Shown here piece after piece: positions 1-64,000 of a DNA stretch of 64,000 nt. Every line of letters starts with the position of its first letter. Positions within the stretch are counted from its first letter, which is position 1. The DNA is from Candidatus Peribacteria bacterium. GTDB taxonomy: Bacteria; Patescibacteriota; Gracilibacteria; Peribacterales; Peribacteraceae. The DNA lies in NCBI GenBank assembly GCA_028286915.1, contig JAQBQQ010000006.1, positions 1 to 64,000 of the forward strand, in the 5' to 3' direction. The position numbers were made by a program, and so were the translations under genes. Under the pieces are notes generated by a model. It searched no databases. It saw only the letters and a list, made by a program, of their open reading frames with translations, and was not told the DNA's origin.

Positions 1-1
1 T

Positions 2-622
2 GAAACCTGCCGCACATCTTATGAGTTTGATACTCGTACTGTGCAGCAGATACTGCTTGGGTTCGACGCGAACTTTGAGGAGTATATGAACGGTTCTCTG
101 GAGCCGCTTACTTTACAGGATGGCTATGAGGCTGAAAAAAGAAACGGTTTTGCGTATGTGAATAAAGCTGATCCAGAAGCAAGAGTAAAAATGCGAAGAG
201 ATGGCTTGGATTTTTGCGTTTTTCTTAAGCAGGGAACCGATGACAAAGCAGGGACATATTCTGTGATGAATTGGAGAGAGAAAAATACATTTGCTATGTC
301 GGCTTTCTATTCATTGTTAAATATTGCCGAAATAATGAAGCAGCAAAATCCAAATATATCTCTGGAGACAGTGAGAGAAACAATGAAGATTTATATATCG
401 TCACGTAGCAGAAATAACCCGGTAACAGGCATGTGGGGAGGTTGTGAGGCTGGGGGAAACGGTTCAGGCAAAAGCGCTTTCGGTACGGAAGAGCAGCTTA
501 TTGTTATAGAAGAAGCAGTGAAACTATTGGAAGATGAGCATTCAAATAATACATATTCCAAAACGCAGTCAGTACCCGTAGGTGTACCAGCTCTTGTCCG
601 CAGAGGAGAGAGAAGATACTAA
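2..622 (+). CDS. Hypothetical protein, 5'-truncated by window edge (reading frame open back to base 2)
   Basis: Supplied ORF 41..622; the same frame is open upstream (ETCRTSYEFDTRT-VQQ...), so the true start lies outside the window. Confidence 0.6.
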   Translation, partial: ETCRTSYEFDTRTVQQILLGFDANFEEYMNGSLEPLTLQDGYEAEKRNGFAYVNKADPEARVKMRRDGLDFCVFLKQGTDDKAGTYSVMNWREKNTFAMSAFYSLLNIAEIMKQQNPNISLETVRETMKIYISSRSRNNPVTGMWGGCEAGGNGSGKSAFGTEEQLIVIEEAVKLLEDEHSNNTYSKTQSVPVGVPALVRRGERRY

Positions 623-632
623 AAACAGTTTT

Positions 633-1517
633 TCATAACATTGATTCATCCAGATTCCTTGTCTTATTTATCATTTCCACCTGTCGCTGCTTTGCCCGGA
701 CCACATTGCGGAGCAGGCTGGCAACTGTCATAGGTCCGACACCCCCTGGAGTTGGCGTAATGGCTGATGCCACTTCTGAGACAGAAATAAAATCCGTATC
801 GCCTTTGAGCCCTTCTTCATCACGGCTCACGCCGATATCTATGACAACTGCACCGGGTTTAACCATATCGGCTGTAATCATTCCAGGCTTGCCGACGGCA
901 CAGAAAAGAATGTCCGCTTGTTTTGTAATGAGCGAGAGGCCGGCAGTTTTGCTGTGACACACGGTAACCGTTGCGCCACGGTTGAGTAGCATGATAGCCA
1001 ATGGTTTGCCCACAATGTTGCTGCGGCCTACCACGACGGCGTGTTGTCCTTCTATCGGCACCTTATAGTAATGTAATAATTCAATGACGCCGGCGGGCGT
1101 TGCCGGGGGTAAATCCTCAAACTCTTTGGAGAGAAATGTTTTGCCGAGGTTATATGCCCCAAAACCATCCACGTCTTTTGTCGGCGTAATGGCACGCAGA
1201 ATTTGCGGCGTGTGTTTTTCCAATTGTTTTGGCAGCGGCAGCTGGATAATAAAACCGCTCACGTCCGGTTCGCGGTTTAAATTCTCAATGAGCATCATGA
1301 GTTCCGGCAAACCGGTTTCTTCCGCCAGTTGAATATGTTCATGACGCATGCCGATGGCTTCGCAGCTCTTCAGTTTTTGCTTTATATAACTATTACTGGC
1401 GGCATTGTCGCCTGCCTGGACAACGACAAGTTTTGGATCGAGCTGTTTCACCTTTTTCTTGAGTGTCTCAAGAATGGCAGTTGCCACTTCGGTACCGGAG
1501 AGAATGCGTGCAGTCAT
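633..1517 (-). CDS. folD: Bifunctional methylenetetrahydrofolate dehydrogenase/cyclohydrolase
   Basis: FolD motifs: SYIKQKLKSCEAIGM, QLPLP, PTKDVDGF, VVGRSNIVGKP, TPTPGGVGPMTVA. Confidence 0.97.
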   Translation of the reverse strand: MTARILSGTEVATAILETLKKKVKQLDPKLVVVQAGDNAASNSYIKQKLKSCEAIGMRHEHIQLAEETGLPELMMLIENLNREPDVSGFIIQLPLPKQLEKHTPQILRAITPTKDVDGFGAYNLGKTFLSKEFEDLPPATPAGVIELLHYYKVPIEGQHAVVVGRSNIVGKPLAIMLLNRGATVTVCHSKTAGLSLITKQADILFCAVGKPGMITADMVKPGAVVIDIGVSRDEEGLKGDTDFISVSEVASAITPTPGGVGPMTVASLLRNVVRAKQRQVEMINKTRNLDESML

Positions 1518-1522
1518 GAAAG

Positions 1523-2116
1523 TTACAGGGATGGATGCTGAATGAGTTGAAAAATAGTTTCGGCTACTTCCTCTTTGGCGCCGGAAGTATCTACGCAGTG
1601 AACGGACTTGTCTGCTGCTGCGTAGGACAGATAGCCGTCATATATTTTTTTCTGAAATTCTGATTTTTCAAACAAATCATGATCATTCCGCCGGGCAAGC
1701 CGCTCCTGGCATACCTCGAAGGGCGGTAGAGTAAAAACAGTAACAGCCGGCTTGGGAAAGAATCGGTTTATGCCTGCCAGCCATGCAAAATCCATGCCAA
1801 GTGCTTCACCGTAGATAAGAGTGGAGGGGGCATAGCGGTCGCTTACGACGGTTTTTCCTTCCTGTAATGCCGGCTGAATTACATTTTCCACGTGCCAGGC
1901 TCTATCAGCGCAAAAAAGCAGTTGTAGTGCGGATGGCGGAAGTTTTTCCTCGCCGTTTAGTATCCGTCGTATCCAGAGGCCAATTGGCCCTTGTGATGGC
2001 TCGGCTGTTAAAAGCACGGGCGTACCTTCGCGTTCAAGGCGTTCGGCAAAGGCCTTTGCCTGGAATGTAGTACCGGCACCGTCCGGGCCTTCGAAGACAA
2101 TAAAGCGGTCAGTCAT
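1523..2116 (-). CDS. tmk: Thymidylate kinase
   Basis: FIVFEGPDGAGTTFQ P-loop and DRYAPSTLIYG motif; start placed at MTDRF; adjacent to folD. Confidence 0.93.
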   Translation of the reverse strand: MTDRFIVFEGPDGAGTTFQAKAFAERLEREGTPVLLTAEPSQGPIGLWIRRILNGEEKLPPSALQLLFCADRAWHVENVIQPALQEGKTVVSDRYAPSTLIYGEALGMDFAWLAGINRFFPKPAVTVFTLPPFEVCQERLARRNDHDLFEKSEFQKKIYDGYLSYAAADKSVHCVDTSGAKEEVAETIFQLIQHPSL

Positions 2117-2247
2117 GAGTGTAAGTATATGGTAAATTATAATGTACGATAGTTTGACCAATATGATTAATTTGACATATTAATAATTTATGTCTAAACT
2201 ATTAATGTTGATTCTTTGTATCTCTTGTTCCTTTACAGGAGTTTCTC

Positions 2248-2700
2248 ATGACTGCGACTGACAGCGTCAAGTCTCCTCGTCAGCAGCCCCACATCTGCCT
2301 GGGTATTTCTCACAACTCGATGCAGTTGCCGCACATTGCATTTTTGACGCGACAGCAGCAGGAAGGCAGGGGTTATAACGTCTTCATGTCGTTGCCGCCT
2401 TTGAAATCTCGCATGGGTAAAACGGCATACGCACTATTTGCCTCGGACAGCCTGGCGGAAAATAATCCGGGCGGCTCAGGAATTCTTGCTGCTGCATTCC
2501 TTATGGGATGGAAGCATGGAGCAGGTGAATATGACCCGGCTCTGGCCGAGGACACAGGACTCGCCGGTAAGGCGTGGTCGTATGAAGGTCTGGCCGAATT
2601 CATCAGCCGGATCAATCCTCGTGGGAAGACTGATTTGCTCCAGCTTCTCACTCACGTGCGGAACATGGGAGCTGACGTCCGGCAGAGAATTTTTTCTTGA
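2248..2700 (+). CDS. Hypothetical protein
   Basis: 150 aa ORF with upstream AGGAG and downstream strong hairpin. Confidence 0.65.
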   Translation: MTATDSVKSPRQQPHICLGISHNSMQLPHIAFLTRQQQEGRGYNVFMSLPPLKSRMGKTAYALFASDSLAENNPGGSGILAAAFLMGWKHGAGEYDPALAEDTGLAGKAWSYEGLAEFISRINPRGKTDLLQLLTHVRNMGADVRQRIFS

Positions 2701-2713
2701 GTTACAGTCAACA

Positions 2714-2740
2714 GCCCGGCTACCACTTCGGTAGCCGGGC
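2714..2740 (+). terminator. Hairpin terminator
   Basis: GCCCGGCTACC-acttc-GGTAGCCGGGC, 11 bp perfect stem. Confidence 0.7.
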
Positions 2741-2758
2741 AATTTATATGTAAAAAAT

Positions 2759-5308
2759 TTAATACATTCGTATTCCTCCGCCCTGCTCAACGGGCAGATC
2801 AATTTTGTTTTGGAACGATATATTGCCCTTGGCGTGGCTTTGTACGCCATCCTGGCCGATGGTAAGCAGAGAATCCTTGATACGGATAATGCGTTCCACA
2901 TCTTTGCCGTACAAGTTCTCGCCCGATTTCACAATGTCATCATTGGTGTAGTGAGTAATTTTGCCTTGCAGGTCGAAGCCGTTTTTAAGGCTCAGATTGT
3001 AGACATACGCACCTTGGAAAGTGGTAACGGCGTATTTTTCCTCCGGCTTTTTGTTCACGTCTTCCGGCCGGTATGTCATGACACGGACAGGGAAAGAGAG
3101 AAGACCAGTATCTTTATCAAACAACAATGCATGGTGGTCGTATAGCAGGGGACTGTCGGTACCACGGTCCCCAATAACTTCTTTGGCAATTTCCTTCGGA
3201 TTATTCACATCAGACACATCGAACAGACCTATTTTCATGCCAAGTACAGCCGTATAATAGACGGCGTTATTACTGTGCACCTTGTCGGCGTCTATGGTTT
3301 CATCCACGTCTTTTCCAAAACCGATGAGATGCGTTTCATCGTACGGGTGCAGGTAATTGCTGTAGCCGGGAATTTTAAGCTTGCCCAAAACCTTCGGGTT
3401 GCGCGGGTCGGTGGTATCAATGACAAACAATGGATCAACCGTTTTGAATGTCACCAGATAGGCGCGGTTGCCCATAAAGCGGACCGAGTAGATAGTTTCA
3501 CCCGGCGCCAGATTCTCCAGCTTTCCGACTGTCTGCATATCCGTATTCAGGATATACACGTTATTCTGGGACACGGAATGCTCGCCGCTTATTTGTTCGG
3601 TTGTTGTGGCAATACGGAACGTGTTGTTATTTTCATCCATGGAAAACTGATTCAAAATATGACCGTTCACCGAGCCCTGCGCTTGCATCTTGAGGCCCGT
3701 ATCAGAAATACCGAAGCGGAAAATATTTGTTGTTTCATTGCTGGTCGGGTTAGCCGAATCCCAATTGTAATTCCACTGCGTACCAGCCACGTACAGATTA
3801 TTCAATGATGAGTACACATTGTCGGCGTTGCCAAGAATAACATCGCGCTGCACTTCTTTCTGTAAGTCATTCGTTGGGACGACGGCGGTAATAAGATACT
3901 GAGGCGATGGCTCATGCGGCAGAATGGAAATGCGGTTGCAGCTCACCACCGGCTTGTCCGTTACCTTTACGGCACTATCACTGAACTTCGGCACAATGTC
4001 CGCTTCGGTGGCTTTTAAAAGCGGCACAGGTCCGCCCCAGTACATGCCCTGGTTTAGCACCAGGTATAACTTGTCGCCGATTTTGCGCGTGGAGACTTTA
4101 TTTCCTTCCAAGCTGACTGTGCGCGTAATCTTCGGCTTGGTTTTATCGGTTACATCGTAGATGTGCACCTCTGTTCTGGCTGCGCGGTAGATGGGCATAA
4201 AGCCGGGCGCCATTTTCCTGTCCGTCATAGGCGAATAAATAGGGCCTGGGCTGGAGGCGCTGCCAATGACCGTCAGAATATTTCCATCCACATATAAGTC
4301 CTGGGCGTAGTAATTATCTGTCGATACATTGATGGTTGCCATTTCTTTCATGGCGCTGGCCGGATCAGCCTGAACGATAACCACTTTGCCGTTACGGACA
4401 ATGTACAAATAGGTGCCGTCTGTTTTTACGATGTCCGCTTCGTCCACACCATCCACCTGCACGTTTGTTTTGGAGTAATCGGTATTTGATGTACCGGCAG
4501 CGGCAGGAGCCGTGACAGATTTTTGAGCTGCTCCCATGGCGTCTATCATCGGCATTGCCTCGTTCATTATTCCTCCACGGTTAGACATAAATGAAGGGCC
4601 GGCAGATTGCGAGAAGGCCTTAATGTCCTCACACGAAGTTGCAACCTGTACTTTATCGGATGCAAAGTTCACTTTGGCATTCGGGTTCATAATATTCAGC
4701 ACGCCAATAGCCGGCTGATCCGTTTTCTTCTCGGAAATCCGCCACATCATCTCCGCCATTTCGCCGCGCGTAATAGGTTTATCAAGTTTGTTGATGGTCG
4801 GCGGAATAGCTTTGGATGATTCGAATGCAGACGTGAAAGGTGTGTACCAGTCACCATAATTCTCCTGAACTTTCTTCTGCTTATATGCAAGAGACAAAAT
4901 CTTTGTCGCCTCCACAAAACTGATGTTCTGGCTCGGATGGAAAGTCCCGTCACTCGGATAGCCGGAAACAAATCCCTGGGCGTAGGCCCGGCATACGGCA
5001 TTGGCAAACCATTCATTTTTTATATCAGGTGCACAATTGGCGGAATCTTTTCTTTCACCAAGGTTATTTGTCGCACGCATGATAATTTGTACGAACTCCG
5101 CACGGTTAATAGTACTGCCCGGCTTGAATGATTTGTCGGCATAGCCTTCCAGAATACCTTTTGCCTGCAAAGCTTCGATAGCCGTTTTATAGGGTGTTGA
5201 TGTTGAGACATCGGAAAAAGACGCAAGTGCGCTCATAGGTATAAGCGTTGCACAGAGCGAAGCAACCGCAATAGCGCTGCCGGTTCTGGTAAGAAGATTC
5301 CGTTTCAT
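2759..5308 (-). CDS. Secreted SLH-domain protein with C-terminal beta-propeller domain (COG4880/Beta_propel-like)
   Basis: N-terminal signal; SLH motif FSDVSTSTPYKTAIEALQAKGILEGYADKSFKPGSTINRAEFV; NVQVDGVDEADIVKTDGTYLYIV motif. Confidence 0.9.
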   Translation of the reverse strand: MKRNLLTRTGSAIAVASLCATLIPMSALASFSDVSTSTPYKTAIEALQAKGILEGYADKSFKPGSTINRAEFVQIIMRATNNLGERKDSANCAPDIKNEWFANAVCRAYAQGFVSGYPSDGTFHPSQNISFVEATKILSLAYKQKKVQENYGDWYTPFTSAFESSKAIPPTINKLDKPITRGEMAEMMWRISEKKTDQPAIGVLNIMNPNAKVNFASDKVQVATSCEDIKAFSQSAGPSFMSNRGGIMNEAMPMIDAMGAAQKSVTAPAAAGTSNTDYSKTNVQVDGVDEADIVKTDGTYLYIVRNGKVVIVQADPASAMKEMATINVSTDNYYAQDLYVDGNILTVIGSASSPGPIYSPMTDRKMAPGFMPIYRAARTEVHIYDVTDKTKPKITRTVSLEGNKVSTRKIGDKLYLVLNQGMYWGGPVPLLKATEADIVPKFSDSAVKVTDKPVVSCNRISILPHEPSPQYLITAVVPTNDLQKEVQRDVILGNADNVYSSLNNLYVAGTQWNYNWDSANPTSNETTNIFRFGISDTGLKMQAQGSVNGHILNQFSMDENNNTFRIATTTEQISGEHSVSQNNVYILNTDMQTVGKLENLAPGETIYSVRFMGNRAYLVTFKTVDPLFVIDTTDPRNPKVLGKLKIPGYSNYLHPYDETHLIGFGKDVDETIDADKVHSNNAVYYTAVLGMKIGLFDVSDVNNPKEIAKEVIGDRGTDSPLLYDHHALLFDKDTGLLSFPVRVMTYRPEDVNKKPEEKYAVTTFQGAYVYNLSLKNGFDLQGKITHYTNDDIVKSGENLYGKDVERIIRIKDSLLTIGQDGVQSHAKGNISFQNKIDLPVEQGGGIRMY

Positions 5309-5404
5309 AGAAGGAGGGAGGGAAAGAATTCTAACAGGGATAACGACCAGTATGCCAAAAGGTTACACGCAAAAGGAATGGATTGGCCGGAACGTCAAAC
5401 TAAA

Positions 5405-5430
5405 AGAGCGGATGACTCTGCATCCGCTCT
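5405..5430 (-). terminator. Hairpin terminator
   Basis: AGAGCGGATG-actctg-CATCCGCTCT. Confidence 0.65.
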
Positions 5431-5452
5431 GTTGTTCACATCTCTGTAGTTT

Positions 5453-7207
5453 TTATTTACAGCTATCGACAGTAACAGCGCCCGAACCGGATAATGGGTG
5501 TTGTGACTGTAAGGTGTTCAAATCATCATAATGGACATTTCCTCTTTGGATAAACGGCGACTCATACGAGGCCTCATATTCATGCTGGTCCGAAGCGAGA
5601 TCCACATTATTCAGCACCTGGTAATCAGCAATTTCCTGCACCACGCAGTTAACGGTAGCCTGTAAATGGTTTTGAGTGGCAATTTTCTCCGCTGCATTGC
5701 CGCTATTATTATATTCCTGCCATTTTTCCGTATCTCCATAATGAATATGGAGTGTATCTAATTTACTTTGCAAATACTGGGCGGCGGATTTTTTGTGAGC
5801 CAGTTGTTTCGTGTTTACCACTGTGCCCGGTATGCGCAAAGTTTCCACCGTCTGCTGCAGCCTGGTCGTAATGTCCAGCCAGCCGCCAATGGCATCGGCA
5901 GACAGATTGGCAATGTAGACGTCGTCTTTCGGCTGGCTCCGCGGAGGAATGGAATCGGCAATGGCGGCATCCATATTCGTGGCATTCAGGTAGCCAAACA
6001 CAAGTGTGGATAAGCCAAGAGCACCGATAATAAGATATTTCTCACGCATGTTCTGCCACAGTGTAAAGAGAAGAAGCAGCAACAGAATGCCTGCCAGTCA
6101 TGCAAGAAATACCAGGCCGATAATACGGACACGGGTAAAACCGTACATATCCATGTACATCCAGTTTCGGCGCAATGCTGAACCGAGCAGGGCAAATAAC
6201 TCAACAGTTAACACGGTTCCGACTATCTGCAGGCTGACACGTTCTTTCAAAGCTTTCACTTCGCGCTGCTTTAGAATAACGACATATGTCACAAGACAGC
6301 CGAAGAATGTAGAAATGAGAAGTTCCAGAAAACCGTTCCGTACGTAGTCCGCATAGGTAATGTCCAGCACCTTAAACGCGGCATCGGAGGCAAACAGGTA
6401 CCTGGCTTGTACAAAGAGAAAAAGCCCGAATAGCAAACTGAGCGCCAGTGTGGGGATGAATAACTCCAGATAACCGAAGAAGCGGAGCGTCGGGATATTT
6501 TTTGTCGTATCAGCGTGAAAGCGGACAGTGAGGTTTACCAGAAGCGCCAGAGCTAGAATGATGGAAATGACAGTCCGGCCAAGCGCCTGCTCGCGTACCT
6601 GGCGGATCATCAGTTCAAAGACGGGGTCCGCCTGGGAAAGCAGAACGGCAAAGAACAGCAGCAGAACAACCGTGAAAATGACAGTTTTTATAACCGTCGC
6701 CATTCCAGGGTGCTTGTCCGACCGGACAGCCGATGCGGAGCGGAACAGCAGGGGAATCTGCATCAGGCTTTTGCCTATAAATTGAAACCCGGTCTTCACT
6801 TTCCAGAGCCCGTGCCATTGCACTGCATCTATGCTCCGCATAATAAACAGGCTGACAATACTCGCCAGTATAACCACCACATTCACCTCCTGCACAAACT
6901 CATTATTGCGGAAGCCAGACAAAAGCCCGGCAACCACACCCACTGCGGCAATGTACCAGGCAAACCATGTTCGTTTCTCCGGTTCAAAGGTAAGGAATAT
7001 AGCGGCAATAATGCTGATGCCAAACAATCCCCAGCCAATACCAAAGCCCATCTTATAAGCGAAAATGTTATACCCAAGCAGTGCCAAACCCAGTGCCCAC
7101 AATGTATAGCGCGGCACATGGATGTCGGGCGGCTCTTTGTCCCTGGTAAACACCTGCGCTATAGCGAATACAAACAGACCGATAAGGAGCAGAAAAAGCA
7201 AAGCCAT
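5453..7207 (-). pseudogene. DUF4153/DUF4173-like multi-spanning membrane protein interrupted by in-frame TGA (6098-6100); ORF track splits it into 6098..7207 and 5453..6082
   Basis: Both ORFs are in the same frame; reading through the TGA gives continuous sequence ...RVRIIGLVFLA-*-LAGILLLLLFTLWQNMREKYLI... Confidence 0.75.
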
Positions 7208-7480
7208 GGGCTTGGGCTGGGAAGTAATGAAAGATTTCCACGATAGGCGTTTGGACTAAAGAGTCAAATACGAATGGTTACAAAAAATAGGATTGGCGCA
7301 TTTGTTTGTCATATTTTGATCGGCACCGCACCCGGTACCCAGGTACCGCAGCCGTGGAAGGCTGCTCTGTTGGTGGAAATAATTCAACACGCAGAGCACC
7401 GTGCTTGACGCGGGGGACAATAAAAAATGAATGGTAAATCCACGGCTATTTTGATAAAGGTCCGCGGATGGACAAAAAAA

Positions 7481-7500
7481 ACCGGGAGCGAACTCCCGGT
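7481..7500 (-). terminator. Rho-independent terminator
   Basis: ACCGGGAG-cgaa-CTCCCGGT followed on minus strand by a T tract. Confidence 0.8.
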
Positions 7501-7600
7501 AGTTGATCAATGCACTACGACAATGCTAGCTTTCGTTTCACGCCAGCCAAAGTAACACTCCAGTGCCAAGCAGATGAATGCAATGAGAAGTGAGTGCTGG

Positions 7601-7831
7601 TCAGGAGTGCAAGAAGTAACAGAAAAACCCGATAAGGCCTGCCGTTGACGCCCCGCATGCCCATGCGAATTTGCATCTGCCAAATGAAAAAGGAATCATA
7701 GTAGCGTACAGAATTGCGAGCAAAGAAGTATTTTCCCTGCTCACGAGATTCAAGGTACTTGCGAACATCAATGCACATAGTGCAGCGGTGTCCCAGAAAC
7801 CAGGCAGAAAGCTCTTCGTGCGGTCGCTCAT
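7601..7831 (-). CDS. Small hydrophobic membrane protein, 76 aa
   Basis: Strong SD AAGGAGAG upstream of ATG at 7831; two hydrophobic segments; followed by terminator. Confidence 0.75.
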   Translation of the reverse strand: MSDRTKSFLPGFWDTAALCALMFASTLNLVSRENTSLLAILYATMIPFSFGRCKFAWACGASTAGLIGFFCYFLHS

Positions 7832-7901
7832 GGCAACTCTCCTTATTCTGCGGTGTTTGAAGAGATCAACAAGATGACTATAGTATTATTTTATAAAAAG
7901 A

Positions 7902-7925
7902 AAAGACCGGAGCGCTCCGGTCTTT
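7902..7925 (-). terminator. Terminator after groEL
   Basis: AAAGACCGGAGC/GCTCCGGTCTTT perfect palindrome. Confidence 0.8.
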
Positions 7926-7965
7926 CTCTTGTTTCCCTTGAGTCACCTGTTTCTCCTGTACCCCT

Positions 7966-9618
7966 TTAGTAATCCATCCCGCCCATACCTCCCATGCCAC
8001 CCATTCCTCCTTCCGGCATGCCACCGGGGCCACCCTTTGGCTCAGGAATATCGGTAACGGCTACTTCCAGCGTAAGGAACATAGCGGCTACGGATGCAGC
8101 ATTCTCCAGTGCGGAGCGCGTTACTTTCTTCGGGTCGATGATCATGGCTTTTACCAAGTCCTCGTACTCGCCGGTAAGGGCGTTGTAACCAACATTGCCT
8201 TTGTAATTATTCATCACGTTGTTTACCACTACCTTTCCTTCTGCGCCGGCGTTGTCGGCAATCTGGCGGGCCGGGTAGGTGAGGGCATTGCGAACAATGT
8301 CGATACCAATGAGTTCGTCTTCATTCTTGGTCTTAATCTTATTCAGAGATTCAATGGCACGGATGTACGCCGTTCCACCTCCCGGGACAATACCTTCTTC
8401 GGCTGCGGCGCGGGTTGCGGACAGTGCATCCTCCACGCGGTGCTGCTTCTCTTTCTGTTCAATCTCGGTTGCGGCGCCTACTTTTACCACGGCTACACCA
8501 CCGGACAGTTTTGCCAGACGTTCCTGGAGCTTCTCGCGGTCGAAGTCGGACTTCGTTGCTTCCATAAGCGACTTTATTTCCGCTACGCGCTCGGCAATGG
8601 CTTTTTTGTTGCCGCCGCCTTCAATAATGACACAGTCTTCCTTGCTGGCAATAACACGGCGTGCCGTACCCAGGTCTTCAATGGTTGCGTTTTCCAGCTT
8701 CAAACCTACTTCTTCGGAAATAACGCGGCCACCGGTAAGAACGGCAATGTCCTTTAAAATATCTTTGCGGCGGTCACCGAATGCCGGTGCCTTTACGGCC
8801 AAAGTGGAGAATGTTCCGCGCAGCTTGTTTAATACCAGGGTAGTAAGCGCTTCGCCTTCTATGTTTTCCGAAATAATCACCAGTTCTTTACGGCCTTTCT
8901 GAGCCAGACTTTCCAGAAGAGGCAGAATTTCCTGAACGGAAGCGATCTTTTTATCGGTCAACAAAATATAGGGACGGTCATAAATGGCCTTCATACTGGC
9001 GGAATCCGTCACAAAGTACGGAGAAATATATCCCTGATCAAACTGCATGCCTTCTACATATTCTTTTTCAATGCCGAGTGTCTGGCCGGCTTCCACCGTT
9101 ACCACTCCGTCTTTGCCCACTTCATCAATCACCTCGGCGATCACGGCGCCAATCTCTGCATCCTGAGCGGAAATAGTGGCGACGGCGGCGTACTCTTCTT
9201 TCTTGGAAATCGTCTTCTTCTGTGTTTCCAAATGTGCACTCACCGCTTCCACGGCTTTCATAATTCCGTTCTTAATGCTGATGGCATTCTTGCCGGAACC
9301 AAGGTGCTTGAGACCTTCCTGCATAATAGCGTACGCCATAACGGTTGCGGTTGTGGTTCCGTCACCGGCAGCGTCGTTGGTCTTGGTTGCTGCCTGCTTC
9401 ACCAGTTCCACACCCATGTTTTCAAATGGATCCGGCAGTTCGATTTCTTTGGCAACCGATACACCGTCTTTGGTGACGACCGGTCCGCCGTACTTTTTGT
9501 CCATAGCCACGTTGCGGCCAAGGGGTCCCATGGTGGCGGACACTGCCTGGACAAGTTTGGAGACGCCTTTTAAAAGCTTATCGCGGGCTTCGTTGCCGAA
9601 GAGAAGTTGTTTTGCCAT
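7966..9618 (-). CDS. groEL: Chaperonin GroEL (60 kDa)
   Basis: Full-length GroEL, GDGTTTATV motif, GGM-rich tail. Confidence 0.99.
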   Translation of the reverse strand: MAKQLLFGNEARDKLLKGVSKLVQAVSATMGPLGRNVAMDKKYGGPVVTKDGVSVAKEIELPDPFENMGVELVKQAATKTNDAAGDGTTTATVMAYAIMQEGLKHLGSGKNAISIKNGIMKAVEAVSAHLETQKKTISKKEEYAAVATISAQDAEIGAVIAEVIDEVGKDGVVTVEAGQTLGIEKEYVEGMQFDQGYISPYFVTDSASMKAIYDRPYILLTDKKIASVQEILPLLESLAQKGRKELVIISENIEGEALTTLVLNKLRGTFSTLAVKAPAFGDRRKDILKDIAVLTGGRVISEEVGLKLENATIEDLGTARRVIASKEDCVIIEGGGNKKAIAERVAEIKSLMEATKSDFDREKLQERLAKLSGGVAVVKVGAATEIEQKEKQHRVEDALSATRAAAEEGIVPGGGTAYIRAIESLNKIKTKNEDELIGIDIVRNALTYPARQIADNAGAEGKVVVNNVMNNYKGNVGYNALTGEYEDLVKAMIIDPKKVTRSALENAASVAAMFLTLEVAVTDIPEPKGGPGGMPEGGMGGMGGMGGMDY

Positions 9619-9633
9619 AGGAATAAGGGGGAT

Positions 9634-9667
9634 CCGGCTTCGTCAGCCGTGGCTGACTGCGCCGAGA
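9634..9667. repeat. Copy A of dispersed hairpin repeat (CTTCGTCAGC-CGTG-GCTGACTGCGCCGAG)
   Basis: Similar to copies at 36075, 48164 and 55341; lies in the groES-groEL spacer. Confidence 0.6.
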
Positions 9668-9707
9668 TAAGTAAAATGTAGAATGTAAAATGAAAGATAT
9701 TTTCTGA

Positions 9708-10049
9708 TTATTCCACGATACCCAGGATGGAATCGAGGTGGAGGATTTTTACTTCCAGATCTTTACCATCGGTGGTCTTGAGTTTGACGTCGTCGCCGGC
9801 GTACTTGCCGAAGAGCACTTTGTCACCCAGCTTTAAAAACTCCGTCGGGTTTACGGACTCTTTGCCAAGACCGCCTTTACCAAGGGCAATCACTTCGCCT
9901 TCCTGTGGTTTTTCACCGGAAGCCGTGTCGGGAATAATGAGGCCGGAAGCCGTAACAGACTCCTTTTCCAGCGGACGTACTACAACCCTGTCCCCAATGG
10001 GACGGATGTTGACGGCCAACTTCGGAGTTTTGGGGGAAGCGGTTGCCAT
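9708..10049 (-). CDS. groES: Co-chaperonin GroES
   Basis: IRPIGDRVVVRPLEKE... GroES signature; upstream of groEL. Confidence 0.99.
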   Translation of the reverse strand: MATASPKTPKLAVNIRPIGDRVVVRPLEKESVTASGLIIPDTASGEKPQEGEVIALGKGGLGKESVNPTEFLKLGDKVLFGKYAGDDVKLKTTDGKDLEVKILHLDSILGIVE

Positions 10050-10118
10050 AGGTAAATTGAAGAAATAAATGAAAGAAATAAGCTGCGTGTCTGGTGCCGG
10101 TGCCGTGAATCTACTGCA

Positions 10119-10145
10119 TTAGCAGTCTACATTTTAGAGTGCTAA
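10119..10145. promoter_or_regulatory. CIRCE element (HrcA operator) upstream of groES
   Basis: TTAGCAGTC-N9-GAGTGCTAA versus consensus TTAGCACTC-N9-GAGTGCTAA (one mismatch). Confidence 0.9.
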
Positions 10146-10374
10146 CCGGTGAAGTCAAGAGTCTTGCTGACGACGAATAGTGTTCAATAGATTATTCAGA
10201 GACGTAATTGGATTGTAAATAGAAAGATATGAAACAGATACGATGAGTAGACGAACAGTGATACGTAAGATTTTCAACAGGCCCGAATGGAATATGGAGT
10301 ATTCGCGTAAGAAAAGTAGAAACAAGGCGTCAATGATCCTGTGCAATATTTTCATTTATATTCCCAACCATTGT

Positions 10375-12162
10375 ATGAAAAAAAGAGTACGGGCACTTAG
10401 TGCGGGAATGATTGTTAGTTTGGTATGTCTGCCACTTTCGCAGGTGCATGCGGCATTGAGCCAGAAGTCCGTCACAATCAGTCCCAACTGGAATGGGGAT
10501 TTCATTAGTGATTCGTTCAAGCAGTCTGTTCGCGATGCCAAAGACGTAAATGTTAATATGATTACCCTGGTGCTGCCTTTCCAGCAGGCAAACCCATGGT
10601 CGACCGATATCTGGAAGGCGGCCAACGCGCCAAGTGATGACGTGTTAGGCCAGGCGATTGATTACATTCATTCGATTGGTCTGCAGGTGACACTAAAGCC
10701 GCACTTAGACCCTACCGATGGAAATTGGCGGGCACAAATAAACCCGGGCGACCGTGATTCGTGGTTCAGGAATTATAAAAATTCCGTTCTCCTTCCGCTG
10801 GCCTCCCTTGGCCAGTCTCATGGTGTGGAAGAAATAATTATTGGGACCGAGTTGGCAAAAATGGCCAGTGATAGCGTGAACCCGACAAATTCCACTAACT
10901 GGCGCGGAATGATCCGGGAAATGAAAAATACATATTCCGGGCAACTTACCTACAGCGCGCAGCACGATGCGGCGCCGGATAACACAAATGAGAAATCCAA
11001 TATAACTTTCTGGAAAGATTTGAATTCCATCGGCATTTCCGCGTACCACCCGGTGGCAACCTGGACGGGTAATCCGACGTCACAAGATGTAAAAAGTTCA
11101 CTGCAGCAATGGTATGACACCGAACTAAAACCCATTTCGCAACAGTACGGCAAGCCGATTCTTTTTTCGGAAATCGGGTACCGGAGTGTAGACGGCGCCA
11201 ACTATGAACCGTCATCGTACTGGCGGGACGGTAATTATAACCCGCAGGAACAGAGCGCGCTTACGCAGGGCATGTGTGAATTCGTGCGGGATAATCCCGG
11301 TCTTATAGGTGCCCATATTTGGGACTGGAAGAGCGACCCCAATGCCGGCGGACCGGGTAATAAAGATTATACAGTCCAAAATAAGCCGAGCGAGGATGTG
11401 CTCCGTAATTGTTTCGGCGGTAACGCCGGTTCATCACCTGCGGGCGGTAATTCCAACCCCGGCCCGCAGTCCACATCCTTCACAACAACGGCAACGGTTC
11501 CCGGTAACCCGGCTGCCGGCCAGGTAATTAACGGATCGGTGACCATACAAAACGCAGTAGCGCAGCCGGCCGGTGGTATTAATGTGGATATTGAAATTTA
11601 TGACAGTGCCGGGTCGCCCATGTTCCAGAAAGTATTTATGGGAGAGTCGTTTACGGCAAATCAGTCCAAACAATATCCCTTTGATTGGTCCACGGGTAAG
11701 CAGGGAACATATGTCGTGAAAATAGGCGTTTTTGACAGCAGCTGGTCTACCAATTTTGTCTGGAATAATGAAGCGGCAAAGTTTACGGTAGGCGCATTAA
11801 ATCCTCCTCCAAACACAACTCCCAATCCCTCACCGGCGCCGACACCCGCTCCCGGGCCATCCGGCTCTATTGAAGTATGGTGGGTGGGTAACGGGCAGAC
11901 AGTATCCGGCCAGCAGCCGTTTAAGGCTCTTCTTACACAGGGAAATGTGGATCAGTATGAAATGTACTGGACGGTGGACGGCGGCCCTGAGGTGAAAATG
12001 TATAACACCAATCAGGATTATCCGCACAAGGAATTTATGGTCGATTTGAATCCATGGACCTGGCGCGGCAATAATGGAACGTATGCTGTCACCTACATTG
12101 CCCGTTCGAATAACGGTACGGAAATAGCCCGGCAAACCGTCAATATGACGGTAATCCATTAA
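10375..12162 (+). CDS. Secreted glycoside hydrolase-like protein (TIM-barrel, GH113-like) with C-terminal Ig-like/CBM-like domains
   Basis: Signal peptide MKKRVRALSAGMIVSLVCLPLSQVHA; LKPHLDPTDGNWRAQI, IIIGTELAKM, ILFSEIGYRS motifs; P-rich linker. Confidence 0.75.
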   Translation: MKKRVRALSAGMIVSLVCLPLSQVHAALSQKSVTISPNWNGDFISDSFKQSVRDAKDVNVNMITLVLPFQQANPWSTDIWKAANAPSDDVLGQAIDYIHSIGLQVTLKPHLDPTDGNWRAQINPGDRDSWFRNYKNSVLLPLASLGQSHGVEEIIIGTELAKMASDSVNPTNSTNWRGMIREMKNTYSGQLTYSAQHDAAPDNTNEKSNITFWKDLNSIGISAYHPVATWTGNPTSQDVKSSLQQWYDTELKPISQQYGKPILFSEIGYRSVDGANYEPSSYWRDGNYNPQEQSALTQGMCEFVRDNPGLIGAHIWDWKSDPNAGGPGNKDYTVQNKPSEDVLRNCFGGNAGSSPAGGNSNPGPQSTSFTTTATVPGNPAAGQVINGSVTIQNAVAQPAGGINVDIEIYDSAGSPMFQKVFMGESFTANQSKQYPFDWSTGKQGTYVVKIGVFDSSWSTNFVWNNEAAKFTVGALNPPPNTTPNPSPAPTPAPGPSGSIEVWWVGNGQTVSGQQPFKALLTQGNVDQYEMYWTVDGGPEVKMYNTNQDYPHKEFMVDLNPWTWRGNNGTYAVTYIARSNNGTEIARQTVNMTVIH

Positions 12163-12175
12163 TCAGAAATGTGCG

Positions 12176-12204
12176 AAAAGGCTTCCTGGAACAGAGGCCT
12201 TTTT
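12176..12204 (+). terminator. Hairpin terminator
   Basis: AAAAGGC...GCCTTTTT. Confidence 0.6.
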
Positions 12205-12324
12205 GCGGTCCCGGCTTATAGTATTCCTCTTTTGGTATGTACGGTAATCAGCACATGCATTTCTGGCAGGACATGAAAGAAGTACCGACATGTCACGTCA
12301 TATACGCATAGAAAATATATATTT

Positions 12325-13593
12325 ATGGCACGCACTCTTGTATCACCGGCACCGGCGCAGGCAGATCAGACACACCGGAAGCATGCCGAGCTTACGTATG
12401 ATGTGCTCAGCGGAATCAGCTTTGGGCACCTTATCGTCCGTGACCCCGATGGCGTGACGCATGAATTCGGAACCGCACAAACCGAGCCGCATGCAACGAT
12501 GGTTATTCGTAACTGGCAATTTTACGCCCGCGTTCTTACATATGGCTCGCTGGGGCTGGGAGAAAGTTATATGGACGGCTGGTGGGCCGTGGAAGATGAC
12601 AGGCTGTGTGAATGCATCGGTATCTTTTTAAAGAATGACGTTGAAAAAGCATTATGGAAAAATCCGCTGCTCATAAGCAGAATGCTGTACCATTATATCG
12701 CAACAAAACCTATTAACAGTTTCCGGAGCAAGAGCAATGTGCATCATCATTACGATTTAAGTAATCAGTTTTTCCGGCTGATGCTGGGGCCGTCCATGAC
12801 ATACTCATGCGGTGTACTGGAGCAAACGACGAACGCCATGCAGAATACGCTGGAAGCCATTCAGGCCAGGAAATATGATCTTGTGTGCAGAAAGTTGCAG
12901 CTTCAGCCCGGTGACCGCCTGCTGGATATCGGTTGCGGCTGGGGCGGCTTGCTGTTTCATGCCGCCAGATATTACGGCGTACAGGCCACGGGTATAACGC
13001 TGAGTTCCAACCAGGCGGAATGGATTCGTGCGCGGATACAGAACCAAAAATGGTCACGGCTTGTACGTGTGGAAGAAAAAGATTACCGGGAAGCAGAAGG
13101 TACGTACGATGCCGTTGCCAGCATAGGAATGTTCGAACACGTGGGTGATGCGCAGTACGGTACATTCATGCAAAAGGTTGCCGCATTGCTCAAGCCCGAC
13201 GGTAAAGGCCTGCTGCATACCATCGGTTGGCAGAAGCGAACCTGGGCAAGCGTGCAGGACGCCTGGATGTCCACGTATATTTTCCCGGGCGGGCACTTGC
13301 CAAGCCTGGACCGCATAACGGCGGAAATGCAGAAAGCGGAATTTCTTATCGGTCACATAGAAAACTTCAAGCCGCACTACGCCGAAACACTGCGTCTCTG
13401 GAAACGGAATGTGGATGCCAACCGCCAGAATATAGAAAAGCTGGATGCGCATTTTGATACACGTTTTTTCCGCATGTGGGACTACTATCTGCAGGCCTGC
13501 GACGCCGGTTTTCGCTACGGCCGGCTCCAGTTATACCAGATTCTGTTTAGCAGTGGGCGGCAGTGGGCGTTCCCGCAGCGGTTTCATTATTAG
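12325..13593 (+). CDS. cfa: Cyclopropane-fatty-acyl-phospholipid synthase
   Basis: HHHYDLSNQFFRLMLGPSMTYSCG, LLDIGCGWGG SAM motif. Confidence 0.95.
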   Translation: MARTLVSPAPAQADQTHRKHAELTYDVLSGISFGHLIVRDPDGVTHEFGTAQTEPHATMVIRNWQFYARVLTYGSLGLGESYMDGWWAVEDDRLCECIGIFLKNDVEKALWKNPLLISRMLYHYIATKPINSFRSKSNVHHHYDLSNQFFRLMLGPSMTYSCGVLEQTTNAMQNTLEAIQARKYDLVCRKLQLQPGDRLLDIGCGWGGLLFHAARYYGVQATGITLSSNQAEWIRARIQNQKWSRLVRVEEKDYREAEGTYDAVASIGMFEHVGDAQYGTFMQKVAALLKPDGKGLLHTIGWQKRTWASVQDAWMSTYIFPGGHLPSLDRITAEMQKAEFLIGHIENFKPHYAETLRLWKRNVDANRQNIEKLDAHFDTRFFRMWDYYLQACDAGFRYGRLQLYQILFSSGRQWAFPQRFHY

Positions 13594-13623
13594 TGGTGCG
13601 TAATACATACTGCGTACTACTAG

Positions 13624-14214
13624 CTAGGCGCCGTGCATTTGCCAGATCTTTACTGCCCGAATGGGATAGATCAGCATAATGACATTGAGCGTAAGATTAT
13701 CGCGGATGAAAAACAGCATGCCAAGTTCAATAAGAAGACTGATGACGAGGGTCCATTTAACCGGCAGTCTGGCTGCCAGATAAAACCCGAGTATGCAGGA
13801 CACCACATCACCGACAGAGTTAAGAATGCTGTCGCCCATGTAGTCCAGCGAAGCAGTGGCTGCCCGGTACCGGTTGATAATAACGGGCGAATTTTCCAGT
13901 AGTTCCCAGCCGATTTCTATAACCGTAGCAATAACAAGGCGCTGCCGTACTGTCAGTTTCTTGGAAAAAATTGTAAGAAGAGCGTAAAAAATAAAGCCAT
14001 GCAGAATGTGTGATAAAGAATACGGATCCGCGAAGTGCTGTGATGTGGCATTGCTCCAGGCGTTACCTGTCCAGAGGCCGAAGCCGCACGCGCACATGGC
14101 AATGCGACCCATAAAATGCAGTATGAGCGCCTGCGCCGTAATCAGTACAAGAATTATCGTCCCTGCCAAGGCCGACGGATGGTTTCTGATACTGCTCTGT
14201 ATCTGCGTCATCAT
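13624..14214 (-). CDS. DUF2585/UPF0314-like membrane protein
   Basis: CACGFGLWTGNAWSNATSQHFADPYSLSHILHGFIFYALL motif; multiple TM segments. Confidence 0.75.
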   Translation of the reverse strand: MMTQIQSSIRNHPSALAGTIILVLITAQALILHFMGRIAMCACGFGLWTGNAWSNATSQHFADPYSLSHILHGFIFYALLTIFSKKLTVRQRLVIATVIEIGWELLENSPVIINRYRAATASLDYMGDSILNSVGDVVSCILGFYLAARLPVKWTLVISLLIELGMLFFIRDNLTLNVIMLIYPIRAVKIWQMHGA

Positions 14215-14282
14215 GGAACTATACTACGCGGGTATCTTCCATTTCGAAAATCAGCAAATATCTTGATGCCTGAAAGAAAAAA

Positions 14283-14657
14283 GTGGATGATAGCCATATG
14301 GATTTCAACACGCTCACGCCCGAAGAGAAGCGCATAATAGAAGACAAGGGAACGGAAATGCCGTTCACCGGCGAGTACGATAATACGTTTGAGAAAGGTA
14401 CGTATATCTGCCGGCGCTGTAATGCCGAGCTTTACAGATCCGACGATAAATTCCACTCCGGCTGCGGCTGGCCCAGTTTTGATCAGGAAATTCCCGGAGC
14501 CGTCCAGCGCATTCCGGATGCTGATGGCAGCCGTATAGAAATTCAGTGTGCCAATTGCCACGCTCATCTGGGACATGTATTTGAAGGTGAGCAGCTCACC
14601 GAAAAAAATACACGTCATTGTGTGAATTCACTGTCCATGCGGTTTGTGGCTGAATAA
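14283..14657 (+). CDS. msrB: Peptide-methionine (R)-S-oxide reductase
   Basis: [47 protein letters not shown]. Confidence 0.95.
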
Positions 14658-14670
14658 TTGTTACATCTAA

Positions 14671-14702
14671 AAAAGCCCCTTACCCGCTATGGGCAAGGGG
14701 CC
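14671..14702. terminator. Bidirectional terminator between msrB and STAS gene
   Basis: AAAAGCCCCTTaCCCgctatGGGcAAGGGGC. Confidence 0.7.
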
Positions 14703-14723
14703 ATGACCGCAATCGATCTGGGC

Positions 14724-15083
14724 TTATACAGGGAAACTCGCAAGCGCAGTCTCTCGATCCTCGTGAATGTCGAATGCCTCAGTGAGCCCTGTGAGCTTGA
14801 ATGTCTTAAGAACCGATGGCTGGATGCCGCAGAGCTTCATTTGGACGGCAACTCTTTTTGCCGCTTCGCAAGTCATAAACAGAGAATGAACTCCGGTCGT
14901 ACTCAGATACAGGACACTGGTGAAAACCAGCACCATTCCCATCGGTCGTTCGTCGACCAATTGATGAATGTTGCGAGCCAGTTCTCCAGTGGCATCTTTC
15001 GTGAAAATGCTGGAATTGATGAATGTTGCGACCGTGATGTTATTCACGCGCTCAACATTCAAATACGTATTCGACTGCAGCAT
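14724..15083 (-). CDS. STAS-domain protein (anti-sigma factor antagonist-like)
   Basis: CAGGAGG 6 nt before ATG at 15083; STAS pattern VATFINSSIFTKDATGELARNIHQLVDERPMGMVLVFTSVLYLSTTGVHSLF. Confidence 0.75.
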   Translation of the reverse strand: MLQSNTYLNVERVNNITVATFINSSIFTKDATGELARNIHQLVDERPMGMVLVFTSVLYLSTTGVHSLFMTCEAAKRVAVQMKLCGIQPSVLKTFKLTGLTEAFDIHEDRETALASFPV

Positions 15084-15252
15084 GCGGTGCCTCCTGACAA
15101 GTAAAGGATCAGACTGATGCACGGTAGGACATTGGCTAAGTACACAATAAATAAAATTCATGATTTGTCAAAATTATTGACCAATCTTGCATAATATCCG
15201 TTCACAACCACCAAAAGCTCTGTTACAGTCACGCAGCTCAATCTTTATTATT

Positions 15253-15339
15253 GCCCGGATGGCGGAATTGGTAGACGCGCACGCTTCAGGAGCGTGTATC
15301 CGTAAGGTTGTGGAGGTTCAAGTCCTCTTCCGGGCACCA
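15253..15339 (+). tRNA. tRNA-Leu (anticodon CAG), encoded CCA
   Basis: Cloverleaf GCCCGGA...TCCGGGCACCA, anticodon loop TTCAGGA, GGTTCAAGTCC T-arm, long variable arm. Confidence 0.96.
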
Positions 15340-15386
15340 GCCTTCGCGCAGCGGAGGCTGCCCGCCGGAACGAAGTGAAGGTGGGC
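15337..15386. repeat. Copy B (divergent) of tRNA-linked repeat, beginning CCAGCCTTCG at tRNA 3' end
   Basis: Shares CCAGCCTTCG with copies at 36108-36117 and 55371-55380 (minus strand). Confidence 0.45.
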
Positions 15387-15825
15387 ACTACTTATAAAAT
15401 GGACTGCGCTCCGGCTGGCGAGCCATTTCTTTATCATTGATTAATTTCTGCATTCCAATATAGAAAGCAGGCTGCATCTCATGAGAAGTTCTTTGGCTTG
15501 GATCAGGACATGAATTTTGGAAACAGCGTTTGCAAATTCATGATGATCAGAAATAACATCTCAAAGGCTGGACATGAGAAAAGGAGGAAAGCTAATTTTC
15601 TTCGGTTAGCGCTTTTTGGTTCTGCCCTTCCTTTTTATCGTAGTGAACTTGTCAGACATAGATCGAAAATGACTTTAGCTGTAATGTCTTGATTAGGCCG
15701 ATTCACATCAGAAAAAATTTCAGTGCGAGTCATCTCTGCGCGATCTGCAAACAGATCAATGAGAATCGGCGATACCAGCGGCCAATGCAAGGAACCTACC
15801 CGCCTGAATCAGATATTTTTCTGCA

Positions 15826-17037
15826 TTAAGCCGGAGTAATCCGTGTCGGGATTTTTTCTACGGCAGCTGGCGTCAATGGTTGAGGCATAGCAACAGATCT
15901 GACTGGCTGTACAGGAATAGTCTGCGTATCACGTTTGCGATGAAGCATCTTGAATGCAACGCCACTGATTACAACGCCAATGACCAGTGCTACGGCGATA
16001 GCTACCGGCGAATGGATGATATCGGAAACAATAATTGTAATGCCGGTAAGCAGAACGGCGACCATGAGCATCGCGAAATTAATGAATGTCCGGGAGAGCG
16101 AGCCGAAGATAGGCAGAACATCGAGTAAGACACTGATCAGGCCAAAGAATGCACACAATCCGATCCACATCATAAGGAAACCAATGGCGCGAACGATCCA
16201 TAGCCACATCTTGTATTCCGTATTCAAAGTATGGACAGCCTCATCTTTTGAACCACCCTGGAAAATTCGGTAGATACGATTTCCACTGGGATCAATGAAT
16301 GCCGTAACGGTGCTCCCGGCTAGCTTGCCCATAACCGTGCCGGTCACGCCGCTTGGAATACCGCTGTAGCTAATACGCACGTCTCCGATCTGAGGCTGCG
16401 ACAGTGAACCTTTGCCTTGGAAAATATAACTGCCATCGAGCTTTACGCCATTCTGCAATTTTACATTATCGCTGCTTAGGGCAATAGTTGTGCTGGAGGG
16501 AAGGCTAATAGAAGCGACATCCAACTTGTAGACACCTACTTTTGCAGACTGCGCGGTAGTACTTGTGCTGTTGACCGACATGGAAGGATTCACATGGTCT
16601 TCTGGATGCTGAAAATCGCTCTTTGGCGAATTTGTCCAACCCTGTGAATACGTATAGGTCGTCGTGACCGTCTCGGAGCCGCCAACATTTTTGTGAGAGT
16701 TCTCCTGCTTATGTTCCACCCACGCATACATCTCTGCCTTCCTGTTCACGGCGATATATTTATCCGCCTTCAGATACAGCCCGTCGCTCACATCTTCATC
16801 AGTCCTAACAGGACCGGTTATTGACACAAGCTTCCCTTCATTCACCGTATCAGGCGTCGTCGCATTAATCTCCACCGCATTCTTGGCGATCTGCGACAAA
16901 TCCACCCGCCCCTCATTCCAATACAAGACAAGGAAAGAAGCTCCAAAGAGAATGAGACCGAAGAAGATTCCTTTAATGGAACTGACGATACGGGATCCAT
17001 AACCAATGGTCTGAACCTCTGTGAACTGGTTTTGCAT
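15826..17037 (-). CDS. TMEM43-family membrane protein
   Basis: N-terminal TM followed by YWNEGRVDLSQIAK..., EGKLVSITGPV, three C-terminal TM helices. Confidence 0.8.
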   Translation of the reverse strand: MQNQFTEVQTIGYGSRIVSSIKGIFFGLILFGASFLVLYWNEGRVDLSQIAKNAVEINATTPDTVNEGKLVSITGPVRTDEDVSDGLYLKADKYIAVNRKAEMYAWVEHKQENSHKNVGGSETVTTTYTYSQGWTNSPKSDFQHPEDHVNPSMSVNSTSTTAQSAKVGVYKLDVASISLPSSTTIALSSDNVKLQNGVKLDGSYIFQGKGSLSQPQIGDVRISYSGIPSGVTGTVMGKLAGSTVTAFIDPSGNRIYRIFQGGSKDEAVHTLNTEYKMWLWIVRAIGFLMMWIGLCAFFGLISVLLDVLPIFGSLSRTFINFAMLMVAVLLTGITIIVSDIIHSPVAIAVALVIGVVISGVAFKMLHRKRDTQTIPVQPVRSVAMPQPLTPAAVEKIPTRITPA

Positions 17038-17220
17038 GGGTGTTTGTGCGGAAATTACTGTATATTATAACATATTTATTAGTTTATAACAAATTAAAGC
17101 AAGGTGCACATCCGGAAACTCTGCCAGTAGCGCATAGTATGGTTCCATCAATTATGTATGCGCTTGATTCATTTCTAAAGCCGGAGCGCCTGATTGCAGC
17201 ATTGAGAAAATAAAAATTTC

Positions 17221-17718
17221 TTATTCAAAAGTGGCGACAAGCCCCGTAAAAACAATTAAAAAGTATCCACTGGCGATACTAAAGAATAGATTTGATAAAC
17301 CAAGAAGCGGCTGCCGGGCGCGAAAACCGGCGATTGCTTTTTGCAGGCTCAAAGTCAGAATTGAAGATAGGACTATAAATATGAATGCAAGGTACATGCC
17401 ACTGTCTGAATGTTCAGAAAAACCGATTAGTAGTATTAAAGTTAACAGTGAGGCTAAAATTTCAAAAAGCGGGAATCCGGAACCCCATCGTTTGAGCGAG
17501 GTAAATACAGACCAGACTAGAGCAATGGCAAAGGGGAAAAGAATGCTGGTCCAGGTAAAAATCGCAGCATACGCATGGAGTGAATGCGGCGATATGTTTA
17601 TCGGCCGGACGACAGTGGCAATTCCGAGCGTAAGTCCACCATTGATGATTCCTATTACTAAATTTTTACATTCCTGAGGGACAGAAGGCGCGTAAGGGAT
17701 GCGAAGAGATTTGAGCAT
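17221..17718 (-). CDS. Hypothetical membrane protein
   Basis: 165 aa, several hydrophobic segments. Confidence 0.55.
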   Translation of the reverse strand: MLKSLRIPYAPSVPQECKNLVIGIINGGLTLGIATVVRPINISPHSLHAYAAIFTWTSILFPFAIALVWSVFTSLKRWGSGFPLFEILASLLTLILLIGFSEHSDSGMYLAFIFIVLSSILTLSLQKAIAGFRARQPLLGLSNLFFSIASGYFLIVFTGLVATFE

Positions 17719-17796
17719 AGATAAGGATACTAGCGGAAAAAAGGCTGAGAGAATAATAGGGTAAACAAAATTTCCACTTTCTGTATACTGCGCCTC

Positions 17797-18615
17797 ATGC
17801 GCAAATCATTATTATTCATCGGTTGTCTCTTTTTTATTGCCGGTTGCTCCGCAAAAACGGAAGCCAGCATATTACGGCGCGCGCGGCCTGCCGTTGCCGG
17901 CTCTTCATCGGCTGCATCTGTCAGCTCTGCCAAGCCGGTTCCGCTGTCATCCTATAAGATTCCCATTCTTGTCTATCATCATATTCGCAAGCAGGAAGGG
18001 TGGCCCAAGGCTACGTGGAGCTGGAAGATGACGGTGTCGCCGGCAACTTTTGATAAGCAAATGCAGTGGTTGAATGATCATGACTATACGGCGGTGGATT
18101 TGAACACGTTCGTCAAAATCATTCACGGTGAAATGCAGGGTCCGACAAAACCCGTGGTTATTACTTTCGATGACAATAATCTGAACGCCTATGAAAACGG
18201 ACTGCCAATTCTAAAGAAGTACGGCCAGGTCGCCGTCTTCTATATTATTACCGACAGGCTTAAAAATCATGCTACTATTGATGAAGACCGGATAAAAGAT
18301 CTGGTGGCGCAGGGAATGGATATAGAGTCGCATACGGTCACGCATCGTGTGCTGAGCGCGCTATCCACACAGCAAATTGATGATGAATTGACGCAGAGCA
18401 AGAAAACGCTGGAAGCGCTGACGGGCAAGTTGGTTCTGCATTTGGCATACCCCGGTACAGCCCAGAATGCTGCTGTCCGCGAACGTGCCAAACTTGCGGG
18501 TTATGTAACGGCGACCATTATGGATCCGCGGCCAGCCACAGAAAAAGATGATCTGCTCAAACTCCCGCGCATTATGATGACGGATGACACGAACCTGTCC
18601 AAGGTATTGCCGTAA
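17797..18615 (+). CDS. Polysaccharide deacetylase lipoprotein
   Basis: Lipobox FIAGCSAK; IPILVYHHI, VVITFDDNNLNAYE, DIESHTVTHR. Confidence 0.9.
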   Translation: MRKSLLFIGCLFFIAGCSAKTEASILRRARPAVAGSSSAASVSSAKPVPLSSYKIPILVYHHIRKQEGWPKATWSWKMTVSPATFDKQMQWLNDHDYTAVDLNTFVKIIHGEMQGPTKPVVITFDDNNLNAYENGLPILKKYGQVAVFYIITDRLKNHATIDEDRIKDLVAQGMDIESHTVTHRVLSALSTQQIDDELTQSKKTLEALTGKLVLHLAYPGTAQNAAVRERAKLAGYVTATIMDPRPATEKDDLLKLPRIMMTDDTNLSKVLP

Positions 18616-18650
18616 TCTAAAAGAGAAGGAGAATACATTCAGACTAAAAA

Positions 18651-19106
18651 CTAGAGCGCATTCCTGCCGATTTCTTTGAGCACTTCCGCGAATGCCTGAA
18701 TATTCTTTGCGCCGGAGGAGGGGATTAACCTTTTGGCAAGATCTTCAGCATCTTCCAGGGCGTCCGTTAGCTTTGCCTTTCCGCCCGGGGCGAGTTTGAC
18801 AAAGCTTACCCGGGCATCCTGTTCATGTGCTTCTCTTTTGATGAGACCGACTTTTTCCATGGGCGCCAGCAGACGGGTAATGCCGGATGCCGTAAGGCCG
18901 ACCGTTTCGGCCAGGTCTATGCGACGCATTTTTTCCTCGCGGGCCTGGCTTAGCTCAAACAGAATCATAAAATCACTCAGGCTAAGACCGCCGAGGCCGC
19001 TATCGAAACGACGCGTGACAATGGATTCGGCTTTTGTCAGGCTCAGAAGAAATTGTACGTTGGAACTGATGTTAATCATATGCATCCATAATACTTGATA
19101 ACTCAA
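18651..19106 (-). CDS. MarR-family transcriptional regulator
   Basis: wHTH: LSDFMILFELSQA...IDLAETVGLTASGITRLLAPMEKVGLIKREAHEQDARVSFVKL. Confidence 0.92.
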   Translation of the reverse strand: MSYQVLWMHMINISSNVQFLLSLTKAESIVTRRFDSGLGGLSLSDFMILFELSQAREEKMRRIDLAETVGLTASGITRLLAPMEKVGLIKREAHEQDARVSFVKLAPGGKAKLTDALEDAEDLAKRLIPSSGAKNIQAFAEVLKEIGRNAL

Positions 19107-19125
19107 ATATATGTCAAATAAATAA

Positions 19126-19143
19126 AATCAGATATTTCTGATT
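19126..19143. promoter_or_regulatory. Candidate MarR operator dyad
   Basis: AATCAGA-tatt-TCTGATT perfect dyad between SDR and MarR genes. Confidence 0.5.
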
Positions 19144-19166
19144 AGTCGTATATTAAACTCAAATAA

Positions 19167-19883
19167 TCACGAAGGTATTTGCACAAGTAGCGTTTCGGCC
19201 TGTCCGGTTTCTATGGCTTCCACTACTTTTTCGGCTACTTTTTCTACGCTGTCCGCCGGTGGCATGTTCGGCATGGTAAGCGCCGGCTGAGCCGCCATTC
19301 CTCCGCCCAGCGAATTTTTGCCAAAGTTCGTTGCCGTGCGGGTAGGCATAACGGCGCTTACGATAATATTGTCCTTTTCCAATTCGGCACGGGCCGTATG
19401 GCTCAGTGCATTTAAGGCATATTTGGTGGATGCATACGCACCAAGGCCGGGGATATGCATTTTGGAAACCATGGAACTGATATTTACAATCATGCCCTTA
19501 CCGGCTGCCCGCATATGCGGAATGACCAGTTGCATATTGTGAAGCGGGGCGATGACATTCAATTCCAGTAAGTGCCTGTATTCGTCCAGGTTAGTGGTTT
19601 CTATGGTCGCATATAGTCCCTGTCCTGCGTTATTAATAAGAATATCAATGCGGCCGTAATGGTCCATTGTTTCCTGAATCATGCGTTCTCTGTCCTCCTG
19701 TCTGGTCATGTCTGCCGCAATTACCAGTGAGTCCGGTAACTCTTTGGACAATTCTTCAAGCGTATCTTTTGACCTGGCAACGAGGGCGACTTTCGCTCCT
19801 TTGTGCGTTAGTGCCTGTGCGGCAGCTTTGCCAATGCCATGTGATGCGCCGGTAATAAGGATGATGGAATCTGCAATAGTCAT
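19167..19883 (-). CDS. Short-chain dehydrogenase/reductase
   Basis: ITGASHGIGKAAAQ, NNAGQG, YASTKYAL. Confidence 0.95.
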   Translation of the reverse strand: MTIADSIILITGASHGIGKAAAQALTHKGAKVALVARSKDTLEELSKELPDSLVIAADMTRQEDRERMIQETMDHYGRIDILINNAGQGLYATIETTNLDEYRHLLELNVIAPLHNMQLVIPHMRAAGKGMIVNISSMVSKMHIPGLGAYASTKYALNALSHTARAELEKDNIIVSAVMPTRTATNFGKNSLGGGMAAQPALTMPNMPPADSVEKVAEKVVEAIETGQAETLLVQIPS

Positions 19884-19985
19884 AAATTTTATTCTAATGC
19901 ATTCCCGGAAATATTGTAGTATTTTCCGAAGATATATGCAGATGTAATCTCGTTTCCGGGTGCTGTGATTATGTGCACATTTTAT

Positions 19986-20014
19986 TTGAAAGGTGTACGA
20001 AAGTACACTATGCT
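19986..20014 (+). promoter_or_regulatory. Promoter with embedded palindromic operator
   Basis: TTGAAA-17 nt-TATGCT; spacer contains GGTGTAC-gaaa-GTACAC. Confidence 0.7.
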
Positions 20015-20046
20015 AAGAACACTTCTATCCTTTAATCACACATCTT

Positions 20047-20649
20047 ATGAACTTCGATAAGCTCAAAGAACAATTTTCAGCCGAGGATGTTGAGTGGCGC
20101 ATTGGCCGGGCGGGCTATACATTCAATGGAAAGTTGTATGCTACGGCGCTGGCATATATAACAAACCGCGCCATTATGAATCGCCTGGACCAGGTGTGCG
20201 GACCGGAAAACTGGCGTAACGAATTCCGCGAATGGCATGTGGGAAGCAGACACGGCGTACTCTGCGGTCTTTCCATTCGTATTAACAATGAATGGGTGAC
20301 TAAGTGGGATGCAGCCGAGAATACGGATATTGAACCTGTTAAAGGTGGCATCTCCGATTCCATGAAACGGGCCGGCGTACAATGGGGCATTGGCCGCTAC
20401 CTGTATGATCTAACCGAAGGTTTTGCCATTATTCAATCCGATGGACAGTACTACGCGCAGGGGAAAGATAAATTATCCGGTAAAGAGTATCGCTTCCGCT
20501 GGAATGCACCGCAATTGCCGGAGTGGGCTCTGCCAAAAGCCAAGTTTATTGCGGCAACTGCCAAAGTGCGTTCGCCACGGAAGAAAATTATAAAAGATCC
20601 TGCCGTACAGAATAAAGCCATAGAACAGGAGCCAGTCGCAAAGAGCTAG
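20047..20649 (+). CDS. Rad52/Rad22-like DNA repair protein
   Basis: YITNRAIMNRLDQVCGPENWRNEF..., DAAENTDIEPVKGGISDSMKRAGVQWGIGRYLYDL. Confidence 0.88.
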   Translation: MNFDKLKEQFSAEDVEWRIGRAGYTFNGKLYATALAYITNRAIMNRLDQVCGPENWRNEFREWHVGSRHGVLCGLSIRINNEWVTKWDAAENTDIEPVKGGISDSMKRAGVQWGIGRYLYDLTEGFAIIQSDGQYYAQGKDKLSGKEYRFRWNAPQLPEWALPKAKFIAATAKVRSPRKKIIKDPAVQNKAIEQEPVAKS

Positions 20650-20853
20650 GAGCTTATGAGGCTGTAGAGAAATTTGGCCGGTGTATGAGACTGAAGCTTG
20701 CTCTCTTGGATACATAGCAACTTCTAAAGCTGCTACTTATTCATTCGGGCAGATACATAGTCTCTGCACCGTTCTGCATTATCCTAAAATACACATAATG
20801 ACATGCAACCGAATTGGATAGGCCCGCAGGCGTGCGTGGGGCATACTTTTAGC

Positions 20854-22839
20854 ATGAAACATCTCTCCCGCCTGTCTGTTGCCGATGCGCTTTTACTTTT
20901 TTTACTGACATTCACCATTCTTTGGAAGGGCGGCAAGAGTCTGGAATCCACCTGGCTATTGGTGTTCGTTGCAGGGTTTTGCGTTTTGAGTTACTGGGAA
21001 CATCATCGCCGGAAAAAAGATAATTATACGCTGGGCGTTTCGCCGCTGGTGTGGTGGAGCGGTGTGCTGTTTATTGTCTGGACGGTATGCAGCTTTTATT
21101 TTTCCACAACCCGAAACTACGGCTTCGACGAAGTGATCCGTGATACGGCGCTTATTCTTCTGCTATATATTATAGCGCGTCGCAAGCCTGATGACGCCTC
21201 CCGGAATCATATAACGGGCCGTCATATAGTCTGGCTGATTGCCATACTTTCGGTACTGGCGTGTGAGATAGGCGTGGCGGTGTATGTATTTCAGCCGGTA
21301 AACCGTTTTGTGGGTACGTTTTTTGATTATCGCTTTACCACTGATTATTGGCCAAATGCCTGGGCGGAATTCCTGCTGCTCGCATGGCCGGCTGTCTTAT
21401 GGCGCTTCAATTATGCAAAAATACGGTTTGCACGTATTGGCTGGTTTTTGGGATTGGGCTTTGTCTTTGGCTGCATGCTTCTAAGCTATTCGCGTGGCGC
21501 GCTCCTGGCCTTGTTTGGCCAGTTGTTTATTTTTGGCGCTTTTGCGCTTATGGCGAAGCAAAAAGAGGAACATTCGTTTGTTGCCCAGCTGCGTCATTGG
21601 TTTAAAAAAAGCGCGCCTATTAAGGGCTATGTCTACCTGCTCATTCCCGTACTGGCCGTGAGTATTTTTCTTATTGTCAATGGTCTCAGATCCCAATTTT
21701 TTGCCGTGCAGGATGTCGGCCAGAAAATTACATTTACCGCCGCCGAAGGAGCGTCATCCAAAACAGAACGTTCGCAGTTCTGGCGGCAGGCGGCACATTT
21801 GTCGCTGGAAAAACCGCTCTTTGGCTGGGGCCCGTACAGTTTCCGTTTCCTGCAGCCGTATAAGCAGGAAGGAATTCTGGAAACAGCCGATCATCCGCAT
21901 AATGTATTTCTAAAGATCGCCATGGAGCGCGGCTACCCGGCGCTGCTTTTGTACCTGTTATTCCTGGGCGGTATTTTAATTCCGGCCGGTCGCCGTATAA
22001 TTCGCAGAGGTACTCTGTTGGATACTCATACACTGTCATTCATAGCCGTACTTGGCGTGCTGGCACATAATCTTATTGATTACAATTTGCAGTTTGTAGG
22101 CGTGAGTCTGCCGCTTACATTTCTTCTCGGTATTCTGGCGGCATCAGACAGGGCGTACGTATTTCCGCAGAAGAAAGTTGTGCGTGTCGTGGAAATAGTC
22201 ATGGCATGCGTATTGCTCATTGTCACAATTTCAGAAGGTAGATATCTCTTTCTTTCGTCACTCGGGCGCCATGCGGAATCGGTGGGCAATACGCAAGCGG
22301 CGCTCACATGGTACACAGCCGCTTCGCATGAGTTATTCTCCCGCGATTTATTGTTGAGCCAGGCTGAATTATATGCCGAAATCGGTGACATGACTGCAGC
22401 GCAAAAAGCATTACGGGCATACCATTTGGTCAATGCGTGGGACTACCGTTGGGCCAAGCTGGCAGGTTTGCTTGCGTACGAAAATGGCGACAATGCCCGG
22501 GCTCGGGAGTTGCTCACGCAAGCGTACGCAGCCGGCAAATATAATGACATAAGCATTGTAAAGCCGCTGCTGCAAAGCTCTATTGCCCTGGGCAAACCGG
22601 CGTTTACCCAGGACGAATTGGAAAAACTGCTGTCTACGTACCACACTGCCATTCAGAACAATGCGCATTACATTTCACTATCGCCAAATGTGGAGGCATT
22701 TATTGACCTGGCAACCTATGTGGCGGATGTATACCCGGATGCGTCGCTGGCACTTGTGAGTGAAATAGATGATGTGAGGAATAAAGCCCGCGAAGCGCGT
22801 TCGCAGCTTTCGGCACATAAGCCGGGACTTCTGTGGTGA
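20854..22839 (+). CDS. O-antigen ligase/Wzy polymerase-like membrane protein with C-terminal TPR-like region
   Basis: Polytopic; GWGPYSFRFLQPYKQEGILETADHPHNVFLKIAMERGYPAL (Wzy_C/WaaL-like), AHNLIDYNLQFVG. Confidence 0.85.
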   Translation: MKHLSRLSVADALLLFLLTFTILWKGGKSLESTWLLVFVAGFCVLSYWEHHRRKKDNYTLGVSPLVWWSGVLFIVWTVCSFYFSTTRNYGFDEVIRDTALILLLYIIARRKPDDASRNHITGRHIVWLIAILSVLACEIGVAVYVFQPVNRFVGTFFDYRFTTDYWPNAWAEFLLLAWPAVLWRFNYAKIRFARIGWFLGLGFVFGCMLLSYSRGALLALFGQLFIFGAFALMAKQKEEHSFVAQLRHWFKKSAPIKGYVYLLIPVLAVSIFLIVNGLRSQFFAVQDVGQKITFTAAEGASSKTERSQFWRQAAHLSLEKPLFGWGPYSFRFLQPYKQEGILETADHPHNVFLKIAMERGYPALLLYLLFLGGILIPAGRRIIRRGTLLDTHTLSFIAVLGVLAHNLIDYNLQFVGVSLPLTFLLGILAASDRAYVFPQKKVVRVVEIVMACVLLIVTISEGRYLFLSSLGRHAESVGNTQAALTWYTAASHELFSRDLLLSQAELYAEIGDMTAAQKALRAYHLVNAWDYRWAKLAGLLAYENGDNARARELLTQAYAAGKYNDISIVKPLLQSSIALGKPAFTQDELEKLLSTYHTAIQNNAHYISLSPNVEAFIDLATYVADVYPDASLALVSEIDDVRNKAREARSQLSAHKPGLLW

Positions 22840-23093
22840 GTGCTCAAGAGGGCAGAAAAAATAAGATGCCATAAAACGTATCGAATCGGCTAATACACAA
22901 ACTCTATACAAATGGCTTCTGTAAGCCATAAAATTGATGTTTATCGTAACTGATTTTTAAAGCTCGTTTCCGTATTCAGAATACAAAACAATTACTAATT
23001 CTAGTCAAAAAACTATATATCATGTGTATACATATCTTCTCAGCTGATTGAAGGCAGTCGTACCATGGCCATATCATTCTTCGTTATGAACAA

Positions 23094-23121
23094 AAATGCC
23101 ACCCTCGCAGGGCGAGGATGC
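23094..23121 (-). terminator. Hairpin terminator
   Basis: minus: CCTCGC-cct-GCGAGG followed by TTTTTG. Confidence 0.65.
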
Positions 23122-23195
23122 TTGAATTTGTATACCGCTCTCACTTTCTACTGATCTTCCTGTGCGAGCGGGACCGGGGATTCACTCCACTCTTC

Positions 23196-23309
23196 CTATC
23201 CAACGGCTGGAAGGCCGATCATCATTCCTGCGAGGAATGTAATCATGAGCACGTGCATAAGCACGAGAGGGAGCGAAACACGACGGGATAAGTGCTTCAC
23301 TGGTTTCAT
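23196..23309 (-). CDS. 37-aa putative membrane/secreted microprotein MKPVKHLSRRVSLPLVLMHVLMITFLAGMMIGLPAVG
   Basis: AAAAGGGG SD 5 nt before ATG; basic N-terminus plus hydrophobic helix; downstream terminator. Below ORF-track cutoff. Confidence 0.5.
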   Translation of the reverse strand: MKPVKHLSRRVSLPLVLMHVLMITFLAGMMIGLPAVG

Positions 23310-23605
23310 AATACCCCTTTTGACGGGGGAGAAGCATTGTAATGACAGGAGTTTTATTGTCCATTGTTACTTGACTACATTATGTGATCAGAGTTTATTC
23401 ATACTCAATAAGCAAAAAGGCTGAACAATAGATGATTTATTGATGTTTACAAAAATTACTATATAACAATATTTATGCCTATGTACCAGCATTTAAGGCG
23501 TTTGATTCAATACAATAGCCCACTCCCAAGCCTATTTGCCGTGTTGCTGAAATGGTTTTTGTACAGGAAATCTGCGGAAGCAGTGCCTGCCTGAGCCCTA
23601 CGCAA

Positions 23606-23770
23606 CTATTTTCCCTCGCCCACGCCTACGGCATCTTTACTGCCCATATCGGTAAATGTGCCACCGAATTTATCCTGATTATCTTCCGGCTTGTTATCCA
23701 TGCCTTCGGGTTTTCTATCGCCCATGTCCAGCAAATGGCCGCCAAAACCTGTCTTCTTCTTGTCTGCCAT
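23606..23770 (-). CDS. 54-aa charged protein with internal repeat (FGGHLLDMGDRK / FGGTFTDMGSK)
   Basis: ORF within 23606..23815, start at MADKKK. Confidence 0.5.
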   Translation of the reverse strand: MADKKKTGFGGHLLDMGDRKPEGMDNKPEDNQDKFGGTFTDMGSKDAVGVGEGK

Positions 23771-24011
23771 AATAAAGATGGGAATTAATACTCTAATACC
23801 ATAGAAGACGTTCACAGGCTGCAGTTATGACTCCGGGCTTTCACGGTCTGCAAACACGCATGCATCACTTGCCCAAATAAACGGTGCTGTTTTATGTATG
23901 AATCGTTCTGTTTCATTTGGATTCTCTCGGGTGAGAATTGTGTTGCAAGTTCATCGGGTCGTTGCCTCCTGTTCTTGTGAAGAAGATATAACTGCGGGTA
24001 ACATTATTTTC

Positions 24012-24962
24012 ATGTCCAAACAAGAATTTACGATCATCTCTGCCGGGTACCTGGTGCTCTTTGGCGTGATCTTTTATTTTACGCAGTGCGATAAAAACGG
24101 TTGCGGAACCGTAGCCAAGCCTCCTTCACTTATGACGTTTACCGAGTGTGCATCAGCCGGTTACCCCGTGCTGGAATCTTTGCCCAGACGTTGTCAGTTG
24201 CCCGATGGCACGATTGTGACCGAAGAAAAAACAGTAGCCGTCACCGCGCCGCCGGTAGACAACATAAAAAAGAGTGACTCCGTTATTACGGTTACGGAAC
24301 CCGCAGCCAATGCGAGTATCGGCCTGCCTGTTGCGCTTCGGGGAAAGGCAAGTGTGTTTGAAGGGCAGGTGCATTATATATTACACGATGAAGATGGCAC
24401 CGTACTGGTGGAAAATACGACCGATGTACAAACTGACGGTACCTTTCAAGTAAGCATGGTCTATGCTGAACCATTTGGAAAAAAGGGAACGCTGGAGGTG
24501 TTTGAGTCACTGCCGGCCTCTGGTATTGAGCCAACACGTATTCATATTCCGGTTCTGTTTGCCGCAGTTCAGGCTCAACCGGTGGGTGTGTACTTTATGA
24601 ATCTGGCACAAGACCCGGAGCGAAAAGACTGTAAAAATGTAACGCCGTTTACGCGCAGAGTGTCCCAGAGTGGCTCCATAGAACGTACGGCTCTGGAGGA
24701 GTTGTTAAAAGGACCGGTGGAAAGTGATATACGAAAAAAGGCGCAGACGTCCATTCCGAGTGGCGTCAGCCTGCATTCTTTTTCTCTGGTAAAGGGAGTG
24801 GCAAAGGCGGATTTTACTGATGCACTCATAAAAGATGTCGCAGGCATCTGCCGCACCAGGGCAATCCGCGCACAAATTGAACAGACGCTGAAGCAATTTC
24901 CATCCGTCAAAACCGTCGTCATCAGTGTGAATGGAAAGCCTGACGGAGTGTTGCCGAAGTAA
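24012..24962 (+). CDS. Lipoprotein-like protein with Cys motif, Gmad2 and GerMN domains
   Basis: FTECASAGYPVLESLPRRCQLPDG; ITVTEPAANASIGLPVALRGKASVFEG; GerMN-like C-terminus RTALEELLKGPVESD...SGVSLHSFSLVKGVAKADFTD. Confidence 0.85.
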   Translation: MSKQEFTIISAGYLVLFGVIFYFTQCDKNGCGTVAKPPSLMTFTECASAGYPVLESLPRRCQLPDGTIVTEEKTVAVTAPPVDNIKKSDSVITVTEPAANASIGLPVALRGKASVFEGQVHYILHDEDGTVLVENTTDVQTDGTFQVSMVYAEPFGKKGTLEVFESLPASGIEPTRIHIPVLFAAVQAQPVGVYFMNLAQDPERKDCKNVTPFTRRVSQSGSIERTALEELLKGPVESDIRKKAQTSIPSGVSLHSFSLVKGVAKADFTDALIKDVAGICRTRAIRAQIEQTLKQFPSVKTVVISVNGKPDGVLPK

Positions 24963-25077
24963 TTCGCAGAGCGTATTACTATGAATAGTGTCCATTTTAA
25001 AATTTAAGCAGATTTGTTCGTTTGCACGCTGTTGTCCTCTATAGTTTTATACACTCATTCTTTTACCTTTATCTTGT

Positions 25078-25671
25078 ATGGACGCAACGCCTCAGCGCAG
25101 GAAATTCGGTTGGTTATTTGGAATTCTTGGTGTCGTTATTGTACTTCTTCTATGGTCATTTGGCAGTTATAACGGACTGATCAGATCCAAAGCGGCAGTG
25201 GATAATTCCTGGGCGCAGGTGCAGACGCAGTATCAGCGTCGGTTTGACCTGGTGCCGAACCTTGTGAGCACGGTAAAAGGCGCCGCAAATTTTGAGCAGC
25301 AGACACTTACGCAGGTAACGGAGGCGCGAACCAAATTTTTGAGTGGCGGCTCCAGGAGTGACCAGATAGCGGCTGCCGGTCAGTTTGAGTCCGCTTTGTC
25401 GCGGTTACTTGTAACGGTGGAGGCTTACCCGCAGCTTAAGGCGACACAGGCATTCAGTGATCTTATGGCGCAGTTGGAAGGAACAGAAAACCGCATTGCC
25501 GTTGCCCGCAAGGATTATAATGACGCAGTGACGACATATAATGTGAAAGTGCGCAGTTTCCCGGCTGTCATTTTTGCCTCTATTTTCGGCTTCGGCCCGG
25601 AGAAATTATTCGAGAGCAGCCAGGGCGCAAGCCAGGCTCCGGCTGTTAACTTTGATCAGAAGAGCTCCTAA
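25078..25671 (+). CDS. lemA: LemA family protein
   Basis: YNGLIRSKAAVDNSWAQVQTQYQRRFDLVPNLVSTVKGAANFE, ENRIAVARKDYNDAVTTYN. Confidence 0.96.
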   Translation: MDATPQRRKFGWLFGILGVVIVLLLWSFGSYNGLIRSKAAVDNSWAQVQTQYQRRFDLVPNLVSTVKGAANFEQQTLTQVTEARTKFLSGGSRSDQIAAAGQFESALSRLLVTVEAYPQLKATQAFSDLMAQLEGTENRIAVARKDYNDAVTTYNVKVRSFPAVIFASIFGFGPEKLFESSQGASQAPAVNFDQKSS

Positions 25672-26540
25672 TGCACGCCTCCCGTTTTCTTACCGGCATG
25701 AGCCTGGGTCTGATTGGGCTGGCTTTTCCTTTTGTCTCTGCATGTGCGGCATTTGATCCGCCGGCGAATGACGGTTTTGTCACCGATGCGGCACATATTC
25801 TTACGCCACAGGAAGAACAGGATCTGGAAAAACGACTGGATGCGTACCAAAAAGAAACCAGCAATGAAATTGCCATACTTATTGTTCCCAGTCTGAACGG
25901 CCAGCCTATTGAGGATGCGGCAGTGGATATCGGCCGCAAGTGGGGAATCGGTTCCAAGCAGAATAACGGCATTCTGATGTTAATGGATTACGACAAGCGC
26001 GACATGGTGATTGCAACCGGTTACGGGCTGGAAGGCGCCGTACCCGACATTGTCGCCAAAGGTATTATTGATAAAGATATAGCGCCGGAGACAAAGCAGG
26101 GACATTATTATGCCGGTCTTCTGGCCGGCATAAGTGCACTGCAAAAACATATCGGCGGTGAATACACAGCGGCCCGTTATGACACGGGTAATGGTCCCGG
26201 CTTTCCCGGCTACCTGCTCTTTTTCGTTTTTATTTTCCTGAATTTTCTCGGGTCTTTTTTGGGCCGGACACGTTCGTGGTGGTTTGGAGGAGTGCTGGGC
26301 GCTGTCTTCGGCATTATTCTGACATTTTTGTTTTCATGGTGGGTTTCCATTCCACTGCTTATTGCACTCGGTTTACTCTTTGATTTTATTGTGTCCCGCG
26401 CACCGCGTGGCGGCTACAGAGGCGGACGGGGCGGACCATGGGGAGGCGGGGGATTCGGTGGCGGCACGCGCGGAGGCGGCGGCTTTGGTGGTTTTGGCGG
26501 CGGCTCATTCGGTGGCGGTGGCGCCAGAGGAAAGTGGTAA
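25671..26540 (+). CDS. TPM-domain (YgcG-like) secreted/membrane protein
   Basis: GFVTDAAHILTPQEEQDLEKRLDAYQKETSNEIAILIVPSL; Gly-rich tail; start overlaps lemA stop (TAATG). Confidence 0.92.
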   Translation: MHASRFLTGMSLGLIGLAFPFVSACAAFDPPANDGFVTDAAHILTPQEEQDLEKRLDAYQKETSNEIAILIVPSLNGQPIEDAAVDIGRKWGIGSKQNNGILMLMDYDKRDMVIATGYGLEGAVPDIVAKGIIDKDIAPETKQGHYYAGLLAGISALQKHIGGEYTAARYDTGNGPGFPGYLLFFVFIFLNFLGSFLGRTRSWWFGGVLGAVFGIILTFLFSWWVSIPLLIALGLLFDFIVSRAPRGGYRGGRGGPWGGGGFGGGTRGGGGFGGFGGGSFGGGGARGKW

Positions 26541-26683
26541 GACTTTTTGGAGAACTGTTTTTGTATAAGTTGAGTGCTCCTCTATTGCACTGATTGGAAC
26601 CTGGAATCCTTTTTTCACGAGCGACATAGAGTGGCGAATGTATGCATGATGCGGCACAATAGTTCCCGCTTCTCCCTTATGCC

Positions 26684-27559
26684 ATGCGTTGTTCTCTTGT
26701 AACTTCCGGTTTTTGTGTTTTAGTTCTTGTTTCTTGTGTCTCGCAAACAGGCCTGGCACCCGGTGACGTACTCGGCAAAGCCGCTACAGCCAGCAGAAAT
26801 CTTCAATCTGTTAATTTTAACGGCAACGGAACACTGCAAATCGGGAAGGAAAATCAGAAGGCTGATATACAAATACAGGCGCAGGGTTCATTGCAGGATG
26901 AAGGGAAGCAGACCCAATTGCTGGTTACGCTGGGCGGAACGTTTACTGATAAAAAACAAGACTATGCCGTACATGGCAATGCGGAGATTATTGTTGCCGG
27001 GCCCGATGAAATATATCTGAATGTTCACTCACTGGAGACGACGCCCGCACATCCGCTTTTGAATCAACAGATGATTAAAAACTTAGGGGGCCAGTGGTGG
27101 AAGCTGCCGGCCGGTACTAAAAAGTCCGCCTCCATTTCGCCGGACCCAAGCCTGTTGCGCGCGCAATCGGAAGTTGTGAAAGTATCCAAGAATTATGGTA
27201 TCGAAAAAATCGACGGTACAGATGCCTACCATTACGATGTTCTGATTGATAAAGACAAGTTGCTGGCGTTTTTGCAGAAGACAGCTCAGGAGAAAGGCGA
27301 ATTATTTGAAACCGAAAAAGCCAGGCAGATGATAGGTGGTTTTGACGCAAAGGGTTCGGTGTGGGTTGATGCGTCTACGTTTTTTCTGCACAAAATTATG
27401 TGGAGCGTGGCGCCCGTTTCACCGGCGACAGATTCGTATGCGTTTACACTGGAACTTAATTTTACCGGCCATAATGCCGCCGCCGCTATTTCTCCGCCAG
27501 CCAAATTCAATATTATGTCGCCGAACATACCATTGCAAACCCCCGTTTCCTCCCGGTAA
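26684..27559 (+). CDS. Putative lipoprotein (LppX/outer-surface lipoprotein-like)
   Basis: Lipobox VLVSCVSQ; YHYDVLIDKDKL, GSVWVDASTFFLHKI. Confidence 0.6.
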   Translation: MRCSLVTSGFCVLVLVSCVSQTGLAPGDVLGKAATASRNLQSVNFNGNGTLQIGKENQKADIQIQAQGSLQDEGKQTQLLVTLGGTFTDKKQDYAVHGNAEIIVAGPDEIYLNVHSLETTPAHPLLNQQMIKNLGGQWWKLPAGTKKSASISPDPSLLRAQSEVVKVSKNYGIEKIDGTDAYHYDVLIDKDKLLAFLQKTAQEKGELFETEKARQMIGGFDAKGSVWVDASTFFLHKIMWSVAPVSPATDSYAFTLELNFTGHNAAAAISPPAKFNIMSPNIPLQTPVSSR

Positions 27560-27564
27560 AGAAC

Positions 27565-29709
27565 ATGGATGATAATGTGCCACTTCCCGGCGCCGGTGCC
27601 ACACCGGAAATGATTCCGGCTACTGTATCCGTATCCGATACCGGTGTTCCGTTAGACGGTATCGCCTCCGGTGAGCAGCCAACGGCTGAGATAAACGCGC
27701 CTGCACCCGTAACAGCCGAAACCGTGCCACCGGAGTTAATGGCGAAAGCGAAGAAGACCGAAAAAATGCTCATAGCCATAGGGGCGCTCGCCTATATTTT
27801 GTATGGAGGCTGGTGCGCCTTCTTGCTGGCAACACTGCCCAGCGCCAATGCCGGCAGTAAAAATCTGGTGTCCGCAGGTTTGGTAAGTTGTCTTGTTGCC
27901 GCCGGCATATTACTCATGCTTGTACTAATTGCCATGCAGCGGATTGCCAAAGCGGATGTGGCTATAAGCAGACGTAAAATAAGTCTGATGAAGATACTCA
28001 TTGTCACTGTTCCGGGTATTCTGTTAAGCGCGCTTGTGCCGCTTAAAATTACGGGCCAGCCGCCGCTTTGGATAGATATTGTCTACCCAACCCAGACCGA
28101 AGATTTTGTGGCACCGTTGGCGGTAACATTCAGCGTGGAAAAGGCGACGGCGACGCTGCGGGAGCAGAATATAAAAGCCATCCGCTATACATGGGATTTT
28201 GATGGCGACGGGAAGCCGAATGATGAAACCGTACTGCCCGTAACCACAGGACTGTACGATCAGCGTGGCGTTTTTACGGTGACGGTAAAAATAGATACAG
28301 GCGGCGGTGCCAGCCGCACCATTAGTCGCAGGCTTACCATTCCGGAAGCAGTGTTCTCCGTTTCACCGGCAAAGCCTATCGTGGAACAACCGGTCCGCCT
28401 GAGTGTCGGTCAGCTCTTAACGGATCCATCGCTTTTAAAAGAAGTGACCTGGGATTTTGATGGTGACGGTACGGTGGATCAGACTACAAAGGAAACCGAT
28501 ACTGTGCATACTTTTTACACAACCGGCAGATTTGCCGTTACGGCCGTTCTCACTTTGGCTAACCAGTCGCAGCGGACACTCATACGAAAAGTGGATGTAG
28601 AAAACCCGCCGCCGTTGCCGTTCCCGATTACCCTTACGACAGATCCTTCCACACTGGTTGGCCCTGCTCCGTTCGGCGCCGGCTTTAAGCTGGAAACAGC
28701 CGAATCCATTAAAGAAGTACAGTGGTCGTTTGGTGATGGCAAAGAGGAGCACGGTGCGCAGTTACTTAAAGTTCTCCATTCATTTGATAAGCCGGGTGTG
28801 TATTCGGTCACGGCAAAAGTGCGCTCAGCGAGCGGCTCACGGCCACAGGCTGAGCTTTCAGCCATTGTACGCGTAACGCAGACATTGCAATTGTCTGATC
28901 TGCATTTTACCAGCAAGCCGGAATTACAGTCCCAGACTCTGTCCGGCGAAGTGCCGCTTACCATTCACATAACACCGGTTACCAGCGTTCCGCTGATTGA
29001 GTTTTCCTGGGAAACGCCGGGTGCCACTACCAGGACCAATACAGGCGCCACACTGGAAGCCAGATACCGAAACGAGGGAAGCTATGTTGTAACTCTTATT
29101 GCCCAGGATCCCGAAGGCCGGGCATTGCGTATGCCGTTCCAGATACAAGCGGAACCCCCCGTACCGGTTGCAGATATTATGGTACGTCCGGATACCGGTG
29201 ATGCTCCGTTGCCTGTGAATTTTGACGCTTCAAATTCCTACATTCCCCCGGGCCAGCACGTTATTGGTTATGAGTGGATCTACGGTGATGAAAAACAGGC
29301 GGATAGTAAATCTGTCCTGGGCGTGGCGCACAGCACACACTTATATAGCCAGCCGGGCGAGTACACGGTGACATTACGTATTGTCATGGCCAATGGTACC
29401 GATGTCACTACAAAGCGTACCGTAGTAGTACGCAAACCAAGCCTGAGCGCGTGTATTGCAGCCAGCCGCGTGCGTGTGCAGGCGGGAGGCGGCATTCGGT
29501 TTAGTGCCACCGACTGCAGCACGGGGGTACCAACCAGCTTCCTCTGGGATGTACGGTCTGATGCCGACCCGACCGTTGTTCTGGCCCAAAGCCAGGAAAA
29601 TGAATATATTCATGTGTTTGATACTCCCGGCACATACACTGTTTCGCTCACCCTTAAAGATGCCTGGGGACAGAGCAAAGATTCTTTATCCATTACCGTT
29701 ACACCATGA
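27565..29709 (+). CDS. Membrane-anchored protein with multiple PKD domains
   Basis: Repeated YTWDFDGDGKP, VTWDFDGDGTVDQ, VQWSFGDGKEEHG, HLYSQPGEYTVTLRI motifs; N-terminal TMs. Confidence 0.88.
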   Translation: MDDNVPLPGAGATPEMIPATVSVSDTGVPLDGIASGEQPTAEINAPAPVTAETVPPELMAKAKKTEKMLIAIGALAYILYGGWCAFLLATLPSANAGSKNLVSAGLVSCLVAAGILLMLVLIAMQRIAKADVAISRRKISLMKILIVTVPGILLSALVPLKITGQPPLWIDIVYPTQTEDFVAPLAVTFSVEKATATLREQNIKAIRYTWDFDGDGKPNDETVLPVTTGLYDQRGVFTVTVKIDTGGGASRTISRRLTIPEAVFSVSPAKPIVEQPVRLSVGQLLTDPSLLKEVTWDFDGDGTVDQTTKETDTVHTFYTTGRFAVTAVLTLANQSQRTLIRKVDVENPPPLPFPITLTTDPSTLVGPAPFGAGFKLETAESIKEVQWSFGDGKEEHGAQLLKVLHSFDKPGVYSVTAKVRSASGSRPQAELSAIVRVTQTLQLSDLHFTSKPELQSQTLSGEVPLTIHITPVTSVPLIEFSWETPGATTRTNTGATLEARYRNEGSYVVTLIAQDPEGRALRMPFQIQAEPPVPVADIMVRPDTGDAPLPVNFDASNSYIPPGQHVIGYEWIYGDEKQADSKSVLGVAHSTHLYSQPGEYTVTLRIVMANGTDVTTKRTVVVRKPSLSACIAASRVRVQAGGGIRFSATDCSTGVPTSFLWDVRSDADPTVVLAQSQENEYIHVFDTPGTYTVSLTLKDAWGQSKDSLSITVTP

Positions 29710-29798
29710 AGCAAAAAACTGTCGTTCGCGTATTCGCCATCTGCGGAGCACTCGCCATTCTGCTCGGTGCTATTCTGCCAACGCTCATGAACCTGTAG
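29706..29798 (+). CDS. 30-aa membrane microprotein MKQKTVVRVFAICGALAILLGAILPTLMNL
   Basis: ATG overlaps stop of PKD gene (ATGA); basic N-terminus plus one TM helix; below ORF-track cutoff. Confidence 0.65.
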   Translation: MKQKTVVRVFAICGALAILLGAILPTLMNL

Positions 29799-29826
29799 AT
29801 GCAGCTGGCAGACGCGTAGCAACGCA

Positions 29827-30855
29827 TCATTCTGCCAGTGTTTTTTGTAAGGACAGTGATGCCTCAGTTTCAAAGTTTGCCGTGACAGTTTCGGGTTCCT
29901 CCATCAGTTGAAAGTATCCTGCGGATGCAATCATGGCTGCATTATCGGTGCAATACATATTTAATAATGGGTACCTGAGTGTTACGGCATACTCATGGCA
30001 GAGCGAGCTTGTAAGCAGGCGCAGATGATTGTTTGCCGAAACGCCGCCGACTAAATGTACTTCACGGGTATCCGGGTGCAACTCTACTGCTTTCCTCAGC
30101 CGGTCAACCAGGTGCCGGCAGAGTGCATGCTCATACGATGCTGCTATATCGGAAACGGCAAAAGGCTCAGGCAGGTCGCGCAACAAATATTTGAGAGACG
30201 TCTTAAGGCCCGAAAAGCTAAAATCACAGGATGAATCACCGTGGAGGGGTAGCGGAAAAGGGTAAGCCTTCTCGTTTCCTTCTGCCGCCATGCGGGCGAT
30301 ATGCGGACCGCCGGGGTAGGGGAGTCCCAGCATGCTGGCGCCTTTGTCGAATGCTTCACCGGCGGCATCATCCCTGGTTCTGCCGATAAGAGAACCATGC
30401 ATGTGCGATGTTCTGTACCAGATATCCGTATGCCCTCCGGAAGCCGAGAGCGTGAGAACAGGGAATACCGGAGCATTAGCCGGTCCGGTACCCAGCCATG
30501 TAGACGAAAGGTGCCCCAGTGTGTGGTGTACGCCTATGAGCGGCTTCTGCCAGATGGCAGCCAGCATACGTGCCGTAGTGGTCCCAACCAGAAGCGAACC
30601 AAGCAGGCCCGGCCCTCTGGTAACGGCGATGGCATCTATATCCGCCGGTTGCATGCCCGCTGCCTTAAGCGCGTCTTGTATGACAGGAATCATGTATTCC
30701 AGCTGCAGGCGCGCAGCTTCCTCCGGAATCACGCCGGCTAACTTTTCGAACTGCAGGACAGAGCTGGAGATACTATTGGCATATACTTCTGTTCCGTCTT
30801 TTACAATAGCCACAGCCGTTTCGTCACACGATGTTTCAATGCCCAGAATATGCAT
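29827..30855 (-). CDS. tsaD: tRNA N6-adenosine threonylcarbamoyltransferase
   Basis: ILGIETSCDETAVAIV, GVHHTLGHLSS, VGGVSANNHLR. Confidence 0.97.
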   Translation of the reverse strand: MHILGIETSCDETAVAIVKDGTEVYANSISSSVLQFEKLAGVIPEEAARLQLEYMIPVIQDALKAAGMQPADIDAIAVTRGPGLLGSLLVGTTTARMLAAIWQKPLIGVHHTLGHLSSTWLGTGPANAPVFPVLTLSASGGHTDIWYRTSHMHGSLIGRTRDDAAGEAFDKGASMLGLPYPGGPHIARMAAEGNEKAYPFPLPLHGDSSCDFSFSGLKTSLKYLLRDLPEPFAVSDIAASYEHALCRHLVDRLRKAVELHPDTREVHLVGGVSANNHLRLLTSSLCHEYAVTLRYPLLNMYCTDNAAMIASAGYFQLMEEPETVTANFETEASLSLQKTLAE

Positions 30856-30926
30856 GGAGGAAGTGTAGAATAAGATGCAGAAAATCCCAATAAGATGACA
30901 TATCACGGCAGTTCCCATCGCTGGTC

Positions 30927-31742
30927 ATGCTGTTCATTTTTCAGTACACTAAAGCCGTGATTTCCCTGTTTCCGTCACGGACGGTGGCATTCATTATCGG
31001 CGGCTTCCCTGTGCATTGGTATGGCATTATGTATCTGCTTGCCTTCGTATGCGCGTTTATCATTCTGCCGAATATTCAGCATTACAGAAAATTGTACCTT
31101 ACGCGTGATGAATGGGCGTCCGTTATCTCGGCGTCGGTTATTGGCGTCATTGTCGGTGGCAGACTTGGTTATGTGCTCTTCTATGAGCCGCAGTACTTTG
31201 CCCAGCATCCGCTGGAAATACTCGCCGTCTGGAACGGCGGCATGGCATCGCATGGCGGATTTATAGGTGTCGCTATCGCGCTGGCATACATTTGCTGGAA
31301 AATGAAACTGGATATTCGCAAGGTAGCCGATGTTGCCGTTATTGCAGTGGCTGTTGGTTTGGCGTTCGGCAGATTCGGGAATTTTATCAACCAGGAATTA
31401 TACGGTACGGTGACCACTCTGCCGTGGGGCATTCATATACCAGGCGTAGAGGGCTTACGGCACCCGACACAGATATACGCCATCATAAAAGACCTGTTCA
31501 TTGCACTCGTCTGTTATTTTCATTTACGTTACACCCAGCCATTTTACCGCGGCCGGACGGCTGCCTTGTTCCTCATGCTCTATGGTGTTCTCCGGTTCTT
31601 TAAAGAATATCTGATGGTCCAGGATTACCCTCTCATCCCGATTCTAGGCTTTCCATTAAGCCGCGAACAGTTACTGACTATTCCGATATTTCTTATCGGT
31701 GCATTATTGTGGGTTATTTATAACGAGAAAGAGGAAGCATAA
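30927..31742 (+). CDS. lgt: Prolipoprotein diacylglyceryl transferase
   Basis: VGGRLGYVLFY, HGGFIGV, GRFGNFINQELYG, HPTQIYA. Confidence 0.97.
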   Translation: MLFIFQYTKAVISLFPSRTVAFIIGGFPVHWYGIMYLLAFVCAFIILPNIQHYRKLYLTRDEWASVISASVIGVIVGGRLGYVLFYEPQYFAQHPLEILAVWNGGMASHGGFIGVAIALAYICWKMKLDIRKVADVAVIAVAVGLAFGRFGNFINQELYGTVTTLPWGIHIPGVEGLRHPTQIYAIIKDLFIALVCYFHLRYTQPFYRGRTAALFLMLYGVLRFFKEYLMVQDYPLIPILGFPLSREQLLTIPIFLIGALLWVIYNEKEEA

Positions 31743-31754
31743 TAACCAGCTATG

Positions 31755-32423
31755 CTAGGAAGCCATTTCATAAGTATGCGATGAGGCTGCAAAAATATTT
31801 TTCAAAAATGTTCGTCGGTGCAAACTACACGGGCCGTGTGCGGCAATATTCTGCCTGTGCACAGTTGATCCGTATCCTTTGTGAGTATGGAACTCATACA
31901 ACGGATACTGCTGATGATACACAACCATCATCCTATCGCGTGTGACTTTAGCAAGAATAGAGGCTGCTGCAATGCACGGCTCTTTTCTGTCGCCACCAAT
32001 AAGCGATGTATGCGGAACAGAGAATGAATACGGGTCACGTCCGTCGACAAGCAGGTGATCGGGGCATGTTTTTTCCGTCAGCATATCCAGTGCCCGGCGC
32101 ATGGCTAATTCATTGGCTCGGACAATACCCATACTGTCGATAAGCTCTGCTTCTACAATGCCGATGCCATAGGAGCAATAGGCGATAATCCACTCATACG
32201 TGAATGACCGTTGACCGGGACTTAGAATTTTACTGTCAGCGATAAGATAATCATTCGCTTTCGGGCGACGGAAAGGGGACCAGTGCGGCAATTTTCTCCG
32301 CCTTCGGAATAACGGCTGATGTAGAATAACCGCACCGGCAACCACCGGCCCGGCAAGCGCCCCGCGGCCGACCTCATCAATGCCGGCAATCATCAGCTGT
32401 GTCACCCAAGAAGTATTCCACAT
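31755..32423 (-). CDS. rnhB: Ribonuclease HII
   Basis: IAGIDEVGRGALAGPVVAGAVIL, KILSPGQR, LVDGRDPY. Confidence 0.95.
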   Translation of the reverse strand: MWNTSWVTQLMIAGIDEVGRGALAGPVVAGAVILHQPLFRRRRKLPHWSPFRRPKANDYLIADSKILSPGQRSFTYEWIIAYCSYGIGIVEAELIDSMGIVRANELAMRRALDMLTEKTCPDHLLVDGRDPYSFSVPHTSLIGGDRKEPCIAAASILAKVTRDRMMVVYHQQYPLYEFHTHKGYGSTVHRQNIAAHGPCSLHRRTFLKNIFAASSHTYEMAS

Positions 32424-32444
32424 TTTCCATCCATGAAAAAGACA

Positions 32445-32469
32445 GCCGCCCCGCTGTGTGCGGGACGGC
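32445..32469 (-). terminator. Terminator after murE-like gene
   Basis: minus: GCCGtCCCGC-acaca-GCGGGgCGGC then TGTCTTTTTC. Confidence 0.65.
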
Positions 32470-32572
32470 CAAACAGCTGGTCATTTACTGCTCAGAATCC
32501 ACTGCGCCATCTTTTGCACTTCTTATTTGCTCGGATTCACCGTAATGGATTGAACATTCATTATGATAGCCA

Positions 32573-33883
32573 TCAGGCCGCAGCCAGCAGATCCTTTACA
32601 ATTTGCCGCTCATTCCAGGGAATCTGGCCATCTTTGGTCCACATGGTGGTATCGCTGCCTTTACCGCAAAAAATGACGACATCGTGCTCGCGTGCCTGGG
32701 ACAGAAGAAATTTAATTGCCTCCAGACGGTCACTAATCTTATGTGCCTCGGTTTGAGCCTGGTCTATGCCCGCCCATACTTCATCTATAATAGCCTGCGG
32801 ATCTTCGTTATACGGATCCTCATTTGTCACCACGACAAGATCAGCCAATTCGCTGCAGACACGCCCGATGAACGGACGCTTTTCCTTCATGCGTTCGCCG
32901 CAACTGCCGGTAAGAACCAAAAGGCGTGCATTGGGAGCCAACAGTGCTTTTAGAGAGCTAAGCGTCTTCTGATAAGAAACCGGCGTGACTGTAAAATCAA
33001 CAAAAACAGAATACGGTTTGTTGCCGGGTATCCGCTCCATTCGGCCTGGTACGCCGGGAAAGCTGGCAAGCGCTGTTGTGGCTTTTTGCATGTCCAGGCC
33101 GCATGCCTTGGCAATGGACAGGGCAGCCAAAGCATTTTCCATATTAAATTCACCCGGAATGGCGAGCGTAATTGGCATAGTATCGCTCACAACTTCTTCA
33201 ATCTGATGAAGTGTGGCCGCTGTTCCAGCGGTAGAAGCACGGATAGCGGTGACAAATAGTTCCTTGGACAAGCCTTTTACGCGGCTTTCCCGCTGTCCTT
33301 CCACGGAATAGCCAATGGTCTTGGCTGATTTAACGGGCAGATACAATGCAAATGTTTCATCATCCATATTCAGAACTTTAGTGCCTTTGCCGCCCAGCAT
33401 TTCAAACAGTATCCGTTTATCTTTTCTGTATTGCTCCATGGTTCCATGGTAGTCCAGGTGTTCGGCGGAAGTGTTGGTAATAGCTGTCACCACAGGCCAG
33501 GTAAAAATACCACGGCCTTGTACCAGACCGTGAGAAGAATATTCCAGCACGGCGTGCGTGCATTTTTCCGTTACCAGGCGGCGTAAAAACTTCTGAATTA
33601 AAAATGGCGACGGCAAAGTTTTTTGTGTGGCATTCCATTCTATGGTATTTCGCACCTGGAAAAAAGCTGTGGACAGCGCACCAACCTGCACACCGGCCTC
33701 GTGCAATATATGTGCAGTCATTCCAATGGTTGTTGTTTTTCCATCTGTTCCAGTCACGCCGATAATCTTTAATTTTCTGGCGGGAAACCCGTAGCGTGCG
33801 GCGGCAACCAGAGCTTTCGCCCTGTGCCATTCCAGACGAATAGGACTGCGCTGGCCGATAAGGCCTTTAAGTGCATTGAGCAT
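32573..33883 (-). CDS. Mur ligase, MurE-like (UDP-N-acetylmuramyl-tripeptide synthetase family)
   Basis: GVTGTDGKTTTIGMTAHI, EYSSHGLVQGR, NTSAEHLDYHGTMEQYRKDK. Confidence 0.9.
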   Translation of the reverse strand: MLNALKGLIGQRSPIRLEWHRAKALVAAARYGFPARKLKIIGVTGTDGKTTTIGMTAHILHEAGVQVGALSTAFFQVRNTIEWNATQKTLPSPFLIQKFLRRLVTEKCTHAVLEYSSHGLVQGRGIFTWPVVTAITNTSAEHLDYHGTMEQYRKDKRILFEMLGGKGTKVLNMDDETFALYLPVKSAKTIGYSVEGQRESRVKGLSKELFVTAIRASTAGTAATLHQIEEVVSDTMPITLAIPGEFNMENALAALSIAKACGLDMQKATTALASFPGVPGRMERIPGNKPYSVFVDFTVTPVSYQKTLSSLKALLAPNARLLVLTGSCGERMKEKRPFIGRVCSELADLVVVTNEDPYNEDPQAIIDEVWAGIDQAQTEAHKISDRLEAIKFLLSQAREHDVVIFCGKGSDTTMWTKDGQIPWNERQIVKDLLAAA

Positions 33884-33908
33884 AGAAATTAAGAATTCGG
33901 GTAGGAAT

Positions 33909-34298
33909 TCAGAACGGAGAAGCCAGTATACTCCTGATGCTGCGGATATCCTCGGCGATCTGCGCTTTTAGTTCTTCCAGTGATGAAAATGCCTGCACGT
34001 CGCGTATGCGCTGGACAACCCTTATATCCACTACGTCCGGCCGCTTTTCCAGAATGGTATCCAGCAAGTGCACTTCACATGCCACAGATCCGTCGTAGCT
34101 GTGGCGCGGTCCGTAATGCAGCGCACCTACCCACTTTTTACCATCAATCGTCACAAAACTTGCATAGACTCCCTGCTCCAGTACGGGTGGCACCGCGTGC
34201 AGATCAATATTCACCGTAGGCGTGCCGAGCTCTTTGCCATGGCCGGCACCGGTAATACTGGAGCCGGTAAAGCTAAGAGGTAAATACGAAGCGGTCAT
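33909..34298 (-). CDS. Monofunctional riboflavin kinase (flavokinase)
   Basis: FTGSSITGAGHGKELGTPTVNIDLHAVPPVLEQGVYASFVTIDGKKWVGALHYGPR; no FAD-synthetase half. Confidence 0.85.
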   Translation of the reverse strand: MTASYLPLSFTGSSITGAGHGKELGTPTVNIDLHAVPPVLEQGVYASFVTIDGKKWVGALHYGPRHSYDGSVACEVHLLDTILEKRPDVVDIRVVQRIRDVQAFSSLEELKAQIAEDIRSIRSILASPF

Positions 34299-34316
34299 AT
34301 AACAGGCAAAAGAAAG

Positions 34317-35333
34317 TTACTTGCTTCTGGTCCGGGCACTGTTCGCCAGAGTTTTGGCGTAGCCCTGCAGCTGGGTAGCCACGGACGAAATATCGCCGGA
34401 AATCTTCTTGGCTTCACCGCCAAGGAACCAGGCATCGCCGGAAAGCCGGATGACTTCATCATATTTACTGTCTATACCAGCCTGATAGCCCCGCACCAGC
34501 GACCGGAATCCTTCGGTAAGTTTTACGACGGCACGAACCAGCTGCTGCTCCGGCGCACTGGCATGGGCTCCGCGGGAGGAAAGCAGCGCTCTGGCCGATG
34601 CCTGTTCTGCGGCCTTCACGTCACTTTTCTCCAGGCCATTCAGTGTAATAATAAGGTTCTGTTGAGCCTGATCCAGCAGGAACTGTGTCCGTTTGCCTTC
34701 TTTATACTGCAGTAAGCGGTACAGCAAAACGGCGACATCTATACGACTTAAAGGGCGCTCCAACCCGAACCCGCCGTTCGTATTCGGCAGCGCAACCGAA
34801 GCAGACACGCTGTAGCGAAGGTACGGGTAGTACCATTCCTGCGGATTCGTGTCCGGCGATAATGAAAGCTTCACTTCGCTGTAGGAATTGGGATCAATGT
34901 CACGAGAGACAATCATCATTTTCAGAAACTCAGCCTTTGTCACGCCGCGCGTGGGATAAAATTTTAGTGTCTTTGGCGGACCGTCCAAAAAACGCAGTTG
35001 CTGGCGTGACCATTCCACATACGGGATGTACCAGGCGTTTGCAGGAATATCTTCGTATACGGTTTTACCGATTTTCATCCGTTCCGTATCAGTCATAAGC
35101 GGTGCGGCGATAATTTTTACGGCTTCCGCCCTGTTCACCGGTACATTCGGCCGGAACGTTCCGTCTTCGTAACCGACAAGAATATTCTTGTCCTTTAAGT
35201 ATTCCACCGCCTCAAACCCGAAGTCACCGGGCTTAACGTCTGTAAATGCCCTGCTCTGTTGGGCCAGTGCAGCCGCCGGCGAAAGAGAAACCGCTATTGC
35301 CGAAATCAGCGTGAGCGCCGTAATGCGTTGCAT
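34317..35333 (-). CDS. SLH-domain secreted protein
   Basis: Signal peptide MQRITALTLISAIAVSLSPAAALAQ; FTDVKPGDFGFEAVEYLKDKNILVGYEDGTFRPNVPVNRAEAVK. Confidence 0.85.
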   Translation of the reverse strand: MQRITALTLISAIAVSLSPAAALAQQSRAFTDVKPGDFGFEAVEYLKDKNILVGYEDGTFRPNVPVNRAEAVKIIAAPLMTDTERMKIGKTVYEDIPANAWYIPYVEWSRQQLRFLDGPPKTLKFYPTRGVTKAEFLKMMIVSRDIDPNSYSEVKLSLSPDTNPQEWYYPYLRYSVSASVALPNTNGGFGLERPLSRIDVAVLLYRLLQYKEGKRTQFLLDQAQQNLIITLNGLEKSDVKAAEQASARALLSSRGAHASAPEQQLVRAVVKLTEGFRSLVRGYQAGIDSKYDEVIRLSGDAWFLGGEAKKISGDISSVATQLQGYAKTLANSARTRSK

Positions 35334-35403
35334 AGAAGGAGGATGCGGAAAAGAAGCCATTTTGAGAGGCTTACAGTGTAGCATACACCGCAAAAAACAT
35401 ACA

Positions 35404-35430
35404 AAACAGGCGGGGGTTACCCGCCTGTTT
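35404..35430 (-). terminator. Rho-independent terminator
   Basis: AAACAGGCGGG-ggtta-CCCGCCTGTTT. Confidence 0.8.
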
Positions 35431-35435
35431 ATACA

Positions 35436-35678
35436 TTACTGGCGCGTGCGTTTATATGGCTGATAGTTCTGAGGTAAGACCCTGTTGAAAGCCATTACAT
35501 ATTTTTGATGTGATTCACTGGTAAGCATGCCTGTCATTTCGAGTGATAAATATTCCCTTCGCAATTGTTCGGGTGGCTTGTCTTTCAGATCAGAAATATC
35601 AACTGTGTTATACAATACGGGAATAGATTGTCGCATAAAAAGAAAGAGTAATAATATTAAGCGGCTGCTTCCGAACAT
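35436..35678 (-). CDS. Small putative secreted/membrane protein, 80 aa
   Basis: Hydrophobic N-terminus, immediately followed by terminator; overlaps 35657..35824 ORF. Confidence 0.6.
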   Translation of the reverse strand: MFGSSRLILLLFLFMRQSIPVLYNTVDISDLKDKPPEQLRREYLSLEMTGMLTSESHQKYVMAFNRVLPQNYQPYKRTRQ

Positions 35679-35824
35679 GTGACGTCTGATACTTTATTAC
35701 CGGTATCTTCAGCTGTCCGCTGAATCGCCAATGTTATTCTTGCGGCGGAAATATTTGCTTCAACTATCCTTGGATCGATTAAGCTGTTCTTAAGATCCTC
35801 TGCCTCCGGAACGGTGAGTGCCAT
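35657..35824 (-). CDS. 55-aa hypothetical protein MALTVPEAEDLKNSLIDPRIVEANISAARITLAIQRTAEDTGNKVSDVTCSEAAA
   Basis: Open frame with coding-like composition, overlaps downstream ORF by 22 nt; below ORF-track cutoff. Confidence 0.5.
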   Translation of the reverse strand: MALTVPEAEDLKNSLIDPRIVEANISAARITLAIQRTAEDTGNKVSDVTCSEAAA

Positions 35825-36074
35825 ACAATAAAAGGGGGAAAGTAACGCCCCTATTTTCTTTAAATTGATTCATAAGTCAAGTATTTTATATCAAATTGAG
35901 AGTTAGATATTTGAACAACAGAATTATAAATAGAGATGAAATACTAGATATTGTCGTAGTACGTATCGCATCACGAGTTATGTGTCATAACATACTGGTA
36001 TAAAAAATATTTTTAGTTTGCTGCTGATTGCCGGACACCTTAAAGAGTCCGCATCACAGTCACAGATACTAAAA

Positions 36075-36117
36075 GCTGGCCTGCCGGCCGTAGTTCGCCA
36101 CTGCGAACGAAGGCTGG
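36075..36117 (-). repeat. Copy C of tRNA-linked hairpin repeat
   Basis: minus: CCAGCCTTCGTTCGC-AGTG-GCGAACTACGGCCGGCAGGCCAGC; its CCA is the tRNA CCA end. Confidence 0.75.
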
Positions 36118-36204
36118 CGGAGAGAAAGGGATTCGAACCCTTGAGACCCTTGCAGGTCTAACAGTTTTCAAGACTGTCGCCATCGACCACTCGGCCATCT
36201 CTCC
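36115..36204 (-). tRNA. tRNA-Ser (anticodon UGA), encoded CCA
   Basis: GGAGAGATGGCCGAGTGG..., anticodon loop CTTGAAA, GGTTCGAATCC. Confidence 0.96.
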
Positions 36205-36253
36205 AGTACCGACATTGTTGCATATTTCCAGTAATGATCCAGAGAAACTGAAG

Positions 36254-36330
36254 CACTAAGCACGAAATTCCAAATTCCAAATACGGCTGCATTTGGAATT
36301 TAGAGGTTGTCCCAAAGGGATCGCTTAGTG
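36254..36330. repeat. Palindromic AATTCCAAATTCC-type repeat
   Basis: AAATTCCAAAT(36272-36282)/ATTTGGAATTT(36291-36301); outer CACTAAGC/GCTTAGTG. Confidence 0.65.
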
Positions 36331-36346
36331 AGAATTTGGAATTTCT

Positions 36347-38653
36347 TTAGAGTGGCATATCAAATGTCACATCGCCCAGCATTTCGCGTAGCTTCTGGTT
36401 GGTAGGAAGAGAATCGGCATCGGCGGTTCGCTGTTCCCAGACGCCGCGCAATTTTTCCAGATAGTCTTTTTCATCTCCCAGGCGCTCAATGTACGGCATG
36501 GCTGTCTCGTGGAAACGGCTCTCTCTGGCATTGCCGAGCAATGCATAGACAGATGTCACAAAGGCATCTTCGCCGCCCGTTACTTCTTTGCGCACTTCAT
36601 CCAAAACAGTATTAAGAATACTTTCATCATCCAGGCCTGCCAGAAATTTTAAATCCTCAGCTGATGCGGATGGGAAATAGTGGTTTACTCCCATGCGCCG
36701 CAAGCTGCACGGCAGTTGAAAATCCGCAATCACGTCGGCCACCTGGGTTGCCAGACCGCCTTCGCTGTGGTGATCTTCCACGACAATAAGATGCATGGTT
36801 TCCATGGCGGCCTGAATAACTGCCGATGCATCCAGCGGACGAATACAGCCGACATTCAAAACACGGGCACGAATTTTTTCTTCCTCCCACAGGCGATCTG
36901 CCGCTTTCACAGCATCATGAACAGAAATGCCGGTCGCAATAATGGTTGCATGATCTGTAAAATCACCCGCGCCGCGGACGATATCGGCTTTGCCGTCAAA
37001 TATATAGTCCGCCTGGTATATAAGCTCGCCAGCCGGGTCTTTTAGCTGTTCATGCCCGGAACGAGCCGAGAATACATACACGCTCTGGCGTCCCTCCGCT
37101 ACATGCTCCAGGCCGCGCTCGGCCATGGCCGCCGCCTGGTTGCTGTCTGCCGGCATCCAGACCTGGGTATTATCAAATGGAATATTCAGGTAATTACGTT
37201 CCTGATGCGTCTCGCCATCTTCACCGACGCTCAGTCCGCTATGCGTGCAGTCGTGCAGCACGGCGCACGGCGTATGTCGTGCGTTAATATCAATCAAACG
37301 GGCATTGGCGCGGGCTTCATTGGTACCAAAAGCGGCAAATGTATACGTAACAGGCAGCAGACCGGCTTGTCTTAGGCCGGCAGCCATCATGTACATATTC
37401 GCCTCGGCAGCGCCGCAGTTTATAATCCGGTTCGGAAATGTCTTCTCCACTTTGTCGAAACCGCCGGAGGAAGCAAGGTCGCCGTGCAGCACAATAATGC
37501 GCTCATCCGTTTTCATGAGGTTCAAAATATGGGTCGCTCCGAAATCCTTACGAGCAGCGCCTTTCTCCGCCGTAATGCTTCGCGGACATGTCAGGAGCGG
37601 CGCCAACGGCGTGCGATCCATAGGTACATGGCTGGCAATAAATAACTGCCGGTATGGTTCGTACTCTTTTACCAGTAGGTCCAGCGATGGAATTTTTTGC
37701 AATTCCGTTTCGGCCAGTTCTTTCTTCATGGGTGCACCGTGGTACTCGGCCGAGCCGGCATTGGCGGCGTCTTCCATTGTCTTCACGCCGTAGCCCATAG
37801 TGGTGTAATAACACAGGAAAATCGGCTTTCCTTTGCCAATAAGCCCCTGGGCATATTCCAGTGCCGCTTCCACCTGGCCGGGGTCATTCCCATTCTGCAC
37901 TTCAATTACGGCCCAGCCCATAGCCTGGAAAATAGACGCCAAATCAGCTGCTGCCACTTTAGACGGCAGATCACTCAATTGAATGTCATTCACATCGGCA
38001 TGCAGCATGAGGTGATCAAGGCCCAGTTTGGAAGCAACGCGGGCCGCTTCCATAACCTGTCCTTCCTGCGAATCACCGTCGCCCATCATCACGTCCACGA
38101 TGCCGTTTTTATTCTGCATCTTCCAGCCGAGTGCAAAACCAACGGCGTTACTTAGGCCTTTTCCAAGCGGCCCGAAGCCAAAGGGAATATCGCCCACGCC
38201 GGATTCCACATGCCCCGGCAAGCCGTCCGCCACGCGGAATGAATCAATAATTGCCTGCGGAGATGCCAGACGCTTGTCATCCAAACCTCTGCCGCCAAGC
38301 CACTGCAGACCATAACCCAATAATGAAAGGTGACCGGCGCTCATGCGCAATGCGGCATCCTTTTTGGAATCACGCTTGCGGAGAATTCCGTAGCAGAACG
38401 TAAATGCCGAGAGCGGCCCGCCCGGGTGACCGGATGCGTGCTTTAATGGCGCCTGAATGCACAAGTGTTTCATAATATTATGTGCCAGTTCATAGGCATG
38501 CAGATCTTCCTGGCGCAGCTTCAAGGCATCATCAGGCCCAATCCATACGCTGTCCACTTTGGATTCAGCGGCAAAAATACGCTGGACGGACTTCGGAACT
38601 ATGGACAGGTCTTTACCGATGAGAGACTCTTTGGACGGGCGGGTTGTTGGCAT
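36347..38653 (-). CDS. tkt: Transketolase
   Basis: HASGHPGGPLSAF, GDGDSQEGQVMEA, transketolase pyrimidine and C-terminal domains in one chain. Confidence 0.93.
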   Translation of the reverse strand: MPTTRPSKESLIGKDLSIVPKSVQRIFAAESKVDSVWIGPDDALKLRQEDLHAYELAHNIMKHLCIQAPLKHASGHPGGPLSAFTFCYGILRKRDSKKDAALRMSAGHLSLLGYGLQWLGGRGLDDKRLASPQAIIDSFRVADGLPGHVESGVGDIPFGFGPLGKGLSNAVGFALGWKMQNKNGIVDVMMGDGDSQEGQVMEAARVASKLGLDHLMLHADVNDIQLSDLPSKVAAADLASIFQAMGWAVIEVQNGNDPGQVEAALEYAQGLIGKGKPIFLCYYTTMGYGVKTMEDAANAGSAEYHGAPMKKELAETELQKIPSLDLLVKEYEPYRQLFIASHVPMDRTPLAPLLTCPRSITAEKGAARKDFGATHILNLMKTDERIIVLHGDLASSGGFDKVEKTFPNRIINCGAAEANMYMMAAGLRQAGLLPVTYTFAAFGTNEARANARLIDINARHTPCAVLHDCTHSGLSVGEDGETHQERNYLNIPFDNTQVWMPADSNQAAAMAERGLEHVAEGRQSVYVFSARSGHEQLKDPAGELIYQADYIFDGKADIVRGAGDFTDHATIIATGISVHDAVKAADRLWEEEKIRARVLNVGCIRPLDASAVIQAAMETMHLIVVEDHHSEGGLATQVADVIADFQLPCSLRRMGVNHYFPSASAEDLKFLAGLDDESILNTVLDEVRKEVTGGEDAFVTSVYALLGNARESRFHETAMPYIERLGDEKDYLEKLRGVWEQRTADADSLPTNQKLREMLGDVTFDMPL

Positions 38654-38887
38654 AGTAAAAAGAGTGTAAAGCCGAATGAATGCGGGGTAAAGACAAGCAT
38701 CGGCTGTATTTTGATCAGTACGTGCTGAATTTTTAGGCAATTCATTTCAGTGTATATGGCGCTGTCACTTTCTTTTTATCGTTTTGTCATTTTTTCATCC
38801 AGCGCAAACTGGCAAGTTTCTTTATTTTTGATTCAAAGGATACATCTGACAATCACTGAATACCGGCGTATGAATGAAGCTGATTTT

Positions 38888-39706
38888 CTATTTTTGTTTC
38901 ACGATCATCATAACCTTTTTTCCTTGCTCTATATTTTCATTCTGCATATTCCAGTCGTGAATGTTATTAAATAATTTTGCGTACGGGTATGCATATCCTT
39001 CACCGTGTCTGGTGCCGACATCGTTGGTTATAAAATTCTTTTTATCGTACCCGGTAATGACCAGCATGTGGTACCACGGGCCCTGGCCGCTATAGTACGG
39101 GTTGCCAATCCTGCGTCCGGCCAGCGGAACAATAATCGGATGGCCTTCTGCCAATAGCTGTTTCATATCATCAATCGTAAATTCATAAAACAGTTCGGTG
39201 TCATAGCCATATTTCTTTTTAGCCACGTCACTCAGTTGCTCTATTTGTATGTCGGCACTGTAGCCGAAATCATCATTCTCTATTTTTATCAGATCCAAAA
39301 TTTCCTTATCCATCTCGGCTGGCGAAATGGATTTGTGGGCAAGGAAATGATGTACCAAGACAAGCGATGCTTCTTCGCAGGCTTCCGCATAGGGCATGCT
39401 CCATCTGCCCGTGGGCGCTTGCGTGGCAAAAGGAACCTGAATACGGATAGAAGAAGGCAGTGCGGCTATGGAGGAAGCAGATGAACCCGCGGGCGTCTGC
39501 AAAAATTCATCAACCGTTGTAGCTGAACCGGTTCCGGTATTGGTTATATTCTGCACGGCCCTGGTTGTCTGTTGGACAAGCGGATAATCATACAACACTT
39601 TCTGTACGTATGGATGAAGCCTGAAAAAAATGCCGATGCCAATGCCTGCAAGAACAATGAAGCCAAAAACGAACGGCCGGATTTTTATTGTACGATGCAT
39701 TGTCAT
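38888..39706 (-). CDS. Membrane-anchored peptidase C39-like family protein
   Basis: MPYAEACEEASLVLVHHFL, HPIIVPLAGR, WYHMLVITGYD. Confidence 0.85.
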   Translation of the reverse strand: MTMHRTIKIRPFVFGFIVLAGIGIGIFFRLHPYVQKVLYDYPLVQQTTRAVQNITNTGTGSATTVDEFLQTPAGSSASSIAALPSSIRIQVPFATQAPTGRWSMPYAEACEEASLVLVHHFLAHKSISPAEMDKEILDLIKIENDDFGYSADIQIEQLSDVAKKKYGYDTELFYEFTIDDMKQLLAEGHPIIVPLAGRRIGNPYYSGQGPWYHMLVITGYDKKNFITNDVGTRHGEGYAYPYAKLFNNIHDWNMQNENIEQGKKVMMIVKQK

Positions 39707-39833
39707 TATAGTGCTAAGAGGCTGATAATTGTGGGCGTACTTATGCAGGCAATCAATCGGAAAAACATGAAAAGAATAGAATTAAGTGAATTATTGAGTA
39801 TACTTGCCACTGGTATTTCTTCCTCCATTTCTT

Positions 39834-40841
39834 ATGCGAACATCATTCATGGCAGGAGCGCTTGTGTTCATCGTTCCACTGGCAACAAGTGCTGCCATGC
39901 CAAGCTTGCCAGGCAGCGAACAAACGCGCCCGGGTTTTACCGATGTTCCCGGAGATGCATGGTATGCCAGCTATATTGAGGCGGCGGCGAACATAGGTAT
40001 TGTTGCGGGTTATACCGATTCCAAAGGTCATGCAACCGGCAGGTTCGGACCCGGTGACAAAGTAACCATCGCGCAGGCATTAAAGATCGCCATTAACGGC
40101 TCGGGCAAGAGTATTAAACAGGGAAGCGGCAATTATTGGTCGCTGCCTTTTCTTAACTATGCCCACACTAATAATTTTGCGGTTGTAAACGTATCCGGCA
40201 GGCTGGACGAGAACCGGCCGGCCACGCGCGCGCAGGTAGCATCTATTGTTGCTGATGCTTTTAAGGCAGATGAAAAAAATGCACTCACGAATATATATAG
40301 CGATGTCACTGCCAAAACCGAGTTTATTGCAGCTATCGAAGCCCTGTCGCGTGACGCAGTTGTTTCCGGTGATACCAACGCCTCCGGCCAGGCTACCGGA
40401 CATTTCCGCCCCGGCGATTCCATTGTTCGCGCCGAAGTGGTAAAAATGATGATGAAAGCGCGGGAGAAATACATGGGAATAGCGACGCCAGCTGCTGCTT
40501 CCTCTTCTTCACAGAGTGTCATTTCTTCATCTTCCAATAGTTCGGCAGACGCCTCCTCCAGGGCCGCTACGGGCGCCACTGTGGCATACACCGATAAGGG
40601 ATTTTCTCCCGGCACGATAGAAGTAACAGCCGGCAGCAGCGTCACATTCCAGAATAATAGCACCAAGGCGCTTCTCGTCGCTTCAGACCCGCACCCCGTC
40701 CATACCGACGACCTGGAATTAAATGCACAAAATTCCATAAAAGCCGGGGAAAGTGTTTTGCTGACACTTACTAAAAAAGGCACATTTGGTTTTCATAATC
40801 ACTTTATTCCGGCGGATCGTGGTACAATCACTATCAAATAG
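39834..40841 (+). CDS. SLH-domain protein with C-terminal cupredoxin-like domain
   Basis: FTDVPGDAWYASYIEAAANIGIVAGYTDSKGHATGRFGPGDKVTIAQALK; GFSPGTIEVTAGSSVTFQNNSTKALLVASDPHPVH...GTFGFHNHF. Confidence 0.88.
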   Translation: MRTSFMAGALVFIVPLATSAAMPSLPGSEQTRPGFTDVPGDAWYASYIEAAANIGIVAGYTDSKGHATGRFGPGDKVTIAQALKIAINGSGKSIKQGSGNYWSLPFLNYAHTNNFAVVNVSGRLDENRPATRAQVASIVADAFKADEKNALTNIYSDVTAKTEFIAAIEALSRDAVVSGDTNASGQATGHFRPGDSIVRAEVVKMMMKAREKYMGIATPAAASSSSQSVISSSSNSSADASSRAATGATVAYTDKGFSPGTIEVTAGSSVTFQNNSTKALLVASDPHPVHTDDLELNAQNSIKAGESVLLTLTKKGTFGFHNHFIPADRGTITIK

Positions 40842-40871
40842 CACGGCATTTACTTTTCTTCCCTTCGCTTT

Positions 40872-41522
40872 ATGAAATTATTTATGGATACCGCCAACGT
40901 AGCACAGGTAGCCGAAGTGGCTGGCTGGGGTATATTGGACGGCGTTACCACCAATCCAAGCCTGGTCGCGAAAGAAGGGAAAGATTTCCAGCAGACAGTA
41001 CTGGAAATGTGCAAGCATGTGCCGAATGTAAGCGCTCAGGTGACTGCCACTGATTTCGAAGGCATGAAAAAACAAGGCGATGAATATGCCGGCTGGCATA
41101 AAAATATTGTCGTCAAAGTTCCAATGACCGTAGAAGGCCTTAAGGCACTCACTTATTTTAAGTCAAAAAATATCCGCACGAATACGACGCTCATTTTCTC
41201 CGTTCCTCAGGCCATTCTGGCTGCCAAGGCCGGTGCATCCATCATCAGCCCGTTCATCGGTCGCCTGGATGATGCGGGCGAGGACGGCATGGCTCTTATT
41301 GAAGAAATCATGGACGTCTGGATGAATTATGATTTTGAGACGGAGGTACTTGTCGCATCCACCCGTCATCCGCGGCATATTGTGGATGCGGCGCGGCTGG
41401 GAGCCCACATCGCCACCATGCCGTATGACCTTTTCAAAAAGCTGCCATTGCATCCGTTAACGGATAGCGGACTTAAGAAATTCCAGGAAGACTGGGAGAA
41501 GGTTCAGCCAAAAGCCGCATGA
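40872..41522 (+). CDS. Transaldolase / fructose-6-phosphate aldolase family
   Basis: MKLFMDTANVAQVAEVAGWGILDGVTTNPSLVAKEG, VKVPMT, NTTLIFS. Confidence 0.95.
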   Translation: MKLFMDTANVAQVAEVAGWGILDGVTTNPSLVAKEGKDFQQTVLEMCKHVPNVSAQVTATDFEGMKKQGDEYAGWHKNIVVKVPMTVEGLKALTYFKSKNIRTNTTLIFSVPQAILAAKAGASIISPFIGRLDDAGEDGMALIEEIMDVWMNYDFETEVLVASTRHPRHIVDAARLGAHIATMPYDLFKKLPLHPLTDSGLKKFQEDWEKVQPKAA

Positions 41523-41686
41523 GTGACGTAGCACTCTTAAGGGGTTTCCTGCTCATCTTTTGTCTGGCTGGCATTGGTGCGTATGTGTATTTTCTGTCTT
41601 TCAAAGGTTTGTCCTGTACCAATGTATCGGACTGCAGCCCGATTGGCCTGGTTGGATTGCAGTGCACCAATGGCCGGTGTCAGTAA
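41519..41686 (+). CDS. 55-aa membrane-anchored/secreted cysteine-rich microprotein MSDVALLRGFLLIFCLAGIGAYVYFLSFKGLSCTNVSDCSPIGLVGLQCTNGRCQ
   Basis: ATG overlaps transaldolase stop (ATGA); hydrophobic helix then C-x5-C-x9-C-x4-C; below ORF-track cutoff. Confidence 0.65.
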   Translation: MSDVALLRGFLLIFCLAGIGAYVYFLSFKGLSCTNVSDCSPIGLVGLQCTNGRCQ

Positions 41687-41773
41687 ATTGAAAAACTGCA
41701 TGACAGTGCCTCTGTGCATTTCATATGAAGCCTTGGAATGTACATTTGTATTTTGTTCGTTAAGATGGTGAGC

Positions 41774-43174
41774 ATGAAACATCTTGGATTAATCGGGCTC
41801 GGAACAATGGGTGCAAATTTAGCTCGTAATGCTGCACGGAACGATGCAACTGTCGCCGTCTATAACCGGACAACGGCAAGGACGGATGAGTTTATACATG
41901 CGTACGCATCCGAAGGAGCGTTTATCGGCTGCCATACCTATGAAGAATTGGTACAAGCTTTACCTCAGCCAAGAGCGATTTTGCTTATGGTAAAAGCCGG
42001 GCCGCCGGTAGATACGGTGATCGAAGATTTGTTGCCGCTTCTTTCCAAAGGAGACATGCTTATTGATGGTGGAAACAGCCACTACAAAGACACCAGCCGT
42101 CGCGAACAGTATCTGGCGGAGAAGGGGATTCATTTTGTAGGCATGGGCGTGAGCGGCGGCGAAGAAGGCGCCTTGCACGGCCCCAGCATGATGCCGGGCG
42201 GGTCAAAAGAATCTTATAAAGCACTGGAACCGCTGTTAAAAGAAATGGCCGCCGATGACGGCGATGGCGGAAAGTGCGTTACGCATGTCGGCCCCGGCGG
42301 TGCCGGTCATTTCGTAAAGATGGTTCATAACGGCATCGAATATGGCATTATGCAACTCATCGCCGAAAGTTATGACATGCTGCGCAAGCTGGGCGGCCAC
42401 TCCAATGCCGAGTTGGCGGAAATCTACGCCAAGTGGAATGCCAGCGAAGAACTTCATTCGTTTCTTGTGGAAATTACCGCGAAGATCTTTACGGTAAAAG
42501 ATGAAGAGACCGGGGAGGATTTAATTGATGTTATCAAAGATGCTGCCGGCCAAAAAGGAACCGGCCGCTGGACTACCGAAGCTGCCATGCAGTATGGCGT
42601 AGCCATTCCCACCATTAATGCAGCTGTAGATGCGCGTATTTTTTCGGCAGATACGGAGTTGCGGTCGGCGGTACGCGGCACATTGCCACAGGTAATGCTA
42701 AGAGCGGATGAACCGGAATACAATGCCGATGATATAAAGCAGGCGTTGTTGCTGGGCAGTATGAACTGCTACACGCAGGGTTTTCTTTTAATAGAAAAGG
42801 CCAGCCGTGCGGAGCAATGGAATGTGAGCCTCAGCGAAATTGCGCGCATATGGAAGGGCGGCTGCATTATCCGCTCGAATCTTTTGAAAGAGTATCAGGC
42901 ACTGTATGGGCCAGACCCTAAAGCGCAGGAAGCAGCGAAGGAGAAAATAAACGAATACCTCATGGAAGGGCAACCCGGCTGGCGCCAGGTAGTGGCCGAA
43001 GCCATGCACAACGGCATTCCTGTCCCGGCCATGGCAGCCAGCCTTTCCTACTTCGACTCACTGTGCGCCGAAGATCTTCCGACAAATCTGATTCAGGCCC
43101 AGCGCGATTTTTTTGGCGCTCATAGCTTTGAGCGAACGGATAAAGAGGGAAGCTTCCATGCCGAGTGGCAATAG
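41774..43174 (+). CDS. gnd: 6-phosphogluconate dehydrogenase (NADP+, decarboxylating)
   Basis: LGLIGLGTMGANLARN, DGGNSHYKDT, GVSGGEEGALHGPSMMPGG, QKGTGRWTTEAA. Confidence 0.97.
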   Translation: MKHLGLIGLGTMGANLARNAARNDATVAVYNRTTARTDEFIHAYASEGAFIGCHTYEELVQALPQPRAILLMVKAGPPVDTVIEDLLPLLSKGDMLIDGGNSHYKDTSRREQYLAEKGIHFVGMGVSGGEEGALHGPSMMPGGSKESYKALEPLLKEMAADDGDGGKCVTHVGPGGAGHFVKMVHNGIEYGIMQLIAESYDMLRKLGGHSNAELAEIYAKWNASEELHSFLVEITAKIFTVKDEETGEDLIDVIKDAAGQKGTGRWTTEAAMQYGVAIPTINAAVDARIFSADTELRSAVRGTLPQVMLRADEPEYNADDIKQALLLGSMNCYTQGFLLIEKASRAEQWNVSLSEIARIWKGGCIIRSNLLKEYQALYGPDPKAQEAAKEKINEYLMEGQPGWRQVVAEAMHNGIPVPAMAASLSYFDSLCAEDLPTNLIQAQRDFFGAHSFERTDKEGSFHAEWQ

Positions 43175-43177
43175 ATG

Positions 43178-43352
43178 TGGCGCTATCGCTTCGTTTTCAG
43201 CGTTTTTTCATCATTCTATCCAGCGAGAGCGGGTCATAGTCCGCTCTGATTTCCAGTCGTTGCCAGACGTATTTTTTGAATCAGTGATAAAAAATTACAG
43301 GCTCTCGCTGGATGGGAAACTAACAACAAACGAGCAAGTGAGCGAAGCGCCC
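43178..43352. other. Nested inverted-repeat region (candidate structured RNA or MITE-like remnant)
   Basis: ATCCAGCGAGAGC(43218-43230)/GCTCTCGCTGGAT(43301-43313) plus CGCTTCG(43187-43193)/CGAAGCG(43343-43349). Confidence 0.5.
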
Positions 43353-43381
43353 AAATTACATATCACTTTAACAGCACGTTC

Positions 43382-44344
43382 TTATAGCGTAGTCAGCAAA
43401 GCCGCCCCCAGAGTTCCGGGGTGCTCCAGTGTCTGCATGGCCAGCTCCGGCAGAGGAGCATTGGGAATCGCCCATTCCTGCATATCTTTTCTCACTGATG
43501 GCAAATGCGGCTCCAGTGCTTTTCCGGTGCTGCCGCCAAAAATAATAATCGATGGGTTTAGAAGATACGTCAAGTTGAGGCATAACCACGCAACCTCGCG
43601 GAAAAAGTCCGGGTGCATAAAGGAGCAAACCTCGCCGTCCAGGTAATCTTCCGGTCGCTTTGCCTCACGGCAGCGGCGGCCGAGTGCGGTACCGGAAATG
43701 AATTGTTCCACTTCGCCTCTGGCATCAGCAGTAAGATACGGTGGTTTGCCGGGTATTAATAACATATGTCCGATTTCGGCAGCACTGCCCATGGCGCCAT
43801 GAAAGATTTTCTGGTCAATAATAATGCCGCCACCCACACCCGTGCCAAGCGTGATTCCCACAATAACTTTGTGCCCTTTGCCGCTACCCAGCATTGCTTC
43901 GGACAAGGCAAAAGCGTTGGCGTCATTATCCACTGCCACAGGGAGCTTTAGGGCTTCTTCCAGAATTTTCTTGATTTCAAAATTATGGGAACCGGGCAGG
44001 TTGGGTGCGTTCATGAGGTATCCTTCCGGCTGCTTAAGGAGGCCGGGAATACCAATGCCAACGGCTTTCGTCTCGGGCGTGCGGATTTGACTTATACGCT
44101 CCACCATATCCTGTATCACTTTTTCAAAGCCCTGTTCGGCATTGGTAAAGAAGCGCTCGTAGGCTTGCTGCTCAAACGTCTGATTGTCAAAACGTCCAAT
44201 GGCGCTTTTCGTTCCGCCGAGATCGAATCCAATAACAGAGCCGGGTGTCATAATAGGCTGGGGATAAAATAATGTATTTCCACCCACAGCGTAGCACGCC
44301 CGGGAAAAATATGAAGATCCAACTTGCCGTCCGTGTTGGAACAC
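43382..44344 (-). CDS. ROK-family sugar kinase (glucokinase-like)
   Basis: IGFDLGGTKSAIG, DNDANAFALSEA, GITLGTGVGGGIIID; true start likely MTPGSVIGFD. Confidence 0.93.
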   Translation of the reverse strand: MFQHGRQVGSSYFSRACYAVGGNTLFYPQPIMTPGSVIGFDLGGTKSAIGRFDNQTFEQQAYERFFTNAEQGFEKVIQDMVERISQIRTPETKAVGIGIPGLLKQPEGYLMNAPNLPGSHNFEIKKILEEALKLPVAVDNDANAFALSEAMLGSGKGHKVIVGITLGTGVGGGIIIDQKIFHGAMGSAAEIGHMLLIPGKPPYLTADARGEVEQFISGTALGRRCREAKRPEDYLDGEVCSFMHPDFFREVAWLCLNLTYLLNPSIIIFGGSTGKALEPHLPSVRKDMQEWAIPNAPLPELAMQTLEHPGTLGAALLTTL

Positions 44345-44399
44345 TATATAAAGAGGTGTAGAATATGGGGCCTTGACCAGAATTACTTCTCACCACGTC

Positions 44400-44948
44400 A
44401 TGAGCACATCCCAGGAGTATCAGGAAAGCATCGAAAAGCAGTTTGAAGAAGCATATGAAAAATATTCTGATGCAATCTTCCGACATTGCTACTTCCGCGT
44501 GTTTGACCGTGAGCAAGGTAAGGAACTTATGCAGGAAGCGTTCATGCGTGCCTGGACATATTTAGCCGACGGAAAAACCGTGGATAACATGCGGGCGTTT
44601 TTATATCGCATCGCTAATAACCTTATCATCGATTACGTCAGAAAAAAGAAAGAAATTTCGCTGGATGATTTACAGATGAAAGGAATTGACCCCGGCTACG
44701 ACGCCACGGCCGAAATGCAGCGTCGCGTGGATGAGTCATCCATTATGGCCAATCTGGTATACCTGGAAAAGGATTACCGCGAGGCATTGGTTATGCGATA
44801 CATCGACGGATTGTCACCGGCCGAAATTGCCCAGGTACTTGGTGAGTCCGCCAATACGATTTCCGTTCGTCTGCACAGAGGGCTAAAGCAACTGCGTTCA
44901 CACTTGAATAAAGGCGACACGGGCAGCACGCACATACCCTCAGCCTGA
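44400..44948 (+). CDS. RNA polymerase sigma-70 family (ECF-type) factor
   Basis: YSDAIFRHCYFRVFDREQGKELMQEAFMRAWTYL; ALVMRYIDGLSPAEIAQVLGESANTISVRLHRGLKQLR. Confidence 0.93.
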   Translation: MSTSQEYQESIEKQFEEAYEKYSDAIFRHCYFRVFDREQGKELMQEAFMRAWTYLADGKTVDNMRAFLYRIANNLIIDYVRKKKEISLDDLQMKGIDPGYDATAEMQRRVDESSIMANLVYLEKDYREALVMRYIDGLSPAEIAQVLGESANTISVRLHRGLKQLRSHLNKGDTGSTHIPSA

Positions 44949-45021
44949 CATTAAGCGCGTACACGGCAACTTTGCTCCAGGCTGCTTGTAATGCTCCGGG
45001 TTCTAGTGCGTCATAGAAAAC

Positions 45022-45294
45022 ATGAACACATTCTCTGTATTTGATGGCATGACAGCGGCAAGTCTTTTTACGCTCAACAAAGAAGAACGGGCAGTTATTT
45101 TTGATCGCATTCGGGATTTTATGAGGTTATATCCGTATCAGACGGAGAAAGATATCCAGACAAGTTTTCGGTACCGTGACAACTTCTACCCGGCCGAAAG
45201 ACAGGCAGAAACGGTTACCGTCATTCAATCCTGTTCGCGTTTTACAGATTTCGTCCGCCTTTCCCTCCCGAACCATGACTACATCTCGCATTAG
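45022..45294 (+). CDS. Hypothetical 90-aa protein downstream of sigma factor
   Basis: ORF followed by overlapping ORF; no recognisable family. Confidence 0.55.
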   Translation: MNTFSVFDGMTAASLFTLNKEERAVIFDRIRDFMRLYPYQTEKDIQTSFRYRDNFYPAERQAETVTVIQSCSRFTDFVRLSLPNHDYISH

Positions 45295-45508
45295 CCGCTC
45301 CGCCAGACCGACGGCATATCAATGGAGCAAAAATCCCATGGCAAAGATGGACATGAAAAATATATTGCCATTTCTGCCAATGGCTTTACCAATTATAGGC
45401 AGGTTATGGCGACGCGGCTCCCGACGAAGTTTTTCTGTCTCGGCCGCCATGTCCATGGCGGCTATATTTTTTCTGGAACAATTTTTATTTCGCCGCCGTA
45501 AAACATAA
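45275..45508 (+). CDS. 77-aa basic single-TM protein
   Basis: ATG inside 3' end of 45022 ORF (20-nt overlap); TM segment SAAMSMAAIFFLEQFLF followed by RRRK. Confidence 0.55.
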   Translation: MTTSRISRSARPTAYQWSKNPMAKMDMKNILPFLPMALPIIGRLWRRGSRRSFSVSAAMSMAAIFFLEQFLFRRRKT

Positions 45509-45522
45509 CTATTTTTTCAATA

Positions 45523-46599
45523 ATGCCTGATACTGACAATCAGCATCGGCTTAAAAATTTTATGAAAAAGCAACGGGAAACACTTATGCGCAATGGCCGG
45601 TTGTTCTATGTCACGGCTGTCATTATATTTCTGGGCGCACTGGGCATAGCAGCCAGCGCGCCGCTGCGAAGTCTGGCTCAAATGAATACTGATTTTCCTT
45701 TGTATGTAACAAACGGACAACGATACAGCTCTTCATTCTACCTGCCTGGAAATTCCACTTCATCCGACCGCATCGCTCTTTGCAGTAGTCTCCAGTCTTT
45801 ATGCCAGACGGAAAAATCCACAACTGCATCGCTACAGTCGCTGGCTGTGCGTTACGGTATTACCGATACCATACAAGCCGGCTCCGCCTGTCTGTGGCAA
45901 AATAAATATTGCTCGACAATTCAAACGAGTTGCCCTGTGCAAGGCGTTGTCTGTGGCGTGGATAATAAGACCTATGCCAGTGTGTGCGAACTCATCTCGC
46001 GCGGCGTGCAAATTGCAAAATGGGGTGCCTGTTCTGCGTATTTCAAGTCTTCCTCCTATTCGTACAGTTCGTTCTATTCATATTCGTCATTCAATTATTC
46101 GTCTGCGCCAACCAGCTGCTCATCATCAGTACATGGTTCCTGTCGGAACGGCCTGGCGTGCCCTGCGGGAACTGCCTGTTCCGGTTTTCCGGATTACATG
46201 TGTTACTCGCCGGCCTGTAGCCCGCTTGGTCCCATCCCAGGCGTTCCGCTTCTTCCGCCCCTAAACATCAACCCAAACCCGGCACAGTATAATGCGTCAT
46301 CCTCATTGTTATGGAACAGCATTCATACTGATTGCGACGCATTATCCGGTCCGGTATGTGGTTCTGATACCAAGACATATGCCAACGAATGCGATGCCAA
46401 AAGTAACGGCACAATCGTTCTGTATAACTCAGCCTGTGCGCCTGCCAGCCTGCCGGGCTATGACAATCAGGCGAATTGCGTCTGCAGTAACGTGTACGAT
46501 CCGGTATGCGGCACCAATAACAATACGTATTCCAATGAATGTTTTGCCCGTTGCGCCGGACAGAGTGTTCAATCCAAAGGAGCCTGTTCCGCCTATTGA
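45523..46599 (+). CDS. Secreted/membrane-anchored multi-Kazal-domain protein (putative serine protease inhibitor)
   Basis: N-terminal TM; three Kazal-like repeats: VVCGVDNKTYASVCEL, PVCGSDTKTYANECDA, PVCGTNNNTYSNECFARCAG. Confidence 0.9.
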   Translation: MPDTDNQHRLKNFMKKQRETLMRNGRLFYVTAVIIFLGALGIAASAPLRSLAQMNTDFPLYVTNGQRYSSSFYLPGNSTSSDRIALCSSLQSLCQTEKSTTASLQSLAVRYGITDTIQAGSACLWQNKYCSTIQTSCPVQGVVCGVDNKTYASVCELISRGVQIAKWGACSAYFKSSSYSYSSFYSYSSFNYSSAPTSCSSSVHGSCRNGLACPAGTACSGFPDYMCYSPACSPLGPIPGVPLLPPLNINPNPAQYNASSSLLWNSIHTDCDALSGPVCGSDTKTYANECDAKSNGTIVLYNSACAPASLPGYDNQANCVCSNVYDPVCGTNNNTYSNECFARCAGQSVQSKGACSAY

Positions 46600-46602
46600 T
46601 AA

Positions 46603-46628
46603 AACCCCTCCTGAAGATAAGAAGGGGT
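46603..46628 (+). terminator. Hairpin terminator
   Basis: ACCCCT...AGGGGT. Confidence 0.5.
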
Positions 46629-46658
46629 AATAAGGAAACTGCAGAGTACAAACCAAAA

Positions 46659-47030
46659 CTATGCCGTAGCGTGCACCGGGTTCTTGGCACTTAGGAAACC
46701 GATGAGTAAAGTGACAGCAGCAATAACCAGATGCAGATAATTATCAGCCAGATTTGCATTCAAAAGACTACCCAGCAAATCAGGCGTTACAAAACCGAGT
46801 ACCGTCACAAGGGCATAGACCAACCCGAAGATTATAAGATACAGACGGGAGTTTTTATACCCGCTGGATGCGGCACCAAGGGCGACAGCGCCGCTTAAAA
46901 GATGAACAATATTGTGTACGGCATTAACACTGAAAAGACCCAAAATAGGATTATTAATAAAACCCAGAATACCGATGGCAATAAAAACGACACCAAAGAG
47001 CCAGGTGACAGGCTTCACGAGCTGGTCCAT
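46659..47030 (-). CDS. DUF4383-like four-TM membrane protein
   Basis: GFINNPILGLFSVNAVHNIVHLLSGAVAL, NLADNYLHLVIAAVTLLIGF. Confidence 0.85.
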   Translation of the reverse strand: MDQLVKPVTWLFGVVFIAIGILGFINNPILGLFSVNAVHNIVHLLSGAVALGAASSGYKNSRLYLIIFGLVYALVTVLGFVTPDLLGSLLNANLADNYLHLVIAAVTLLIGFLSAKNPVHATA

Positions 47031-47189
47031 AGAATGAAGGAAGGAAAAAATAAAGTAATAGTAAGTATACCAGCTCTTACTTCTGATGCACGCCACTCTG
47101 AAAATTCTGCAAGGAAATAGAGACAGCAACCGGCAGTCTGCTATGCTCGCGTTATAGGTACTGATACAAAAAACCGCCGGCAACGAAAT

Positions 47190-47921
47190 TTGTTTAACCC
47201 GTCTGCTACACTGCCGTATCGGCTCAGCAGAAGTAAATTGGAATATTTTCTGTCATGTCCGCGTTGCTTTTATATGGATAGACGGCTGGGGATTGAGCGG
47301 CCGGAAGGACCTCCGTTTACGCTCAATAATACGGTGGACCTGCTGATGAAACGAGAGTTTGATATTGCGCGCCGCGAACAAAAGGCAACTATTCTCATGC
47401 AGCAGTACAGTATTGACGCCGTTCCTCTGGAGCATCCGGATTTGGCAGACTGGCGCGACCCGTGGAAAGGCATTACGGCATTGCATGAACCGACTCAATT
47501 TATATTTTTCGGTGCAGTGGACGACGTTTGGGTGAATACCGATGGCGAATTACTGATTGTGGATTACAAGGCAACCAGCTCGCAGGAGGAGGTATCGCTG
47601 CGCCATGCCTGGAAAGACAGCTATAAGCGCCAAATAGAAATGTATCAGTGGCTCTTCCGTCATAATGGCTTTGTCGTCTCCGATATGGCCTATTTTGTCT
47701 ATGTAAATGCCGATAAAGGCCGCGAATCATTTGATGGAAGACTGGAATTTACCACGCGCATTTTGCCCTATAAAGGTAATGACGACTGGGTGGATGATGC
47801 CCTGGCGGAAGCAAAAATCTGCCTGTTCAAAGAGACATTGCCCCAGGCAGCCGCCAATTGTGAGTGGTGTGCGTACAGAAAAGAAGCAGCCACCATTGAA
47901 GTTCCAAATTCCAAGCTCTAA
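47190..47921 (+). CDS. PD-(D/E)XK nuclease family protein (RecB/Cas4-like, putative Fe-S Cys cluster)
   Basis: SRSKLEYFLSCPRCFY, GELLIVDYKATSS, QIEMYQWLF, CEWCAYR. Confidence 0.85.
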   Translation: MFNPSATLPYRLSRSKLEYFLSCPRCFYMDRRLGIERPEGPPFTLNNTVDLLMKREFDIARREQKATILMQQYSIDAVPLEHPDLADWRDPWKGITALHEPTQFIFFGAVDDVWVNTDGELLIVDYKATSSQEEVSLRHAWKDSYKRQIEMYQWLFRHNGFVVSDMAYFVYVNADKGRESFDGRLEFTTRILPYKGNDDWVDDALAEAKICLFKETLPQAAANCEWCAYRKEAATIEVPNSKL

Positions 47922-47964
47922 ATTCCAAACCAACATATGTTTGCAAAATGGAGTTTGGAATTTA
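47919..47964. repeat. Palindromic AATTCCAA-type repeat overlapping stop codon of the PD-(D/E)XK gene
   Basis: TAAATTCCAAAC(47919-47930)/GTTTGGAATTTA(47953-47964). Confidence 0.65.
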
Positions 47965-48064
47965 AGAGGATATCGTCATAATTCTTATCCTAAGGGTTCT
48001 CCGGCAAATTTCCGCAAAACGGGTCTGGCCAAAGTGTTATTTCTGCATATACTGCCTGCACCAC

Positions 48065-48158
48065 GGAGAGGTGCCTGAGTGGCCGAAAGGGCCGCACTGC
48101 TAATGCGGTATACGGGATTAAACCCGTATCGGGGGTTCGAATCCCCCCCTCTCCGCCA
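48065..48158 (+). tRNA. tRNA-Ser (anticodon GCU), encoded CCA
   Basis: GGAGAGGTGCCTGAGTGGCCGAAAGG..., loop CTGCTAA, GGTTCGAATCC, long variable arm. Confidence 0.96.
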
Positions 48159-48163
48159 TCCGT

Positions 48164-48201
48164 CTTCGTCCGCCGTGGCGGACTGCGGCCGGCAGGCCAG
48201 C
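48164..48201 (+). repeat. Copy D of tRNA-linked hairpin repeat
   Basis: CTTCGTCCGC-CGTG-GCGGACTGCGGCCGGCAGGCCAGC; 34/38 identical to copy C with a compensatory stem pair. Confidence 0.75.
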
Positions 48202-48332
48202 TATAATAGCGGCTTACATTCAGCCGTATCAGACAAATAGCTTCGGCTGGCAGATATTTTCACGTATCTGCACTATAAGCGATATCTGTAAAATCCCACG
48301 ACTCGGCCGCCGTCTCATGCTTTACTGTCCGT

Positions 48333-49277
48333 ATGTCGACACTTCGTCATGTTCCGGTTTTTCATGCGTTTGGGCACCGGCAAGGTGAAGATAGCCTGAT
48401 GATGCAACTTTTGGCCCCAAAAAACGATGATATCGTCATTGATTGCACCCTGGGTCTGGCCGGCCACGCCAAAGCTTTTCTGGAAAAAACTGCTCCGGCA
48501 GGGCACCTGTACGGCCTGGATGCCGATGCCGATAACATTGCTCTCGCCAACGAAAATCTATCGGACTTTCAAAGCAGATGTACACTGATTCATTCCAATT
48601 TTCGCCATCTGCCCGAACTGCATTTGCCACCGGCAAATATTATCTTTGCGGATCTCGGTCTTAGCTCCGCGCATGTGGATGACCCGGAAAGGGGATTCAG
48701 CTTCCGGACAGAAGGCCCGCTAGATTTACGGTTTGACCGTTCCACTGGCATAACAGCGGCGGAATACATTGCCCAAACCAATGAAAGTGACCTGAAATAT
48801 ATGTTCCGGCGTTTTGGCGAGCTGAAAGAAGCCAACCGAATTGCTCATGCGCTTTTTGCCGCCGCGCGACATGAAGTATTACGTACTACGACGGATCTTG
48901 TGCGGGTATGCGATGAAACATTCGGTTACAGGGCTCCTGCGCTGTTGCCGCAGATTTTTCAGGCTTTACGCATGCAGGTGAATGATGAGCTGGGTGCGCT
49001 GGAAAAGCTCCTGGCTACCGCTCCGTATATGCTCAAGCCCGGCGGCAGATTCGGCATTATCACTTTTCATTCTCTGGAGGACCGGCTGGTTAAGCGTACT
49101 TTTAAAAATCTGGCGCAGCCTGAAATAGATGAAATAACCGGACAAATTCGTACGGCTGCACCATTTGATTTGCTGACAAGAAAGCCACTCACGCCAACTG
49201 CCGGAGAAATCAGCCTAAACCCGCGCGCCAGAAGCGCACACTTCCGCGCCATTATCCGCACAGAACAGACGGCATGA
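48333..49277 (+). CDS. rsmH: 16S rRNA (cytosine1402-N4)-methyltransferase
   Basis: VIDCTLGLAGHAKAFLEK, ADLGLSSAHVDDPERGFSFR, LKPGGRFGIITFHSLEDRLVK. Confidence 0.97.
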   Translation: MSTLRHVPVFHAFGHRQGEDSLMMQLLAPKNDDIVIDCTLGLAGHAKAFLEKTAPAGHLYGLDADADNIALANENLSDFQSRCTLIHSNFRHLPELHLPPANIIFADLGLSSAHVDDPERGFSFRTEGPLDLRFDRSTGITAAEYIAQTNESDLKYMFRRFGELKEANRIAHALFAAARHEVLRTTTDLVRVCDETFGYRAPALLPQIFQALRMQVNDELGALEKLLATAPYMLKPGGRFGIITFHSLEDRLVKRTFKNLAQPEIDEITGQIRTAAPFDLLTRKPLTPTAGEISLNPRARSAHFRAIIRTEQTA

Positions 49278-49289
49278 GTCAATCGTGAG

Positions 49290-49697
49290 ATGCGAGCAAT
49301 CTGCTACAATGCATCCGCTGTGTTTTCATTTTTGAAAGAATCATCGGCTGTGCCCCGGCGGCTGTCACTCGGCCGCATGGTAAACCAAAGTACCGTGCTT
49401 CTTATGGTCAGCATCGGTTCACTTATTCTTATTCTGGCGCTTCTTATTCTTTTTCACGAGAATGCCAATGCCACTAAGGGCTACGACTTGCGCAAATTGG
49501 AATCCGACCGCTCGGCCTATTTCCTGGAGCAGGAGGTCTTAAATATGCAGATTGCCGAAGCGCAGGCGCTGGAAAAACTGCGGACGGACTCTCAAATCGG
49601 TACTATGATACCGGTCAAAAATCCCCGTTTCGTGCCATCAGCCGCCCAGATAATTACTCCAAAAAAATCTGACCCGGTTGCTAAAAACAACTATTAG
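49290..49697 (+). CDS. FtsL-like / septum formation initiator-like protein
   Basis: Single TM followed by coiled coil, positioned directly after rsmH. Confidence 0.55.
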   Translation: MRAICYNASAVFSFLKESSAVPRRLSLGRMVNQSTVLLMVSIGSLILILALLILFHENANATKGYDLRKLESDRSAYFLEQEVLNMQIAEAQALEKLRTDSQIGTMIPVKNPRFVPSAAQIITPKKSDPVAKNNY

Positions 49698-49880
49698 CCA
49701 TATATAAGCCAATAGGACTGGATTGTAAATTTTAAACTTTCTGCATACGACAGGCAGAGGCACGGGGGTTTCTACCTCAAAAAAATTATTCCGTATTCAC
49801 GGCCTCTCGAATATATGAGACTGGCGCCGGACAGCTTTTTTTGCTATACTAATAGGATTTATTTTTTCACATACATACCA

Positions 49881-50003
49881 ATGTCTTTCTATCAGCTCCT
49901 TCCCTACGCCATGTTCGTAGACGCCGTTGCCATCGGCTACATTCTCCAGACCGTCTGGTCACGCAGCCGCACCCGTCCTTTGAATATGGAAGTTCCGGAA
50001 TAA
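49881..50003 (+). CDS. 40-aa membrane microprotein MSFYQLLPYAMFVDAVAIGYILQTVWSRSRTRPLNMEVPE
   Basis: TATACT-like -10 upstream, strong terminator downstream, one hydrophobic segment. Confidence 0.5.
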   Translation: MSFYQLLPYAMFVDAVAIGYILQTVWSRSRTRPLNMEVPE

Positions 50004-50029
50004 AATCCGGCAGTACATGACGCTTTATA

Positions 50030-50062
50030 AAAAAAACCGGAGCATAATGCTCCGGTTTTTTT
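50030..50062. terminator. Bidirectional terminator
   Basis: ACCGGAGCATaATGCTCCGGT flanked by A and T tracts. Confidence 0.85.
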
Positions 50063-50073
50063 GTCATAACGTA

Positions 50074-51081
50074 TTATCGATTACGTGCAGATTCGTGTCT
50101 GTTGTCACAGTAATCAAGATAGTTCTGACGGGTATAGCTATTGTAATACGTACATGTGGAATCCGATGAGCTGCTGCTATTGCCGTAGTAGTCCACGCGC
50201 GTTGTTTCCGTATCAGATGTATTATCTGTTTCGGCACGGAATACAAGACTGGAGTTACTGCTTAAGTTAGTGCGGGTACGGACACGGAGTGTGAGTGTAT
50301 GGATATCATTCGGATACAACCGAAGATTGGTCCACTCGACGTTATTGGAACTCAGACGGGTGCCATTTTCGGTAGCCGATACAAATGTCGTGTTGCTGTC
50401 CAGGTAGCCGCGCACATTTACCGTCGTAGTGTACGACGAGTTATTCCGGACATCGATTGTATAGGTAAGTGCGTCATCGGAACGGACAGGGTCACGGTCA
50501 TCGTTAATAGACAATGTGACGTTGTTATCGATACTGCAGTTGCTACAGTTACTGCTGCCACTGATTACCTTGATCGTCTTCGCCGCACTGTCGCTATCGG
50601 TCTGCACTCGCAAGCGCAACGTGTCGCCGCTGCGGACACCGGAGCTAATGCGGACACGCAAAGTAATTGTCTGCGTTGTACCCTGGTAGACATAAAAACT
50701 GCGCCAGTCCACCTGGTCACTACTGTCGTCCCCGTTGCTGGAAGCGGAGACAAAGGTCATGTTTGGATCCAATAAGGCGTTCACATTTGTTGTGATGTCA
50801 GAATTTCCCCGGTTTCGTAGCTTGATGGTAAAATTTACCGTATCTCCCGCACGGACATTGCTGTAATCGCTGGTAACCGTAGTAGTAATATCCTGATAGC
50901 TGGAAGAGGATATGCGGCTACTGGACGAATTTGAACCGGACGTCGTATTACGGCATACCGTGTCATAGCACATGCCGTTCTGGTAAAAATTGCAGGAACA
51001 GACCTGAATAGCTTCTGCTGCCGGAATAAGCAGCAAAACTGCTGCCACCAGCCCGAAAAATAGAAAAAAAGGTTTTTGCAT
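50074..51081 (-). CDS. Secreted protein with two DUF11-like repeats
   Basis: Signal peptide; VTSDYSNVRAGDTVNFTIKLRNRGNSDITTNVNALLDPNMTFVSAS and second copy DALTYTIDVRNNSSYTTTVNVRGYLDSNTTFVSAT. Confidence 0.85.
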   Translation of the reverse strand: MQKPFFLFFGLVAAVLLLIPAAEAIQVCSCNFYQNGMCYDTVCRNTTSGSNSSSSRISSSSYQDITTTVTSDYSNVRAGDTVNFTIKLRNRGNSDITTNVNALLDPNMTFVSASSNGDDSSDQVDWRSFYVYQGTTQTITLRVRISSGVRSGDTLRLRVQTDSDSAAKTIKVISGSSNCSNCSIDNNVTLSINDDRDPVRSDDALTYTIDVRNNSSYTTTVNVRGYLDSNTTFVSATENGTRLSSNNVEWTNLRLYPNDIHTLTLRVRTRTNLSSNSSLVFRAETDNTSDTETTRVDYYGNSSSSSDSTCTYYNSYTRQNYLDYCDNRHESARNR

Positions 51082-51160
51082 AGGGAATAAGGCTATTTCT
51101 AATTATTTGAGCCGTCAAGAGTCAAATTGACGAATATCTGTATTTATTTATGATAATCAT

Positions 51161-51805
51161 TTGGCTATTTTTCTGCACGCACAAGACACATCATACTTCA
51201 AAGGCGGCCTGCGTCATTCGATTTGCGGGCATTTATTGCTCTATCGTAAAGCAGTGTCTCATCTGCCATATTTTTATAGCACCACAAAGACCGGCAAAAG
51301 GTTCTTTCGACGCAGGGCGTTCACACTCATAGAACTGCTGATTGTCGTTGCTATTATTGCCGTATTGGCCGCTATTGTCTTCTTTAGCGTAGGTGGCAAT
51401 ATCAAAAAAACTAAATTTGTGCGGGCAAAAGCAGAGTTAGCCCAAATATCTCAGGCTTTGAATCAATATATTATAGAAAATAAAGGCGCTCTTCCGCCTG
51501 ATGCCGACCGTTCCGTACCACCGGGTATTGAATCCTATCTCGGACCGGGAATATGGCCGAACGGACCGTGGGAAGGAAGCGTATATGACTGGGATGTATA
51601 TCCGGATCGGATAAGCGGACCAAATTATCAGGTTTCCATTCGTTTCTGTCCGCTGGGAAAACCAGCCGACTGCCATTTCCCGGATGAACCCTGGGCCGCC
51701 AACTTCGATTATTACAGCAGCGTCTATTTCTGTGTACAGGGAAATTGCAAAGCTCATCCGGATCAGCCACAAGACCATGCTGGCTACTGTATTAATTGTC
51801 AGTAA
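51161..51805 (+). CDS. Type II/IV prepilin-like (pseudopilin) protein; start uncertain
   Basis: RRRAFTLIELLIVVAIIAVLAAIVFFSVGG prepilin N-methylation motif. Confidence 0.88.
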   Translation: MAIFLHAQDTSYFKGGLRHSICGHLLLYRKAVSHLPYFYSTTKTGKRFFRRRAFTLIELLIVVAIIAVLAAIVFFSVGGNIKKTKFVRAKAELAQISQALNQYIIENKGALPPDADRSVPPGIESYLGPGIWPNGPWEGSVYDWDVYPDRISGPNYQVSIRFCPLGKPADCHFPDEPWAANFDYYSSVYFCVQGNCKAHPDQPQDHAGYCINCQ

Positions 51806-52771
51806 TCAGGTCTTGAAACGGATAGGAATATGGCGCTCCTGCCCGCGTTTGCCCGGTGCCAGATATTCAAAAATTTCTACCGTGCCCTGTTTCCCCTTGG
51901 CTGCCGTATAAGGTATGGGCAATGAAATGGTTCCGTAGTTTCCTTTTTTGGGAAGCGGCACAAAGAAATCCTGCAACGCCAGTTCCGTACCATCGGCATC
52001 CAGAATACGCACCCGTACAGGATTATCGTAAATTCGTGCCCGGCCGGTAAGGGTAAAGGGATTTGCAATTGCTTCGCCTTCAACCGGGTTCTGAATATAT
52101 AGAACAAGATCCTGTGCCTCCAATGCCGCATCGGTCATCGTGTCTTCCTCATACACTTTACCATCCGGTGTCTGACATATGCGCGGGCTGCCATCGTTTA
52201 CGTAATAGCCTGCCGCCGCACACTCTTCAAAGGTATCCAATTCGGGCGTTTTCACTTTTGTCGCCACAACAGCCGCCTTATTTCCAAAAAAATAACGAAC
52301 GCCCAGGTAACCGCCGGTGGAAATACCACCGATCAGAATCATAGCTCCGCCTGTCATGAGTAATGTCCTGAACAATGCCGGTAAACCTTCGTCATTTTTG
52401 AGCTGAAAAAAAGAACCCGATGCAGTCGCCTTAACTGGTGATGCATCTGCAACTGACGGTGCCACCCATTGCGGTACAGATGCAGGAGAGAACGAAGGCG
52501 GATTGGCATGGAGAGTGTCTTGTGCCGGCGGCAATGTATGTAATTCCTTATGAGAATAGGTTGTTAAACCGCCTTTTTGTGCCGGGAAAAAATCCGGTGA
52601 CGGGCTGCGAGAAGCAGCCGGTTTATTTTCTGCAGGCGTAGAAATCGATTTGGTGCCCGCTTTCTTTTTTTCTTTGCCGGCAGTTTTCTTGACGGCAGAA
52701 GATTTTTTTACAACCGGCTTCTTGGGTGCCGTAATTTTTTTCGGAGTAGTGCTTTGCAATTTCTTAGGCAT
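51806..52771 (-). CDS. Membrane protein with Lys/Ala-rich N-terminus, Cys motif and C-terminal Gmad2-like domain
   Basis: FEECAAAGYYVNDGSPRICQTPDGKVYEED; LYIQNPVEGEAIANPFTLTGRARIYDNPVRVRI. Confidence 0.75.
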   Translation of the reverse strand: MPKKLQSTTPKKITAPKKPVVKKSSAVKKTAGKEKKKAGTKSISTPAENKPAASRSPSPDFFPAQKGGLTTYSHKELHTLPPAQDTLHANPPSFSPASVPQWVAPSVADASPVKATASGSFFQLKNDEGLPALFRTLLMTGGAMILIGGISTGGYLGVRYFFGNKAAVVATKVKTPELDTFEECAAAGYYVNDGSPRICQTPDGKVYEEDTMTDAALEAQDLVLYIQNPVEGEAIANPFTLTGRARIYDNPVRVRILDADGTELALQDFFVPLPKKGNYGTISLPIPYTAAKGKQGTVEIFEYLAPGKRGQERHIPIRFKT

Positions 52772-52940
52772 AGTAAAATACTACCAGTTAGCGCTAATAG
52801 AAGTACTTCCCGACAAACAGAGGTGTGGTGAAATGGAAGAACATTGCCATGCAGACAAAGTTGGAAAATTTTGCATGAAAAGCAGTCCTCATTGCTCCAT
52901 TACATTCAGAAGCAGACTTTCATTCCATGCCTACAACGTA

Positions 52941-53498
52941 TTAGTTTTTAAGTAATTTTAACACCGTATTCCAGTTCCGGGTTGTTACATTTTTTCCGTA
53001 TGATTTCTCCAGTATCTTCATGGCATCGGTGGATTGTACTGTCGGCTCTAAAACCAGAACACTGCACACTTCCGTATTGGACGCCCGTAGAATGGTAAAA
53101 TTTCCGGCAGGGGATTTATATGGCAGCTTGACCGTTGCGGTAACAGCCTCAGCTAAAAACGTAACATACAGCTGCGTATCATCAGTCATTGGTATGTTGC
53201 CAAAAGGATCGGCATCTATAAGTTTTTGCATGTCCCAAACGGATCGAATAATAACATTCGAATGAAACCCGAACGATTGCTCGATAATTTTTTCGATCTT
53301 CTCGGCTACGTGCGGAGTCTTGTCTTCCGGCGCATCAAACAAGATATTTCCGCTGTTCAGCAAAGTCTGTACATTCTTAAAACCTGCTTTCTCCAGAGCC
53401 TTCGTCAGTTCTGCCATGCTCACTTTTTTATGGCCGCCTACGTTAATGCCCCTAAGAAATGCAACATAGCGAATGGAATGGGCATCGGAAGGCTTCAT
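52941..53498 (-). CDS. DUF1697 family protein
   Basis: RYVAFLRGINVGGHKKVSMAELTKALEKAGFKNVQTLLNSGNILFDA. Confidence 0.93.
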   Translation of the reverse strand: MKPSDAHSIRYVAFLRGINVGGHKKVSMAELTKALEKAGFKNVQTLLNSGNILFDAPEDKTPHVAEKIEKIIEQSFGFHSNVIIRSVWDMQKLIDADPFGNIPMTDDTQLYVTFLAEAVTATVKLPYKSPAGNFTILRASNTEVCSVLVLEPTVQSTDAMKILEKSYGKNVTTRNWNTVLKLLKN

Positions 53499-53583
53499 GA
53501 CTCATAGCCTAGTATAAATCTTCTCAAACACCCACTCGAAAAAAGTGAAATTTTTGATGAACAAACAACATGAGTCTGCTAAT

Positions 53584-54228
53584 ATGGACTATATGAAAAT
53601 CACTAAGCTCGGACATTGTTGCATGCTTATCGAAGAAAATGGCGTACGAATACTCACGGATCCCGGCGCGTGGACAACCACGCAGCTGGACGTACGCAAT
53701 CTGGATATAATTCTTATTACGCACGAACACGCGGATCATTTTCATCTGGATTCACTCAAAAAAATTCTGGAGCACAATACAAATGCCATCGTGGTGACCA
53801 ACAAGAGCACCGGCGCGCTGCTGGATAAAGAGGGGATTTCTTATCAGGGCGTGGATGATGGAACAATGGAAATAATACAGGGAATTGCAATCAGCGGACA
53901 CGGCACGAAACACGCCGTTATTTACCCCGCACTTCCGAACATGGAAAATACGGGTTTCTTTATTGCCAACAAGTTTTTCTTTCCCGGTGATTCATTTGTC
54001 ATGCCGCCATTGCCGGTGGATATTCTGGCACTGCCCATTGCCGGACCATGGATGAAACTATCCGAAGCTATTGATTACCTGAAAGAAGTAAACCCCCGCA
54101 TCTCATTCCCGGTTCATGATGGCATGATTCAGCCGGTGGACTGGCTGCATGCAAGTATTGAGCACATTTCCAAAAGTCTCGGCCTGAATTTTCAAGCGGT
54201 AAAAGTTGGGGAGGAAAACGAGTGGTAA
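53584..54228 (+). CDS. MBL-fold metal-dependent hydrolase (UPF0173-like)
   Basis: KITKLGHCCMLIEENGVRILTDPG, ILITHEHADHFHLDSL. Confidence 0.9.
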   Translation: MDYMKITKLGHCCMLIEENGVRILTDPGAWTTTQLDVRNLDIILITHEHADHFHLDSLKKILEHNTNAIVVTNKSTGALLDKEGISYQGVDDGTMEIIQGIAISGHGTKHAVIYPALPNMENTGFFIANKFFFPGDSFVMPPLPVDILALPIAGPWMKLSEAIDYLKEVNPRISFPVHDGMIQPVDWLHASIEHISKSLGLNFQAVKVGEENEW

Positions 54229-54234
54229 ATCCAA

Positions 54235-54444
54235 TCAATCACCTGCATTCCATTGTCTCTGAAATTCATCTGAAGGTGTCCACACTCTCTGGTTTCTTAT
54301 TTTTCCATCCGGTGACTGGGTAATGACTCGCCAGACGTCTTCTCGTACCTGTTCTTTGGAGACGACTATAAAAGCAGGGCAATGTATTTTTAATGGAGGT
54401 GGTTCTTCTGGGGACTTTTTCCTGAAAAAAGAAAGGATGTTCAT
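54235..54444 (-). CDS. Hypothetical protein, 69 aa
   Basis: Open frame with coding-like composition. Confidence 0.45.
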   Translation of the reverse strand: MNILSFFRKKSPEEPPPLKIHCPAFIVVSKEQVREDVWRVITQSPDGKIRNQRVWTPSDEFQRQWNAGD

Positions 54445-54507
54445 AATGGAATGGTATTCTTTATGAGAGATTATAAAGATCTAAGATTAGATAAAGTCCA
54501 CCTGCGG

Positions 54508-55191
54508 CTATTGCAAAACAAAAGCTGCATCACTTACATCACTGGCTAACAAGGGAAGGATGAAGGGATGAGCATAATCAGGCTGGCCTTTGCTTCCATC
54601 GGGGATAAGAATATTTTCGCCATCGAACGTATCAAATTCATCAGTTAAAATATCAACCGGATCTTCAATGCCATTGCTTGGTGTTTTGTTTCTTATAAGG
54701 AGAAGCACTCTATATTCGCCAGGACCAGGCGATTGTTCTGTTGTATCAAGACCTCCATTATGCTGAAGTTTTTCTGGCCTCCAAACATATGATGCTTTTG
54801 ATATATCGGTTACACCACCAATATAACCTTCCACTATTCCATCAGTCCTTAGCAAATATAGCTCTATAAGCATATTTTTCGATATTTTCTTTTTTAGCGA
54901 ATTACTGATTTTATAACGAATAGTAATATTAGAACTCATGGTAAATTTCTCTCCGCCATTAGGAGCAACAATAGAAATATCAGGCGATTGTATGTTGGGA
55001 ATACTTGGCTTTGGCAATTGTTCACTTATTAATGATGACGCTTCTTCACTCGAAGAAGCTGATGAAAATGTATCAACTGATGCACCCGGGCTTGCTGTAT
55101 CCGCGGTATGGGATACATCTTCCGGTGCTACGCATGAAGTTAAAAAAAGCAAAGAACCTATACTAATACTAATTGATAAAAATTTAATCAT
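54508..55191 (-). CDS. Putative lipoprotein with Kre9/KNH-like Ig-type domain
   Basis: Lipobox LLFLTSCVAP; IVAPNGGEKFTMSSNITIRYKIS. Confidence 0.7.
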   Translation of the reverse strand: MIKFLSISISIGSLLFLTSCVAPEDVSHTADTASPGASVDTFSSASSSEEASSLISEQLPKPSIPNIQSPDISIVAPNGGEKFTMSSNITIRYKISNSLKKKISKNMLIELYLLRTDGIVEGYIGGVTDISKASYVWRPEKLQHNGGLDTTEQSPGPGEYRVLLLIRNKTPSNGIEDPVDILTDEFDTFDGENILIPDGSKGQPDYAHPFILPLLASDVSDAAFVLQ

Positions 55192-55235
55192 CAGAACATC
55201 TTTGGAAGTAAAACAAGTACTATATGTGAGCTGAA

Positions 55236-55312
55236 TGGTACCCCGGACAGGAGTCGAACCTGTGACCTCGACCTTAGAAGGGTCTTGCTCTATCCAACTG
55301 AGCTACCGGGGC
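55236..55312 (-). tRNA. tRNA-Arg (anticodon UCU), encoded CCA
   Basis: GCCCCGGTAGCTCAGTTGGATAGAGC..., loop CTTCTAA, GGTTCGACTCC, CCGGGGTACCA. Confidence 0.96.
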
Positions 55313-55340
55313 ATAACGATGATACTCATGATTTCCCCAA

Positions 55341-55380
55341 CTGCTTGCCGGTCGTAATCCGCAGGGCGGACGAAGGCTGG
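55341..55380 (-). repeat. Copy E of tRNA-linked hairpin repeat
   Basis: minus: CCAGCCTTCGTCCGC-CCT-GCGGATTACGACCGGCAAGCAG. Confidence 0.65.
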
Positions 55381-55557
55381 AGCTACCGGGACGTACGTGA
55401 ATTATGAAGGATGAATGCTGAATTATGAAGGGGAACATTTACTGCTCCCACAGAGCAATACATAAAACGCAAAATATCAATATGTATGTAGCATCATATA
55501 TTTTGCATAAAGCAGCCGGATTGCCTAAAATGACTGTTTCATGCTATAATACTACTA

Positions 55558-56073
55558 ATGGAACCAATACAAACACCAGTTCAGCATCCGCATGAAGATG
55601 TGCAGCAAAACCGTGATTTGGCGGCACTTAGTTATGTGTGGATATTTTCGGTCATACTTTTTTTCCTTCGCCGCGAATCGCCGTTTATTCATTTTCACAG
55701 CAAGCAAGGCATCATTCTATTTCTTCTGTCTATTCCCGTCTGGTTTATTCCGTATATTGGTCACCCGCTGGAACTAATGATTCTGGCCGGCATGGTTATT
55801 GGCTTTCTGGGCGCGGCGGAAGGTGAATGGAAAGATGTGCCGTTTATCGGGCCACTTTCCAGGGGCGAAACCAACCTGCGCGATACCTGGAAACAAATGA
55901 GCCAATCGCTGATTCAGCTGTTTCAGAAGCTAAAGCAAGCCGCGCGTGATGACAGCCGGAAGAAAGCACTACGGTCAGCCGCACTGCAAGTTTCGCCAGA
56001 GAGCGCCTTGGCGCCGGGTAAAGATGCTTCTACCATGGCGCAGACTTCTTCACCAACCACTCCCCATGTATAA
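55558..56073 (+). CDS. DUF4870/TIC20-like membrane protein
   Basis: LSYVWIFSVILFFLRRESPFIHFHSKQGIILFLLSIPVWFIPYIG. Confidence 0.75.
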   Translation: MEPIQTPVQHPHEDVQQNRDLAALSYVWIFSVILFFLRRESPFIHFHSKQGIILFLLSIPVWFIPYIGHPLELMILAGMVIGFLGAAEGEWKDVPFIGPLSRGETNLRDTWKQMSQSLIQLFQKLKQAARDDSRKKALRSAALQVSPESALAPGKDASTMAQTSSPTTPHV

Positions 56074-56770
56074 GCGCATCATGCTCAAACTGTCCGGCGA
56101 GGTACTGTCCGGCAACGACGAATTCGGCATCAACAAGCCTGCTCTGGTGGATATTGCCAACCAAATTTGTGAAGTGGCAAAGCTGGGTATGCAAATTGTC
56201 GTCGTAGTGGGAGGCGGGAACATCTGGCGCTACCGCGATACGAAAGAGAGCGGTATAGAGCGTACGGCCAGCGATGCCATGGGCATGCTTGCCACAATTA
56301 TGAATAGTGTGGCTTTGCAATCAGCCCTGGAATTTATCGGTTGCGAGACGCGCGTGTTGTCCGCCATTGAAATTCCTCAATTAGCCGAGCCATTCATTAA
56401 GCGCCGGGCTTTGCGCCACTTCGAGAAAGGCCGCATTGTCATATGTGCCGGCGGAACCGGAAACCCGTACTTTACCACCGATAGTGCGGCGGCATTGCGC
56501 GCGCTGGAGCTGAACTGCGATGTGCTTCTTAAGGCTACAAACGTTGACGGCGTGTACGACAAAGACCCGAATAAGAATGCTGATGCCAAAAAGTACGAAT
56601 CACTTACATACCAGGAAGCACTGGAAAAACACCTGGCCGTTATGGATCAAGCTGCCTTTAGCTTATGCCAGGAGCAGAATCTTCCCATTGTCGTCTTCAA
56701 CTTCCTGAAAACAGGAACATTGCTCCAGGCTGCCAAAGGTGAGCCCGTCGGCACCGTTGTCCACAGCTAA
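56066..56770 (+). CDS. pyrH: UMP kinase
   Basis: YKRIMLKLSGEVLSGNDEFGI, VVVGGGNIWRYRD, MGMLATIMNSVALQSALE; ATG overlaps upstream gene by 8 nt. Confidence 0.97.
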   Translation: MYKRIMLKLSGEVLSGNDEFGINKPALVDIANQICEVAKLGMQIVVVVGGGNIWRYRDTKESGIERTASDAMGMLATIMNSVALQSALEFIGCETRVLSAIEIPQLAEPFIKRRALRHFEKGRIVICAGGTGNPYFTTDSAAALRALELNCDVLLKATNVDGVYDKDPNKNADAKKYESLTYQEALEKHLAVMDQAAFSLCQEQNLPIVVFNFLKTGTLLQAAKGEPVGTVVHS

Positions 56771-56872
56771 ATGTACAACCGTGAATGCATGATGTAGGAT
56801 GCTATTCGGAACGATCAATACAGGTTATTCCTATTTCCATTCTACCTTCATCTACATTTTACATTCTTTTTT

Positions 56873-57415
56873 ATGTCCGATCCACGCATTGTCGCATTTC
56901 ACGCCGCAAATGAGAAAATCCTGTCACACCTTCATACCGAATTTTCCAAGCTGCAGACTGGCCGTGCCAACGCCGCGCAGGTGGAAACGGTAATGGTCGA
57001 CGCCTACGGACAGAGACAGGAACTCCGGGCGGTAGCCGGCATTTCCATTCCGGAATCACGCAGCATTCTCATTCAGCCGTGGGACAAATCTATTATGGGC
57101 GCCGTGGAAAAAGCATTGCAGCAAAGCAACCTGGGTGCCAACCCCGTGAATGACGGCGTGGCGATCCGTATTAATTTTCCACCCATGAACGAAGAGCGTC
57201 GTATGCAGCTTGTAAAAGTAGTAAGCCGCATGGCCGAAGATTCTCGCATTGCAGTCCGTCAGGCACGCCAGGAAGCGCACGATTCCATTAAGCAGGAGAA
57301 AGACGAAGATCTTAAAGAGACGCTGCTGGATTACCTGCAAAAAGCCGTGGACGAAGCCAATGCCAAGATTGCCGAGAGTTCATTAAAGAAAGAAGAGGAA
57401 ATTATGAAAGTATAG
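56873..57415 (+). CDS. frr: Ribosome recycling factor
   Basis: LQTGRANAAQVETVMVDAYG, INFPPMNEERRMQLVK. Confidence 0.97.
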   Translation: MSDPRIVAFHAANEKILSHLHTEFSKLQTGRANAAQVETVMVDAYGQRQELRAVAGISIPESRSILIQPWDKSIMGAVEKALQQSNLGANPVNDGVAIRINFPPMNEERRMQLVKVVSRMAEDSRIAVRQARQEAHDSIKQEKDEDLKETLLDYLQKAVDEANAKIAESSLKKEEEIMKV

Positions 57416-57533
57416 TGAGTAGTGAATGATGTTTAAAATTCAGGAATTATCACGGCAAATTATTTGCCGGATAAACCAACGAAATGTTGAATGAATAAAA
57501 CTGTAACCTGCCACTTACGACCTGCTCACTAAC

Positions 57534-57986
57534 ATGCGCTCAATTATTTTTTTGGCCCATAACGTCCGTTCTCTCTGGAACGTTGGCTCTTTTTTTCGGA
57601 CTGCTGATGCTTTTGCGGTGGAAAAAATTTACCTCACGGGCTACACGGGGCATCCGCCCAGAAAGGAAATTACCAAAACTGCATTGGGCGCGGATAAAAC
57701 GATGCCGTGGGAACATGTCATTGATCCGGCGGATGTAGTACGGCAATTACAAGCGGACGGCTGGACGATTGCATCATTGGAACTGCATCCGGACGCCATT
57801 GACATTCAGCGGTATAAGCCGCCGGAAAAAATTTGCATCATTGTCGGCCATGAATTAACCGGTGTGACCGATGAGCTTTTAAAGCTTTCCGATGTCACAC
57901 TCAAGATTCCCATGCTCGGCGCAAAGGAATCATTGAACGTGGCGGTGGCTGCCGGTATCGCGCTTTCTTATATAAGGTTTGCCTGA
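57534..57986 (+). CDS. SpoU/TrmH family RNA methyltransferase
   Basis: LAHNVRSLWNVGSFFRTADAF, ICIIVGHELTGV, IPMLGAKESLNVAVAAGIALSYIRF. Confidence 0.95.
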   Translation: MRSIIFLAHNVRSLWNVGSFFRTADAFAVEKIYLTGYTGHPPRKEITKTALGADKTMPWEHVIDPADVVRQLQADGWTIASLELHPDAIDIQRYKPPEKICIIVGHELTGVTDELLKLSDVTLKIPMLGAKESLNVAVAAGIALSYIRFA

Positions 57987-58603
57987 TGCTTCAACTCACT
58001 GGCGTGCAAATACTGAAACAGAAACGCACCCAGTAAAGAGCCGACAATCGGTCCGACAATATACATCCACTGAAACGAACCGATGCCCAGTGCCACGGCC
58101 GGGTTAAGGACGCCGTTGGAAAAAGTGCCCGCGGCCATAATGCCAAGCAGAAGTGAGCCGCCAATCACCATGCCATTTGCGGCAGATTCCACACGCTTGT
58201 GCACAACGGATGACACGCCGAATACGAGCAGGAACGTCCCGATAATTTCACCCATCAGCTGCAAGGAAACAGGAGAGGCGTTGGCACTCACCATGGGCAG
58301 CGAACCAAGAAGTACCTTTGCAATGACCATAGCCAGAATGGAACCGATGAACTGTGATGCGACATATACTGCTGCATCGGCGGCCGGTATGGCACCAACG
58401 GACCACAGACCGATAGTGACGGACGGATTAATGTGCGTGCCACTGATATTACCAATGGTATACACAAAAATTCCCAACGTAAGCGCAGCCAAAACAGGCG
58501 TTGGCAACGGCAAGCCGCCGTGAATAGACAGCAAAACCACAAGCGTCAAAAAAAATGTGCCGAGCAACTCGGCAATGTATTTATGAAGATGAAGAGAAAG
58601 CAT
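57968..58603 (-). CDS. MIP family aquaporin/glycerol channel
   Basis: Two NPA-type motifs HINPSV and VLNPAVAL; six TM segments. Confidence 0.93.
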   Translation of the reverse strand: MLSLHLHKYIAELLGTFFLTLVVLLSIHGGLPLPTPVLAALTLGIFVYTIGNISGTHINPSVTIGLWSVGAIPAADAAVYVASQFIGSILAMVIAKVLLGSLPMVSANASPVSLQLMGEIIGTFLLVFGVSSVVHKRVESAANGMVIGGSLLLGIMAAGTFSNGVLNPAVALGIGSFQWMYIVGPIVGSLLGAFLFQYLHASELKHQANLI

Positions 58604-58711
58604 GAGGGAAGAGGAAGGGGATTTGTCTGTTAGTGTAGCGGGCTATCGTGAGAAGTCATTAGCCGTTAAAATTTTCTAAAAAGTATGAATACGTTGCCTA
58701 TAAACTATGTA

Positions 58712-60841
58712 CTACACCGTCTCCATGGGGTCTACATCTATAATCACCTCATCAAGATTCAGTCCTTCCAAAGCTTTTTTCGTTGCAGTTCCGCGCAGCA
58801 GAATATGCCATTCGCGGCCGCCGCCAAAAAATGTTGGCGCGCATTTGGCAGTGACATGCAGGCCGAGTGCATCAATATTTTTCTGTAACGTAACCGTAAA
58901 AGAGCGGGCCCGGCCGGCCGGGTCATTATCGCGCACAATGAGCCGGAGCATTTCGGTTGTCGGCGGATAGTTGGTATACGCCCGCAATTTAAGCTCCTGA
59001 TCCAGATACTGTTCTGTTTCATGCCTGGATGCCGCCAGAATTTCCGGCGCATTGGGCCGGAAGGTCTGAATGATCACTTCGCCCTGCTTGGCACGGCCAC
59101 TCCGGCCCGTAAGCTGGGTAAGAAGCTGGAAAATGCGCTCGCCGGCGCGGAAATGCGGAAGGGACAGGCCAACATCCGCCAGTACCACGGCTGCCAGCGT
59201 GACATTCGGTAAGTCCAGCCCTTTCACTACCGACTGCGTGCCAAGAAGAATATCGGCTCTGCCTTCGCGCATGGCGGATAACATTTCCCTCATCTGGTCC
59301 GGGTGAGACATGGTATCGGCATCTGCCCGCAGCAACCGTGCCTGTGGAAATTTTTTTCCAAGAATATGTTCCACTTTTTGCGTACCGGCTCCGACAGCCA
59401 ATAGTTTCGTGCTGTCACAGTGCGGACAACGGGCGGGCAGCGCCGCTGTAAGTCCCGACGTATGATCCATGAGAAATGGTTTGCCGCCGTGCGTCTGGTG
59501 AACGGTAAACGGCAGTAACGACTCCGGCGACACCACGCGCCTCCTGCACTCCAGACACAGAAGCGACGTGGCAACACCGCGTCTGTTAAGAAACAGCACC
59601 ACCTGTTCCTTTTTGCGTAATTTCGCTTCAATGGCGTCGAGTAAAGGTGGAGAAAACGGGTACATGGAGCCAAAATCTACATCAGCCAAATCGATAATCC
59701 GCACATCCGGCATTGCCTGGTCTTTGTAGCGCATGGGTAGCCGCTCCATTTGATAGCGCCCGTCCTTGGCCCGTACCCACGCTTCCATAGACGGCGTGGC
59801 GGTTCCCAGAACAAGCTTGGCACCCGAAAATCTACAGAGTGTCTCGGCCGTGTCGCGTGCGTGGTAGCGCGGCGTCTGCTCATTTTTGAATGTCCATTCA
59901 TGCTCTTCGTCAATAATAACAAGACCAAGGTGTGGCATGGGTGCAAACAGCGCGCTGCGTGAGCCAAGTACCATGGCAATATCGCCCCGGCGGATGCGCT
60001 TCCACAAAACCAGACGGGCTGCCGGTGTAAGCCGGCTGTGCAGCACGGCAATGGACTTGCGGTTTAATAACGTTTCATAGCGGTGAATGCTGTGTTCGGT
60101 AAGCAAGATCTCCGGAACCAGCACAATAGCCTGCTTGCCGGCGCGGATGGTGTCCACAATCATTTGGGCATAGATCTCCGTTTTTCCGCTGCCCGTCACG
60201 CCAAACAGAAGTGACGGCCGCGGATCCCGCGACATGGAATCTGCCACTTGCTGCTGCGCGGACGTAAGAACAGGCAGTCCTTTTACATGATCCAGGTGAG
60301 CCGTGCCATCCGCGGCAACGGTTTGCAATTCTTCTTCCACAATCCGCTTTTCCAGAAGCGCATTCATGTGTGTTTTCGTTACCTCCAGCTCACGTTTCAG
60401 CTCTTCGGCCGACACCCAGTCCCGGCCCTGCAGATATTCCATAATGGCAACCTGTTTTTTGCCGCGCACCAGACTCATATCGCCATTCAAGACCCTGTAT
60501 CCTGCTTTGCGATCCGGAAGAAAGCGTGCCCACGGCGGAGAAGGAAGCCACGGAGCCAGTGCCTGCCGTAAAGTTGTAAGGTAATGATCCGCCATCCATT
60601 GGGCGGTTTGTAATTGCGCTTCGGCCAATAATGGCTGGCGGCTCAGCACTTCTTCCACTTGTTTCACGTCGTATTCGGAGTCATTGGTCTGCATTAGTTC
60701 CACTACCAGACCTTCCGTCAATTTTGAGCGCAATGGCACGCGCACCAGGTCACCAATGCGCACTTCGTGGCTGCCAGTCTCGTATGTAAGACCGTTCCCG
60801 ATACCGCCGGAACGCGATGCCGTAATCACTTTGCAATACAT
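58712..60841 (-). CDS. priA: Primosomal replication protein N' (PriA helicase)
   Basis: LLFGVTGSGKTEIYAQMI, IIDEEHEWTFKNEQTPRYHARD, LFLNRRGVATSLLC, Zn-binding Cys pairs; start placed at MYCKVITASR. Confidence 0.96.
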   Translation of the reverse strand: MYCKVITASRSGGIGNGLTYETGSHEVRIGDLVRVPLRSKLTEGLVVELMQTNDSEYDVKQVEEVLSRQPLLAEAQLQTAQWMADHYLTTLRQALAPWLPSPPWARFLPDRKAGYRVLNGDMSLVRGKKQVAIMEYLQGRDWVSAEELKRELEVTKTHMNALLEKRIVEEELQTVAADGTAHLDHVKGLPVLTSAQQQVADSMSRDPRPSLLFGVTGSGKTEIYAQMIVDTIRAGKQAIVLVPEILLTEHSIHRYETLLNRKSIAVLHSRLTPAARLVLWKRIRRGDIAMVLGSRSALFAPMPHLGLVIIDEEHEWTFKNEQTPRYHARDTAETLCRFSGAKLVLGTATPSMEAWVRAKDGRYQMERLPMRYKDQAMPDVRIIDLADVDFGSMYPFSPPLLDAIEAKLRKKEQVVLFLNRRGVATSLLCLECRRRVVSPESLLPFTVHQTHGGKPFLMDHTSGLTAALPARCPHCDSTKLLAVGAGTQKVEHILGKKFPQARLLRADADTMSHPDQMREMLSAMREGRADILLGTQSVVKGLDLPNVTLAAVVLADVGLSLPHFRAGERIFQLLTQLTGRSGRAKQGEVIIQTFRPNAPEILAASRHETEQYLDQELKLRAYTNYPPTTEMLRLIVRDNDPAGRARSFTVTLQKNIDALGLHVTAKCAPTFFGGGREWHILLRGTATKKALEGLNLDEVIIDVDPMETV

Positions 60842-60857
60842 GACCGGAGTATAACAT

Positions 60858-60875
60858 GGTGTACTTTGGTACACC
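60858..60875. promoter_or_regulatory. Palindromic operator in priA divergent promoter region
   Basis: GGTGTAC-tttg-GTACACC, matching GGTGTAC-N4-GTACAC at 19992-20008. Confidence 0.65.
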
Positions 60876-60894
60876 AAATTTTTTATGTATCTGC

Positions 60895-60922
60895 TTGTGC
60901 GTATCGTGATTATTCCTATAAT
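60895..60922 (+). promoter_or_regulatory. Sigma-70-like promoter for 60975..61151 ORF
   Basis: TTGTGC-16 nt-TATAAT. Confidence 0.6.
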
Positions 60923-60974
60923 CCATGTGTCGTTGTTTATTTGTTGTTTCTTTTTGCAACACACTGGGGAACCT

Positions 60975-61151
60975 ATGCAGTCGTACGATCATTCCGTAAA
61001 GAACACTCCGGACCGAAAGCCGCATACACAAGAAACGAGGCCGACAACACCCGAAGATATTCGTACAAAAGAAGGTACCTCTGATGATTCGGATGAAGCT
61101 GCTCGAAGGATCATAAGCTTTATGATCTTTCCCAACAGGCTCCCCAAATAA
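60975..61151 (+). CDS. 58-aa hypothetical charged protein MQSYDHSVKNTPDRKPHTQ...
   Basis: Promoter upstream and strong terminator immediately downstream. Confidence 0.6.
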   Translation: MQSYDHSVKNTPDRKPHTQETRPTTPEDIRTKEGTSDDSDEAARRIISFMIFPNRLPK

Positions 61152-61157
61152 CGACGC

Positions 61158-61180
61158 AAACCCCGGCATTGCCGGGGTTT
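61158..61180. terminator. Bidirectional terminator
   Basis: AAACCCCGGC-att-GCCGGGGTTT followed by T tract. Confidence 0.85.
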
Positions 61181-61190
61181 TTTTGTGTAC

Positions 61191-62912
61191 CTAATTATCC
61201 ATATGATGGACATCGCTTATGCCTGTCGCCTGCACATTATTTCTGGCATTGCCGTGGTAGGAAATAGTACTGTTGCCATTCGCCTCGCCGGTCAGCGTTT
61301 CTATGGCAAACAGATTAGCATTACTGGCTCCATCAGCCTTTACCACTATATTGTGTACTTCATAATCCCGGGCTTCCAGCTGTGACGTACCGCTTATCTG
61401 AGCATGTAAAGTTTCACCTGATCCGGCCACAATAATAGATGAAGCTCCATGTGCGCCGACTGTCAACCTCTGGATATAAAATTTTCCTTCAATTGATGAC
61501 GCGCCGTCTGCATATACGTCCATATTTGAACCGGAAAATCCATTGACCGTAGCCGACATGGTACCGTGAAGATCAACATGTTTTAATGTCGGCATGGTAA
61601 TATTTATAACCATATCTTTGTCCTTGCACAATAAACACAACATATGATTTTCAGATTCATCCAGACCAAGTGCACTGTCCTTCTTTATAAAATGAAGACG
61701 GTCCAGCTCGGACCGTAATCCGCGGGCTGTCACACTGAATGTATTGCCCTGCCGGACAACAAGCGTATGGCTGCCTCCCATGGAAATAGAATCAAAATCA
61801 CGGGCATCAAAAGTCTTCGTTATTTCCACGCCCCCGTTCCGGCGCAGCTGCTCTACTTTCGCCCGTACCTCCGGCACTTTGGTTATACCGGTAACGCCGG
61901 CAATAAGAAGGGCTGCAATCCACATGCCGAGCAAAGAAAAGAAAAGCGGCGCATGAAAAGTCCAGCGCCTGCGTACGAGCGACAGGCCAATGCCAAATAA
62001 AAAAGCCAGCGGAACAAAGGCAATCATAAAGCCGGAGCCCAGCAGGACGTAAAATGCCGTGTGTCCCAATAATTCAATTGGCGGCACGTCTATATACTGG
62101 GAACCGCGATTCGCCAACACCAATAACGTGGCGAATGTGAGACTGAACAACGCAGCGCTGGAAACAAGCAGCATGAGCAGGCCGACCAATCTACCCAGGC
62201 CGGGAACAATCAGTGTCAAAACTTTTCCCAAAGCCTTAAAAATATCACGCAATAGTGCAAACGGTCTGGCGGAAACGCGGCGCAGTGTTCCGGGCTTCAC
62301 CTGCGCTTTGGGAAGCGTCTCATTTATTTTTGCCTCTATGGCACTGAGTGTCACTGGCTTGCCCTGCATTTCCATTTGCTGAGCCGGTGTTTTTGCTTCC
62401 GGCAGAATAATCCACAAAACGATATAGATAAGAATGCCATAACCGCCAGCAATGGTAAGCAGGACAAACAAAAGCCGGACCACCACCGGGTCAATTCCCA
62501 TATATTTGGCAATGCCCGCCGCCACGCCGCCCAGTACCTGGTCATTCCCGTCGCGGTACAAACGACGACTGGCTTTTGGCGAAAATGAATCAGTGTGTGC
62601 CTGGTAATCGCCGGTAGCGGCGGACGAGGCATGGCCGGCCGGCTGTTCAAATGCTTCAAAGTCTTTTACCGTTCCCATGGAAGCAATCAACGCATCTACA
62701 TCGTCCGCGGAAATCACTTGTTTGGTTTTGGTGAGCGATTCCGAAAAACGCTCCGCAATGCGCGATTCAATATCGTGTACAATCTCATGACTGTCTTCAA
62801 ATGATGCAAAATGCTCGCGGATGGACTGTAGATAATTCCGAAAACGCGCGTAGGCGTCTTCATCAATATGGAAAAGCATGCCGGCTATCTGAATGCTGAT
62901 TGTCTTATTCAT
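61191..62912 (-). CDS. PspC-domain membrane protein with C-terminal DUF2807/GIN-like beta-helix domain
   Basis: KASRRLYRDGNDQVLGGVAAGIAKYMGIDPVVVRLLFVLLTI (PspC); HVDLHGTMSATVNGFSGSNMDVYADGASSIEG...LEARDYEV (GIN-like). Confidence 0.9.
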   Translation of the reverse strand: MNKTISIQIAGMLFHIDEDAYARFRNYLQSIREHFASFEDSHEIVHDIESRIAERFSESLTKTKQVISADDVDALIASMGTVKDFEAFEQPAGHASSAATGDYQAHTDSFSPKASRRLYRDGNDQVLGGVAAGIAKYMGIDPVVVRLLFVLLTIAGGYGILIYIVLWIILPEAKTPAQQMEMQGKPVTLSAIEAKINETLPKAQVKPGTLRRVSARPFALLRDIFKALGKVLTLIVPGLGRLVGLLMLLVSSAALFSLTFATLLVLANRGSQYIDVPPIELLGHTAFYVLLGSGFMIAFVPLAFLFGIGLSLVRRRWTFHAPLFFSLLGMWIAALLIAGVTGITKVPEVRAKVEQLRRNGGVEITKTFDARDFDSISMGGSHTLVVRQGNTFSVTARGLRSELDRLHFIKKDSALGLDESENHMLCLLCKDKDMVINITMPTLKHVDLHGTMSATVNGFSGSNMDVYADGASSIEGKFYIQRLTVGAHGASSIIVAGSGETLHAQISGTSQLEARDYEVHNIVVKADGASNANLFAIETLTGEANGNSTISYHGNARNNVQATGISDVHHMDN

Positions 62913-63255
62913 GACGGAGGAGGGAAGTGATGGAAGACGAAAGAGATTTCCAGTTGAGAACGAGTTGCCCGAGCATGTCTTTGCCTTTCGGCGTAAGGGC
63001 ATACAATTTTCTCGGCGGACCACTCATGCTTTCCTCCCAGCTGTATTCCAATATATTTTCGCGCTTCAGGCGTGACAGTAGCGGATAAATAGTCCCTTCT
63101 ACGACAATCATATCGATGTCTTTCAGGCGGCGCAGAATATCCGGCGCATATATGCCGGGCGTCGTGCGGATAATTAACAGAATGCAGAACTCCAGTATGC
63201 CTTTACGCATCTGTGACGAGTGATTCTCTAAGTTATGATTCTCTGTAGAGGTCAT
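62905..63255 (-). CDS. PadR-family transcriptional regulator
   Basis: QMRKGILEFCILLIIRTTPGIYAPDILRRLKDIDMIVVEGTIYPLLSRLKRENILEYSWEESMSGPPRKLYALTPKGK. Confidence 0.93.
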   Translation of the reverse strand: MTSTENHNLENHSSQMRKGILEFCILLIIRTTPGIYAPDILRRLKDIDMIVVEGTIYPLLSRLKRENILEYSWEESMSGPPRKLYALTPKGKDMLGQLVLNWKSLSSSITSLLRHE

Positions 63256-63270
63256 ACATATCTGGGAAAG

Positions 63271-63317
63271 TATGCACACTGTAGTGCATAGTACTTTGTA
63301 TTGCAAGGTACTATGCA
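63271..63317. promoter_or_regulatory. Candidate PadR operator cluster
   Basis: TATGCA-N8-TGCATA dyad plus 14-bp arms TGCATAGTACTTTG/CAAGGTACTATGCA. Confidence 0.6.
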
Positions 63318-63452
63318 AATAATAATCAGCAGCTGATTTTATGGCATAGAAAAGCGCATCAACCAGAAAAACCGGTCTTCATTATTGTCTGGAATGAAAG
63401 CAGCTCTATACTGTCTATTGCCCCTCTCTGCATGAGAAAAAAGAGGTGACAC

Positions 63453-63593
63453 ATGCTCCTGGAACTGGCTCCGTCATTCGATCTGGTTTTGCATGAACTC
63501 ATCATGCGCAGCGTGGCCCTCATTATTGTGACCACCGGAGCAATTATGATGGCAGTAGGTATTTACCGGAAGCTCCTCAGGAGCATCCATTGA
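63453..63593 (+). CDS. 46-aa membrane microprotein MLLELAPSFDLVLHELIMRSVALIIVTTGAIMMAVGIYRKLLRSIH
   Basis: AAGAGGTGA SD before ATG; one TM segment; downstream hairpin; below ORF-track cutoff. Confidence 0.6.
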   Translation: MLLELAPSFDLVLHELIMRSVALIIVTTGAIMMAVGIYRKLLRSIH

Positions 63594-63611
63594 ATACCGG
63601 CACGAGCACAT

Positions 63612-63639
63612 AGGCGCTGGGGTTTCTACCTCCGCGCCT
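63612..63639 (+). terminator. Hairpin, possible terminator
   Basis: AGGCGCtGGGG-tttcta-CCTCcGCGCCT. Confidence 0.5.
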
Positions 63640-63789
63640 GTTTATAGTCTAAAGTGATTGCCCATTACGTTTGTGCTTAATGTGCGCGAGCCTTGTAACT
63701 CTTCCGGATACACTCCGTTGAATCATAAGAAAATTGTCATCCGGAGCGAAGTGGAATGAAACAATCTATGGCAAAAAATAATTTTATAA

Positions 63790-63817
63790 AAAAGAGACTG
63801 CCCTCGCAGCCTCTTTT
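63790..63817 (-). terminator. Terminator
   Basis: AAAAGAGaCTGC-cctc-GCAGcCTCTTTT. Confidence 0.65.
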
Positions 63818-63845
63818 CTTCCCTCCTTACTCAATTTTCCTCACA

Positions 63846-64000
63846 TTATTTGGTAACAGTACTGCTGGTACTGCTGCTTGTTTGCGCAGCAGACTTTGTC
63901 CATCCTTTGTGCTTCCCATTCCTTCCGCGCTCCATTATGTTGCCGCTCATTTTTCCTTTGCCCATTTCCATTCCATTGTCCAATTCGTCATTCATTTCAT
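63846..64000 (-). CDS. Ser/Thr-rich small protein, 5' end possibly beyond window (…NDELDNGMEMGKGKMSGNIMERGRNGKHKGWTKSAAQTSSSTSSTVTK)
   Basis: Open frame ending TAA at 63846-63848, followed by terminator. Confidence 0.4.
   Translation of the reverse strand, partial: EMNDELDNGMEMGKGKMSGNIMERGRNGKHKGWTKSAAQTSSSTSSTVTK

Follow-up and report, generated by a model that had tools for sequence, protein, structure and literature searches.

The analysed window (the whole 64,000-nucleotide stretch, contig 25 in a 48-contig genome of 1,434,601 bases) contains a gene for a predicted Erf-type phage single-strand annealing protein, with a palindrome lying between two promoter-like hexamers upstream of it:

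19986 to 19991, plus strand: -35-like hexamer TTGAAA, resembling the TTGACN that stands before the box in Peribacterial lexA promoters
19993 to 20008, plus strand: putative LexA box GTGTACGAAAGTACAC, 22.7 bits, a 16-mer found also upstream of comM
20009 to 20014, plus strand: -10-like hexamer TATGCT, at a spacing of 17 nt from the -35-like hexamer
20047 to 20649, plus strand: erf, Erf-type (Rad52-superfamily) single-strand annealing protein, 200 aa (phrog_1097, PF04098)

A single base (g at 19992) separates TTGAAA from the box, and the 17-nt spacer is filled by a GTGTAC-N4-GTACAC dyad, just as the first-pass annotation had read it. The hexamers match the promoter consensus at five of six positions (-35-like) and four of six (-10-like); these are ordinary matches, by themselves not above chance for so short a region. 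The gene begins with the ATG at 20047, and its earlier label, "Rad52-like," is right at the level of the superfamily (PF04098 Rad52_Rad22, E 7.5e-19, over the cut-off). Residues 1-176 match phrog_1097, Erf-like ssDNA annealing protein, with an E value of 2e-70, and among phage proteins the best matches are Erf proteins of the P22-like kind, which share about 53% identity with it across 96% of its length.

A second copy of the palindrome, GGTGTACTTTGGTACACC with its flanking bases (60858-60875), lies near a replication-restart gene:

58712 to 60841, minus strand: priA, replication-restart helicase, 709 aa from the ATG at 60841 (TIGR00595 over the cut-off; PF17764)
60859 to 60874, minus strand: putative LexA box GTGTACCAAAGTACAC, 18.4 bits, just upstream of the priA start

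Counted on the minus strand from the box core at 60859, the distance to the probable ATG at 60841 is 17 bp. An exact search for GTGTAC-N4-GTACAC finds these two sites and no others in the 64 kb, as had been claimed, and the accompanying chance estimate of 0.004 for one copy is also correct. With up to two mismatches allowed, the window holds five matches against 0.93 expected, a number that no shuffle reached. Pattern searches of the whole genome give four exact palindromes and none for a reversed-pattern control; at up to two mismatches the palindrome has 42 sites and the control 31, and this looser set was discarded as mostly noise. Using a symmetric scoring matrix trained on boxes of other genomes (50 from lexA and 46 from recA), the third-best site in the window, after erf and priA, reaches 9.2 bits, and an independent-base model predicts 0.024 sites of at least 18.4 bits and 0.001 of at least 22.6 bits per 64 kb. 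Small counts in one window are all that would speak for chance palindromes; across 36 family genomes, 35 of which have the exact palindrome, it occurs at 101 sites against 4 for the control pattern. These counts, the conservation of boxes at recA and lexA and the placement upstream of repair genes led us to reject a chance origin, whose probability is negligible.

Although the window holds no lexA gene, a LexA-type regulator had been proposed for the palindrome, and the genome does encode a canonical LexA:

contig C40, 14095 to 14697: lexA (PF01726, PF00717 and the TIGR00498 equivalog, over cut-off)

Over its full length the protein aligns with LexA proteins of solved structure. It is 68-79% identical to the products of 37 LexA loci, the majority of which carry the label Candidatus Peribacteria or Peregrinibacteria, and this places the metagenome-assembled genome in the Peribacteria, a group of the Patescibacteria. 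The Ala88-Gly89 cleavage site is shared without exception by 38 Peribacterial LexA proteins, as are the catalytic residues Ser124 and Lys161. In this genome lexA is followed at a short distance by a gene for a Y-family polymerase (PF00817). Labels of other kinds also occur among the 37 loci ("Gastranaerophilales" for L271, "bacterium" for L254 and L278); L271 (JAQUYY010000243.1) has a Peribacterial lexA at 70% identity and a Peribacterial box and is probably misbinned. No LexA was detected in one relative, G002 (97% complete), though boxes are present, including one at recA; an assembly gap may account for this.

The same class of box stands in the lexA promoter itself. In this genome the promoter reads TTGACA-GTGCACAAACGTCCACC-TACTAT, with the box inside the spacer as at erf; the two lexA boxes are GTGCACAAACGTCCAC and GTGAACGATTGTTCCC, the latter just downstream of the box between -35 and -10. 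Across the family, 35 of the 37 named Peribacterial lexA loci have a GTGNAC-N4-GTNCAC box (at most one mismatch) in the -35/-10 spacer, in the pattern TTGACN-GTGNACNNNNGTNCACC-TANNNT. Under the same mismatch criterion, a single box or a pair stands at recA in 28 of 30 genera, of the GGTGTAC-N4-RTACACC type and, where paired, commonly about 80 bp apart; in one of the two exceptions (G010), the gene for a small protein, with a box of its own, lies directly upstream of recA. The family-wide consensus is GTGNAC-N4-GTNCAC. Given a LexA in the genome, the same box class in its promoter and boxes kept at both lexA and recA, the SOS-like reading offered in the first-pass annotation is supported: we put at about 0.92 the probability that the palindrome in the erf promoter is the LexA operator, or LexA box, of Ca. 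Peribacteria.

Palindromes of the form GGTGA-N8-TCACC lie between TTGAC and the -10 of lexA in some class relatives and others (G038, locus L077; G047, locus L076; L285, L287, L291). Having the same geometry and an altered core, they are possibly a record of LexA-box evolution.

Another dimeric repressor, of a competence or phage type, might instead bind the palindrome, with comM, erf and priA forming a separate regulon. The commonest target of the exact palindrome is the competence-linked comM, and count matrices show recA boxes to be mostly GTGTAC/RTACAC and lexA boxes to vary at position 4, two points in favor of this reading. The exact palindrome, however, also occurs in lexA promoters of several genera (L246, L253, L263, L264, L271 and G014; that of L263 reads TTGACA-GTGTACGATTGTACACC-TATCAT) and at recA (L146, L158), so that one motif covers both sets and a separate competence regulon is unneeded; nor is any of the ORFs around erf phage-like. 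A second repressor is thus very improbable.

The family-wide survey examined 75 sites: 70 of the 101 exact ones, fetched with their flanks, together with the 4 in this genome and a lexA locus. Of these, 61 fall close to the beginning of a recognised gene, in the interval from -40 to +350 bp, a share that is partly a product of construction because some reference genes were chosen as recurring next to boxes; the claim of enrichment is based on the control pattern and on what was found at lexA, recA and the small-protein gene. With that proviso, the enrichment at promoters and repair genes that had been anticipated for a true regulon is borne out, the sites lying upstream of a limited set of genes. 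Besides comM/yifB, these are the small protein (17 sites), a DNA methylase and a four-helix-bundle protein (4 each), a LAGLIDADG-like protein (3), priA, a RhuM-like protein, ssb, recA and lexA (2 each), and, once each, erf, a Y-family polymerase, recG and a family of surface proteins (ssb, too, lies 65 bp from that site). Box scores in this genome are 21.9 bits at comM, 20.8 and 17.4 at recA, 19.7 and 16.1 at lexA, 21.2 at the small protein, 20.7 at ssb, 19.7 at rmuC and 17.4 at recG.

Some members of this list invite comment in their own right. The gene most often found behind the exact palindrome encodes the competence-linked helicase ComM/YifB (19 of the 75 sites; L002, L118, L124, L130, L156, L182 and others), and the 16-mer of the erf box is identical to the comM box in seven sister genera. 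A 19.2-bit box of LexA type at C5:16207-16222 in this genome lies upstream of argS, for arginyl-tRNA synthetase (L011), and may be chance or real. Exact palindromes in relatives also precede genes that look like parts of mobile elements or defense systems, here named from sequence motifs, which suggests SOS-responsive mobile elements:

L150, L154, L161: palindrome before a LAGLIDADG-like gene
L162, L117: palindrome before a RhuM-like gene
L164, L165, L178: palindrome before a BRO-like gene
L115, L131, L152: palindrome before a DNA methylase gene

The small protein is a family of 65-115 aa with the core VxIDW...LLxWVxxxPxxxxIHVYLPS...RRLQxxLQxLGCTVT and no match in Pfam:

C7:27474-27782, minus strand: small protein in this genome (L001/L328; relatives at L326-L352)

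A profile built from seven box-adjacent copies detects the family in 26 of 36 genomes, and a box of at least 16 bits stands just upstream of 26 of the 27 copies. The independent test, restricted to genes outside the profile set and located by protein homology alone, gives a box of at least 16 bits for 19 of 20. In two genomes (G010 and G017) the gene stands just upstream of recA. A STAS-type anti-sigma antagonist was considered and rejected, the resemblance being weak (E 0.011). For its role, a damage-response effector is the obvious guess.

The origin of erf itself is a different question from that of its regulation. No match to it was found in 58 relatives, and a search of 288 genomes of the class (287 relatives and this one) returned no full orthologue, only the gene itself and one short fragment on a phage-like contig. 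Because relatives lack orthologues and the closest homologues are phage Erf proteins, horizontal acquisition is most likely. With no orthologue in class relatives, LexA control of the gene would be local to this lineage. The box may have been gained after the gene arrived or brought by a Peribacterial phage. The second course can be taken further: such a phage could have placed its recombinase under host LexA, leaving a remnant here and not a domesticated repair gene. Phage Erf proteins as closest homologues and the absence of the gene from relatives are consistent with that history. Against it, the 200 bp upstream of 28 viral erf homologues, none of them from viruses known to infect Peribacteria, contain no such box (the best have at least three mismatches), and the neighbors of erf look chromosomal (a polysaccharide deacetylase, a MarR-like regulator, a short-chain dehydrogenase and an O-antigen ligase-like protein, named from sequence motifs), with no phage-like gene seen among the surrounding ORFs. 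A phage remnant seems the less probable history, though a serious one, and it would change where the box came from, not what the box does.

For priA, an alternative lies in the DNA itself. Read on the plus strand, the palindrome is TGGTGTAC-TTTG-GTACACCA followed by AATTTTTT, a hairpin with a T-run that a scan calls terminator-like, and it might therefore end transcription and not serve as an operator. No plus-strand gene is evident before the hairpin, however, the region being antisense to priA; the full 16-base LexA pattern is present; and in two other genera (G013 and G035) a box is kept no more than 50 bp ahead of priA, with no T-run. A terminator is accordingly improbable. The priA box occurs in three of the 23 genera with a PriA match: this genome (G000), G035 (exact) and G013 (one mismatch); it is absent in the 20 others. 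With a LexA box as the preferred reading of this site too, priA is a candidate lineage-specific member of the SOS regulon, less certain than erf.

Comparison with other bacteria places the Peribacterial system within a familiar frame. As in the known LexA/SOS regulon (lexA, recA, dinB/umuC, ssb, rmuC, recG), LexA joins a helix-turn-helix to an S24 domain with the catalytic residues, its promoter is predicted to be autoregulated, recA has a box, and promoters may hold several boxes. Departures from that regulon are the box itself, GTGNAC-N4-GTNCAC, and the putative addition of comM, the small protein and, here, a phage-type Erf and PriA.

The Gram-positive LexA box is GAAC-N4-GTTC and the cyanobacterial box RGTAC-N3-DGTWC. 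The Peribacterial box shares their half-site spacing and AC-N4-GT core, and the erf box fits GTAC-N4-GTWC; it differs in its fixed outer GT...AC bases and in leaving position 4 free in each half. The cyanobacterial resemblance noted in the first-pass annotation thus stands for the core, GTAC-N4-GTAC, but not for the flanks R and B of the full RGTAC-N3-DGTWCB, where erf has T and A. Boxes of the form GGTGTAC-N4-GTACA, as in Peribacteria, also stand in lexA promoters of Calditrichota (L288, L289, L295, L298) and Doudnabacterium (L292), although the right half there ends in T or A, not C, and in Calditrichota the box sits elsewhere with respect to the promoter. The box type therefore appears to be wider than one family. 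The Erf protein, at about half identity to its P22 counterparts, is here the product of a stand-alone chromosomal gene under a putative host LexA box, and, unlike in phage P22, neither a gene for the Arf cofactor nor any other phage gene is evident in its vicinity.

For the Patescibacteria superphylum, a DNA-damage network under LexA control has already been reported (Sanchez-Osuna et al. 2017, doi 10.1111/1462-2920.13826, as cited in PMC8565304 and PMC7739468). Among the papers searched, none deals with LexA in Peribacteria or in Peregrinibacteria.

The position of the box, together with the catalytic residues of LexA and the conservation at lexA and recA, allows a mechanism to be envisioned from sequence. 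A LexA dimer on GTGTACGAAAGTACAC, inside the -35/-10 spacer, would shut RNA polymerase out of the erf promoter. Upon DNA damage, RecA filaments would trigger self-cleavage of LexA at Ala88-Gly89 by the Ser124/Lys161 dyad, freeing the promoter so that the annealing protein could be made, alongside RecA, LexA, the Y-family polymerase, ComM, RecG, RmuC, Ssb and, in this lineage, PriA. Binding, repression and induction are what we infer from operator and regulator; that Erf then works in repair of the host chromosome is likewise conjectural. If the erf box is a LexA site, a virus-type repair gene seems to have been wired into the damage response of the cell itself.

More broadly, the Peribacterial SOS regulon may have its own type of LexA box and, among its most tightly LexA-controlled members, a previously undescribed small protein that is a possible clade-specific damage-response effector (for example, a division-arrest factor), with individual lineages plugging in annealing proteins such as a captured phage Erf; we regard the odds on this wider picture as even. 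The case also illustrates that the layout of an operator in bare sequence can be enough to propose a regulator, which genome comparison can then confirm. It gives these uncultured, ultra-small Patescibacteria a LexA box open to testing and a first outline of the SOS regulon of one family. It also places a phage-type recombinase under an apparent host damage switch and draws attention to a family of small proteins whose genes nearly always have a putative LexA box.
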